Part shown: piece after piece, positions 1 through 46,790 of the stretch
How the letters are laid out: each line of letters starts with the position of its first letter
Numbering within the stretch: position 1 is the first letter of the stretch
Assembly (NCBI GenBank): GCA_030684475.1
Contig: JAUXWB010000094.1
Span: 1 to 46,790 of the forward strand
Source of the DNA: Reyranella sp.
GTDB lineage: Bacteria > Pseudomonadota > Alphaproteobacteria > Reyranellales > Reyranellaceae
Reading direction: 5' to 3'
DNA: 46,790 nucleotides
Notes under the pieces: generated by a model
Databases searched by the model: none
What the model saw: only the letters and a program-made list of their open reading frames with translations
Told to the model about the DNA's origin: nothing
Program-made: the position numbers and the translations under genes

Positions 1-1
1 C

Positions 2-1801
2 GCCGTGGTCGGCGTGCTGCTCGCCTACAAGGACCTGCCGTCGCCGATCAAGGAGCTGATCGACTGGGACCAGCAGCGCCAGGACGTGCAGATCAAGTAC
101 GAGCAGGTGATCGACCAGTTCCAGCCCGAGGGCATGATGCCACCGGAGCTGCAGGCGATCCCCGACGGCCCGCCGCCGCCGCTCGGCAAGGAACTGGCGC
201 TGGCCGGCGTCACCTTCTCCGAGGACGGCCGGGTGAAGCTCCTCGACAGCGTCTCGCTTTGCGTGCCGACCGCGGCCCGGCTGGCGGTGATCGGCGGCGC
301 CGGCTCGGGCAAGGACGTGCTGGGCCAGATGCTGGCCCGCTTGGTGCTGCCGACCGGAGGCTCGGTCCGGCTGGACGGCAAGGACTTCTTCCAGGTGCCC
401 GAATACCTGCTGGGCGCCCGCACCGCCTACGTCGGCCAGGACACCTACCTGTTCCCGCTCTCGGTCCGCGACAACCTGCTGTTCGGCCTGAAATTCCGGC
501 CGGTCGCGCCGGCCAGCTATGACGACGCCACGCGCGCGGTGCGCGAGGCGTTCTGGAAGGAATCGGAGCGCGCCGGCAATCCGCCGTTCGATCCCAATGC
601 CGACTGGATCGACTACGAACTGGCCGGCGCCACCGGTCCGGCCGACCTGCTGCCATGCATGGTCGATGCCCTGCGCCAGGTCGAAATCGACGAGGACATC
701 TATTCGCTGGGCCTGCGCGGCACCATCGACGCGGCGCTCAGGCCCGATCTCGCCGAGAAGATACTGAAGGCGCGCCATACGTTGCACGGCCGCCTGCAGA
801 ACGAGGCCTACGCCGGCCTCGTCGAGCCGTTCAACGGCGATCTCTACAACAAGAACCTGTCGGTGGCCGAGAACCTGCTGTTCGGCACGCCACTCGGCAA
901 GCAGTTCGGCGGCGACAACATCGCGGCCGACCCGTACGTGCAGTCAGTGCTGCAGGCGACCGGCCTCAACCTCGACCTGCAGCGCATGGGTCTCAGCATC
1001 GCCGAAACCATGGTCGAGCTGTTCTCCGGCCTGTCGCCCGACAACCCGCTGTTCGAGCAGTACAGCTTCATCTCGGCCGACGAGCTGCCCAACGTCCGGC
1101 TGCTGCTGCAGCGGTTGGGCGGCAAGGGCATCGAGGCCGTGCCCGACGCCGACCGGCCGCGCCTGATGACGCTGCCCTTCCGCTACATCGAGGCGCGCCA
1201 TCGCCTCGGCCTGATCGACGCGGAGATGGAGGAGCGCATCCTGGGGGCCCGGCACGCCTTCGCCGAAGGCCTGCCCGCCAGTCTACGCGACGCCGTCGAA
1301 TTCTACGACTTCGAGCGCTACAACAGCGCCGCCACCCTGCAGGACAACATCCTGTTCGGCCGCCTCATATATGGCCAGGCTCAGGCCGGCGAGCGCATCG
1401 GCACGCTGATCGCCGAGGTGCTGAACGAGCTCGGGATGCGCGACTCGGTGATTGAGGTCGGTCTGGAGTACAATGTCGGCGTCGCCGGCAAGCGCCTGCC
1501 GGCGACCCAGCGCCAGAAGCTAGGCATCGCCCGCGCCCTGATCAAGCGGCCGCAGCTCCTGATCGTCAACGAGGCCGTCGCCATGTTCGACGGCCGCACG
1601 CAGGACCGCATCCGCGACAATATCCTGGCGACGACGACGGCGGAGAAGCGTGGCGTGGTCTGGATCGCCAACCGGCCGGCGCAGGCCGAGCCGTTCGAGC
1701 AGATCGTGGTCATGCAGGCCGGCAGGATTGCCTCGCAGGGCGCGCCCGCGGAACTTGCGGCGCGCGGCGGACTTTATACCGAGTTGATGGCGTCGGCTTA
1801 A
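2..1801 (+). CDS. ABC transporter ATP-binding region, degenerate (5' partial)
   Basis: This is the C-terminal part of an ABC transporter; the frame is open to the left edge, so the membrane domain normally fused in front lies outside the window. Counting from the GTG at base 5, a Walker A-like GGAGSGKD is at residues 97-104 (Asp where Ser/Thr is expected) and a Q-loop Gln is at 145. A long insertion of about 330 residues follows before a signature-like LPATQ (498-502), a Walker B ending in Asn-Glu (LLIVNE, 518-523) and the switch region (VVWIANR) with no histidine. The insertion holds two further copies of the post-Q-loop motif (AENLLFG, QDNILFG). Several catalytic positions are therefore altered and ATPase activity is doubtful. 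The cyclic-nucleotide-binding gene starts 19 nt downstream, so the two are probably co-transcribed. Assignment to the ABC family is firm; the substrate is unknown. Confidence 0.85.
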   Translation, partial: AVVGVLLAYKDLPSPIKELIDWDQQRQDVQIKYEQVIDQFQPEGMMPPELQAIPDGPPPPLGKELALAGVTFSEDGRVKLLDSVSLCVPTAARLAVIGGAGSGKDVLGQMLARLVLPTGGSVRLDGKDFFQVPEYLLGARTAYVGQDTYLFPLSVRDNLLFGLKFRPVAPASYDDATRAVREAFWKESERAGNPPFDPNADWIDYELAGATGPADLLPCMVDALRQVEIDEDIYSLGLRGTIDAALRPDLAEKILKARHTLHGRLQNEAYAGLVEPFNGDLYNKNLSVAENLLFGTPLGKQFGGDNIAADPYVQSVLQATGLNLDLQRMGLSIAETMVELFSGLSPDNPLFEQYSFISADELPNVRLLLQRLGGKGIEAVPDADRPRLMTLPFRYIEARHRLGLIDAEMEERILGARHAFAEGLPASLRDAVEFYDFERYNSAATLQDNILFGRLIYGQAQAGERIGTLIAEVLNELGMRDSVIEVGLEYNVGVAGKRLPATQRQKLGIARALIKRPQLLIVNEAVAMFDGRTQDRIRDNILATTTAEKRGVVWIANRPAQAEPFEQIVVMQAGRIASQGAPAELAARGGLYTELMASA

Positions 1802-1820
1802 CGGGAACGAGGAGGACGCG

Positions 1821-2270
1821 ATGAACCTCAATGAAGAAGTCGAACTGCTCAAGCGGGTGCCGATCTTCGCCAAGATCGAGCAGGCCAAGCTGAAACTGCT
1901 GGCCTTCACCAGCGAACGCGTGAATTTCGCCGTCGGCCAGGAGGTCTGCCACCAGGGCGATCCGGGCGACACGATGTACGTCATCCTGGGCGGCACCGCG
2001 GACGTACTGATCGACGCGGCGGGCGGCCAGATCGCCGTGGCCGAGATGAAGAAGAACAGCTTCTTCGGCGAGATCGCCATCCTGTGCGACGTGCCGCGCA
2101 CCGCGACGATCAAGGCCAAGGAGCCGCTCAGCACGCTCAAGATCACCAAGGACATGTTCTACCGCCTGGTGGCCGAGTTCCCGCAGATGGCGGTCGAGAT
2201 CATGCGCGAGCTGGCGCACCGCCTCGAGGACACCAACCAGAAGCTGCAAGCGGCCACCAAGCCCGCCTGA
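1821..2270 (+). CDS. Cyclic nucleotide-binding domain protein
   Basis: A 149-residue protein consisting almost entirely of one CRP-like cyclic-nucleotide-binding domain: a beta-roll with GDPGDTMYVILGG near residues 48-60 and a phosphate-binding-cassette-like FFGEIAILCDVPRTATIKA near 83-101 that keeps the Gly-Glu and Arg-Thr-Ala elements. There is no C-terminal helix-turn-helix, so it is not a transcription factor. It more likely senses cAMP or cGMP or acts as a regulatory subunit. A strong ribosome binding site (GAGGAGG) precedes the ATG, and the gene lies 19 nt behind the ABC transporter gene, which suggests it regulates that transporter. A class III nucleotide cyclase is encoded about 12 kb away. 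Ligand binding is inferred from the domain only. Confidence 0.88.
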   Translation: MNLNEEVELLKRVPIFAKIEQAKLKLLAFTSERVNFAVGQEVCHQGDPGDTMYVILGGTADVLIDAAGGQIAVAEMKKNSFFGEIAILCDVPRTATIKAKEPLSTLKITKDMFYRLVAEFPQMAVEIMRELAHRLEDTNQKLQAATKPA

Positions 2271-2279
2271 CCGCCGCGC

Positions 2280-2768
2280 ATGAGCCGTCTCGACAGTTTC
2301 ATCGCGCGCATGCAGGCGCAGCGCGACTGCTTGAATTTCCTGAAGCCCGCGGTCGACCGGCTGGCCGGCCCGATCCTCGAGATCGGGCTGGGCAACGGCC
2401 GCACCTACGATCATCTGCGCGACCTCTTCCCGGCGCGCGACATCTACGTCTTCGAACGCCAGGTGGCGGCCCATCCCGACTGCATCCCGCCCGACGATCG
2501 TCTGTTCCTGGGCGAGGCGCGCGAGGCCTTGCCGCGCGCCGCGCGCGTGCTCGGGGCGGCGGCGGCGCTGATCCACACCGATCTCGGCACCGGCGATCAC
2601 GCCGCCAATATGGCGATGGCCGCCTGGCTCGGCCCGGCGCTCGACGCCCTGGCCGGTTTCGGCGGCTACATCCTCGCCAACCAGTCGCTGGAAGTGCCGC
2701 GCTGGCAGCGCCTGCCCGAACCGCCGGGCGTCCCGAAGGACCGCTATTTTCTTTATCGGGTGAACTAG
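2280..2768 (+). CDS. Small class I SAM-dependent methyltransferase
   Basis: A 162-residue protein with a Rossmann methyltransferase core. The SAM-binding motif I is ILEIGLGNGRTYDHL near residues 37-51, followed by an acidic end of strand 2 (YVFER) and a later IHTDLGTGD segment. It resembles the short alphaproteobacterial SAM methyltransferase family (Methyltransf_17 type) more than general small-molecule enzymes. It starts 9 nt after the cyclic-nucleotide-binding gene and is probably the last gene of that operon. The next gene is convergent and overlaps its stop by 4 nt. The methyl acceptor cannot be read from the sequence. Confidence 0.75.
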   Translation: MSRLDSFIARMQAQRDCLNFLKPAVDRLAGPILEIGLGNGRTYDHLRDLFPARDIYVFERQVAAHPDCIPPDDRLFLGEAREALPRAARVLGAAAALIHTDLGTGDHAANMAMAAWLGPALDALAGFGGYILANQSLEVPRWQRLPEPPGVPKDRYFLYRVN

Positions 2769-3007
2769 CGGTCGATCAGCTTCAGCAGAACCAGCAGCAC
2801 GACCGCGCCGATCACCGAGCCGATGAAGCCGGCCGGCTCACCGAACTGATAGAGGCCGAGCGCCTGGCCGCCGTAGGTCGCGATCACGGCGCCGACGATG
2901 CCGATCACCATGGTGACGATGATGCCGCGCGGGTTGGGGCCGGGCGTGATGAAGCGTGCGAGCAGGCCCACGATCAGGCCGATGACGAGGACAGCGATGA
3001 TGCTCAT
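2765..3007 (-). CDS. GlsB/YeaQ/YmgE family stress-response membrane protein
   Basis: An 80-residue, very hydrophobic protein with three predicted membrane segments (about 2-20, 29-47 and 58-77) and glycine-rich helices. This is the pattern of the transglycosylase-associated, or YeaQ/YmgE, family. In other bacteria members are induced by envelope or acid stress, but their molecular function is not settled. A GGGAGAAGAG ribosome binding site lies just before the ATG. Its 3' end overlaps that of the methyltransferase gene by 4 nt in convergent orientation. It lies downstream of the exonuclease III gene on the same strand but has its own binding site. Confidence 0.88.
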   Translation of the reverse strand: MSIIAVLVIGLIVGLLARFITPGPNPRGIIVTMVIGIVGAVIATYGGQALGLYQFGEPAGFIGSVIGAVVLLVLLKLIDR

Positions 3008-3033
3008 GAACTCTTCTCCCTAGACGTCGCCCA

Positions 3034-3855
3034 TCACAAATCAAACGTCGCCAGCACCGGCACATGGTCGGAGGCCTTCTCCCAGTCGCGCAAATCGGAG
3101 TCGATGCGATAGCTGCTGATCGCCCCCGACAGCGCCGGCGTGGCGAGGATATGGTCGAGCCGGCGGCCGCGGTTGGAGGCCCGCCAGTCGTTGTTGCGGT
3201 AGCTCCACCACGAATAGAGCTTCTTGTCGGCGGCCACGAAGCGGCGCGGCACGTCGATCCAGTCGAGCGACGCCTGTAGCTGGCCGAACAGATCGACCTC
3301 CACGGGCGTGTGCGACACGATCTTGAGCAGCTGCTTGTGGTTCCACACGTCGTGTTCCAGCGGCGCCACGTTGAGATCGCCGACGGCAATGCGGCGCAGG
3401 CCCTTGCGCGCGCGCGGCCGCGGCTTGTGCGCGGCGTACCACTTGGCCATCTCGCGGTAGAAATCGAGCTTGTGCGCGAACTTCACGTTCTGGTCGACAT
3501 CGGGAATGTCGCCGCCTGCCGGAATGTAGAGATTGTCGAGCAGGATCGGGTCGCCGCCGAGATCGAGCGCCGCCTCGATGTGGCGGCAATCCTCCTTGCC
3601 GCAGCGATGGTGGATGGTGGTGGCGGTGAACGGCACCTTCGAGAGGATCGCCACGCCATTGTAGGCCTTCATGCCCTGGACGAGGCGATGGGTGTAGCCC
3701 AGCGCCTCGAACGCCAGGTGCGGGAAGAATTCGTCCGGGCACTTGGTTTCCTGCAGGCAGAGGACGTCCGGCTTGCGCAACCGCAGGTACCGTTCGACGT
3801 TACCGATCCGCAGGCGGACCGAGTTGATATTCCAGGTGGCGACCGTCAGGCTCAT
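3034..3855 (-). CDS. xthA: Exodeoxyribonuclease III
   Basis: An exonuclease III-type AP endonuclease of the endonuclease/exonuclease/phosphatase fold, acting in base-excision repair. Visible family motifs are ATWNINSVRLR at the N-terminus, LQETKCPDEFFP (metal-binding Glu), GDLNVAPLEHDVWNH (catalytic Asp and Asn) and a C-terminal SDHVPVLATFDL with the Asp-His pair. The length of 273 residues is normal. I chose the ATG at 3855, which gives MSLTVATWN; an upstream in-frame start would only add a non-conserved leader. It is divergent from the metallopeptidase gene, with 38 nt between the two starts, so the promoters must overlap. Confidence 0.95.
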   Translation of the reverse strand: MSLTVATWNINSVRLRIGNVERYLRLRKPDVLCLQETKCPDEFFPHLAFEALGYTHRLVQGMKAYNGVAILSKVPFTATTIHHRCGKEDCRHIEAALDLGGDPILLDNLYIPAGGDIPDVDQNVKFAHKLDFYREMAKWYAAHKPRPRARKGLRRIAVGDLNVAPLEHDVWNHKQLLKIVSHTPVEVDLFGQLQASLDWIDVPRRFVAADKKLYSWWSYRNNDWRASNRGRRLDHILATPALSGAISSYRIDSDLRDWEKASDHVPVLATFDL

Positions 3856-3893
3856 TGCGCCCGCACTATAGGGCAAGGCCACGGAGCCTCACC

Positions 3894-4823
3894 ATGCAGA
3901 TCGATGGCGACGAGAGCAGCAATGTCGAGGACCGCCGCAGCGACGGCGGGGGCGGCGGTGGATTCGGTGGTGGCGGCTTCGGCATCCCGATGGGTGGCGG
4001 TGGCGGCGTATTCACTGGCGGGCTGGGAGTGGTCGGCTTCATCGTGCTGGCGCTGCTGTTCGGCGCCGATCCCGGCGAGATCCTGGGCGGGATGACGGGC
4101 GGCGGCCCCGCGACCCATACGCCGTCATCCCCACCATCCTCATCGGCCAGCCGGCCGGCCCAGGCGCCCGCCGCCGATCCCGAATCGCAGTTCGTGGGGC
4201 GGGTGCTGAAGAGCACCGAAGTCGTGTGGTCCGAGATCTTCCGCGACATGGGCAAGGTATATCGCGAGCCCAAGCTGGTGCTGTTTCGCGACGCCACGCG
4301 GACCGACTGCGGAGTCGGCCAGGCCGCCATGGGACCGTTCTATTGTCCGGCCGACCAGAAGGTCTATCTCGACCTCAACTTCTTCGACGAGCTGGCGGCG
4401 CGCTTCCGCGCGCCCGGCCAGTTCCCACAGGCCTATGTCATTGCCCACGAGATCGGCCACCATGTGCAGAACCTGCTCGGCATCTCGAGCCAAGTGCAAA
4501 AAATGCAATTGAGCATGAGCAAGCGCGACGGCAACGCGCTGTCAGTACGGACCGAGCTGCAGGCCGATTGCTTTGCCGGTGTCTGGGCCAACCGCGCCGA
4601 CCGCCAGCGCGGCGGCAAGATGATCGACGACAAGGACGTCGATCAGGCGATGGCCGCGGCGACAGCGATCGGCGACGACAAGCTGCAGCGCCAGACGCAA
4701 GGCCGCATCGTTCCCGACAGCTTTACGCACGGCAGCAGCGCCCAGCGCACGCGCTGGTTCCGTATCGGCCTCGACAGCGGCGACTACCGCAAGTGCGATA
4801 CCTTCCGCGCCCAACAACTCTGA
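3894..4823 (+). CDS. YpfJ-family neutral zinc metallopeptidase
   Basis: A 309-residue protein of the YpfJ family. It has a glycine-rich N-terminus (residues about 20-45), one hydrophobic membrane segment (about 46-64), a low-complexity Ser/Pro/Ala linker and a metallopeptidase domain. The zinc-binding HEIGHH follows YVIA near residue 184, and the family-typical LQADCFAGVWAN comes after it. It is probably anchored in the inner membrane with the catalytic domain in the periplasm. The ATG at 3894 follows a GGAGCC ribosome binding site; the longer reading from a TTG at 3855 would overlap the divergent xthA start. Physiological substrates of the family are not established. Confidence 0.9.
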   Translation: MQIDGDESSNVEDRRSDGGGGGGFGGGGFGIPMGGGGGVFTGGLGVVGFIVLALLFGADPGEILGGMTGGGPATHTPSSPPSSSASRPAQAPAADPESQFVGRVLKSTEVVWSEIFRDMGKVYREPKLVLFRDATRTDCGVGQAAMGPFYCPADQKVYLDLNFFDELAARFRAPGQFPQAYVIAHEIGHHVQNLLGISSQVQKMQLSMSKRDGNALSVRTELQADCFAGVWANRADRQRGGKMIDDKDVDQAMAAATAIGDDKLQRQTQGRIVPDSFTHGSSAQRTRWFRIGLDSGDYRKCDTFRAQQL

Positions 4824-4884
4824 CGGACCGCGGGCCTCCAGGCCCGCTCATGATCATGAAGCGGGCCTGGAGGCCCGCGGTCCG
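4824..4884. repeat. REPIN-like nested inverted repeat / bidirectional terminator
   Basis: Two perfectly complementary 25-nt arms (4824-4848 and 4860-4884) are separated by 11 nt. Each arm is itself a palindrome (GCGGGCCT, two bases, AGGCCCGC), so the element can fold as one long cruciform or as two short hairpins. That is the layout of a REP doublet (REPIN). It begins directly after the stop codon of the metallopeptidase gene and ends just before the 3' end of the convergent FAH-family gene. It may therefore also end transcription from both sides, although no T-run follows. Confidence 0.85.
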
Positions 4885-4888
4885 ATGA

Positions 4889-5590
4889 TCAGACGAGAAC
4901 GCAGGTAACTGTACCGCAGCCGTCGACGAACCCCGCCAGTGTGTCGCCCTTGACCACCGCCGCCACGCCGTCGGGCGTGCCGGTGTAGATCAGGTCGCCG
5001 GCGGCCAGCGCCACCAGGCCGGACAGGTACGAAATCGTCTCCGGCACGCTCCAGATCAGCGCATTGAGGTCCGACTTCTGGCGGGTCTTGCCGTTGACGT
5101 CGAGCTGGATGGTGCCCTTCGCGGGATGGCCGACCTTGGCCACCGGGAAGATCTCGCCGATCGGCGCGGACTGGTCGAAACCCTTGCCCATGTCCCACGG
5201 GCGGCCCATGTCCTTGGCTTGGTTCTGCAGGTCGCGGCGGGTCATGTCGAGGCCGACGCCGTAACCGAAGACGTGATCGAGCGCCTTGTCGACTGGGATG
5301 TCGGTGCCGCCCGATTTCATTGCCACCACCAGCTCCATTTCGTGGTGCAGGTTCTTGGTGGCCGACGGATAGGCGACCTTGGTCGGGTTCTTGGGGTCGG
5401 CGCAGATGACGATGGCATCGGCCGGCTTGGTGAAGAAGAACGGCGGCTCGCGATCGGGATCGTGGCCCATCTCGCGGGCATGGGCGGCATAATTGCGGCC
5501 GACGCAGAAGATACGGCGGACCGGGAACAGATCGTCGGTTCCATTGACCGGCACGCCGACAGTGGCCGGCGGCGTCACAACATAAGCCAT
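4889..5590 (-). CDS. Fumarylacetoacetate hydrolase family protein
   Basis: A 233-residue enzyme of the FAH superfamily, which cleaves C-C bonds of acylpyruvates. Seen in the sequence: the opening [15 protein letters not shown] near residue 29, [11 protein letters not shown], the metal-binding [10 protein letters not shown] near 82-91, and the [12 protein letters not shown] motif near the C-terminus. Length and order match the short fumarylpyruvate or acylpyruvate hydrolase subfamily rather than tyrosine-pathway fumarylacetoacetase. The ATG at 5590 has a GAGGGAG ribosome binding site; longer readings lack family similarity at the N-terminus. No catabolic partner gene is nearby, so the substrate remains open. 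Confidence 0.92.
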
Positions 5591-5642
5591 CGCTTTCTCC
5601 CTCAAGAGCGTGCCTTTATGAATGGCACAGGAGTTACAGGCA

Positions 5643-6251
5643 ATGTCCGAGGAAGATGTTCTGATCGTCCAGGTCGATTCGGCCGAAACCTCGCGGGGCT
5701 GGGCCACGTTGGGCGCCAAGCGCTGGCGTTGCACGGTGGGTGAAGGGGGCATCCGCGAGGACAAGGTCGAGGGCGATGCCGCCACCCCGGCCGGAGAGTA
5801 TCCGTTGCGCCGCGTGTACTTTCGCAATGACAGGCTGGTGCTGCCCAAGGTCCGCCTGCCGGCCCGGCCGATCTCGGAGCACGACGGCTGGTGCGACGAT
5901 CCGCGCTCGCCCACCTACAACCGGCTGGTCCACGTGCCCAACGACTGGAGCGCCGAGAAGATGTGGCGTGAGGACGGGCTCTACGACCTCGTGGTGGTGG
6001 TCGGCTACAACGACGATCCTCCCGAAGGCGAATGGGGCAGCGCCATCTTCCTCCACGTCGCGCGCGAGGACTATGCGCCGACGCGCGGCTGCGTCGCCTT
6101 CTCGCAAGCCGACCTGACGGAGCTGGTGGCGATGATCGGCCCCACGACAAGGCTGAGGATCCTGGCCCGCTCCGCCGCCGAGCTGGCCGAGGCCCCGGCG
6201 TTGGACGCGGAGACGAAGGCGCTGGAAGACTTCGACGAAAAGGACTGGTGA
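5643..6251 (+). CDS. L,D-transpeptidase (YkuD) family protein
   Basis: A 202-residue protein with a YkuD-type L,D-transpeptidase fold. The motif [19 protein letters not shown] near residues 137-155 carries the catalytic His and the Thr-Arg-Gly-Cys nucleophile. TPAGEYPL near residue 46 is also typical of this family, which forms or edits peptidoglycan cross-links or attaches proteins to the wall. No signal peptide is apparent at the chosen start, which is unusual for a periplasmic enzyme. The ATG at 5643 was preferred over 5622 because AGGAG lies 9 nt before it. It converges with hrcA, with 6 nt between the two ends. Confidence 0.82.
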
Positions 6252-6257
6252 GGAGGG

Positions 6258-7361
6258 CTAGCCGACCACGCGACCGATCGCGCGGGCGGTGTAGTCTACC
6301 AGCGGGATGATGCGGGCGTAGTTGAGCCGCGTCGGGCCGATGACGCCGATGGCGCCCAGGATGCGTTCCTGCGAATCGCGGAACGGTGCCACCACCATCG
6401 AACAGCCGGTGTTGGCGAACAGCGGATTGTCGGAACCGATGAAGATCTGCACGCCCGACGCCGTGTTGGAAAGCTCGAGCAGCCGCACGAAACCCTCGCC
6501 GCGCTCGAGCGCATCGAACAGCGTGCGTACGCGTTCGAGATCCTCTATCGCGGTGATGTCCTCTAGGAGCCGCGCCTGGCCGCGCACGATCAACGCGCTG
6601 CCGGGCTCGCCGGCCCAGGTCGCCAGGCCCGACTCGATCACCCGCGCGGTGAGGTCGTTCAGCTCGGCGCGCTTCAGTTTCAAATCTTCCAGGATGAGGC
6701 GGCGCGCATCCTCGAAGGTGCGGCCCATCAGGCGCGCGTTGAGATAGTTGGTGGCCTCGACCAGGGCCGAGGGCGGCAGGCCTAAAGGCGTGTCGATCAC
6801 GCGGTTCTCGACATGCCCCGATTGCGTCACCGTTACGACCAGGGCGCGGCCGGGCCCGAGATTAACGAACTCGATGTGCTTCAGCGGCTGTTCGGTCTTG
6901 GGCGCCATCACGAGGCCGGCGCAGCGCGACAGGCCCGACAGCAGGGTCGTCGCCTGTTCCAGCGCCTCGGTGACGCTGCGGCCGACAGTGGCGCAGCGCG
7001 CCTCGATGCTGGTGCGCTCTTCCTCGGAAATGTTGCCGACTTCGAGCAGGCCGTTGACGAAGAGTTTCAGCCCGGCGTCGGTCGGCAAGCGGCCCGCCGA
7101 GGTATGGGGGGCATAGAGCAGCCCGACGTCCTGCAGGTCGGCCATGATGTTGCGGATGGTGGCCGGCGACAGCGTCTCGGTGAGCTTGCGCGTGAGCGCC
7201 CGCGACCCCACCGGCTCGCCGGTCTCGACGTAGCTTTCGACCACCAGCCGCAAGACCTCGCGCGCCCGGTCGTTCAACTCGGCGACCGATGCCGTCTGTC
7301 GTTGGCCGGGCGGGCTGTCGGTGAGGACGCCTCCGGGAGAACCGATACGGTGGATCGCCAT
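6258..7361 (-). CDS. hrcA: Heat-inducible transcription repressor HrcA
   Basis: A 367-residue homologue of HrcA, the repressor that binds CIRCE elements upstream of groE and dnaK operons and is kept active by GroEL. An N-terminal winged helix follows a short Pro/Gly-rich leader: ELNDRAREVLRLVVESYVET, GEPVGSRAL and SPATIRNIMADLQDVGLL lie between about residues 27 and 82. The C-terminal GAF-like portion ends with GAIGVIGPTRLNYARIIPLVD. It is divergent from rph, the usual alphaproteobacterial order, but grpE, its common partner, is not next to it here. No CIRCE inverted repeat was seen in the 116-nt gap to rph, so autoregulation through CIRCE is not supported. Confidence 0.95.
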   Translation of the reverse strand: MAIHRIGSPGGVLTDSPPGQRQTASVAELNDRAREVLRLVVESYVETGEPVGSRALTRKLTETLSPATIRNIMADLQDVGLLYAPHTSAGRLPTDAGLKLFVNGLLEVGNISEEERTSIEARCATVGRSVTEALEQATTLLSGLSRCAGLVMAPKTEQPLKHIEFVNLGPGRALVVTVTQSGHVENRVIDTPLGLPPSALVEATNYLNARLMGRTFEDARRLILEDLKLKRAELNDLTARVIESGLATWAGEPGSALIVRGQARLLEDITAIEDLERVRTLFDALERGEGFVRLLELSNTASGVQIFIGSDNPLFANTGCSMVVAPFRDSQERILGAIGVIGPTRLNYARIIPLVDYTARAIGRVVG

Positions 7362-7477
7362 GTGAAAAATGTAGGTAGTGCATGGGGGCGGGTCAATGAA
7401 CGCGGCTGGATTCGAAACCGTCCCGGCGCTACACCGGCCGCCCCGCCATTCGGGCGATATACGTTCAGGAGAAGCAA

Positions 7478-8194
7478 ATGCGCCCTTCCGGCCGCAGCCC
7501 CGACCAGCTACGCCCGATTTCCCTGGAGCCGGGCTTCTCCCGATATGCCGAAGGCTCGTGTCTGGTGAAGTTCGGCGAAACCCATGTCCTCTGCACCGCC
7601 TCGGTCGACGAGAAAGTGCCGCCGTTCCTGCGTAATTCGGGGCGCGGCTGGGTCACCGCCGAATACGGCATGCTGCCGCGCTCGACCCATACCCGCACGG
7701 ACCGTGAGGCTGCTCGCGGCAAGCAGTCGGGCCGCACCCAGGAGATCCAGCGTCTGATCGGCCGCGCGCTGCGCGCCGTCGTCGATTTGCCCGCCATGGG
7801 TGAGCGGCAAATAAACATCGACTGCGACGTCCTGCAGGCTGACGGCGGCACCCGCACCGCCAGCATCACCGGCGCTTGGGTGGCGCTGCACTTCGCCTTC
7901 GAGCGCCTGATCAAGGACGGCAAGATCGCGGCCAACCCGATCAACGGCCAAGTGGCCGCGGTGTCGTGCGGCCTGTTCGAGGGAACGGCCGTGCTCGACC
8001 TCGACTATCCCGAGGACTCCAAGGCCCAGGCCGACGCCAACTTCGTGCTGACGGGCGACGGCGGCATCGTCGAGGTCCAGGGCACGGCAGAGGAGAAACC
8101 GTTCTCCGAACCGCAGTTCATGGAACTGCTTAACCTCGCCAAGAAGGGCGTGGGCGAGCTTGCGCACCTGCAGCGGCTGGCGATTGGCCGGTGA
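7478..8194 (+). CDS. rph: Ribonuclease PH
   Basis: RNase PH, the phosphate-dependent 3'-to-5' exoribonuclease that trims tRNA and other RNA 3' ends. The protein is 238 residues, the normal length. It shows [14 protein letters not shown] at the start, the RNA-binding region [20 protein letters not shown] near 68-87, [15 protein letters not shown], and the phosphate-binding SITGAW segment near residue 129. A GGAGAAG ribosome binding site precedes the ATG. rdgB follows 16 nt downstream and hemW overlaps rdgB, giving an rph-rdgB-hemW operon typical of alphaproteobacteria. Confidence 0.96.
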
Positions 8195-8210
8195 AGGGCG
8201 GCGGATCCTG

Positions 8211-8837
8211 ATGCCGCGCCGCTTCGCCTTGCCCAAGCTGGTCGTGGCCACCCACAACCGCGGCAAGGCGGGCGAGATCGCGACCCTTCTCTCGTCCTTC
8301 GGCGTCGAGATCGTCTCGGCGGGCGCGCTGGGCCTCGCGGTACCGGACGAGACCGGCAGCACGTTCGAGGAGAACGCCACGCTGAAAGCCCTGGCCGCGA
8401 CGCGGGCGAGTGGCCTGCCGGCATTGGCCGACGACTCTGGCCTGAGCGTAAGGGCCCTCGGCGGCCAGCCCGGTCTCCACACCGCCGACTGGGAGGGCCC
8501 GACACGCGACGCCATGGTCGGCATGCGCCGCATCCAGGACGAACTCGCCAAACGCCACGTGCCCGACACCCTCGCCGCTCGCGCCGCCACCTTTCACTGC
8601 GTGCTGGCGCTGGCCTGGCCCGACGAGCACCTCGAACTGTTCCACGGTACGCTCGACGGCAGCATCGTCTGGCCGCCGCGCGGCGCCGGCGGCCACGGCT
8701 ACGATCCCTGCTTCCAGCCGCTCGGGCAGCGGGGCGACGACACCCGCACCACGGCGGAAATGTCGGACGCCGAGAAAAACGCCATCAGCCATCGTGGCCG
8801 CGCCTTCCTCATGATGGTCGAGGCCTGCTTCAGATGA
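8211..8837 (+). CDS. rdgB: XTP/dITP diphosphatase (HAM1/RdgB family)
   Basis: A 208-residue nucleotide-pool sanitising enzyme that hydrolyses dITP and XTP to monophosphates. Visible family blocks are LVVATHNRGKAGEIATLL near the start (substrate phosphate-binding), TFEENATLKA, LADDSGLSVRALGGQPG (metal-binding Asp pair) and GHGYDPCF followed by KNAISHRGRA. I took the ATG at 8211; an upstream in-frame start would extend back into rph. Its TGA overlaps the ATG of hemW (ATGA), implying coupled translation. Confidence 0.95.
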   Translation: MPRRFALPKLVVATHNRGKAGEIATLLSSFGVEIVSAGALGLAVPDETGSTFEENATLKALAATRASGLPALADDSGLSVRALGGQPGLHTADWEGPTRDAMVGMRRIQDELAKRHVPDTLAARAATFHCVLALAWPDEHLELFHGTLDGSIVWPPRGAGGHGYDPCFQPLGQRGDDTRTTAEMSDAEKNAISHRGRAFLMMVEACFR

Positions 8838-10000
8838 GCATGCAGCCGCTGGGCGTTTACGTCCATTGGCCCTTCTGCAAGTCGAAGTGCCCCTACTGCG
8901 ACTTCAACAGCCACGTCCGCGAGGGCGTCGAGCAGGCGCGCTGGCGGGATGCGCTCCTGAAGGAGCTGGAGCACGCCGCGCGCGAAGCGCCGGGCCGCCG
9001 GGTCGAGACGATCTTCTTCGGTGGCGGCACGCCGTCGTTGATGGCGCCCGAGACGGTGGGCGCGGTGATTGCCCGCGTGAAATCTCTGTGGGACAGCGCG
9101 CCCGATCTCGAGGTCACGCTGGAGGCCAACCCGACTTCGGTCGAGGCTGGCCGGTTCGCGGCGCTGGCCGAGGCGGGTGTCAACCGCGTGTCGCTGGGCG
9201 TGCAGGCGCTCGACGCTCAGTCGCTGAAATTCCTTGGCCGCGAGCACTCGACCGACGAGGCACTGGACGCCCTCGATACCGCCCGCCGCCATTTCGCGCG
9301 CTATTCCTTCGACCTGATCTATGCCCGACCCGGCCAGACACCCGAGGCCTGGACCGCGGAGCTGGAGCGCGCGCTCGTCCTCGCGGGCGAGCACCTCTCG
9401 CTCTATCAACTGACCATCGAACGCGGCACGCGGTTCTTCACCGATCATGCCCGCGGCGCTTTCGTTCTGCCGGACGAGGACGCGGCGGCGGCGATGTTCG
9501 AGGCCACCCAGGCCCGCCTCGCCGCGGCCGGCCTGCCCGCCTACGAAATTTCCAACCATGCCCGGCCGGGGGCTGCCTGCCGCCACAATTTGATCTATTG
9601 GCGGTATCAGGATTACGTCGGCATCGGCCCGGGCGCCCACGGCCGCTTCGCGGAGGGCGAGACCCAAGACCCGCGCAAGCGAGCGACCCGGCGGGCGAGC
9701 GGGCCGGAAGCCTGGCTGGACGCCGTCGAGCGCGCCGGACACGGCACCGCGGAGAGTTCGGTCGTTGCCGGGCGGGATCTGGTGGAGGAGGCGTTGATGA
9801 TGGGATTGCGACTGGCCGACGGCATCGACCGCGCCACGTTCGCGTCCGTCACCGGCGCCGATCCTGTTGCGGCCTTGGGCGAAGCGAAGCTCGCGCCGCT
9901 GATCGCAGCAGGTTTTCTCGAAATCCGGCCAGATCGCTTCCGCGCCACCGCCGCCGGCCGCCAGCGCCTCACCGCGCTACTTGAGCGCCTGATCGCATGA
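8834..10000 (+). CDS. hemW: Radical SAM heme chaperone HemW
   Basis: A 388-residue member of the HemN/HemW radical SAM family. The iron-sulfur motif is CKSKCPYC at residues 15-22 (CX3CX2C), which coordinates the 4Fe-4S cluster. FFGGGTPSLM near residue 58 and RVSLGVQALD near 117 are also typical. It lacks the longer N-terminus of the HemN coproporphyrinogen dehydrogenase, so HemW, a heme-binding chaperone for heme proteins, is the better call. It is translationally coupled to rdgB in front and to the solute-binding protein gene behind (ATGA overlap at 9997-10000). Confidence 0.93.
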   Translation: MSMQPLGVYVHWPFCKSKCPYCDFNSHVREGVEQARWRDALLKELEHAAREAPGRRVETIFFGGGTPSLMAPETVGAVIARVKSLWDSAPDLEVTLEANPTSVEAGRFAALAEAGVNRVSLGVQALDAQSLKFLGREHSTDEALDALDTARRHFARYSFDLIYARPGQTPEAWTAELERALVLAGEHLSLYQLTIERGTRFFTDHARGAFVLPDEDAAAAMFEATQARLAAAGLPAYEISNHARPGAACRHNLIYWRYQDYVGIGPGAHGRFAEGETQDPRKRATRRASGPEAWLDAVERAGHGTAESSVVAGRDLVEEALMMGLRLADGIDRATFASVTGADPVAALGEAKLAPLIAAGFLEIRPDRFRATAAGRQRLTALLERLIA

Positions 10001-10830
10001 GGCTGCCCCTACGGCCATTGGCGCTTCTGGTGATATTGCTCGCCGTTGCCGGCGGTGCGTTCGCGCAGCAGCGGCCACCGGCAAAACCGGCACCGGCCAA
10101 GCCGGCCGCCAAGTCGTCGTTCACGCCGCCCGCCTTCAAGATCACGATCGCCACCGAAGCCGCCTTCCCGCCTTTCAACTATCTCGACCGCAAGGGCATG
10201 CCCGCCGGCTTCGAGATGGAGCTGGCGCAGGAGGCCTGCCAGCGCATGAAGGCCGAGTGCGAATTCGCCGCCTTCAAATGGGACGAGTTGATTCCCGGCC
10301 TGCTCGACAAGAAGTTCGACATCATCATGTCGTCGATGGCAGTGACCAGCGAGCGGCGCAAGCGGCTCGGCCTGTCGCGCCGCTACTACCTCTCGCCCGG
10401 AGCCTTCATCGCTCAGAAGGGGGCGCCGTTCGACGGGCCGCCCTCGCTGTTGCGCAACAAGCGCATAGGCATCCAGAAGGACTCGACGCATGCCGACTGG
10501 GCCGACAAGAGCTTCCGCCGCTCGGCCCAGCTCAAGCGCTACAACACGCTGGCCGAAGCGCTGCAGGCGCTCGCCGCCGAGGAAATAGATGCGGTGTTCG
10601 GCGACAAGGTTCAGCTCTGGTTGTGGAGCCAGAAGCCCGATGGCAAATGCTGCGAACTGGTCGGGCAGGACATCAAGGACAGCCAGACACTGGGCATCGG
10701 CGTCGCTGCCGGCCTGCGCCGCGAAGATGCGAAGATGCGCGACGCCTTCAACAAGGCGTTGGGCGAGATGCTGAGCGACGGCACCTACAAGAAAATCAAC
10801 GAGAAGTACTTTCCCTTTGCGCTCAACTGA
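9997..10830 (+). CDS. Family 3 ABC transporter substrate-binding protein
   Basis: A 277-residue periplasmic solute-binding protein of the polar amino-acid type. It has a signal peptide (hydrophobic residues about 7-22, cleavage probably after AFA), an Ala/Pro/Lys-rich linker, and then the family 3 fold: ITIATEAAFPPFNYLD, GFEMELAQEACQRM, WDELIPGLLDKKFDIIMSSM and a C-terminal KINEKYFPF. These resemble lysine/arginine/ornithine-binding proteins. No permease or ATPase gene is nearby, so it is an orphan whose transporter must lie elsewhere. The start overlaps the stop of hemW by 4 nt, which ties its translation to hemW despite the unrelated function. Confidence 0.9.
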   Translation: MRLPLRPLALLVILLAVAGGAFAQQRPPAKPAPAKPAAKSSFTPPAFKITIATEAAFPPFNYLDRKGMPAGFEMELAQEACQRMKAECEFAAFKWDELIPGLLDKKFDIIMSSMAVTSERRKRLGLSRRYYLSPGAFIAQKGAPFDGPPSLLRNKRIGIQKDSTHADWADKSFRRSAQLKRYNTLAEALQALAAEEIDAVFGDKVQLWLWSQKPDGKCCELVGQDIKDSQTLGIGVAAGLRREDAKMRDAFNKALGEMLSDGTYKKINEKYFPFALN

Positions 10831-10855
10831 GGCGCGCCGAACTGAGGAGGAAGCA

Positions 10856-11560
10856 ATGGATGCCAAGACCCAGAAGAAACTGTTCGACGCGCTGCGGGCG
10901 GTCGACACACCCACCATCTGCAACGCGCTGGAGGAGGCGCGCGGCGTCCGCACCGCCACCGGCTTCACCACCCAGCATCTCCATCCCACCGAACCCGACG
11001 CGCCGCCAATGGTGGGCTACGCCCGCACCGGCATCATCCGCGCCGCCCAGCCGGCGGTGGGCTCGGCGGCCGAGAAGAAGAAGATGCGCGTCGGCTGGTA
11101 CGAGTACGTCGTGAGCGGCGCGGGCCCGACCGTCGCCATCATCCAGGATCTCGATTCCAATCCCGGCACCGGCGCCATGTGGGGCGAGGTCAACAGCACC
11201 GTCCATCGCGGGCTGGGCGTCCTGGGCTGTGTCACCAACGGCTCGGTGCGCGACCTCGGCATGCTGGCCAAGGGCTTCCCGATCCTGGCCGGCAAGGTCG
11301 GCCCCAGCCACGCCTTCGTCCATGTCGAGGGCTGGGGCATGCCGGTCGACATTTTCGGCATGACCGTGGTGCACGGCGACCTGATCCATGCCGACCGTCA
11401 TGGCGCCGTGGTCATCCCGCACGATCTGGCGGCGAAGCTGCCGACGGCGATCGATCTTCTGGCACGCAAGGAGAAGGTGATCCTCGACGCGGCGAAGAAG
11501 AAGAGTTTCGGGATAGAGGTCCTGCGCAAGGCCTTCGCGGCCTCGGAGGACATCCACTAA
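10856..11560 (+). CDS. RraA-like / 4-hydroxy-4-methyl-2-oxoglutarate aldolase family protein
   Basis: A 234-residue member of the RraA/HMG aldolase family. The fold-typical segments are VDTPTICNALEEARG near the N-terminus, GEVNSTVHRGLGVLGCVTNGSVRDLG near 108-133 (Arg and Asp of the metal-ion and pyruvate site) and DLIHADRHGAVVIP near 175-188. The family includes aldolases cleaving 4-hydroxy-4-methyl-2-oxoglutarate or oxaloacetate and the RNase E inhibitor RraA. Retention of the Gly-Arg-Asp site suggests an enzymatic rather than purely regulatory role. The ATG at 10856 follows a GAGGAGG ribosome binding site. It converges with hspQ, 1 nt between stops. Confidence 0.88.
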   Translation: MDAKTQKKLFDALRAVDTPTICNALEEARGVRTATGFTTQHLHPTEPDAPPMVGYARTGIIRAAQPAVGSAAEKKKMRVGWYEYVVSGAGPTVAIIQDLDSNPGTGAMWGEVNSTVHRGLGVLGCVTNGSVRDLGMLAKGFPILAGKVGPSHAFVHVEGWGMPVDIFGMTVVHGDLIHADRHGAVVIPHDLAAKLPTAIDLLARKEKVILDAAKKKSFGIEVLRKAFAASEDIH

Positions 11561-11561
11561 A

Positions 11562-11933
11562 TCAATGGAGCCCGCGGTCGCGCGAGACGTAGTGGCCGCG
11601 CTTCAGCTCCCTGAAGAAGTGCGGGACCTGCGGATGCGACACCGGCTTACCGGTGTCGTCGGGTAGCAGGTTCTGTTCCGAGACGTAGGCGACATAGGTC
11701 GTCTGGGCGTTCTCGGCCAGCAGGTGATAAAAGGGCTGGTCGCGACGCGGGCGAACCTCGGCCGGGATCGACGCCAGCCATTCCTCGGTGTTGGCGAACA
11801 CCGGATCGACATCGAAGATGACACCCCGGAAGGGGTAGATGCGGTGCTTCACCACCTGGCCGATGGAGAACTTCGCGGTGCGCGTCGGCGGCTCGACGAT
11901 CGCCGGGACGGAAGCGTGATTGTCGATTTCCAT
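11562..11933 (-). CDS. hspQ: Heat shock protein HspQ
   Basis: A 123-residue HspQ homologue. In enterobacteria HspQ stimulates Lon-mediated proteolysis and is a Lon substrate itself. Conserved blocks are AKFSIGQVVKHRIYPFRGVI near residues 20-39, DVDPVFANTEEW, RPRRDQPFYHLLAE and TTYVAYVSEQNLLPD near 78-92. The first 18 residues are a non-conserved leader. The gene is single and converges with the RraA-like gene. Nothing resembling a sigma-32 promoter was identified with confidence upstream. Confidence 0.93.
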   Translation of the reverse strand: MEIDNHASVPAIVEPPTRTAKFSIGQVVKHRIYPFRGVIFDVDPVFANTEEWLASIPAEVRPRRDQPFYHLLAENAQTTYVAYVSEQNLLPDDTGKPVSHPQVPHFFRELKRGHYVSRDRGLH

Positions 11934-12111
11934 GTCGCAAGTATTACCCTGAACAAGTCCGCAGGCAACGCGCCCGGCCCGGCGAATTCACCGGCCCCGT
12001 GCAACAATACGGGAGACGCCGGCCCTTGGATCGCCCCTGCAGGGTCGCCCCTGCAAGAACGGGGCCGCCTTCCCGGGACAGGCGGCCTCGGTTGACGCGA
12101 GCCACCCGCGC

Positions 12112-13005
12112 GTGGACTCTGCGGCCGGGAAGGAACCGGGAGGTATCGAGTCCTTGGGCGATGGTCTGAAAGTCCGATTCTGGGGCGTGCGTGGCTCGAT
12201 TTCCTGCTCCGGCGCCGAATACACACGCTATGGCGGCAACACCTCGTGTCTGGAAGTGACCGCCGGCGGCCGCCAGCTGATTTTCGATGCCGGCACCGGA
12301 ATACGCGCGCTGGGCCTCGAGCTGTCTCGCCAGGCGCCGCTCGACATCGACATCTACTTCACTCACACCCATCTCGATCACATCTCGGGCCTCACCTTCT
12401 TCGAACCGCTGTTCGAGAAGCGCAATTCGGTGCGCATCTGGGCCGGCCATCTCGAGGCGCCCTACACGCTGAAGAAGGTGGTCGGCCACCTGATGCAGGC
12501 GCCGCTCTACCCGGTCTCACTCGAGGTCTTCCAGGCGTCCGTCGCTTTCAGGGAATTCAAGAGCGGCCAGACGCTGTTCTGCGGCGAGGCTGTGAGCATG
12601 CGCACGGCGCCGCTCAACCATCCCAACGGCGCCACCGGCTACCGCATCGAGCATGGCGGCAAGTCGATCTGCTACATCACCGACACCGAGCACCACGAGG
12701 GCAGGCGCGACGAGACCATCCTCGAACTCTGTCGCGGTGCCGACGTGATGATCTATGACTCGAGCTACACCGATGCCGAATACCCGCGCTATCGCGGCTG
12801 GGGTCACTCGACCTGGCAGGAAGGCGTACGTCTCGCCGACGCGGCCGGGGTCGGCACGCTCGCCATCTTCCATCATGATCCCAGCCATGACGATGCCTTC
12901 ATGGACAGCGTCGCACGCGCGGCGGCGGTGGCCCGCCCCGGCACCGTGCCGGGCGGCCTGCCACGCGTGATCGTCGCCCATGAAGGGCTGACGCTTACGC
13001 CGTGA
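12112..13005 (+). CDS. MBL-fold metallo-hydrolase
   Basis: A metallo-beta-lactamase-fold hydrolase of up to 297 residues. Residues 21-46 carry the VRFWGVRGSI and YGGNTSCLEV pattern of the PhnP/cyclic-phosphodiesterase-like branch. The metal-binding HTHLDH is at 85-90, a later His is in APLNHPNGATGYR, an Asp is in CYITDTEHHE, and FHHDPSHDD lies near the C-terminus. The start is uncertain: GTG at 12112, or TTG at 12154 preceded by GGGAGG, which would remove 14 non-conserved residues. Its stop overlaps the GTG of the methyltransferase gene. In an operon with a nucleotide cyclase, a cyclic phosphodiesterase role is possible but is inference. Confidence 0.85.
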   Translation: MDSAAGKEPGGIESLGDGLKVRFWGVRGSISCSGAEYTRYGGNTSCLEVTAGGRQLIFDAGTGIRALGLELSRQAPLDIDIYFTHTHLDHISGLTFFEPLFEKRNSVRIWAGHLEAPYTLKKVVGHLMQAPLYPVSLEVFQASVAFREFKSGQTLFCGEAVSMRTAPLNHPNGATGYRIEHGGKSICYITDTEHHEGRRDETILELCRGADVMIYDSSYTDAEYPRYRGWGHSTWQEGVRLADAAGVGTLAIFHHDPSHDDAFMDSVARAAAVARPGTVPGGLPRVIVAHEGLTLTP

Positions 13006-13838
13006 CCAGCTCGCTCAGCCTGCGCGGACGCTGGCGGCGGCTGGCGTTGGGGCTGCCGACCGTGCTGGGCCTCGCGCCGCGCGGCTGGTTCATTCCGCAT
13101 CGCTATGCGCCCTTGCTGCCGCCGCCGGGCGCTCAGCCGCCCTATCCGGCGATCGAGCGCCTGTTCGAGCAGCATGCCGCGGCGTTCGCAGCGCTGCTCG
13201 ACGCGGTTGATGGTCATGCCAGCGGCATCGAGGGGCTGAAGGGCCTGCTCGGGCAATCCTGGTTTCCCTCGCTCGATGCCGCCGTCGCCTATGCTCTGGT
13301 GCGCGAGCGCAAGCCACTGCGCATTGTCGAGGTCGGTTCCGGCCACTCGACCCGCATCCTGGCGCGGGCCGAGTGCGGCGTCGGCGAAATTGTCGCCATA
13401 GACCCGATGCCGCGCGCCGATATCGCCGGTCTGCCTGGTGTCCGCATCGTATCCTCCACCCTGCAGGACGCCCCGTCCGACGTATTCGACGGACTCCGGG
13501 CCGGCGACGTGCTGTTCATCGATTCGAGCCACATCCTGATGCCCGGCAGCGACGTCGACATTCTGCTCAATCGCGTCCTGCCGCGCCTGCCGGCGGGCGT
13601 CCTCGTGCACATCCACGACATCTTCCTGCCCTTCGACTACCCGCCGATGTGGGGCTGGCGGAACTACAACGAGCAGCAAGGCGTGCTGCCGCTGCTGGCG
13701 ACCGGTGCCTACCGGCCGCTGTTCTCCAGCGTTTGGGTAGGGCGGCGCATGGGTGAACGGCTTGCGGCCTCGGTGGTGGCGCATCTGCCGCAGCTATCGG
13801 ACGCAATGGCGACCAGCCTATGGCTGGAGAAGGCCTGA
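13002..13838 (+). CDS. Class I SAM-dependent methyltransferase
   Basis: A 278-residue protein with a central methyltransferase fold: IVEVGSGHSTRILARA near residues 109-124 (motif I), IVAIDPMPR (motif II) and VLFIDSSHILMPGSDVD near 170-186. The IDSSH segment resembles the Methyltransf_24 or cephalosporin-hydroxylase-like group. HIHDIFLPFDYPPMW follows. The N-terminal 70 residues contain a hydrophobic, Pro-rich stretch of unknown role. The GTG start overlaps the upstream stop (GTGA), and its own TGA overlaps the ATG of the cyclase, so translation of the three genes is coupled. The substrate is unknown. Confidence 0.78.
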   Translation: MTSSLSLRGRWRRLALGLPTVLGLAPRGWFIPHRYAPLLPPPGAQPPYPAIERLFEQHAAAFAALLDAVDGHASGIEGLKGLLGQSWFPSLDAAVAYALVRERKPLRIVEVGSGHSTRILARAECGVGEIVAIDPMPRADIAGLPGVRIVSSTLQDAPSDVFDGLRAGDVLFIDSSHILMPGSDVDILLNRVLPRLPAGVLVHIHDIFLPFDYPPMWGWRNYNEQQGVLPLLATGAYRPLFSSVWVGRRMGERLAASVVAHLPQLSDAMATSLWLEKA

Positions 13839-15190
13839 TGCTCTCCCGCCTCGGCCGCTGGCTGTTCGACAGCGGCGGGCCGAAAGACCTCCCCGAGCGC
13901 GTGCGCGACGCGATTCGGCAGCAGCAGGAACGCAGCGAAATCCTCATCGGCTGGATACAGCTCGTCATCGTGGCCCTGGTTGCGGGTGTCTACCAGAGCG
14001 CCAACATGGCCGAGGGTCTGGTGCAGGAGGACTATTCGCTCGAGCTGGACGTCCTGCTGATCTACGGCGTGATCTGCGTCGTCCGACTGGCTCTCGCCTA
14101 CATGCGCCTGCTGCCGACCTGGGCGCTCTATCTCTCCGTCGTGGTCGACATCGCGCTGCTGATGGCGCTGATCTTCAGCTTTCACTTCAAGTACGCTCAG
14201 CCTGCCGCCTTCTATCTAAAGGTGCCGACGCTTCTGTACGTGTTCCTGTTCATCGCGCTGCGCGCACTGCGCTTCGAGGCGCGCCTCGTGATGTTCAGCG
14301 GCGTCTGCGCTGCCCTCGGCTGGGCGTGGCTCACCTACTATGTCTCGACCGGCCGCGGCGGCCCCCCCAACCGGACGCACAATTTCATCGAATACATGAC
14401 CTCGAACGCCCTGCTGGTGGGGGCGGAGATCGACAAGATCATCGCCATCCTGCTCACGACCGCCGTCCTGGCGCTCGCCATCTCGCGGGCCCGCCACCTG
14501 CTGGTGCGATCGGTCAGCGACGGCGCCGCGGCGCGCGACCTGTCGCGCTTCTTCGATCCCGGCGTCGCAGCCCGCATCCGGACCGCGGCGATGTCGATCA
14601 AGGCGGGCGAGGGCGAGTTGCGCGATGTCGCCATCCTGACCGTCGATCTACGTGGCTTCACCCGGCTTTCGACCGAGCTCGAGCCGGGCGAAGTGATGAG
14701 AGTGCTGCAGGACTACCAGGGCCGCGTCTGTCCGCTGATCGCGGGCCACGGCGGCAGCATCGACAAATTCCTTGGTGACGGCATCCTGGCCTCGTTCGGC
14801 GCGGTGGCCGCCTCGCCGACGGCCGCGGCCGACGCGCTCCGCGCGGCCGACGCCGTGATCGCGGCAGCCGACAGCTGGATCGCCGAGCGGCGGACCGCCG
14901 GCCTGCCACCGCTCATGGTCGGCATGGCAGTGTCGTCTGGGCGCGTCGTCTTCGGTGCCGTCGGCGACGGCGAACGGCTGGAATTCACGGTGATCGGCGA
15001 CGCCGTCAATTTCGCGGCAAAACTCGAGAAGCACAACAAGGACGAAAAGACCCGGGCCGTCACTGATGGCGCCACCTACGCCCTGGCCGAGCGACAAGGC
15101 TATGTCCCGCCCGCGGTACGCGAGCGGCGGATGGGCCGCCGGGTGGCGGGCGTCGCTGATTTGGTCGATATTGTGGTCCTTGCAACGTGA
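13838..15190 (+). CDS. Membrane-bound class III adenylate/guanylate cyclase
   Basis: A 450-residue integral membrane cyclase. About six hydrophobic segments occupy residues 35-220, and a linker SRFFDPGVAARI leads to a class III catalytic domain (about 250-440). The metal-binding Asp are in VDLRGFT (Asp270) and in KFLGDG (Asp314); Lys310 is the base-selective position typical of adenylate cyclases, and Asn391 lies in GDAVN. The residue four after that Asn, normally the transition-state Arg, is Lys395. The ATG at 13838 overlaps the upstream stop (TGATG) and has GGAGAAGG before it, so it was preferred over 13820. It likely makes cAMP; a cyclic-nucleotide-binding protein is encoded at 1821-2270. 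Confidence 0.9.
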   Translation: MLSRLGRWLFDSGGPKDLPERVRDAIRQQQERSEILIGWIQLVIVALVAGVYQSANMAEGLVQEDYSLELDVLLIYGVICVVRLALAYMRLLPTWALYLSVVVDIALLMALIFSFHFKYAQPAAFYLKVPTLLYVFLFIALRALRFEARLVMFSGVCAALGWAWLTYYVSTGRGGPPNRTHNFIEYMTSNALLVGAEIDKIIAILLTTAVLALAISRARHLLVRSVSDGAAARDLSRFFDPGVAARIRTAAMSIKAGEGELRDVAILTVDLRGFTRLSTELEPGEVMRVLQDYQGRVCPLIAGHGGSIDKFLGDGILASFGAVAASPTAAADALRAADAVIAAADSWIAERRTAGLPPLMVGMAVSSGRVVFGAVGDGERLEFTVIGDAVNFAAKLEKHNKDEKTRAVTDGATYALAERQGYVPPAVRERRMGRRVAGVADLVDIVVLAT

Positions 15191-15280
15191 AATAGGGGCC
15201 TTCCCGGCTGCCTTGCCCTTTCCGCATTCGGAGCTTATGTAATTTGAAGCAAGTTCGAGACGAGTTGGCGGAGCGCCATC

Positions 15281-16006
15281 GTGGGTAACAACTACGACAT
15301 CATTCTCATCGGACTGGTCGCGGTATTCCTGATCCTGCGGCTACGATCCGTCCTCGGAAAGCGCACGGGCAACGAGCGCCCGCCGACGCGCGACCCGCTA
15401 GCGCCGCCGACGCCGCCGGCACCGCGTGTCGGAGATGCTCCCGCCGGAGCGGCCGGGCGATCCGACAACGTCGTCTCGCTGCCAGCGACGGCCGCGCCGC
15501 GGCCCTCGTCGACCGCAACCGGGCCCGGCGGCATTCGCGCCACGGTCATGCCGACCGCTGCTGCCGCCATTTCCGCCATTCGCGCCGCCGATCCCGCTTT
15601 CGATCCCATGGGATTCTGCGGCGGTGCCCGCGCCGCCTTCACGGCCATCGTCGAGGCCTTCGCCAAGGACGATGTCGCGACCCTGCGTCCGCTGCTTGAC
15701 GGCCCGACCTTTTCGAGCTTCGAGGCGGCAATCCGCGCGCGCGCCGAGCGCCGGGAAACGGCCGAAACCACGCTGATCGGTTTCGAAGCTTCCGACATTG
15801 CCGCCGCCGAACTGCAGGGCACCCACGCCTCGGTCACCGTGCGCTTCGTCAGCGAGCAGATAAACGTCGTGCGCAACGCCGATGGCCAGATCGCCGACGG
15901 CAATCCCAATGAAGTGCAGAGGGTCGTCGATCTCTGGACATTCCGCCGCGACACCAAGTCCGGCGATCCCAACTGGCTGCTGACGAAGACTGAAAGCGAA
16001 GGCTGA
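15281..16006 (+). CDS. Tim44/TimA-family putative adaptor protein
   Basis: A 241-residue protein with one N-terminal membrane helix (about residues 6-22), a Pro/Ala-rich linker (about 35-90) and a C-terminal Tim44-like (NTF2-fold) domain. That domain includes FCGGARAAFTAIVEAFAKDD, LRPLLDGPTFSSFEAAI, VTVRFVSEQINVVRN and VVDLWTFRRDTKSGDPNW. Bacterial members are related to the mitochondrial import motor subunit Tim44. Here the gene is directly followed by mltA, as in many alphaproteobacteria. The GTG start follows a GGCGGAG sequence. The molecular role in bacteria is not well established. Confidence 0.88.
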   Translation: MGNNYDIILIGLVAVFLILRLRSVLGKRTGNERPPTRDPLAPPTPPAPRVGDAPAGAAGRSDNVVSLPATAAPRPSSTATGPGGIRATVMPTAAAAISAIRAADPAFDPMGFCGGARAAFTAIVEAFAKDDVATLRPLLDGPTFSSFEAAIRARAERRETAETTLIGFEASDIAAAELQGTHASVTVRFVSEQINVVRNADGQIADGNPNEVQRVVDLWTFRRDTKSGDPNWLLTKTESEG

Positions 16007-16022
16007 GGGAGGCTTTCCGAAT

Positions 16023-17126
16023 ATGCGTTGGAGCGTCCTGTCCGGCGGCGCGGCCTTGCTCGCCGCCGCCGGCATTCTGTCCGCGTGCGCCGAGAGCGGA
16101 GTAGGCGTGCCCGAAAAGCGGGTGGCGATGGCGCCGATCTCGTTCAACGAGATCGCGGGCTGGGCCGACGACAGGCATGCTGAAGCGCTCGCCACCTTTC
16201 GTCGTTCCTGCCCCAAGCTGACGACCGGACGCGAAGTCAGGATCGCCACCGATGGCGGCGAAAAAACCATCACCCCGGCGGAGTGGAAGCGCATCTGCGA
16301 CGCCGGCGCCGGGATCAAGGCCGGCGATGCGAAGGCCGCCCGTCTTTTCTTCGAGGAGAATTTCCGGCCGCTCGTTGTCACGGTGCCGGGCAAGTTCACC
16401 GGCTACTTCGAGCCCAATCTGCGCGGCAGCCGCGCACCCTCCCGCCTGTTCACGGTCCCCGTCTATCGCCGTCCGCCGGATCTCACCGACAAACCCTACT
16501 ACACCCGTGCCGAGATCGAGCAGGGCGCCCTCAAGGGCAAGGGGCTGGAGATCGCCTGGGTGCAGGATCCTGTCAGCCTGTTCGAGGTCCAGGTCCAGGG
16601 CAGCGGTCGCGTCCAGCTCGCCGAAGGCGGCACGATGACACTCGGCTTCGATGGCTCCAACAACCGGCCCTACACGGCAATCGGCGCCGTCCTGGCCGAG
16701 ATGGGGATAATGAAGAGGGAAGATGCCACGTGGCCCGCGATCCGCGACTGGCTGAAGCGCAACCCGCAGAAGGCGCGCGATGTCATGCGCAAGAACGAGC
16801 GCTACATCTTCTTCAAGGACACCAAGACGGCGGCCCCGGTCGGCGCCCAGGGCGTGTCGCTCACGGCCCAGCGCAGCATGGCGGTCGACCCGACATTCAC
16901 GCCATTCGGCACGCCGATCTGGATCGATACCCGGCGGCCGGTCACGCGCAAGCCCGGCACCACCGAGCCCTACCGCCGGCTGATGATCGCGCAGGACGCC
17001 GGTGCCGCGATCAAGGGCCCGGCGCGTGGCGACGTCTTCTTCGGCCGCGGCGCGCAGCCCGCCGACTGGGCCGGCCGCATGAACAGCGAAGGCCGCGCGA
17101 TCGTCCTGGTGCCCAACAAGGGCTAG
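16023..17126 (+). CDS. mltA: Membrane-bound lytic murein transglycosylase A (lipoprotein)
   Basis: MltA, a lipoprotein that cleaves peptidoglycan glycan strands to 1,6-anhydro products. A lipobox LSAC ends at Cys22 after a hydrophobic signal. The MltA domain includes FTGYFEPNLRGS near residue 122 and LEIAWVQDPVSLFEVQVQGSGR near 178-199. The C-terminal 3D domain includes VDPTFTPFGTPIWID, LMIAQDAGAAIKGPARGDVFFG and a final DWAGRMNSEG, with the three conserved Asp. The length of 367 residues is usual. It lies 16 nt behind the Tim44-like gene with a GGGAGG ribosome binding site. Its 3' end overlaps the next, convergent gene by 4 nt. Confidence 0.95.
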   Translation: MRWSVLSGGAALLAAAGILSACAESGVGVPEKRVAMAPISFNEIAGWADDRHAEALATFRRSCPKLTTGREVRIATDGGEKTITPAEWKRICDAGAGIKAGDAKAARLFFEENFRPLVVTVPGKFTGYFEPNLRGSRAPSRLFTVPVYRRPPDLTDKPYYTRAEIEQGALKGKGLEIAWVQDPVSLFEVQVQGSGRVQLAEGGTMTLGFDGSNNRPYTAIGAVLAEMGIMKREDATWPAIRDWLKRNPQKARDVMRKNERYIFFKDTKTAAPVGAQGVSLTAQRSMAVDPTFTPFGTPIWIDTRRPVTRKPGTTEPYRRLMIAQDAGAAIKGPARGDVFFGRGAQPADWAGRMNSEGRAIVLVPNKG

Positions 17127-17428
17127 GGCGCGGCCGGTGATTCGCGATCCGTCGGAATGCCCGCCGCATAGCGATAGAGCGCAGCGAGGCGATTGACGTA
17201 GGACGCGTCGCTGCGGAGCGCCACGGCGCTTGCCCCGGCGCCCGCTCGGATCAACTGATAGTAACTGCAGAGCCCGGGGCCGCGCTTGTCGAGGAACGCC
17301 ACTGTCTGCAGCGCCCCAGGTTCGAAGGCCGTCAGGATGGCGATCCGGATCGGCGTCACGTTCTCCGTTTCGGCCCGCGCCAGGACGGGCGCAAGCACCA
17401 GAACAAGCAGAAGTCGAACGCGCGCCAT
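17123..17428 (-). CDS. Small secreted hypothetical protein
   Basis: A 101-residue protein I do not recognise. It begins with a clear signal peptide (MARVRLLLVLVLAPVLARA, probable cleavage after residue 19). The mature part of about 82 residues contains one Cys, several Tyr and alternating hydrophobic and charged segments, with no membrane helix. It is a single gene between mltA and katG, overlapping the mltA 3' end by 4 nt. No convincing ribosome binding site precedes the ATG. Periplasmic localisation is inferred from the signal only. Confidence 0.6.
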   Translation of the reverse strand: MARVRLLLVLVLAPVLARAETENVTPIRIAILTAFEPGALQTVAFLDKRGPGLCSYYQLIRAGAGASAVALRSDASYVNRLAALYRYAAGIPTDRESPAAP

Positions 17429-17437
17429 TTAAAGCAA

Positions 17438-17471
17438 CGGGATGCCGAGGGCATGGTTGCCCGGCATCCCG
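17438..17471 (-). terminator. Probable katG transcription terminator
   Basis: A 10-bp perfect stem (CGGGATGCCG at 17438-17447 pairing with 17462-17471) encloses a second inner pairing of GGCA with TGCC. On the katG strand it begins 7 nt after the stop codon and is followed by a moderately T-rich stretch (TTGCTTTAAAT). The short U-run makes it less than ideal as an intrinsic terminator. Confidence 0.65.
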
Positions 17472-17477
17472 CCGCGA

Positions 17478-19781
<2,304 letters not shown>

Positions 19782-19785
19782 TTAT

Positions 19786-19802
19786 ATTAGAATTATTCTA
19801 AA
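19786..19802. promoter_or_regulatory. Irr (ICE)/PerR-type operator between katG and lutA
   Basis: The sequence ATTAGAATTATTCTAAA contains a perfect 7-1-7 palindrome (TTAGAAT, T, ATTCTAA; 19787-19801). It matches the alphaproteobacterial Irr/ICE consensus TTTAGAA-N3-TTCTAAA at all but the first base and also fits the general Fur/PerR 7-1-7 pattern. It lies in an AT-rich pocket of an otherwise GC-rich region, about 100 nt before the katG start and 11-47 nt before the possible lutA starts. Which regulator binds, and the sign of control, cannot be read from sequence. Confidence 0.75.
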
Positions 19803-19848
19803 CAAGGGGTCGTTGCACCCAATTTTGACGGCTGCCATCTTGGTCGCC

Positions 19849-20631
19849 GTGTCTAGGTCGCCGTCCCCCACTGCCCGCCCGCGCCGCGTCGCGCTTTTCG
19901 TCACCTGCCTCGTCGATCTGTTCCGGCCCTCGGTTGGCTTCGCCGCGGTTAAGCTGCTCGAGGAGGCGGGCTGCACGGTCGAGGTGCCGCCGCTGCAGGT
20001 TTGCTGCGGCCAGCCCGCCTACAACAGCGGCGACCGCCAGACGACCCGGGCCATCGCGGCGCAGGTCATCGCGGCCTTCGAAGGTTACGACGCCGTCGTC
20101 GCGCCGTCCGGTTCCTGCGGCGGCATGTTGAGCCATCACTATCCCGGCCTGTTCGAGGACGATCCGGCGATGAAGGTCCGGGCCGAGAGCCTCGCCGGCC
20201 GCAGTTACGAGCTGATGGCATTCCTGGTCGATGTGCTGGGAGTCGAGAAAGTCGCGGCCCGCCATGACGGCACCGTCACCTACCACGATTCCTGCTCCGG
20301 TCTGCGCGAGCTCGGCGTCAAGGACCAGCCGCGCCGGCTGCTCCGGACCGTCCGGGGCCTCTCGGTCCGCGAGATGAAGACACCCGAGGTGTGCTGCGGC
20401 TTCGGTGGCACCTTCTGCGTGAAGTATCCCGAAATATCGAACGCCATGGTTGGCGAAAAATCGGCCGATATTGCCGGGTCAGGCGCCGAGACCCTGCTGG
20501 CCGGCGACCTCGGCTGTCTGATGAACATGGCGGGCAAGCTGCAGCGTGAAGGGAGTCCGGTGCGCGTCCGCCACGTCGCCGAAGTGTTGGCCGGCATGAG
20601 CGACCTCCCGGCGATTGGCGAACCCGGCTGA
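19849..20631 (+). CDS. lutA: LutA-like (Fe-S)-binding oxidoreductase subunit
   Basis: First subunit of a LutABC-type L-lactate utilisation complex, a cysteine-rich-domain protein also related to glycolate oxidase iron-sulfur subunits. About 260 residues. It carries two CCG-type cysteine motifs, VCCGQPAYNSGD near residue 53 and EVCCGFGGTFCVKYP near 183-197, plus PSGSCGGML and TYHDSCSGLREL. The start is uncertain: I chose the GTG at 19849, giving a short leader before RRVALFVTCLVD; a TTG at 19813 is also possible. Its stop overlaps the ATG of lutB by 1 nt. It heads a lutA-lutB-lutC operon. Confidence 0.88.
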   Translation: MSRSPSPTARPRRVALFVTCLVDLFRPSVGFAAVKLLEEAGCTVEVPPLQVCCGQPAYNSGDRQTTRAIAAQVIAAFEGYDAVVAPSGSCGGMLSHHYPGLFEDDPAMKVRAESLAGRSYELMAFLVDVLGVEKVAARHDGTVTYHDSCSGLRELGVKDQPRRLLRTVRGLSVREMKTPEVCCGFGGTFCVKYPEISNAMVGEKSADIAGSGAETLLAGDLGCLMNMAGKLQREGSPVRVRHVAEVLAGMSDLPAIGEPG

Positions 20632-22049
20632 TGGAATCCACCGCCCGCACCTTCAACCAGAATGTCGGCCATGCGCTGGCCGACCCCAATTTGCAGGATT
20701 CGCTTTCCAAGCTGAAAGTCGGGTTCTCGGAACGCCGCCGCCAGGCGGCGGAACGCCTGCCCGAATTCGAAGCCCTGCGCGATTGCGCGCGCGACATCAA
20801 GAACCACGCGCTGGCCAACCTCGATTTCTACCTCGAGGAGTTCGAGCGCAAGGTGCTGGCGCTGGGCGGGCATGTCCATTGGGCGCCCACCGCCGCCGAC
20901 GCGCGGCGCATCATCGGCGAGCTCTGCCAGAGCATGAACGCCCGGACCGTGGCGAAGTCGAAATCGATGGTGGCCGAGGAGATTGCGCTCAACGAGCATC
21001 TCGAGGAGCTGGGCATCGCGCCGATCGAAACCGATCTCGGCGAATACATCATCCAGCTCCGCCACGAGCCGCCCAGCCATATCATCGCCCCGGCTGTCCA
21101 TCTCACCAAGGACCAGGTCGCCGACACGTTTCTCGAGCATCACGCCAAGCTCGGCTTCACCCGGCGACTGACCGAACGCAACGACCTCGTTGCCGAAGCC
21201 CGTCACGTGTTGCGCCAGAAGTTCCTCGACGCCGACGTCGGCCTCACCGGCGCCAACTTCCTGGTCGCCGAGACCGGCTCGTCCATGCTCGTGACGAACG
21301 AGGGCAATGCGGACTTGTCCAACACGCTGCCGAAGATGCACATCGTGCTGGCCAGCATCGAGAAGGTGATCCCCACGCTCGAGGACGCCGCTGTCCTGCT
21401 GCGCGTGCTGGCACGTTCGGCGACGGGCCAGGAGTCGTCGGCCTACACCACGCTCAACACCGGGCCGAAGCGGCCGGGCGATCTCGACGGACCGGAGCAC
21501 TATCACGTCGTCATCCTCGACAACGGCCGCTCGGCCGTGCTCGGCACCGAGATGCAGGAGATTCTGCGCTGTATCCGCTGCGGCGCCTGCATGAACCATT
21601 GCCCGGTCTACGGTGCGATCGGCGGACACGCCTATGGCTGGGTCTATCCCGGACCGCTCGGCGCCGTGCTGACGCCGCAGCTGATCGGCGTCGAGGAGGC
21701 GGGCAACCTGCCCAATGCCTCGACCTTCTGCGGCCGCTGCGAAAGCGTTTGCCCGGTGCGCATCCCGCTGCCCAAGCTGATGCGCCACTGGCGCGAGCGG
21801 GAGTTCGAGCGGCACCTGACGCCGATGGCCGTTCGCCAGGGTTTGGCGCTATGGGGCTTCGTCGCCCGCCGGCCACGCCTCTATCGCCGGCTCACCGCGT
21901 TGGCCAATCGTGTGCTGGCGCTGTTCGGGCGCGCCGAAGGTCGCTTCCACGCGCTGCCGTTGGCCGGCGGCTGGACCCGCTTCCGCGACCTGCCCGCACC
22001 GCCTGCCGGCGGCACGTTCCATACCCAGTGGAAGAAGAGGCCGCCATGA
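20631..22049 (+). CDS. lutB: LutB/LldF-family L-lactate oxidation iron-sulfur protein
   Basis: A 472-residue protein with an N-terminal LUD domain (about 70-295) and a C-terminal pair of 4Fe-4S ferredoxin motifs: CIRCGACMNHCP near 312-323 and CGRCESVCP near 365-373. This is the middle, electron-transferring component of the LutABC lactate dehydrogenase complex. Family signatures such as LNEHLEELGI, ETDLGEYIIQL and LTGANFLVAETGS are present. The ATG overlaps the lutA stop by 1 nt, and the TGA overlaps the ATG of lutC (ATGA), so the three are coupled translationally. Confidence 0.95.
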   Translation: MESTARTFNQNVGHALADPNLQDSLSKLKVGFSERRRQAAERLPEFEALRDCARDIKNHALANLDFYLEEFERKVLALGGHVHWAPTAADARRIIGELCQSMNARTVAKSKSMVAEEIALNEHLEELGIAPIETDLGEYIIQLRHEPPSHIIAPAVHLTKDQVADTFLEHHAKLGFTRRLTERNDLVAEARHVLRQKFLDADVGLTGANFLVAETGSSMLVTNEGNADLSNTLPKMHIVLASIEKVIPTLEDAAVLLRVLARSATGQESSAYTTLNTGPKRPGDLDGPEHYHVVILDNGRSAVLGTEMQEILRCIRCGACMNHCPVYGAIGGHAYGWVYPGPLGAVLTPQLIGVEEAGNLPNASTFCGRCESVCPVRIPLPKLMRHWREREFERHLTPMAVRQGLALWGFVARRPRLYRRLTALANRVLALFGRAEGRFHALPLAGGWTRFRDLPAPPAGGTFHTQWKKRPP

Positions 22050-22732
22050 GCGAGAGGACGGCAACCGCAAGAGCCCAGATCCTGAACGGCATCCGGCGCT
22101 CGCTGCACCGCGGCGAGATCTCGGGCGACCAGCGCGAGGCGGTAGAGGCACGGCTGGCCCAGCCGCCGCGCGGTCCGGCGGTGGCGCGCGCGCAACTCGC
22201 CCAGCCCGAAAAGGTGGCGCTTTTCTGCCAGTGGGCGGAAGCCAACAACGCCACGGTGGCGCGCGTGGCGGCGGCCGACGTGGCGGCCGAGGTCGTGTCG
22301 TATCTGGCACGCAGCAACCTGGCCGCCCGGGCCGTGATGGCACCATCGGCCCAGCTTGCGGACTACGACTGGGCCGGCCAGAAGATGCTGTCTTTGCGCC
22401 GCGGCCGCGGCGAGGCGAACGACCAGGTCTCGATCACCGGCGCTTTCGCCGGCATCGCCGAGACTGGGACGCTCGTCATGGCGTCGGGGCCCGAGCATCC
22501 GGTGACCCTCAATCTGCTGCCCGACACTCACATCGTCGTGGTGCGCGAGGACGACATCGTCGGTGGCTACGAGGACGTCTGGGTGCGGCTGCGCCAGCGC
22601 TTCGGCAAGGATCGCATGCCGCGGACCATCAATACCTTGACCGGACCGTCGCGCACCGGCGACATCGAGCAGACGATCGAGCTGGGCGCCCACGGGCCGC
22701 GCCGCATGCACATCGTCGTCGTGCGGGCATGA
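22046..22732 (+). CDS. lutC: LutC-type lactate utilisation protein (LUD domain)
   Basis: A 228-residue LUD-domain protein, third component of the LutABC complex. Typical segments are SITGAFAGIAETGTLVMASG near residues 128-147, PEHPVTLNLLPDTHIVVV near 148-165, and a C-terminal TGPSRTGDIEQTIELGAHGPR. It begins within the lutB stop codon (ATGA). With lutAB it should allow growth on L-lactate; no dedicated lactate permease or GntR-type regulator is adjacent. A methyltransferase gene follows after 22 nt and may be co-transcribed. Confidence 0.93.
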   Translation: MSERTATARAQILNGIRRSLHRGEISGDQREAVEARLAQPPRGPAVARAQLAQPEKVALFCQWAEANNATVARVAAADVAAEVVSYLARSNLAARAVMAPSAQLADYDWAGQKMLSLRRGRGEANDQVSITGAFAGIAETGTLVMASGPEHPVTLNLLPDTHIVVVREDDIVGGYEDVWVRLRQRFGKDRMPRTINTLTGPSRTGDIEQTIELGAHGPRRMHIVVVRA

Positions 22733-22754
22733 CGGCCGCGCCGAAGGCCCGGCG

Positions 22755-23516
22755 ATGAAGCCAGTCGCCGACGCCCCTCCCGAGCCCCGGGCCGAATTGC
22801 ACGTCGTCGGCACCAGCGTCGGACGCGAGGTCGAGCTGCTGCTCGACCTCCTCGCCGAGCAGGTGGGCCGCCGCGCCCCCCGGGTGCTGCAGGTAGGCTC
22901 CCGCCCTTTGCTCTCGGACCGCAACGAACGCAACTGGCGCGGCCTGATCACCAAGCGCTTCGGCAAGCGTGCACGGTTTGTCGGCCTCGACCTGTTCGAG
23001 GGCGCCAATGTCGATGCCGTGGGCGACATCTGCAGCAGCCCGCGGACGCTCAAGACCAGGCTCGGCGAGGATCCGTTCGACCTGGTGATCTGCTGCCATG
23101 TGCTCGAGCACACCCGTCACCCGGCGCGGGCGGCCGGCAATATCGAGCGCGTCCTGCACCCCGGCGGGCTCGCCTATGTCGCCACACCGTGGTCGCAGGC
23201 GTTTCATGCGACGCCCGACGACTACTGGCGTTTTTCGGTGCGTGGGCTGATGCTGATGTTCGAGCGGCTGGAGATCGTGTCGTCGTTCTACAGCGGCGGC
23301 GATGTCGGGCTCGATGTCGCCTACCGGGTGATGCGTGACGGACGGCCCGAGCTCGATCCCCGCGCGGGTGCCGTCGAGCAGGGGCTGTTCCAGATCGTGC
23401 TCGACCATGAGGACAATCGCGCCGTGCTGGCCCGCCAGGCCACCGAGCGGCTGCCGGTGTCGCGGACCTACCTGCCGACCCTATTCGTGAACATCGTCGG
23501 CCGCCGTCGGGTCTAG
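22755..23516 (+). CDS. Methyltransferase type 11-like protein
   Basis: A 253-residue protein with a SAM-dependent methyltransferase fold. The motif I region is VLQVGSRPLLSD near residues 44-55, less glycine-rich than usual; RFVGLDLFEGANVDAVGDI provides motif II. FDLVICCHVLEHTRHP near 111-126 is the typical type 11 motif, and VLHPGGLAYVATPW follows. The substrate is unknown; the group includes enzymes acting on lipids, glycans and quinones. It follows lutC closely but has no obvious link to lactate use. A strong hairpin lies 16 nt after its stop. Confidence 0.8.
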   Translation: MKPVADAPPEPRAELHVVGTSVGREVELLLDLLAEQVGRRAPRVLQVGSRPLLSDRNERNWRGLITKRFGKRARFVGLDLFEGANVDAVGDICSSPRTLKTRLGEDPFDLVICCHVLEHTRHPARAAGNIERVLHPGGLAYVATPWSQAFHATPDDYWRFSVRGLMLMFERLEIVSSFYSGGDVGLDVAYRVMRDGRPELDPRAGAVEQGLFQIVLDHEDNRAVLARQATERLPVSRTYLPTLFVNIVGRRRV

Positions 23517-23532
23517 ACGGCCACACAAATGA

Positions 23533-23558
23533 AAAGAGCGGGCTTTCGCCCGCTCTTT
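23533..23558. terminator. Bidirectional intrinsic terminator
   Basis: A perfect 11-bp stem (AAAGAGCGGGC with its complement) closed by a TTTC loop. It is flanked by A residues on the left and T residues on the right, so it works in both directions. It lies between the convergent methyltransferase and porin genes and probably ends both transcripts. Confidence 0.92.
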
Positions 23559-23582
23559 CCGATTTGTTGGACGGGCTTCGAT

Positions 23583-24983
23583 CTAGAAGCGGACGTCCAT
23601 GCCCATGAGAATCGCCCAGGTATTACCCGTGACGGCGTTCGAAGGCCCGCTCTGGTTGTTGAGAAGCGCACCGCCTGTCAACTTCACGCCCGGTCCAAGC
23701 GCATAGTTGGCGCCCAGCTCGAACTTGTTGGCGGTTTCCGCGCCGAACGCCAAGGCGAACGGACCGCTGAAGACCGTGCTGTTGACGCCGGGCGTACCGG
23801 TGAAGGTACCCGCCGCGCCGCCCGAACCGTTGAAGGTCGCAGCGTTGGTGCCCACCGCAAGCGACTGAACGGTGTTCGAACCGTTACCGTTCGAGTTGGT
23901 CGCACCCTGCCACTGGAACGATACCTGCCACGGGCCGGTCGCGTACATGATACCCGCCGAAGCGAAACGGGTCGCATTGTCGACGCCGGTGTAGTAGTTC
24001 GAGCCCATGGCTTGGTTGTCGTAGCCGATCGAGCCACCGATGGTGATGCCCTTGTAGCCGAACTGCAAACCGGCAACCCACATCACCCAGTCGCTAAGGT
24101 TCGAACCGGTGATCTGGTTCGCAGAGGCCGCGAGCGGAAGGTAGCCCGGAACGAACTGCGCATAGGCCCACGAACCATAGGCGGCGACCGTGACGTCACC
24201 GAACTTGTTCAGGTAGTTGGCGCCGATGTCGATGCCGTTCTGCCAAGCGTAGTCGTTGGTGGTGCAGTTCGAGATGTTCACCGCGCCGGCGAAGCCGCAA
24301 GCGCCGAAGCCTCCCGAGCCGAGGGCAGCGACGCCGCCGGCCAGACCCGTCGAGCCGAAATAGCCGCCGGCGCTGGGAGCGTTGATCTTAGGCGTATAAC
24401 CGACACCGATCTGCAGGCCCTGGAAGCGGGGCGTGAAGTAGTTGATGCGCTGCGTGTCCTGCCACGCCGCCGTGTTGGTCTGCGTGGTGGTGTGGAAAGC
24501 CGCCTTGTTGGTGCCGAAAGACAGCGAATTGCCGACGTTGTGGTTGTGCTGAATGGCACCGAAGCCAATCAGCGCCGACGGCGCGCCGTAATACATACGG
24601 TAGGAAGCGGCATCGCGCGAGCCGATTTCGACGCGGCCCCAGTCGCCGAAGGCGAACAGGAAGGCTTCGTCGATGGTGCCCACCGAGCCGGTCCCGCCAG
24701 CGTTCGGGTTCCAGGCTTCGAGTTCGACGTTCACGCCGACCGAAGTGCCATTGTCCAGCTTCGTTTGGCCAACGAAATGGATTTCGCCTTCCTGCATGAA
24801 GAACAGGCCCTTGTAGCTCGTGAAGGTGCCGTTCGTCGCGTAGGACGAGCTGACGTTGCCTGCGACAGCGTAGAAGGTGTAGTAGCCGCCCACGCCGACC
24901 TTGATCGGATCGGCAGCCATGGCCGGAGCGGCCATCAGCCCACCGACGACCAAGGCGGTCGAGCCCAGTAGAAGCTTCTTCAT
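23583..24983 (-). CDS. Gram-negative outer-membrane porin
   Basis: A 466-residue porin with a clear signal peptide (MKKLLLGSTALVVGGLMAAP, cleavage after AMA near residue 23). The mature chain of alternating, Gly/Ala/Asn/Tyr-rich strands opens with DPIKVGVGGYYTFYAV and ends with WAILMGMDVRF, a C-terminal aromatic residue as expected for outer-membrane barrels. It matches the Porin_4-type general diffusion porins of alphaproteobacteria. The ATG at 24983 has a GAGGGAGAA ribosome binding site; the longer frame to 25064 is leader sequence. A 12-bp palindrome lies 29 nt upstream. High expression is likely given the strong signals. Confidence 0.93.
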   Translation of the reverse strand: MKKLLLGSTALVVGGLMAAPAMAADPIKVGVGGYYTFYAVAGNVSSSYATNGTFTSYKGLFFMQEGEIHFVGQTKLDNGTSVGVNVELEAWNPNAGGTGSVGTIDEAFLFAFGDWGRVEIGSRDAASYRMYYGAPSALIGFGAIQHNHNVGNSLSFGTNKAAFHTTTQTNTAAWQDTQRINYFTPRFQGLQIGVGYTPKINAPSAGGYFGSTGLAGGVAALGSGGFGACGFAGAVNISNCTTNDYAWQNGIDIGANYLNKFGDVTVAAYGSWAYAQFVPGYLPLAASANQITGSNLSDWVMWVAGLQFGYKGITIGGSIGYDNQAMGSNYYTGVDNATRFASAGIMYATGPWQVSFQWQGATNSNGNGSNTVQSLAVGTNAATFNGSGGAAGTFTGTPGVNSTVFSGPFALAFGAETANKFELGANYALGPGVKLTGGALLNNQSGPSNAVTGNTWAILMGMDVRF

Positions 24984-25011
24984 CGTTCTCCCTCTCTCAT
25001 TGATCAGAGAC

Positions 25012-25023
25012 TGGTACGTACCA
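25012..25023. promoter_or_regulatory. 12-bp palindrome in the porin leader (possible operator)
   Basis: TGGTACGTACCA is a perfect palindrome lying 29 nt upstream of the porin ATG, on the promoter side of its ribosome binding site. It could be an operator or a short RNA hairpin; no known family motif was assigned. Confidence 0.3.
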
Positions 25024-25131
25024 AAAGGCCTGTCCGACCAGCGGGGTGTGGAAGTCAAACTCAACGACTACTCACGGCCCCGCCAATGTGGCCCGGGTAA
25101 TAGAACACAGGCCCAAAAGAAGGGTCAAGAA

Positions 25132-25266
25132 ATGGTCGCGATGTTGCCTGATTCTTCCCTGGACCTGTGGCGTCTTTGTCACAATTTCGGACTCACCTCG
25201 AACGAAGCCTTGGCCAAGCTACAGCATTTAGTCATGCTTGGATGTGCCCTTGAGTTCATTAATTAA
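25132..25266 (+). CDS. Possible 44-residue small protein
   Basis: This tentative reading frame lies in the 452-nt gap between the porin and the DUF3576 gene. The predicted peptide is Leu-rich with an amphipathic stretch (DLWRLCHNF, NEALAKLQHLVMLGCA) and no signal peptide. A GGGTCAAGA sequence precedes the ATG, which is a weak ribosome binding site. Base composition here is less GC-rich than in neighbouring genes and codon use is not strongly coding-like. The rest of this gap holds the porin promoter region and nothing else I can identify. Confidence 0.22.
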   Translation: MVAMLPDSSLDLWRLCHNFGLTSNEALAKLQHLVMLGCALEFIN

Positions 25267-25435
25267 ACCAACAGAATTGATGGTCTTTTGTGGAAACTAA
25301 CTGCCGGCCGCTTGAAGTCGCGAGGGCGCGCGTTTATGGTCATATTGCCCTCTCGCCTGTCCATCCGGGCGCGCGTCTCGCTGTGTGCGGGCAATATCTG
25401 GTAGAATTCTTCGTCAAATCGACAAGGGCGCCAAC

Positions 25436-25999
25436 ATGTCGGGCTCATCCACTCCCCTTCGCCTTCTGGTCGTTCTGGCCTGCACTCTGACGCTCGGGCT
25501 TGCTGGTTGCGGCGGCAACAACGTCACCGAACGGCGGAGCGGCCAAGCCGGCGACCGCGACAAGCGCGACCTGAACCAGGGCCTAGCCGCCGGCACTCAG
25601 GAGCCGGGCAGCCTGTTCGGGCCGGGCGGCCTGTTCGGCTCCAAGGCCGAAAAGAAGGACGACACCGGCACCGGCGTGGCCGTGAACGCCTACCTGTGGC
25701 GGGCCTCGCTCGACACCATCAACTTCATCCCGCTCGTCTCGGCCGATCCGTTCGGCGGAGTCATCATCACCGACTGGTACACGCCGGCCGAAACGCCCAA
25801 CGAGCGCATGAAGGTCCAGGTCACCATCCTCGACCGCGAACTGCGCGCCGACGGTGTGCGGGTCTCGGTGTTCAAGCAGCAGACCGCGCCCAGGGGCGGC
25901 AACTGGGTCGACGCCCAGGTCGATCCACGCACCCATATCGACATCGAGAACGCCATCCTGACCCGCGCGCGCCAGCTTCGTATCGCAGGCGGCTCCTGA
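25436..25999 (+). CDS. DUF3576 domain lipoprotein
   Basis: A 187-residue lipoprotein. The lipobox LAGC ends at Cys25 after a hydrophobic signal. A charged linker (about 30-80) precedes the DUF3576 domain, recognisable from VNAYLWRASLDTINFIPLVS near 83-102, DPFGGVIITDWYTP and ERMKVQVTILDRELRADGV. The family is an alphaproteobacterial marker found beside leuS and holA, and its function is not established. Its periplasmic face and the neighbourhood suggest an outer-membrane or LPS-assembly-related role, but that is inference. It precedes leuS by about 100 nt on the same strand. Confidence 0.9.
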   Translation: MSGSSTPLRLLVVLACTLTLGLAGCGGNNVTERRSGQAGDRDKRDLNQGLAAGTQEPGSLFGPGGLFGSKAEKKDDTGTGVAVNAYLWRASLDTINFIPLVSADPFGGVIITDWYTPAETPNERMKVQVTILDRELRADGVRVSVFKQQTAPRGGNWVDAQVDPRTHIDIENAILTRARQLRIAGGS

Positions 26000-26100
26000 C
26001 GGCCTCATCACACCACCAAAACTTGACGTGAGAGGCCGTAGCGGGCATCCGCTGCGGCCTCAGTCTTTTCCGGGATCCCGCTCTCTGTAGGAAGTAGGCC

Positions 26101-28713
26101 GTGTCGACGCCCACCGCCCCCATCGCGCGCTACAATTTTCACGAAACCGAAGCCAGGTGGCAGAAGGTCTGGGACGAGCGCCAGACCTTCCGCGCCGTCA
26201 TGGATCGCGACGCCTCGGGACGAACCCGGCCGAAATACTACGTGCTGGAGATGTTCCCCTATCCGTCGGGGCGCATCCACATGGGCCACGTGCGCAACTA
26301 CACGCAGGGCGACGTGATCGCGCGCTACAAGCGCGCCCGGGGCTTCAACGTCCTGCATCCCATGGGCTGGGACGCCTTCGGCCTGCCGGCCGAGAACGCC
26401 GCCATGGAGAAGAAGGTCCACCCCAAGAAGTGGACCTACGAGAACATCGCCGCCATGAAGGCGCAGCTCAAATCGATGGGCCTGTCGCTCGACTGGAGCC
26501 GCGAACTCGCGACCTGCGATCCCAGCTACTACCGCCACCAGCAGAAGATGTTCCTCGACTTCTGGAGGGCGGGGCTCGCCTACCGCAAGGAAGCCTGGGT
26601 CAACTGGGATCCCGTCGACAACACCGTGCTGGCCAACGAGCAGGTGATCGAAGGCAAGGGCTGGCGCACCGGCGCCCCCGTGGAGCGGCGCAAGCTCACG
26701 CAGTGGAACCTCAAGATCACGCACTTCGCCGATGAAATGCTGGAGCGTCTCGACACGCTGAAGCGCTGGCCGGAGAAGGTGCGCCTGATGCAGGCGAATT
26801 GGATCGGCAAGAGCCGCGGCGCCCGCGTGTTCTGGGATCTCACCGATGCTTCGGGGGCGAATCGCGGAAAACTGGAGATCTTCACCACGCGCCCCGACAC
26901 GCTCTACGGCGCCTCGTTCGCGGCCCTCTCGCCCGAGCATCCGCTCGTCGCGGAACTCGCGGAGAGCGATCCCGGCTTGAAGCGCTTCGTCGCGGAGTGC
27001 CGCAAGACCGGCACGGCGGCGGCCGAAATCGAGACCGCCGAAAAGACCGGCTACAAGCTGCCGCTGCTCGCCAAACATCCGCTGGTCCCGGGCATGACCA
27101 TGCCGGTCTATGCCGCCAACTTCGTGCTGATGGAATACGGCACCGGCGCCATCTTCGGCTGCCCCGGCCACGACGAGCGCGACCATGAGTTCGCCACCAA
27201 GTACGGCCTGCCGATCCTGGCCGTGGTGGCGCCGGCCGATGCCGACCCGAAGAGTTTCAGCGTGGCCCAAGCGCCGTTCGTCGAGGACGGCGTCATCATC
27301 AACTCCGACTTCCTGGATGGCCTCAGCGTCGAAGACGCCAAGGCCAGGGTGATCGCCCGCCTCGAGGAGATGGGCGTCGGCAAGGGCACCACGCAATACC
27401 GCCTGCGCGACTGGCTGGTCTCGCGCCAGCGCTACTGGGGCTGCCCCATCCCGGCGATCCATTGCGACAAATGCGGCGTCGTGCCGGTGCCCGACAAGGA
27501 TCTGCCGGTCCAGCTTCCCGACGACGTCACCTTCGACCGGCCGGGCAATCCGCTCGACCGCCATCCGACCTGGAAGCACGTCGCCTGCCCCAAGTGCGGG
27601 GCCGCGGCGCGGCGCGAGACCGACACCTTCGACACCTTCATCGATTCGAGCTGGTACTTCGACCGGTTTACGTCACCAGGAGTGGAAAAAGCGCCGTTCG
27701 ATCGTGAGGAGAATCAGTACTGGATGCCAGTCGACCAGTATATCGGCGGCGTCGAGCACGCGATCCTGCATCTGCTCTATTCGCGCTTCTGGACGCGGGC
27801 CATGCGCGAGGTCCAGATGACCAGCCGCGACGAGCCGTTCGACGGTCTGTTCACCCAGGGCATGGTCTGCCACGAGACCTACAAGTCGAGCGACGGCCAG
27901 TGGCTGCTGCCCGAAGAAGTGATCCGCGACGGCAACAAGGTCGTGCGTGCCTCCGATAAGAGTCCGGTCGAGGTCGGACGTTCGGAGAAGATGTCCAAGT
28001 CGAAGAAGAACGTCGTCGACCCCGACCAGATCATCCACGATTACGGTGCCGACACCGCGCGCTGGTTCATGCTCTCGGACAGCCCGCCGGAGCGCGATCT
28101 CGAATGGACCGAGGCGGGCGTCACCGGCGCCTGGCGCTTCCAGCAGCGCCTGTTCCGCATCGCCACGACGGCGCTCGAGCAGGTCCCGCCGGCCGGCACG
28201 CCGAAGCCCGCGTCGTTCTCCGCCTCCGCGATCGCTCTTCGCCGCGCGGCCCACAAGGCCATCGCCGGCCTGTCGGGCGACATCGAGGCCTTTCACTTCA
28301 ACAAGGCCGTGGCGCGACTCTACGAACTGGCCAACAGCATCGATTCGGCAGAAACCGGGGACGACTCGGCGAAATGGGCACTGCGCGAGGCTTTGGAAAT
28401 CTTCGTGCGGCTGATCGGCCCGATGACGCCGCATCTCGCCGAGGAGCTGTGGCAGGCGCTCGGATATCGCTCGCTGCTGGCCGATACGCCGTGGCCGCTG
28501 CCTGAGGATGCCTTGCTGGTCGACGACACGGTGACGGTCGCGGTACAGCTTAACGGCAAACTGCGCGGCACCATCGCGTTGCCCAAGGACACGTCCAAGG
28601 AGGTGGCCGAGAAGGCCGCCTTCACTCTGCCCGAACTCGTGCGCGGGCTGGAGGGCCGGACGCCCAAGCGGGTGATCGTGGTGCCCAACAGGATCGTGAA
28701 CGTCGTGGTGTAA
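26101..28713 (+). CDS. leuS: Leucyl-tRNA synthetase
   Basis: Class I leucyl-tRNA synthetase, 870 residues, normal bacterial length. The ATP-binding HIGH-type motif is HMGH at residues 60-63 within [15 protein letters not shown]. The connective editing domain includes [10 protein letters not shown] and the conserved [17 protein letters not shown]. The WGCPIP region and a zinc-like CDKCG...CPKCG pair are present, and KMSKS is at 630-634. The gene begins with GTG. It is followed closely by a 66-residue protein gene and holA, forming one likely transcript. Confidence 0.97.
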
Positions 28714-28739
28714 ACACCCCCATCGAGGAGACCGTCGCC

Positions 28740-28940
28740 ATGGCACGCAAGCCGAACTACGATTTCGAACGCCGCGAACGCGAGCGGCTCAAGGCCATCA
28801 AGGTCGCCGAAAAGGCCGCCGCGAAGAGGGAAGCACGCGAACGCGCCCGTGCAGAAAATGCCGGCGCGGAGAACGCCGGTGAGGCCGCCAAGGAAGACGG
28901 CGTGGCCACCGACGGCGAGCCGACCCCCGACAAGGGCTGA
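28740..28940 (+). CDS. Small charged hypothetical protein
   Basis: A 66-residue, highly charged protein I do not recognise by function. Residues 1-40 are rich in Arg, Lys and Glu (FERRERERLKAIKVAEKAAA) and probably form one long helix or coiled coil; the C-terminal part is acidic and Gly/Ala-rich, likely disordered. It has no signal peptide and no cysteine. A clear GAGGAG ribosome binding site precedes the ATG. It lies between leuS and holA, the place usually taken by lptE in alphaproteobacteria, but it is not a lipoprotein and shows no LptE features. Confidence 0.72.
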   Translation: MARKPNYDFERRERERLKAIKVAEKAAAKREARERARAENAGAENAGEAAKEDGVATDGEPTPDKG

Positions 28941-28967
28941 TCGCGCCCTTCCCGGGGTAGGGTCGAG

Positions 28968-30014
28968 ATGAAGATCGAACCGCGCCAGGTCGAAGTGTTC
29001 CTCAAGAAGCCGGATCCGCGGATTCGCGGCGTGGTGATCTACGGCAACGACGACGGGCTGATCGCCGAGCGGGCGGTGGCGCTGGCCAAGACCGTTTGCG
29101 AGGACCTGGGCGATCCGTTCCGCGTCGTCGACATCGCGGGCGACGTGCTGAAGAACGACCCGGCGCGGCTGGCCGACGAATTCGGCGCCCTGTCGATGAT
29201 GGGCGGCCGCCGCGTCGTCCGGGTGCGGCCAGCCGGCGAGGAATCGACCGCGGCGCTCGAGAATCTCGTGGCCGCCCCCGCCGGCGATGCGCTGGTCGTG
29301 GTCGAGGGCGGCAACCTCACGCCGCGCTCCGGGCTGAGAGCGCTGGCCGAGACCGAGGCCTGCCTGGCGGCGATGCCCTGTTACATGGACAACGAGGCGG
29401 CGCTGGAAGGCCTGGTCGAGAGCGCGGCCCGCGCCCAGGGCCTCACCGTCGACGCCGACGCGCTTCAGTGGATCGTCGAGCGGCTGGGCGGCGATCGCGG
29501 CCAGACCCGCAGCGAGGTCGACAAGCTGCTGCTCTACAAGGCGAGCGACGACAGCAAGACCATCACGCTCGAGGATGCCGTCGATATCCTGGGCGATACC
29601 GCGGCGATCGGCATCGACGACGTGATTGCCGCCACCTTCGACGGCGAGCTGGTGGCGCTCGACCGCGCGCTCGACCGCGTCTTCTCCGAGGGTGGCCATC
29701 CGGTGCAGCTCGTGCGCTCGCTGCAGCGCCACGCCGACCAGCTCCACCTCGTGGCGTCCCACGCCGGCAAGGGCGGCAACCTGGAATCGGCGATGTTCAA
29801 GGCGCGTGGCCTGCCGCGCGGCGGCCCGGTGCGCCAGCGCTTCGAGCGTCACCTGCGCGCCTGGCCGCTGCAGCGCCTCAGCGCCTCGCTGGCGGTGATC
29901 CTCGACGCTGAAATCGACTGCAAGCGCACCGGCCTTCCCGACGAGGCAATCGCCCGGCGGCTCTGCCTGCGCCTGGCGCAGGCGGCACGATCGGCCAAGA
30001 CCGCGCGGCGTTAG
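28968..30014 (+). CDS. holA: DNA polymerase III subunit delta
   Basis: HolA, the clamp-loader delta subunit that opens the beta sliding clamp. 348 residues. Typical blocks are VVIYGNDDGLIAERA near residues 23-37, DPARLADEFGALSMMGGRRVVRV near 64-86 and ERLGGDRGQTRSEVDKLLLY near 166-185. A C-terminal helical domain carries GGHPVQLVRSLQRHADQLH and ARRLCLRLAQAAR. It is the last gene of the DUF3576-leuS-66aa-holA run and overlaps the 3' end of the convergent encapsulin gene by 4 nt. Confidence 0.94.
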   Translation: MKIEPRQVEVFLKKPDPRIRGVVIYGNDDGLIAERAVALAKTVCEDLGDPFRVVDIAGDVLKNDPARLADEFGALSMMGGRRVVRVRPAGEESTAALENLVAAPAGDALVVVEGGNLTPRSGLRALAETEACLAAMPCYMDNEAALEGLVESAARAQGLTVDADALQWIVERLGGDRGQTRSEVDKLLLYKASDDSKTITLEDAVDILGDTAAIGIDDVIAATFDGELVALDRALDRVFSEGGHPVQLVRSLQRHADQLHLVASHAGKGGNLESAMFKARGLPRGGPVRQRFERHLRAWPLQRLSASLAVILDAEIDCKRTGLPDEAIARRLCLRLAQAARSAKTARR

Positions 30015-30832
30015 CGCTTCTTGCTGCCGCCGGAGAGCGGGATGGCGGCCTGTTGTGACAGGATCAGGAAGGTGAGGCTTTCCTCGATGTAAAGTCGCAC
30101 CCGCTCGGCGTTGTGGTCGAGATAGCCGATGGAGAAATCCTGGCCCACCGTCAACTCGAAGTCGCCGCCGCGCTGGGAGATCACCACGCCGCCGTCGAGA
30201 CCGGGCGCCCACACGATCTCGCCGTCGACCAGGCGCTGAACATGGCTCAGGATCGGATAGCCCTCGTCGGTGCGTGACGCCAGATCCTTGTAGAGCTGTT
30301 CGCTCAGCACCACGGCGAACGGCCCTTCGATGCCGTCGTCGCGCAGCTTGGTGAGCGCCGCCGACACGGCACCTGGATAGTCGGCGTGACTCGCGCCGAG
30401 CGGTACGGACTGGCGCGCCTGCGCCTGGCAGATGCCGGTGATCTGCGCGGCGGCATAGCCGTGGAAGATCGCGCGATCCTCGGCGATGGCGATCTCGCGG
30501 GCCGCCGACGTCACCGACTCGAGGTCGGGATCGCGCGCGCCGCGGTCTATGGCGTCGAGTTCGGCGCGGGCGACCTCGAAGGGAATGCGCAGTTCGACCA
30601 GGGGCTGGATGCGACGCAGCCGCGCCTGCACGCTCTTGGCCTGGGGCGGCGAGGCGATCGGATCGGCGCGGCCCATCTCGACGTCCGACGCGCCCCAACC
30701 CAGCGGGCCTTTGAAATCGACGACGCGGCGGGCGGCCAACAGGGCACGCAAGGTGCGCTTGGCTTCGTTCTCGATTTCCTTCCAGCCGGCCTCGGTGATG
30801 GGAGCGCGCGCGCGGAACAGATGGTTCGTCAT
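30011..30832 (-). CDS. Family 1 encapsulin nanocompartment shell protein
   Basis: A 273-residue shell protein of the linocin/CFP29-type (family 1) encapsulins, which share the HK97 capsid fold and self-assemble into icosahedral protein compartments. The N-terminus LFRARAPITEAGWKEIENEA, RRVVDFKGPLGW near 32-43 and the C-terminal region DFELTVGQDFSIGYLDHN followed by VRLYIEESLTFLIL are characteristic. Length fits the small T=1, 60-subunit shells. The ATG overlaps the stop of the upstream ferritin-like cargo gene (ATGA), so shell and cargo are made together. It likely encloses the ferritin-like protein for iron storage. The 3' end meets the convergent holA gene. Confidence 0.95.
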   Translation of the reverse strand: MTNHLFRARAPITEAGWKEIENEAKRTLRALLAARRVVDFKGPLGWGASDVEMGRADPIASPPQAKSVQARLRRIQPLVELRIPFEVARAELDAIDRGARDPDLESVTSAAREIAIAEDRAIFHGYAAAQITGICQAQARQSVPLGASHADYPGAVSAALTKLRDDGIEGPFAVVLSEQLYKDLASRTDEGYPILSHVQRLVDGEIVWAPGLDGGVVISQRGGDFELTVGQDFSIGYLDHNAERVRLYIEESLTFLILSQQAAIPLSGGSKKR

Positions 30833-31218
30833 GTCGTCACCTGTCCTGTTGCAGGACGCAGGCTGCCGATCCCGAGACTGCCGTCGGCGCCGTCCTCCTC
30901 GGCACCGGGTTCGCCATCGGTCATCGCCTTCTCGATCCCGGTGATCGGACCTTCCTTGAACAGGAACGTCTTCAGATGCTCGTCGAGCTTGGGATCGTTG
31001 CGCCGCAGCCATTCCAGCGCCATGGCGGCATGCTCCTTCTCCTCGTCGCGATTGTGCTCGAGGATGGCGCGCAGTTCCGGGCTGGCGGTCGCCTTGGCAC
31101 GCTGGTCGTACCAATCGACGGCCTCCAACTCTTCCATCAGGGAGACGATGGCGCGGTGGCGGTCGATGACTTCCGGGCCAAGCGTGGCGGGATCTTCGTG
31201 CAGAGAGTCACTGGCCAT
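30829..31218 (-). CDS. Encapsulated ferritin-like protein (cargo of the encapsulin)
   Basis: A 129-residue two-helix ferritin-like protein, closely resembling the Rhodospirillum rubrum encapsulated ferritin as I recall it. Residues RHRAIVSLMEELEAVDWYDQ (20-39) and HNRDEEKEHAAMALEWLRRN (55-74) carry the ferroxidase ligands; by recalled alignment these are Glu30, Glu60 and His63, with Trp36 and Tyr37. Such proteins form open decamers that oxidise iron(II) and pass it into the encapsulin lumen. The encapsulation peptide SLGIGSLR is at 114-121 after an acidic flexible linker, with eight residues after it. A GGAGG ribosome binding site lies 8 nt before the ATG. It is translationally coupled to the shell gene. 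Confidence 0.95.
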   Translation of the reverse strand: MASDSLHEDPATLGPEVIDRHRAIVSLMEELEAVDWYDQRAKATASPELRAILEHNRDEEKEHAAMALEWLRRNDPKLDEHLKTFLFKEGPITGIEKAMTDGEPGAEEDGADGSLGIGSLRPATGQVTT

Positions 31219-31313
31219 TCACAACGCCTCCGGCAACCGCGCGGAGAACAAGACTCCGGCCGTGTGCCGGTAAACGCCGAGTCCCGGTCGTTGGTTCCGT
31301 CGCCCGGCGGCGA

Positions 31314-32249
31314 CTAGCGCCGCGTCAGTTTCTCCACGACCGTGTCGAGTTGGTCGTAGTCGGCGATCTCCAAGGTGAGCTCCGTCTTCTCGCCGCCGCG
31401 CGAGACCAGCGAGACCTTGAGACCGAGCGCCTCCTCGATGCGCTTTTCGAGGGCCCGCGTGTCGGCGCTCTTGGGCGCGGCCGACGGCGCCTTGCCGGCT
31501 TTCGTCTTGCCTGCGTTCTTCTCGGCGCCGGCCAGGCGCTCGAGCTCGCGCACCGAAAGCTTTTCCTCGATTGCCCGCGCCGCCATCGCGGCGGGATCGG
31601 CCAGGCCCAGCATGGCGCGGCCTTGGCCGGCGGAGAGCTGGCCGGTGCGAATCATCTCCTGGACGCTGGCCGGCAGGTCGAGCAGGCGCAGCGTGTTGGC
31701 GATGTGTGGCCGGCTCTTGCCCATGGACTTGGCGAGGTCGTCCTGGGTCTGGGTGAACTCCTCCATCAGGCGGCGATAGCCCTGGGCCTCGTCGATCGCC
31801 GTCAGGTCGGCGCGCTGCAGGTTCTCGATCAGGCCGAGCTGCAGGGCGTCCATGTCGCCGATCGAGCGGATCACCACCGGCACGTCGTGCAGCTGCGCCC
31901 GTTGGGCCGCCCGCCAGCGCCGTTCGCCGGCGATGATCTCGTAGGTGTCGGCGGCGTCCCGGAGCGGCCGCACCAGGATGGGCTGCAGCAGGCCGAATTC
32001 CTTGACCGATTCGACCAGCGTCTCGATGCCCTCGAAGCTGGTGCGCGGCTGCATCTTGCCGGGTTTCAGCTGGCCGATCGGCAAGGTGAGCGGCGGGCGG
32101 TTGGGCGCGTAGGTGTTCTGCACCTCCGGACTCGGATAGTCAGGCAAGGATGGCGGCGGGGAGGGTGCAACCGTGGCGGCAACCTCTTCGTCGCCGAGAA
32201 GCGCGGACAGGCCGCGGCCGAGGCCGCGCGGCTTAGGAGGTTGGCTCAT
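31314..32249 (-). CDS. parB: Chromosome-partitioning protein ParB
   Basis: ParB/Spo0J, the CTP-dependent clamp that loads at parS and spreads on DNA. 311 residues. The N-terminal GLGRGLSALLGD (9-20) is the ParA-contacting peptide. The CTPase region includes LKPGKMQPRTSF and the GERRWRAAQRAQL box near 117-129, with ENLQRADL next. A helix-turn-helix (TQDDLAKSMGKSRPHIANTLRLL) and a C-terminal dimerisation domain follow a Lys/Ala linker. It overlaps parA by 17 nt. Two perfect parS sites lie upstream in rsmG and mnmG. Confidence 0.96.
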   Translation of the reverse strand: MSQPPKPRGLGRGLSALLGDEEVAATVAPSPPPSLPDYPSPEVQNTYAPNRPPLTLPIGQLKPGKMQPRTSFEGIETLVESVKEFGLLQPILVRPLRDAADTYEIIAGERRWRAAQRAQLHDVPVVIRSIGDMDALQLGLIENLQRADLTAIDEAQGYRRLMEEFTQTQDDLAKSMGKSRPHIANTLRLLDLPASVQEMIRTGQLSAGQGRAMLGLADPAAMAARAIEEKLSVRELERLAGAEKNAGKTKAGKAPSAAPKSADTRALEKRIEEALGLKVSLVSRGGEKTELTLEIADYDQLDTVVEKLTRR

Positions 32250-33066
32250 GGGCGGTCACCTGCTCTGCTGCGGTGCGCCGGCGGCGGATGAATTCGCTCG
32301 CCAGCAAGATATAGGCCTGCGATCCGGCGCAGGCGTTGTCGTAGATTAGCACCGGCAGGCCGTGCGAGGGCGCTTCGGCGATGCGGACGTTGCGCGGGAT
32401 GGTGGTGCCGAACACCAGTTCGCCATAGTGGGCGCGGACGTCGGCCTCGACCTGCTGGCTCAAGGTCATGCGGCGGTCGACCATGGTGAGGACCACGCCG
32501 GCGATATGCAATCTTGGGTTGAGTCTTTTCCTGATGCGGTCGATGGTGGTGCCGAGCGCGCCGATGCCTTCCAGCGCCAGGAACTCGGCCTGCAGCGGCA
32601 CCAGCACGGCGTCGACCGCGACCAGGGCGTTCAGCGTGACCAAGCCGAGCGACGGCGGGCAGTCGATCAGGATCGTGGTCCAGCGCGCGCGGGCATCGCC
32701 GGTGGCCAGCGCTTCGACGAGGCGATGCTCGCGGCGTTCCATGTCGATGAGCTCGATCTCGGCGCCGGCCAGCGACGCGGCGGCCGGGATCACCGACAGG
32801 TTGGGAATCTGCGAGATCCGCACACAGGCGTCGAGCGGTGCCAGGCCGAGCAGGAATTCGTAGGAACCGGGTGAGCGCTCACTTCTTGAGATCCCCAGGC
32901 TGGTCGATGCGTTGCCCTGGGGATCCAGATCGATCAGCAGCACCTGTTCGCCCACCGCGGCCAAGGCCGTGGCAAGGTTAATCGCCGTCGTGGTCTTTCC
33001 GACGCCGCCCTTTTGATTGGCGATCGCGAAGACCGTAGGAGCCAATTCGGAGGATGACGGCGTCAA
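32233..33066 (-). CDS. parA: Chromosome-partitioning ATPase ParA
   Basis: ParA/Soj-type Walker ATPase of 277 residues. The deviant Walker A KGGVGKTTT follows FAIANQ near residue 19; LLIDLDPQGNAST near 43-55 is A', and ILIDCPPSLGLVTLNAL near 131-147 is Walker B. It acts with ParB in origin segregation. There is no ATG: the start is TTG at 33066, or a second TTG at 33045. A stop codon shortly upstream excludes a longer form. Either way it overlaps the 3' end of rsmG, by 89 or 68 nt, in another frame. Confidence 0.94.
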   Translation of the reverse strand: MTPSSSELAPTVFAIANQKGGVGKTTTAINLATALAAVGEQVLLIDLDPQGNASTSLGISRSERSPGSYEFLLGLAPLDACVRISQIPNLSVIPAAASLAGAEIELIDMERREHRLVEALATGDARARWTTILIDCPPSLGLVTLNALVAVDAVLVPLQAEFLALEGIGALGTTIDRIRKRLNPRLHIAGVVLTMVDRRMTLSQQVEADVRAHYGELVFGTTIPRNVRIAEAPSHGLPVLIYDNACAGSQAYILLASEFIRRRRTAAEQVTAHEPTS

Positions 33067-33652
33067 GGTCGGTCACGCTGGTAAAAGGCTGGCCGGGAAT
33101 ATCCCAGTCCTTCATGGCCTCGGCGAGTTCGGCCTTCCAGTCCTTCCCCTTGTGGAAAAGGCAAATAGCGGTATCCGTCCGGTGTGGCTGGGCCCATTTC
33201 AGCAACTGACCGAGTGGCGCCAGGGCGCGGGCCGTGACGACATCGGCCTTGGCCGGCGGCACGGCTTCGATACGACCGACCACGATTTTGGGCTGCTTTT
33301 CCAGGGCCATGCGGCGGGCCGCTTCGCCCAAAAAGGCGGCTTTTCGGGCATCCGATTCGATCAAGGTGACTTCGAGATCCGGCCGCATGGCCGCAGCGAC
33401 CAGGCCGGGAAAACCAGCGCCGCTGCCGAGATCGGTCAGGGTTTTGGCTCTTTCCGGGATCAGGATTTTCAGCTGGGCCGAATCGAGGACATGGCGGACC
33501 CAGATACTATCCAATGTGGTATTGCCGACCAGGTTGATAGCCTTTTGCCAGCGCACCAGCGTATGGACCAAGGCTTCGAGCTGATCCCGTGTTTCACGTG
33601 AAACATCGATCCCGATGTGCCGCATTTCGCGGACAAAGAGATCGCGGCTCAT
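32978..33652 (-). CDS. rsmG: 16S rRNA (guanine-N7) methyltransferase RsmG
   Basis: RsmG (GidB), which methylates G527 in 16S rRNA. 224 residues. Motifs seen: RWQKAINLVGNTTLDSIWVRH near 34-54, LTDLGSGAGFPGLVAA near 72-87 (SAM-binding), and VVTARALAPLGQLL near 137-150. The segment VSRETR near 17-22 is encoded by a perfect parS site, a known placement in this gene. The last ~25 residues are Arg/Lys-rich and overlap parA, an extension beyond the usual end of the family. The ATG follows directly after the mnmG stop (TAGATG). Confidence 0.95.
   Translation of the reverse strand: MSRDLFVREMRHIGIDVSRETRDQLEALVHTLVRWQKAINLVGNTTLDSIWVRHVLDSAQLKILIPERAKTLTDLGSGAGFPGLVAAAMRPDLEVTLIESDARKAAFLGEAARRMALEKQPKIVVGRIEAVPPAKADVVTARALAPLGQLLKWAQPHRTDTAICLFHKGKDWKAELAEAMKDWDIPGQPFTSVTDLDAVILRIGSYGLRDRQSKGRRRKDHDGD
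33590..33605. promoter_or_regulatory. parS centromere site 1 (in rsmG)
   Basis: TGTTTCACGTGAAACA is a perfect 16-bp match to the bacterial parS consensus bound by ParB. It lies inside the rsmG coding sequence, encoding Val-Ser-Arg-Glu-Thr, about 1.3 kb from the parB start. Confidence 0.96.
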
Positions 33653-35515
33653 CTATGCCGCCCGGCGGCGAACGTATTTCAGCAGGGCAACCAAAGCAGC
33701 TGGAGTCACGCCCGAGATCCGCGCCGCTTGGCCCAGTGTTGCCGGCTTATGACCCTCTAGCTTCTGGCGGACTTCGTTGGAAAGACTACCGATGGCGCCG
33801 TAGTCCAAATCATCCGGCAGCTCTAACGCCTCGTCGCGCCGGTAAGCGCCGATATCCTGGCGTTGGCGGTCGAGATATCCGGCATACCGGGCATCGATGG
33901 TCAGTTGCTCGGCAACGTCGCCTGTTATGGTCGCCAGTTCCGGCCAAAGACTGACGATCCGTGGCCACCCGATTTCAGGATAGGCAAGGAGATCGAGGGC
34001 CGAGCGCAAAACCCCATCCTGATTGATAGCAACGCCGGCCTTGGACAAAGCCGACGGGCTGATCTTCAATTCCGCCGCCAATTCGCGGACCCTGGTAAGC
34101 GCCTGCTGTTTCACGTGAAACATCCGGCCTCGATCAGATCCGATACAGCCGATTTCTAGGCCGCGTGGAGTCAACCTTTGATCGGCATTGTCGGCCCGCA
34201 GCCAGAGGCGATATTCGGCCCTGGACGTGAACATCCGATAGGGTTCGGTCACGCCCAAAGAGACCAAATCGTCAATCAAAACACCGAGATAGCCGTCGGC
34301 GCGGTCGACAATGAAGGGCTTTGCCAGCACTGCATTCAAGCCGGCGATCAGGCCCTGGGCGGCAGCTTCCTCGTAGCCGGTGGTGCCGTTGATCTGGCCC
34401 GCCATATAGAGACCGGGAATGCGCCGGGTCTCCAGGGTGGCGTGCAGCTCGCGCGGGTCGATATGATCGTATTCGATGGCATACCCTGGCCGCAGCATGG
34501 CTGCGCGCTCCAACCCCGGGATGGTCTGCAAAAGGGCGACCTGCACATCGCGCGGCAGGGAGGTCGAGATCCCATTGGGATAGACGGTGTCATCGTCCAG
34601 CCCCTCCGGCTCGAGAAAGATCTGGTGCCGCTCGCGGCCAGCAAACCGCACGACCTTGTCCTCGATCGAGGGGCAGTAGCGCGGACCCACGCCCTCGATC
34701 TGGCCCGAGTACATCGGCGCGCGATGGAGGTTGGCGCGGATGATGGCGTGCGTTGCCGCCGTCGTCGTCGTGATGTGGCAGGCGATCTGCGGCGTGGTGA
34801 TGCGATCGGTGAGGTACGAAAACGGCACCGGCGGATCGTCGCCGTCCTGGCGCTCGAGCGAACTGTAATCGATCGTGCGGCCATCCAGTCGCGCCGGCGT
34901 GCCGGTCTTCAGCCGACCCAAGGCGAAGCCGAAGCGCTGCAACGTTTGCGCGAGCAGAGTAGAGGGTTCCTCAACCCCATCGCCGCGCGCACGTCCAGCA
35001 GGCGTCTTGATTTCACCCAGGTGAATCAGGCCTCGCAGGAACGTTCCCGTCGTCAGGATCACGCGCCCCGCGCCGATTTCGGCCCCGGCTTCCGTGGTCA
35101 CGCCGGCACACGTCCCGCTTGCATCGAGAAGAATATCTGCAACCGCATCGGCGCGGATGTCCAGCCCAGCCTGCTCCGCCAGCAGCGCCTGCACGGCGGC
35201 GCGATAGAGCTTGCGATCGGCCTGGGCGCGCGGGCCACGCACCGCCGGTCCCTTGGAGAGATTGAGGGTGCGGAACTGGATGCCGGCGCGGTCGATGGCG
35301 CGGCCCATGATGCCGTCGAGGGCATCGATCTCGCGCACCAGATGGCCCTTGCCCAGCCCGCCGATCGCGGGATTGCAGGACATTTCGCCGATCGTGTCGA
35401 GCCGATGCGTCAGCAGCAGCGTGCGGGCGCCCAGCCGCGCCGAGGCAGCCGCAGCTTCGCAGCCGGCATGGCCGCCGCCCACCACGATCACGTCATAGGG
35501 AAAGGCTCGCTGCAT
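33653..35515 (-). CDS. mnmG: tRNA uridine-5-carboxymethylaminomethyl modification enzyme MnmG
   Basis: MnmG (GidA), the FAD-dependent partner of MnmE in wobble-uridine modification. 620 residues, normal length. The dinucleotide-binding [21 protein letters not shown] is near 9-29; [23 protein letters not shown] near 46-68, [13 protein letters not shown] near 85-97 and [21 protein letters not shown] near 360-380 are highly conserved. A second parS encodes the MFHVK segment near residue 465. The ATG at 35515 gives [15 protein letters not shown]; the much longer upstream frame is antisense to the divergent gene. mnmE, often next to it, is absent here. Confidence 0.96.
34107..34122. promoter_or_regulatory. 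parS centromere site 2 (in mnmG)
   Basis: A second perfect copy of TGTTTCACGTGAAACA, 517 bp from the first, inside the mnmG coding sequence where it encodes Met-Phe-His-Val-Lys. Together the two sites mark the ParB loading zone of the chromosome and suggest the replication origin is not far away. Confidence 0.96.
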
Positions 35516-35602
35516 CGCGCGCCTTAAGTCGTGGAAGCGCAGCCTCAGGTCAAGAGCCACCCGGGTCGTTGACAGCCCAATGCCTGCCGTCGAGGGTGAC
35601 GC

Positions 35603-37234
35603 GTGCCTCCCTTCCAGGTCCCCCTGACCGTCGGCGTGACCGGCCATCGCCAGATCGCCGGGGACAGCACGGCCGCCATCGAAACCGCCGTTGCTTCCAT
35701 CTTCGAAGGCGTGCGCGCCAAGGCACCCCACGCACCGCTCGTCCTGCTGACCGGCCTGGCCGAAGGCGCCGACCGACTCGTTGCCCGCCTGGCCAGCGAG
35801 CGCTTCGGCGCCGAGCTCGTCGTCGTGCTGCCGCGCGCGGCCGAGAGCTACCACCGCGATTTCGCGACCGCCGAGAGCCGGGAAGAATTCGACCGCCTGC
35901 TCAAGTCGGCACGGCTCGTCGTCACCTGCCCCGAGGACCATCCCGATCCGACGGCCGGCTATCTGTGGGCCGGCAATTTTACGGCGCTTCATTCCCATCT
36001 GCTGATCGCCCTGTGGGACGGCGACGCGGCGCGCGGCGACGGCGGCACCGCCGAGATCGTCCAGGCCAAGCTCAAGGGACGCTACGCCGGCTGGGACGAG
36101 GGTGAGCCGCTGCGGTACGACGAAGGCGGCGCGGTCGCCCATGTGATCACGGCGCGCGCTGGCGAGACGCCGCCCGCCAATGTCGGCCAGACAAACTGGC
36201 TCTATCCCGATGCGGTTCTGATCGGCGCCCGGGGCGGCGAGCATCGCCATGCCGCGGTGCTGTCGGCCTTCAACATGCTCAATGGCCTGCTGACGCGCGA
36301 CGGACGCGCGCGCGACGCCTGGAGCGCCGATCCGGCGGCGCCGACCGTCGATGCGTTGAAGACCGCGACCGACCACTTTGCCAACCAATTCCAGCGCCGG
36401 ACCATCATCGCCGTGCGCCTCATGGTGCTTGCCACTTTTGTTGCGGCCCTCGCTTCGGCGCTTCAGAGCGCCCTCTCACCGATCGTCACTGCCGCCGCGC
36501 TGGCCACAGGCCTCGCCGTTTGGGTCACCTCGAGCCGAAGTCGCTGGCAGCGCCTGCACGCCGACCTCCGCGCGCTGGCCGAGGCCGGCCGCATCCAGGC
36601 GGCTTGGATCGCGAGCGGCCTCGCGCTCAGCGTCGCCGATCACTACCATCCCGCCCAGGCGACATCGGTCGCCTGGATCCGGCGCGCGATCCGCACGGCT
36701 TTCCTGCTCGACGACATCCAGCGACCGCGCACGGCACCGTCAGCGGAAGACCGCGAACGCCACGCCGCGGCCGGGCACGCCTGGATCGACGAACAGGTTG
36801 CGTACTTTCTCGGCAACCGCGGCGTCGTCCCGCGCTATCGCCGGCAAGCCCGACACTTCGCCATTCTGGGGCTTGTCTGTCTCGGCATCGGCCTCGTGAT
36901 CGTGGCCGGCAACAAGCTGCTCGATGTCGCCGCTATCGAGCAGACCGTGCTCGACACCGCGCTGCTGCTGCAGATCGGCCGCATTGCGCTGGCGATCACC
37001 GCCAGCGTCCAGGCCTATCAGGCCTTCATGTCGTTCGGCGATCTCCAGCGCTCGTTTGCCGTCTCAGCGCATCTCTTCAGCCTGGCGCGGGACGAGGCGC
37101 GCGCGGCAGCGGCGGCCGGTGATCAACCCCGGCTGATCCGCCTGATCGTCCAGCTCGGCCGCGCGGCGCTGGTCGAGAATGTCAGCTGGGTGATCCTGCG
37201 CCGCCAGCGCCGCATGAAGCCGCCGGCCGTCTGA
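35603..37234 (+). CDS. SLOG-SLATT-like membrane protein (predicted nucleotide sensor/effector)
   Basis: A 543-residue protein that I read as a SLOG-type Rossmannoid domain fused to a four-helix membrane domain. The N-terminal part (about 8-215) has VTGHR at 12-16, [17 protein letters not shown] at 48-64, [17 protein letters not shown] at 71-87 and ALWDGD at 136-141, the Gly-rich nucleotide or nucleotide-sugar pocket pattern of the SLOG/DprA/LOG superfamily. The C-terminal part has hydrophobic segments at about 268-285, 291-308, 418-437 and 450-470, like SLATT domains. Such fusions are predicted conflict-system effectors that form pores when the SLOG domain senses a nucleotide. The GTG start has GAGGG before it. 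It is divergent from mnmG. Function is inferred. Confidence 0.72.
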
Positions 37235-37344
37235 AGCATCTTGATCGGCGTTGGCCAATGAAGAATCATTCCGGCGCTCGCCCGCTTCAGGCTTCATCTG
37301 GAGAGTGCCGGCTTACAGAACGAGGCGAATGACCGGGGGAAGCC

Positions 37345-37902
37345 ATGCGATCGGCGTTTCTGCTCCTTTTGTTCGGGTCGGCACAAGCCTTGGCCGCCGA
37401 CCCGAACATCGTGTCGAAGTACGAGTCGTTTCACGGCTGCTGCGGGCCATTTCCGGCGTGGCTGACGCCGCATTCCGGTGTCGATTTTAGCGGCAAGTTC
37501 GGCGAGGACGTCATCGCACCCGCCGACGGCGAGGCGCAGGAGCATATCGGCGCCATTTATGCCAATTGTGGACGGACGATCGTGCTCTATCACCGCGCGT
37601 TCAATCGCTACACCGTGTATTGCCACTTTCAGGACGTGAAGGTGCGCCCCGGCGACACGGTGAAGCGTGGTGATGTCATCGGCACGCTGGGCGACACCGG
37701 CGTGGCCGCGGATTGCCGGCGCGGTACTGGCGCCTGCCCGATCGTGCACATGGAACTCAACACGGTGGGGCATGGCCATCCCCGAGCCAAGAAGGGCGTG
37801 ACGTTCGACGTCCTCGAATACACCGTCGGCTGCTTCGAGCCAGGAAAAACCTATCCGGCCGACCGCCTGGCGCTGACCTTTCCCGTACGCTGCAAGAACT
37901 AG
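37345..37902 (+). CDS. M23-family (LytM) peptidase, secreted
   Basis: A 185-residue secreted peptidase-like protein. A signal peptide (MRSAFLLLLFGSAQALA, cleavage after residue 17) precedes an M23 domain. Zinc ligands are visible in TPHSGVDFSG near 41-50 (His and Asp) and TVYCHFQDV near 90-98. VHMELN near 131-136 stands where the usual HxH lies, with Met-Glu after the His. GDTVKRGDVIGTLGDTG is the typical Gly-rich loop. Several Cys in the mature part suggest disulfides. It probably cleaves peptidoglycan cross-bridges, or is a catalytically weakened regulator. A GGGGGAAG ribosome binding site precedes the ATG. It is separated from the SLOG-SLATT gene by 110 nt. Confidence 0.85.
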   Translation: MRSAFLLLLFGSAQALAADPNIVSKYESFHGCCGPFPAWLTPHSGVDFSGKFGEDVIAPADGEAQEHIGAIYANCGRTIVLYHRAFNRYTVYCHFQDVKVRPGDTVKRGDVIGTLGDTGVAADCRRGTGACPIVHMELNTVGHGHPRAKKGVTFDVLEYTVGCFEPGKTYPADRLALTFPVRCKN

Positions 37903-37916
37903 ACGGCTCGCAGGAC

Positions 37917-37935
37917 CACACCCGAAGACGGTGTG
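37917..37935. terminator. Possible weak terminator between convergent genes
   Basis: A 6-bp stem (CACACC pairing with GGTGTG) with a 7-nt loop, followed by TATTT. It lies in the 42-nt gap between the convergent peptidase and patatin genes; stability is modest. Confidence 0.4.
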
Positions 37936-37944
37936 TATTTGTGC

Positions 37945-39108
37945 TCAGGCGATATCGAACACCACGGGGAAATGCTCGGCTTTCACGTGGCGATCGGCGA
38001 TCTGCCGGCCGATCTCGATCAGGGCCTCGATGCCGCGCGGATCGTCCATCTTCTGGATCCGCACGACCTGCTCGCGCGTCATGGTGATGCCGAGGCGCTC
38101 GATCAACCAGTCGATCTCGAGCTGGCCGTCGTAGCGCACGTAGTGCAGCAGCGGCTGGTGCGTCAGCCGGTCCTCCGCCAGATCCCCGATCTCGCTGTCG
38201 ATGATGCGCGGCGTCGGCGTGTCCGACGCCCATTGCAGCAGAAGCTGAACCAGCCGGCTGCCGTCGTCGATCATCGAGGTCAGCGCATTGACCGCCTGGA
38301 AGACCGAGGGCGTGTAGCGCAGGGCTTCGACACTGCGGCGCTGCCGGAAGAAGCCGGTGCCGACCGAGGCCAGCAGCAGGCGTTCATGGCCCAAGGGCCA
38401 GCCGATGTTGTAGCCCTTCAGGCTCGCCAGCATGAGAAGGTGCAACGACGGGTCGTTATGCGGGCTGACGCCGCCGTCGACGAAGGCGCCGAGTTCCTGG
38501 TCGGCCACCTTGATGAACTCGGGCCGGAAGAAGGTCGGCGCCGCCGTGCTGGCGAGGATTGCCGAGGAAAGCGGAATGTCGCCATTCGCCATGGCGCTGC
38601 CAGCGGTGTTGCCAGTGGTGTTGGGCGACGCGGCGAAGAAACGGCCGCGCGGATTGTTGTGCAGGATCCAGACGCTGCCGTTGTCGGCCCGCTTGGTGAC
38701 GATCGCCAGGCCGGTCCTGATCTTGTCCGATCCCAGCGTGATGTCGCCGATGATTTCCTTGAGCACGGCCGCCAGCGGCCCGCGCGAAAACCGCGGGCCA
38801 AAGATGCCGAAGCTCCAGGGCGGCCGTCGGAACACCCGAGTCGACAGGCTGCGATAGAGCTCGAGCAGTTCCTTCGCCGACAGGCCCAGCGCCAGGCCCG
38901 AGGCGATGATCGATCCGGTCGAGGTGCCGCCAATCAGGTCGAAGTAGTCGCAAAGCCGGAACGAGTCGGGCGTGGACGAACGCTCGCGGAGAAGGGTCTC
39001 CATCCGTTCGAGGATGGCGAGCGTCAGAATGCCGCGAACGCCACCGCCATCGAGCGCAAGAATGCGCTTGGGTCCCGGCGAAAATAGTCGCTGCTCGACC
39101 GCAGACAT
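37945..39108 (-). CDS. Patatin-like phospholipase
   Basis: A 387-residue patatin-fold lipid acyl hydrolase. All catalytic elements are present: the oxyanion-hole DGGGVRG at 20-26, the nucleophile Ser63 in GGTSTGS, and the Asp211 of the dyad in FVDGGVSPHND. SSAILASTAAPTFFRP near 181-196 is also typical. No signal peptide is seen, so it is probably cytosolic. The ATG at 39108 follows GGGGGGA; an in-frame TTG at 39120 would start inside that binding site. Patatins serve in lipid turnover, as secreted toxins and as CBASS effectors, but no CD-NTase is nearby. It is the last gene of a same-strand run starting at 44619. Confidence 0.92.
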   Translation of the reverse strand: MSAVEQRLFSPGPKRILALDGGGVRGILTLAILERMETLLRERSSTPDSFRLCDYFDLIGGTSTGSIIASGLALGLSAKELLELYRSLSTRVFRRPPWSFGIFGPRFSRGPLAAVLKEIIGDITLGSDKIRTGLAIVTKRADNGSVWILHNNPRGRFFAASPNTTGNTAGSAMANGDIPLSSAILASTAAPTFFRPEFIKVADQELGAFVDGGVSPHNDPSLHLLMLASLKGYNIGWPLGHERLLLASVGTGFFRQRRSVEALRYTPSVFQAVNALTSMIDDGSRLVQLLLQWASDTPTPRIIDSEIGDLAEDRLTHQPLLHYVRYDGQLEIDWLIERLGITMTREQVVRIQKMDDPRGIEALIEIGRQIADRHVKAEHFPVVFDIA

Positions 39109-39217
39109 CGTTCCCCCCAAGGTGCGGCTGCGGGAGGAAGGCTAGTCGGTCACCCAACTCGAAGCCAGAGAAGACAGCGACGTTGCCGGCCAAATGCGCC
39201 GCCGGTCGCGCTGGCCG

Positions 39218-40879
39218 CTATCGTGGCCTCGCGGGGTCGTCGCGGCCGATCCGATCGACGGCGCGCAGGGCCAACGCGTGGATCGTCAGCGCCGGCGCCT
39301 CGCCGCCACCCGTCGAGGGAAAGACGCTGGCATCGGTGATCCAGAGGTTGCGCCAGCGATGGCTGCGCAAGTCGCCCCGGACGACGGAGGTGGCGGGATC
39401 GGCGCCCATGCGGCAGGTGCCGAAGACCTGGGAGGCATGGAACTCGTCCCAGCTCGAATAGCTTTCGAAGATGTCACGCGCGCCGCAAGCGGCCAAGATC
39501 TCCCGCGACTTCGCCGCCATGAACCTGAGACGGGCAACGTCGTCGTCCGTCAGCCAGGGCGACAGACGGGCGAGCGGCACGCCAAAGCGGTCGCGTCTTT
39601 CGGGATCGAGTGCCACGTGGGCGCGATCGTTGGGCAGGTTCTCGCCGATCGCACCGACACTCAGCGCGTGGCCCCAAAGCTTCCGCATCGCCTGGGCGTG
39701 ATCGCGGCCCCAGCCCGGCACCGCGCGCAACGCGAAGTCCTGCAGGCTTGTAAATCCCCCCTCGGCCGAGGCGTTGTAGAAGCGGCACCCGCCCACGACA
39801 CCGGGAACGGCATCGGGCGCATTGAAGTCCCAGCAGACCGCATCGCTGGGCAGGCCCCGGCGGCCCTGCTGCGGTTCCGGATGCAGCGCGCCGACGAGGA
39901 CCCAGATCGATTCCATGAAGTTGCGCCCGACCTCTCCGCTTTCGTTGCCCAGTTGGCCCGACGCCAGGAGAAGGCGCGGCGATTCGACCGCGCCCGCCGC
40001 CAAGACCAGCAAGGGCGTCGAGATTCGCTCGAGGCTGCCGTCCTGTCGCCCGACCAGCACAGCGGCGATCCGGTCGTCCTTGCCCTTCTCGACGCGCACG
40101 ACTGGGGAGTCGGCACGCACGGTGCACCGGCCGGTCTCGAGGGCCGATGCGACGAACGTCACGTCGGCGCTTCCCTTGTCACCCCGGGGACAGCCCTTAT
40201 TGCAGGCGCCGCAATAGTTGCAGTCCGCCCGACCACCGTATGGCAATGACAGCGCGGCGCGACTGTTGGCCTGCCACGAAAGGCCAAGCGCCGCCGTCCC
40301 CCTGCCCAGTGTCTTGGCCGCGTAGGAGAGCGGATGCGGCGGCAGTGGGAAGGGGCGGGAGCGCCAGCGTGCGCTCTGCTGCAGCGGGCCGGCGACGCCG
40401 ACCAGCGCCTCGGCGCGTGCGTAGTAGGATTCCAGCTCGGCATAGTCGATGGGCCAGTCGGCGGCGACGCCGAAGCGCGTCTTCATCTTCATCGAGTCCG
40501 GATGGAGCCGATGCGATTCGCCGGTGAAGTGGAGCGTGCTGCCACCGATGCCGCGCACATGGTCGTAACCGCCCATGCTCCGCCGACCGTCGCTGGCGGC
40601 GCGGCCCCAGCCCTTGTTGAACGACGCGAGCAGCGGCTCGTCGCGCGCCAGCTCCTGGCCGGGTGCCAAGGCAACTTCCCCCTTGCTCCCGGGCTTCTCG
40701 GGAAAGCCTTCCCGCGCCCAGTTCGCTCCGGTCAAGGGATAGTCGACGAGGGGATCGAAGCGCGGCCCGGCGTCGAGCAGGAGCACCGACATTCCTCGCC
40801 GGCAAAGTCCCCAGGCCGCAGCGGCGCCGCCCGCGCCGGCGCCGACGACCACAGCATCCCAGCTTGGATCCGTCGTCAC
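39218..40879 (-). CDS. GMC-family oxidoreductase
   Basis: A 553-residue flavoprotein of the glucose-methanol-choline family. The FAD-binding AVVVGAGAGGAAAAWGL is near residues 9-25, the second ADP-type motif LVLAAGAVESPRLLLAS near 283-299, and the C-terminal FGTCRMGADPATSVV, then WITDASVFPSTGGGEAPALTIHALALR, are typical. A CNYCGACNKGCPRGDKGSAD segment near 218-237 is Cys-rich, as in gluconate dehydrogenase-like GMC subunits. The GTG start overlaps the stop of the upstream small-subunit gene (GTGA), so they form a pair. The substrate is probably a sugar acid or polyol; no cytochrome c subunit is present. Confidence 0.9.
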   Translation of the reverse strand: MTTDPSWDAVVVGAGAGGAAAAWGLCRRGMSVLLLDAGPRFDPLVDYPLTGANWAREGFPEKPGSKGEVALAPGQELARDEPLLASFNKGWGRAASDGRRSMGGYDHVRGIGGSTLHFTGESHRLHPDSMKMKTRFGVAADWPIDYAELESYYARAEALVGVAGPLQQSARWRSRPFPLPPHPLSYAAKTLGRGTAALGLSWQANSRAALSLPYGGRADCNYCGACNKGCPRGDKGSADVTFVASALETGRCTVRADSPVVRVEKGKDDRIAAVLVGRQDGSLERISTPLLVLAAGAVESPRLLLASGQLGNESGEVGRNFMESIWVLVGALHPEPQQGRRGLPSDAVCWDFNAPDAVPGVVGGCRFYNASAEGGFTSLQDFALRAVPGWGRDHAQAMRKLWGHALSVGAIGENLPNDRAHVALDPERRDRFGVPLARLSPWLTDDDVARLRFMAAKSREILAACGARDIFESYSSWDEFHASQVFGTCRMGADPATSVVRGDLRSHRWRNLWITDASVFPSTGGGEAPALTIHALALRAVDRIGRDDPARPR

Positions 40880-41394
40880 CGAGGCGGCGCCTCAAAATCG
40901 GGAAAGCCCTCAGGCTGTGGCGGTCCGGTGTAGGCGAAGCTGCGCTCGATCGCAGGCTCCGCATAGTAGACCGACAGCGCGCGATGTCTGAGGTCGATTA
41001 CGAACCGACGGCCAGCCGGCTCGACCGACTCGAAGGCCGCCATCATCAACCCCTCCTGTCGCCGCTCATCCAGGCCGAGGAAGCCTGCCGCGCCTTCAGC
41101 CTGTGCGCGATTGTCGAGCCATTCGATACCCGCCCTTACCGTTGCGCGAAGCTGGCCGACCTCGCGCTTCGGCGGGACGGCGGCCAGATCGTCGAGGCGC
41201 CGGTCGATTCCCAGTGCCACGCCGCCCGGGAGCTCGCCCGCCGGCAACAGGTGGTCGACGACGGTGCGCATCACGCGCGCAGCATGCTCAGGGTCGCCCG
41301 TACTGGAGACGCGACGCCATACATAGGCTGCCGCGCCACCAACGAACGGCAGCGCAAACAAGGCAATCGCGATGCGGCGGCGTGTGATGAACAT
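40876..41394 (-). CDS. Gluconate 2-dehydrogenase subunit 3-like protein
   Basis: A 172-residue small subunit of the gluconate 2-dehydrogenase gamma-chain family. The N-terminus has a short Arg triplet and a hydrophobic segment (MFITRRRIAIALFALPFVGG), which may be a Tat-like signal or an anchor; the canonical twin-arginine context is incomplete. The body contains VVDHLLPAGELPGGVALGID near 45-64 and a conserved HRALSVYYAEP region near 136-146. Its role is to help export and anchor the GMC catalytic subunit encoded next, which overlaps by 4 nt. Together they form a two-subunit dehydrogenase. Confidence 0.85.
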   Translation of the reverse strand: MFITRRRIAIALFALPFVGGAAAYVWRRVSSTGDPEHAARVMRTVVDHLLPAGELPGGVALGIDRRLDDLAAVPPKREVGQLRATVRAGIEWLDNRAQAEGAAGFLGLDERRQEGLMMAAFESVEPAGRRFVIDLRHRALSVYYAEPAIERSFAYTGPPQPEGFPDFEAPPR

Positions 41395-41466
41395 CTACAG
41401 GCACCGTCGCTGCGGCTCTGCGGCCGCACCCAGTGATCGCAGCCGTCTTTGCAGACGATGAAGCTG

Positions 41467-41586
41467 CTACTTCGGCGGAGGTGCTGACTTGGGCGGCGGG
41501 CCCGTACCGGCTTGCGCCGACCACACCATCGTCACGGCAGGCATCACAAACGCAAACAACGCCAGAACAAGGATAAATGGCCTCAT
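41467..41586 (-). CDS. 39-residue secreted or membrane peptide
   Basis: A small gene below common length cut-offs. The peptide is a hydrophobic N-terminal segment (MRPFILVLALFAFVMPAVTM) ending in a WSAQA signal-peptidase-like site, then a short Pro/Lys-rich tail (GPPPKSAPPPK). A strong GGGAGGA ribosome binding site lies before the ATG, the best evidence that it is translated. It sits between the STAND-FGE gene and the dehydrogenase small-subunit gene on the same strand. It could be a tiny secreted peptide, a membrane-anchored microprotein or a relic; I do not recognise a family. Confidence 0.5.
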   Translation of the reverse strand: MRPFILVLALFAFVMPAVTMVWSAQAGTGPPPKSAPPPK

Positions 41587-41697
41587 TGCGATCGTCCTCC
41601 CGGGCCAGTGTCTGACGGCCCGACACAATCAGGGTGAGTTATGCGCCCCCGCTGGTCAAGAGCCCGGGGCAAAGTCCCGCCCGCCACGGATCGGCTT

Positions 41698-44619
41698 TCA
41701 CCGCTCGACGACCAGGACCACACGCAACCCGACATTGGCGTAGCCGCGGTCTTCTGGAAATCTTGCCCGGACGGCGGCGCGGAGATTTTCAGGCGGGCTG
41801 AAAAAGGAGCCGCCGCGGCTGACTCGAAGTTTGCACTCGGCGGCGCCGGTTGTTCCGGAGGCATTGGTGCCGCCTTCGCAGCTTTCCACCCACTCGCCGA
41901 CATTCCCCAAGATGTCGTGCAGGCCGAACGCATTCGGCTGGAACGATCCGACCGGTGCGGTGAAGGCAAAACCGTCGTCGCAGGGAGATATCTCGCCGAA
42001 GGTGTTGCCGTATTCGCGCCTGAGGCTTGTATCGCCGGTATTGGTGTACCGGCAGGCCTCTTCGATCTGGTCGCCCCAGAAACGCGACGTCTTGGTACCG
42101 GCGCGCGCCGCATATTCCCACTCGGCTTCCGTCGGCATGCGATAGTGATGCGTGCCGAAGAACGACATGCGCGAGATGAAGCTTCGCGCGTCCTTCCAAC
42201 TTATGGTTTCGACGGGCAGCCGCCCGCGCTTGTCGTCCGGCAGGCCTTCGCCCTTATAACGGGACGGGCTGGACGCCTCGGGGATGATCTTTGCCCACTC
42301 CGCCTGCGTGACTTCGAACTTCCCGAGGCGAAACGGGTCGACGCAGACCTCGCGCGGCAGGTGATCGGTTTCGAGACGCCCCTTCTCCTCGGCAGGACTG
42401 CCCATCGTGAAGCAGCCGCCGGGGACATCGACGAATGCCATGCTCGCCTCGACTTCGCGCACGCCCATCCAGACGAAGCTCGCCCAGACCAGACCGGCAA
42501 CCAGCGGCACGGCGGCCATGGCGCCGACCAGGCCGAGCGACAACCAAAGGCGCGCCTTCAGAACGGCCCGCCGCGACTCCCTGATGAAGTTTCTGATCTG
42601 CGCCGGCAACTCGTCGCCCCACCGGCGCACCAACGCCTGGGCCTCGATCAATGGCAGGCCGGCCGCGAGCAGCAGGCTGCGGCGATCCTTGGGCTTGGCG
42701 GTCCGAAACCGCTCGGCGGCAAGCTCCAGCCGGTCGCGCAGTTCGAGGTCCCGGGCGTCGGCTTCGATCTGGATGCGCGCTCGCTCCCAGTGGTTCAACA
42801 AGGCCTCGTGAGCCACGCGCACCTGGTTATGATCCACCACCACCAGACGCGCACGTGGCCCCGCGAAGGCCTCGATGAGGCGCTCTTCGGAGCTGCCGGT
42901 GGGAAATTCGCTCCGCAACGCCGCCCGCGCGGTCGCTCGCCCCGCGTTCAACCCGGTGACAAGTGACCGAAGAACGCGCCTGAACGCGGCCTGAACCTCC
43001 GGCGCCTGGGCGGCGAGAACCTCCTCGGCGCGCCGCCCGATCGCCCCCTCCAGCCCGCGGAGATCCTCATAGGCGGCATAGGTGAGCTGTCCCGTCGGGC
43101 TGCGTCGATGCCACAGCTGGTCCAGCAGATACTCGAGCAACGGCAGCGCGGCGGGATCGCGCGAGGCGGCTTTGTGGATCTCGTCGTCGAGGCCTCGCCC
43201 CGTCTGCGGGTCGACTTCGAATGCCAGCCCCGCCTCCTTTGCGGGTTGTCGAATGATCTCGCCGATCTCGGGCCCCTCCGGCGGCAACAGGACATAGGTG
43301 CTGTCGCTTGCCAGGCGAGCCAGCGTGGACACGCTGCCCAACCGATCGAAGAAATCCGATCGCATGGTGGCGATCACCCAGACGAGATTGCTCGACGCCA
43401 GCGTCTCCAGAACCGCGGCATAGCGGTCGCGCATCTCCGGCGAGATGGCGTCGGATGTGAACAGCTCCTCCAGTTGATCGACGATCAGAAGCAGCCGAGC
43501 CTCGCCGCGCTCGGTCACTCCGGCCGCCGCGGACGCCGCCGCGAGTCCCTGGCGGATGGGTTGCGACGCTTCGGTGGCGGACAGGGCCAGCAGCCGGCCG
43601 AGGCCTTCGGCCATGTAGGAGAGCGGCGCCTGCGCCAATTCCGGCAACGCACGCGCCGACAGGATCGCCGACGCCAGACCGGTCAGGGCATCAACATCGG
43701 ACGTGCCGACGAAGGCGGCGGGACGCGTGACCGCCCAGCGGACGAGCGCGACGTTTCCCACCATGCCGGCTTCGCTGAGTTCGGGCAGCAGCCCCGCCTT
43801 GGCCAGGCTCGACTTTCCCGATCCGCTCGCCCCGGTCAGGAGAACGAACGCCGTTCCCTGCTCCACGCGCTTGCGCAGCAGCTCGCGGACCTCGTTGCGG
43901 GCCTGGGTGCGGCCGAAGAAGACCTGCTCATGCTCGCGCTCGAAGGATTCGAGCCCGCGATAGGGTGATCCCTCGTGCCACCGGATCGTCGGCGCGGCGG
44001 CGTCGCTGGCGCCGGGAAGCCGTTTGCGCAGAAGCGACGCCAAGTGTTCATAGACCTGCTGCTGGAACTCCGCAGTGTCGGCGAAGGTCCACGACGCCGC
44101 GGTAAACGCCTTGCCGGCTGCATCCCTCGTCCAGCGCCGCATGAACTCTTCGACAAGCTCGGTCTGGCGTTGCCGTTCCTCGACGGCCGCCCGGTCACCG
44201 AACTCGCCTTTGGCCGGCTCGGTCTTTCGATACAGCAGAAGATCCGGCAGACGGCGCTCGCGGGCACTCGCCAGTGCATCCTCGAACTCCCACTCGGTGC
44301 CGGTGACGGCTTTGCCCGATATCGGGCCGGGGAATTTCTTCTCGTCGAGAAAAACGCCAAGTCGCGACCACAGGATGACCATGACGATGTCGGTGTCGCG
44401 CGGCGGGACGATGAGCTCTTGAAACGACTGCGAGGCGACGAGCGGCTCGCGCTCCCACAGATAGGGCTCGATGCGGAAGTGATAGGCGAACTCGCGATCG
44501 AGACGTCGAATGACGCGCTCGGCGATGATGCGCTCGGGCCGCACATCCATCGGCGAAGAAATGAAGACCCGAATCAGTTGCCGTTCCTGCACCCGCGTCC
44601 CTGCCCCTGCTCCGGCCAT
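41698..44619 (-). CDS. DUF4062-STAND NTPase-FGE-sulfatase multidomain protein
   Basis: A 973-residue signalling-type protein with four parts in order. Residues about 15-110 form a DUF4062-like domain (IRVFISSPMDVRPERIIAE, with ILWSRLG). About 215-620 is an nSTAND1-type NTPase: FFGRTQARNEVRELL, Walker A GASGSGKSS at 263-271, Walker B LLLIVDQLEEL near 376-386, DPAALPLLEYLLDQLW near 488-503 and VRVAHEALLNHWERA near 600-614. A membrane helix spans about 693-717. The C-terminus (about 725-970) is a formylglycine-generating-enzyme-like (FGE-sulfatase) domain with FTMGSPAEEKGR, FEVTQAEWAK, RMPTEAEWEYAARAG, LGNVGEWVESC and RVSRGGSF. STAND-FGE combinations belong to predicted NTP-dependent conflict and signalling systems. 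The ATG at 44619 has only a weak binding site. Confidence 0.88.
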   Translation of the reverse strand: MAGAGAGTRVQERQLIRVFISSPMDVRPERIIAERVIRRLDREFAYHFRIEPYLWEREPLVASQSFQELIVPPRDTDIVMVILWSRLGVFLDEKKFPGPISGKAVTGTEWEFEDALASARERRLPDLLLYRKTEPAKGEFGDRAAVEERQRQTELVEEFMRRWTRDAAGKAFTAASWTFADTAEFQQQVYEHLASLLRKRLPGASDAAAPTIRWHEGSPYRGLESFEREHEQVFFGRTQARNEVRELLRKRVEQGTAFVLLTGASGSGKSSLAKAGLLPELSEAGMVGNVALVRWAVTRPAAFVGTSDVDALTGLASAILSARALPELAQAPLSYMAEGLGRLLALSATEASQPIRQGLAAASAAAGVTERGEARLLLIVDQLEELFTSDAISPEMRDRYAAVLETLASSNLVWVIATMRSDFFDRLGSVSTLARLASDSTYVLLPPEGPEIGEIIRQPAKEAGLAFEVDPQTGRGLDDEIHKAASRDPAALPLLEYLLDQLWHRRSPTGQLTYAAYEDLRGLEGAIGRRAEEVLAAQAPEVQAAFRRVLRSLVTGLNAGRATARAALRSEFPTGSSEERLIEAFAGPRARLVVVDHNQVRVAHEALLNHWERARIQIEADARDLELRDRLELAAERFRTAKPKDRRSLLLAAGLPLIEAQALVRRWGDELPAQIRNFIRESRRAVLKARLWLSLGLVGAMAAVPLVAGLVWASFVWMGVREVEASMAFVDVPGGCFTMGSPAEEKGRLETDHLPREVCVDPFRLGKFEVTQAEWAKIIPEASSPSRYKGEGLPDDKRGRLPVETISWKDARSFISRMSFFGTHHYRMPTEAEWEYAARAGTKTSRFWGDQIEEACRYTNTGDTSLRREYGNTFGEISPCDDGFAFTAPVGSFQPNAFGLHDILGNVGEWVESCEGGTNASGTTGAAECKLRVSRGGSFFSPPENLRAAVRARFPEDRGYANVGLRVVLVVER

Positions 44620-44731
44620 CACGTGACCACACTAGCCCCCTCCGGGCAACGCGCGGCGATGATTCAGTTCGTGTGCAAAGCGCCGATCCGAGAGAACCGG
44701 TCGAACCTAAAGAGCCGACCCGGCGGGATTC

Positions 44732-45349
44732 TCAAGCCGGCGCCAAATGGCTGGTGTCGTTGATGCAGCCGATCCGCACGTCGCCCGTCGCGAAAACCTC
44801 GATCTCGTTCAGCGCGCAGGGATCCTGGGCCAGGCGCCAATAGGCCGAAAGGGGCTGGTCGAGGAGTTGCAGAAGGAGGGCCCGGTTGACGCTGTCGTGT
44901 CCGACCAGAACCACGGTGTCGGTCGGATGCCGCGCCAGCATCATCCTGAGCGCATCGGCCGTGCGCGCCACCACGTCCTGCAGCGACTCGCCGCCGGGGA
45001 AGCGCACGAGATGCGGCGCCGAGCGCCACAGATGATAAGCCTCCGGCGTCTCGGCCTCGACCTCCTCGTGGGTGCGCATCTGCCAGGCGCCGTAGTCGAT
45101 GTCGCCCAGCCCCTCGTGCACCGACGCGGCGATCCCGCAGGCCGTAGCGATCTTGCCGCCGGTCACCACGCAGCGCTGCAGCGGGCTCGTATAGACGGCC
45201 ACCGGCTTCCAGTGCCGGGCGACGCGGTGGGCGAGCGCCTCGGCCTGGGCGAGCCCGTGCTCGGTGAGGGCAAGTTCGGCGCGGCCGCGAAAGCGTGCCG
45301 GACGGATGCCGTCGACATGGCCGTGGCGGGTCAGGAGGATCTTGGTCAT
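44732..45349 (-). CDS. Histidine phosphatase family protein
   Basis: A 205-residue phosphoglycerate-mutase-like phosphatase. The phospho-accepting His is in LLTRHGHVDG (RHG at residues 8-10), PLQRC near 56-60 supplies the second Arg, and the later catalytic His lies in VVLVGHDSVNRALL near 146-159. GAWQMRTHEEVEAETP resembles the alpha-ribazole phosphatase/broad-specificity group. The exact substrate (sugar phosphate, nucleotide or ribazole) cannot be read. It is upstream of the STAND gene on the same strand, 112 nt away. Confidence 0.9.
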   Translation of the reverse strand: MTKILLTRHGHVDGIRPARFRGRAELALTEHGLAQAEALAHRVARHWKPVAVYTSPLQRCVVTGGKIATACGIAASVHEGLGDIDYGAWQMRTHEEVEAETPEAYHLWRSAPHLVRFPGGESLQDVVARTADALRMMLARHPTDTVVLVGHDSVNRALLLQLLDQPLSAYWRLAQDPCALNEIEVFATGDVRIGCINDTSHLAPA

Positions 45350-45497
45350 GGGGCCAGTCTAGCAGGGCCAGTCCAACAACTGTTGCCCGTCTGCCACATG
45401 CAGGAACGTCCTGCCTTCGCGCCGGCAACTTGCCCCCGATCCTGCCGTTCATCCCGGGCACGTCGCACATCAGCCCGTCAACTTTCAGGGAAATCCC

Positions 45498-46457
45498 ATG
45501 AAAAAGGCACTTATGGCCGCCGCCGCGGTCCTCATGCTCCCCGCAATGGCTCAGGCCCAATCCATGTGGACCCCAGGCCCGTCCAATCCGGGCTTCTATA
45601 TCGGCGCCGAGGGCGGCGGTAACTGGCTGCTCAACAGCAACAACTACAACATGGACATCGGCTACGCCGTCGGCGGCGTCATGGGTTACGACTTCGTCGG
45701 TCCCCGCCTCGAACTCGAAACCGTGTTCCGCAGCAACAACGGCCGCGGCACCGCCAACTTCGGCAACGTCTTCAGCAACGTGAACGGCCGCATCGAGCAG
45801 CTGAGCGTGATGGCCAACCTGCTCTACGACTTCGTCCCGGGGGCCACCATCACACCTTATGTCGGCGTCGGCGCCGGCATCGCCTTCGCCGATGCGACCA
45901 TCAACGGCTGCTCGCTTTGCAGCACGCAGTTCGCCTATCAGGCCATCGTCGGCCTCGGCTGGAACGTCGACCGGAACTTCCGCATCAATCTGGACGGCCG
46001 CTATTACGGCACGACCAGCCCGGGCGCCTACCAGAACAACAACATCACCGCGATGCTGGGCATGACCTTCAAGTTCGGCCAGCCGGAAGCAGCCGTCGCA
46101 CCGCCGCCGGCCCCCGCCGCGGTGGCGCCGCCGTCGTTCATGGTGTTCTTCGACTGGGACCGCTCGAACCTCTCGGCCCAGGCGCTGAACACGATCAAGC
46201 AGGCGGCGGATGCCTACAAGACCAAGGGCAACGCGCGCATCACGGCGACCGGCCATACCGACACGTCGGGCCCGGAAGCCTACAACATGGCGCTGTCGCT
46301 GCGCCGCGCCAACACGGTCAAGGATGCGCTCGTGCAGAACGGCGTGCCGGCGACCGCTATCGCGGTGGTCGGCCGCGGCGAATCGGGCCTGCTGGTCCAG
46401 ACCGGCGACGGCGTCCGCGAGCCGCAGAACCGGCGCGTCGAGATCGTCATTCAGTAA
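45498..46457 (+). CDS. OmpA-family outer-membrane protein
   Basis: A 319-residue outer-membrane protein. A signal peptide (MKKALMAAAAVLMLPAMAQA, cleavage after 20) leads to an eight-stranded-type barrel (about 30-195; GFYIGAEGGGNWLL, VTPYVG-like strands ending in MLGMTFKFG). A Pro/Ala hinge (VAPPPAPAAVAPP) and a C-terminal OmpA peptidoglycan-binding domain follow: FMVFFDWDRSNLSAQAL, ITATGHTDTSGPEAYNMALS, RRANTVKDAL and QNRRVEIVIQ. The conserved Asp and Arg that contact diaminopimelate are present. It links the outer membrane to peptidoglycan. A strong terminator follows. Confidence 0.95.
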   Translation: MKKALMAAAAVLMLPAMAQAQSMWTPGPSNPGFYIGAEGGGNWLLNSNNYNMDIGYAVGGVMGYDFVGPRLELETVFRSNNGRGTANFGNVFSNVNGRIEQLSVMANLLYDFVPGATITPYVGVGAGIAFADATINGCSLCSTQFAYQAIVGLGWNVDRNFRINLDGRYYGTTSPGAYQNNNITAMLGMTFKFGQPEAAVAPPPAPAAVAPPSFMVFFDWDRSNLSAQALNTIKQAADAYKTKGNARITATGHTDTSGPEAYNMALSLRRANTVKDALVQNGVPATAIAVVGRGESGLLVQTGDGVREPQNRRVEIVIQ

Positions 46458-46475
46458 AGTTCGGCTGAGCCAAAG

Positions 46476-46505
46476 AAGCGGGCGGCGTGATCACGCCGCC
46501 CGCTT
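46476..46505 (+). terminator. Intrinsic terminator of the OmpA-family gene
   Basis: A perfect 15-bp self-complementary stem (AAGCGGGCGGCGTGA and its complement, 46476-46505) with no unpaired loop bases in the DNA, so the RNA loop comes from the centre. It is followed by a short T-run (TTTCATTTTC) 18 nt after the stop codon. Confidence 0.9.
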
Positions 46506-46534
46506 TCATTTTCGGTATTACTAACCAGTGAATA

Positions 46535-46790
46535 ATATAGGCTACAATTAGTAGCGCCGGGTTGACGTTTCGGCTACACTGTCCGGCATGAAACGCGACG
46601 GGCGGCGCCTCGATCACCAGACGCTGGAAGCGCTGCGGCTAATGGCGATGGAGCGGCTGGCCGAGGGCGAGGCGGCGAGCGCGGTGATGGCGTCGTTCGG
46701 GTTTTGCCGCACCACGATCTACAAATGGCAACGCAAGGCCCGGGGTCGCAAGGGACTGGAGGCGCTGCGGTCGCGTATCGGCAGTGGGCG
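46535..46790 (+). mobile_element. Left end of an IS630-family insertion sequence (partial)
   Basis: Directly after the OmpA terminator, GC-poor sequence with several TA dinucleotides (the IS630 target) leads into a transposase gene that runs off the window. The exact IS boundary near 46535 is a guess; the right end and second inverted repeat are outside. Confidence 0.6.
46588..46790 (+). CDS. IS630-family transposase, N-terminal part (3' partial)
   Basis: The first 67 residues of a transposase, cut by the window end. MKRDGRRLDHQTLEALRLMA, then GEAASAVMASFGFCRTTIYKW (a helix-turn-helix near residues 27-47) and the following Arg/Lys-rich GRKGLEALRSRIGSG are the standard N-terminus of IS630-family transposases, which insert at TA. 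The DDE catalytic domain would lie beyond the window. Whether the copy is intact or split into two frames cannot be judged from here. Confidence 0.85.
   Translation, partial: MKRDGRRLDHQTLEALRLMAMERLAEGEAASAVMASFGFCRTTIYKWQRKARGRKGLEALRSRIGSG

What the first reader, a model, noticed from the sequence alone, without database searches (positions are those of the whole stretch)
41698..44619. DUF4062-STAND NTPase with a membrane helix and an FGE-like domain
The architecture joins an N-terminal DUF4062 domain, an intact nSTAND1 ATPase with Walker A and B, a membrane helix and a formylglycine-generating-enzyme-like domain. STAND proteins act as switchable sensors in bacterial immunity; the FGE part could be sensor or effector. 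The helix would place the FGE-like domain across the membrane from the ATPase, which is unusual for an antiphage STAND protein and may indicate sensing outside the cytoplasm.
Basis: partly seen in the sequence, partly recalled or inferred. Interest (0 to 1): 0.7.

Follow-up and report, generated by a model that had tools for sequence, protein, structure and literature searches.

The report
Membrane-spanning TIR-like immune receptor cassette
A bacterium carries an insertable gene cassette whose main protein appears to sense something outside the inner membrane with a lectin-like domain and to switch on a TIR-like NAD-cleaving domain inside the cell, next to a probable ligand-gated membrane protein and a lipase; if true, it is a bacterial counterpart of transmembrane innate-immune receptors.

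Summary
Window 44619-41698 (-) encodes a DUF4062 domain (TIR/nucleoside-hydrolase fold, conserved GTxxE glutamate), an intact nSTAND1 ATPase, one membrane helix and an FGE-like domain lacking both catalytic cysteines; the genome's true FGEs keep them and lie beside sulfatases elsewhere. The reading is partly right. The helix is the family rule: 60 of 78 relatives have it, 59 of those with positive charges on the STAND side. FGE is one of several swappable outer domains (TPR, WD40, FGE). Six cysteines lie outside, none inside. Between mnmG and a histidine-phosphatase gene, adjacent in relatives without it, sits a cassette: a SLOG protein with membrane segments, M23 peptidase, patatin, a GMC dehydrogenase pair and the receptor. 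SLOG-TM accompanies DUF4062-nSTAND1 in 8 of 8 genomes of the genus (6 of 57 others) and lies near it in 20 of 80 loci; elsewhere it lies beside TIR-TPR, TIR-TM-FGE or patatin genes. Best reading: a transmembrane TIR-like receptor, a new variant of known STAND/TIR conflict systems. Trigger, NADase activity and signalling to SLOG are untested.

The parts
41698..44619 (-). Receptor gene: DUF4062 - nSTAND1 - membrane helix - FGE-like domain, 973 aa (ATG; a GTG codon precedes it at 44622)
44212..44583 (-). DUF4062 (TIR/NDT-fold) N-terminal domain, probable NADase effector
   Evidence: PADLOC PDC-S60 stretch 14-137, E 1.3e-6; relatives hit PF13271; model matches TIR and DNPH1 at Z 10-12
44287..44289 (-). 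Codon of E111 in GTEWEFEDA, probable catalytic glutamate
   Evidence: E in 67 of 68 aligned DUF4062 domains, G107 in 68, T108 in 64
42694..43965 (-). nSTAND1 ATPase switch
   Evidence: PF20703 E 6.1e-86; mostly pLDDT over 90
43807..43833 (-). Walker A, GASGSGKSS
   Evidence: sequence; invariant or nearly so in relatives
43477..43494 (-). Walker B, LLLIVD
   Evidence: sequence
42487..42543 (-). Membrane helix, 5 K/R before and 1 after: N-terminus inside, C-terminus outside
   Evidence: helix 673-725 in the model
41716..42435 (-). FGE-like (lectin-fold) domain, probable extracytoplasmic sensor; six cysteines, catalytic Cys pair absent
   Evidence: PF03781 E 6e-45; Cys 737, 760, 857, 881, 915, 930; alignment
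35603..37234 (+). SLOG + SLATT-like multi-TM protein, 543 aa: probable nucleotide-ligand sensor and membrane effector
   Evidence: weak YAcAr and SLATT_3 hits; weak hits in relatives; three TM segments by hydropathy here, 3-4 in most relatives; linkage
37945..39120 (-). Patatin-like phospholipase with GxSxG and DGG motifs (by eye); probable second effector
   Evidence: PF01734 E 1.8e-28; PADLOC phospholipase effectors E 3e-42; syntenic in relatives
37345..37902 (+). M23 peptidase with apparent signal peptide, inside the inserted cassette; role unclear
   Evidence: PF01551 E 3e-17; cassette limits
39218..40879 (-). GMC oxidoreductase, inside the cassette; where most relatives have a membrane protein
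40876..41394 (-). Gluconate-2-dehydrogenase subunit-3-like partner of the GMC gene; no close homologue in 60 other genomes of the genus
35513..44731 (.). Inserted cassette between mnmG and the histidine-phosphatase gene; the flanking genes are adjacent in relatives without it

Best explanation
The gene encodes a single-pass inner-membrane immune receptor. The FGE-like lectin-fold domain lies outside the cytoplasm and binds a trigger. The nSTAND1 ATPase in the cytoplasm is the switch and oligomerises on activation. The DUF4062 domain at the N-terminus is the TIR-like executor that cleaves NAD+. It acts with its cassette partners: the SLOG/SLATT-like multi-TM protein reads an ADP-ribose-type product and permeabilises the membrane, and the patatin damages phospholipids, so the cell dies or stops growing. 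Shown here by computation: domain order, TIR/NDT fold with the conserved glutamate, helix with N-in/C-out charges, loss of the FGE active site, cassette linkage and insertion. Inferred: oligomerisation, NAD+ cleavage, an extracytoplasmic ligand, and signalling to SLOG and patatin.
For: N-terminal model matches TIR NADases and DNPH1 at Z 10-12; glutamate of GTxxE in 67 of 68; DUF4062 reported as portal-activated NADase in Swarozyc and as NADase in TEP1 (PMC13174449). Helix after nSTAND1 in 60 of 78 relatives, more K/R on the N side in 59 of 60 (sign test). Cysteines 0 of 693 residues inside, 6 of 262 outside, Fisher p 4e-4; the same six in the nearest relative L030. C-terminal domains swap: TPR in about 21 and WD40 in 13 of 57, FGE in 7 of the 80 loci; at least 5 FGE/non-FGE changes on the tree. 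SLOG-TM in 8 of 8 genomes of the genus with DUF4062-nSTAND1 against 6 of 57 without, p 6e-7; SLOG-TM within the flanks of 20 of 80 loci although only 9 of 397 other phylum genomes hold one anywhere. G063 has a TIR gene plus an nSTAND1 gene in place of the fusion, with the same patatin and SLOG families. SLOG-TM genes picked without regard to receptors lie beside TIR-TPR, TIR-TM-FGE and patatin genes. SLATT is predicted elsewhere as an ADPR-derivative-regulated pore and SLOG as a cADPR sensor (PMC9503650).
Against: No experiment. 60 of 80 loci show no SLOG-TM gene in the flank held (some flanks are short), so the receptor may often act alone. SLOG and SLATT assignments rest on weak Pfam scores. 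The receptor is on the opposite strand from the SLOG gene, with other genes between. Three of the four human DUF4062 proteins tested in PMC13174449 had no activity, so a conserved fold does not prove catalysis. The TIR of L172 is weak (E 5e-4). The FGE part of the full model is poorly predicted, so the disulfides are not modelled.
Confidence: 0.5

Rival explanations
1. Swarozyc-like executor acting alone: the receptor depletes NAD+ directly and the neighbours are independent defence genes that gather at the same insertion site.
For: Characterised DUF4062 defence is single-gene NAD+ depletion (PMC13174449); 60 of 80 loci have no SLOG-TM gene in the flank held; the same site holds other cargo in G075.
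Against: Co-occurrence and linkage with SLOG-TM across phyla far above background; SLOG-TM also lies beside TIR proteins without DUF4062.
Confidence: 0.25
2. Envelope-stress or environmental sensor: the outer domain monitors the cell envelope or a solute and the cassette serves stress control rather than immunity.
For: Outer location; the cassette holds an M23 peptidase and a GMC dehydrogenase; no characterised defence system was recognised among the window genes scanned.
Against: Parts are conflict-system parts (TIR-like, STAND, SLOG/SLATT-like, patatin); patchy presence (8 of 65 genomes) at an insertion site; sensor swapping.
Confidence: 0.15
3. Formylglycine-generating enzyme for sulfatase maturation.
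For: PF03781 match E 6e-45.
Against: Both catalytic cysteines absent here and in L030, L031, L050; the genome's own FGEs with the Cys motif lie beside sulfatases on contigs C336 and C82; no sulfatase on contig C32.
Confidence: 0.02
4. DGR-diversified antigen receptor, as in Thiohalocapsa, with the FGE domain mutated by a retroelement.
For: STAND-FGE proteins are DGR targets elsewhere (PMC10907252, PMC8195603).
Against: No reverse transcriptase in the 85%-complete assembly, no template-like repeat of the FGE region, none in the genome of the nearest relative L030.
Confidence: 0.03

Closest known systems
Swarozyc (DUF4062 NADase defence, PMC13174449, 2026 preprint)
   Same: DUF4062 TIR-like N-terminal domain with the conserved glutamate, fused to a C-terminal sensor part
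   Different: Swarozyc has a small winged-helix portal-binding domain and senses a phage portal; here an nSTAND1 ATPase, a membrane helix and an FGE domain, plus SLOG-TM and patatin partners; NADase activity untested here
STAND NTPase-FGS conflict systems (PMC7159879, PMC8195603) and DGR targets (PMC10907252)
   Same: nSTAND1 joined to an FGE/lectin-fold sensor; a few such targets predicted to face the periplasm
   Different: DUF4062 is not mentioned in those texts; no DGR found here; helix and orientation conserved across the family; the cassette partners were not found described there
Thoeris (TIR signal producer plus SLOG-containing ThsA)
   Same: TIR-fold NAD+ enzyme next to a SLOG-bearing partner
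   Different: The producer here would be a DUF4062-STAND membrane receptor; the partner is SLOG with membrane segments, not SIR2-SLOG
TEP1/NWD1-type animal proteins (DUF4062-NACHT-WD40, PMC13174449)
   Same: DUF4062 joined to a STAND-class ATPase and, in some bacterial relatives, WD40 repeats
   Different: I know of no membrane helix between ATPase and sensor in those; FGE sensor here
Avs antiphage STAND proteins
   Same: N-terminal effector, central STAND ATPase, C-terminal sensor (own knowledge)
   Different: Avs sense phage proteins in the cytoplasm with TPR-type sensors and other effectors; here membrane-spanning

Membership tests
DUF4062 (PF13271) | Sequence match to the family | tested here: met
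   Not for the window protein alone, but 55 of 68 members of its N-terminal alignment match
DUF4062 (PF13271) | TIR/NDT fold with catalytic-type glutamate | tested here: met
   Z 10-12 to TIR and DNPH1; E111 in 67 of 68
Swarozyc | NAD+ hydrolysis on phage trigger, glutamate-dependent | not testable with these tools
   needs biochemistry
Swarozyc | Small winged-helix portal-binding auxiliary domain directly after DUF4062 | tested here: not met
   what follows is nSTAND1, helix and FGE
nSTAND1 NTPases | PF20703 match with intact Walker A and B | tested here: met
   E 6.1e-86; motifs
Active formylglycine-generating enzymes | Copper-binding catalytic cysteine pair | tested here: not met
   GGSFFSPPEN against GGSFLCHESWC in the same genome
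Active formylglycine-generating enzymes | Sulfatase in the neighbourhood | tested here: not met
   seven sulfatase matches, all on other contigs, none on C32
DGR targets | Reverse transcriptase and template repeat | tested here: not met
   in an 85%-complete assembly
Thoeris | TIR-fold protein linked to a SLOG-domain partner | tested here: inconclusive
   linkage found, but SLOG identification rests on weak scores and signalling is untested
CBASS | CD-NTase beside the phospholipase | tested here: inconclusive
   patatin resembles CBASS phospholipases below the NCBIfam cut-off; no CD-NTase among the cassette genes scanned; the whole genome was not searched for one

The most novel reading that the evidence does not exclude
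A bacterial analogue of transmembrane Toll-like receptors: an exchangeable extracytoplasmic sensor (FGE, TPR or WD40), a STAND switch and a cytoplasmic TIR-like NADase in one chain, signalling through an ADP-ribose product to a SLOG-gated membrane protein and a patatin, carried as an insertable cassette whose receptor is replaced while the effectors stay.
Probability: 0.25. Interest if true: 0.85.

Novelty: new variant of a known kind. Interest (0 to 1): 0.62.

Why it matters
Most characterised bacterial STAND sensors watch the cytoplasm. A conserved family that places the sensor outside and a TIR-like NADase inside would let bacteria answer attack at the envelope, and would give a bacterial parallel to animal transmembrane TIR receptors. 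The repeated pairing with a SLOG/SLATT-like membrane protein makes the suspected link from NAD+ product to membrane effector directly testable in a compact cassette, and the fixed insertion site with swapped receptors is a natural experiment in sensor exchange.

Tried and rejected
Sulfatase maturation: rejected on missing cysteines and neighbourhood. DGR: no reverse transcriptase or template repeat found. A direct Pfam DUF4062 hit to the window protein: none, solved through relatives. A sequence profile of the DUF4062 domain against PDB found nothing. Plain Foldseek ranking was uninformative (best hit TRAPPC11 at TM-score 0.34); VIA-align gave TIR/NDT. Disulfides by structure prediction: the FGE part of the full-length model has low pLDDT, so I relied on conserved cysteines and on the last Cys pair, which aligns with one in PvdO. 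Viral contigs: no relative found. The GMC and G2dh3 genes as core partners: rejected, G2dh3 has no close homologue in the other genomes of the genus searched and most relatives have another membrane protein there. Literature holding DUF4062 and SLOG together: none in the held library, which lacks many subscription papers.

Full report
What is there. The minus-strand ORF 44619-41698 encodes 973 residues in four parts: a DUF4062 domain, an nSTAND1 ATPase, one hydrophobic helix and an FGE-sulfatase-family domain. The window is one whole contig (C32) of an 85%-complete assembly.

N-terminus. The window protein alone does not hit PF13271, but 55 of 68 aligned sequences do. A structure predicted from that alignment has mean pLDDT 91.6 and aligns best with DNPH1-type nucleotide hydrolases and with TIR domains, among them AbTir, RPP1, SPARTA and SARM1, at Z 10-12. 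The motif GTxxE carries a glutamate in 67 of 68 sequences. A 2026 preprint reports that DUF4062 is a family of TIR-like NADases, active in an antiphage system (Swarozyc) and in human TEP1, and dependent on a glutamate (PMC13174449). I therefore take the N-terminus as the executor. That E111 is the counterpart of E97 of KpSwz is inference from the motif.

The FGE domain is not an FGE. Active FGEs need a cysteine pair. The window reads RGGSFFSPPENLR, while L002 in the same genome reads RGGSFLCHESWC. The two stand-alone FGE-type genes fetched from this genome lie on contigs C336 and C82, each near a sulfatase; contig C32 has none. The three nearest full-length relatives also lack the pair. STAND-FGE fusions have been read as invader sensors with a lectin fold (PMC8195603).

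Topology. A helix directly after nSTAND1 is found in 60 of 78 relatives long enough to score, and 59 of those 60 have more lysine and arginine before the helix than after it. This predicts the ATPase inside and the C-terminal domain outside. In the window protein no cysteine occurs in the 693 residues before the helix and six occur in the 262 after it (p 4e-4). All six are conserved in L030, which would suit disulfides in the periplasm. Hydropathy and charge counts are simple measures, and the disulfides were not modelled. The C-terminal domain varies: about 21 TPR and 13 WD40 of 57 scanned, and FGE in seven of the 80 loci. On a tree of 39 DUF4062-nSTAND1 sequences, FGE versus non-FGE changes at least five times.

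The cassette. In the flanks of 80 DUF4062-nSTAND1 loci the most frequent neighbour family is the one encoded at window 35603-37234: a SLOG-like N-terminus followed by membrane segments. A profile finds it in 20 of 80 loci, sometimes overlapping or within 20 bases of the receptor gene. Only 9 of 397 other genomes across the phylum have one anywhere. In 65 genomes of the genus it is present in all 8 that carry DUF4062-nSTAND1 and in 6 of the other 57 (p 6e-7). Counts within the genus are not independent of descent, but the linkage across phyla points the same way. Pfam support for SLOG and SLATT is weak in any one protein, so these names are provisional.

In the genus the order is mnmG, SLOG-TM, patatin, other genes, receptor, histidine phosphatase, ompA. 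In relatives without the cassette mnmG lies directly beside the histidine phosphatase gene, for instance in G064, G018, G079 and G067, and in G075 the same place holds other genes. The cassette is thus an insertion of about 9 kb at a used site. The window's SLOG protein is 83-85% identical and its patatin 87-91% identical to versions in its relatives, but its receptor is not their orthologue: it groups with L030 of another family, and four of the syntenic receptors form a different clade. This suggests the receptor was exchanged while the partners stayed. In G063 the patatin and SLOG genes accompany a TIR-domain gene and an nSTAND1 gene in place of the DUF4062 fusion.

Reciprocal check. SLOG-TM genes found without regard to receptors lie beside a TIR-TPR gene (L166), beside a TIR-TM-FGE gene with inside-positive charges (L172) and beside patatin genes (L169, L170, L171). 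The TIR match in L172 is weak.

Mechanism. I consider most likely a membrane-spanning receptor that senses outside through FGE, switches through nSTAND1 and cleaves NAD+ through DUF4062, with the SLOG-TM protein and patatin as membrane effectors. SLOG as a sensor of cyclic ADP-ribose variants and SLATT as an ADPR-regulated pore are predictions or findings for other systems (PMC9503650). Activity, trigger and signalling here are inference.

Known or new. DUF4062 as NADase, STAND-FGE fusions, and occasional periplasmic lectin-fold domains on STAND proteins are all published. What I did not find in the held literature is the family-wide outward orientation of the sensor in DUF4062-STAND proteins and their linkage with SLOG-TM and patatin. 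That library lacks many subscription papers. I rate it a new variant of a known kind.

Noticed in passing
L031 and L050: One Magnetococcales assembly carries two divergent copies of the FGE-type receptor, 49% and 47% identical to the window protein.
   Followed up: partly
L052:9459-11084, L157:7624-9279, L030:10854-12296: A membrane protein family without a Pfam match lies directly beside the receptor gene in several relatives, including L030 of another family.
   Followed up: partly
L169:6343-8763 and L170:5545-7917: A RyR-domain protein with a possible membrane helix lies beside patatin and SLOG-TM genes.
   Followed up: no
L163:5961-9325: A SLOG-TM gene lies between two genes with TPR-S/MAP3K_TRAF_bd domains, another possible partner type.
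   Followed up: no
L186 (G075): The mnmG - histidine phosphatase junction holds unrelated cargo here, so it looks like an insertion hot spot.
   Followed up: partly
L016 (G036): A relative with an N-terminal TIR-like domain (by eye), nSTAND1 and WD40 repeats, in the same order of parts.
   Followed up: no
window 37345-37902: M23 peptidase with an apparent signal peptide inside the cassette; its role is unexplained and it was not found in the other cassettes checked.
   Followed up: partly
L073: A Nitrospirales locus carries two SLOG-TM genes and a patatin around one receptor gene.
   Followed up: no
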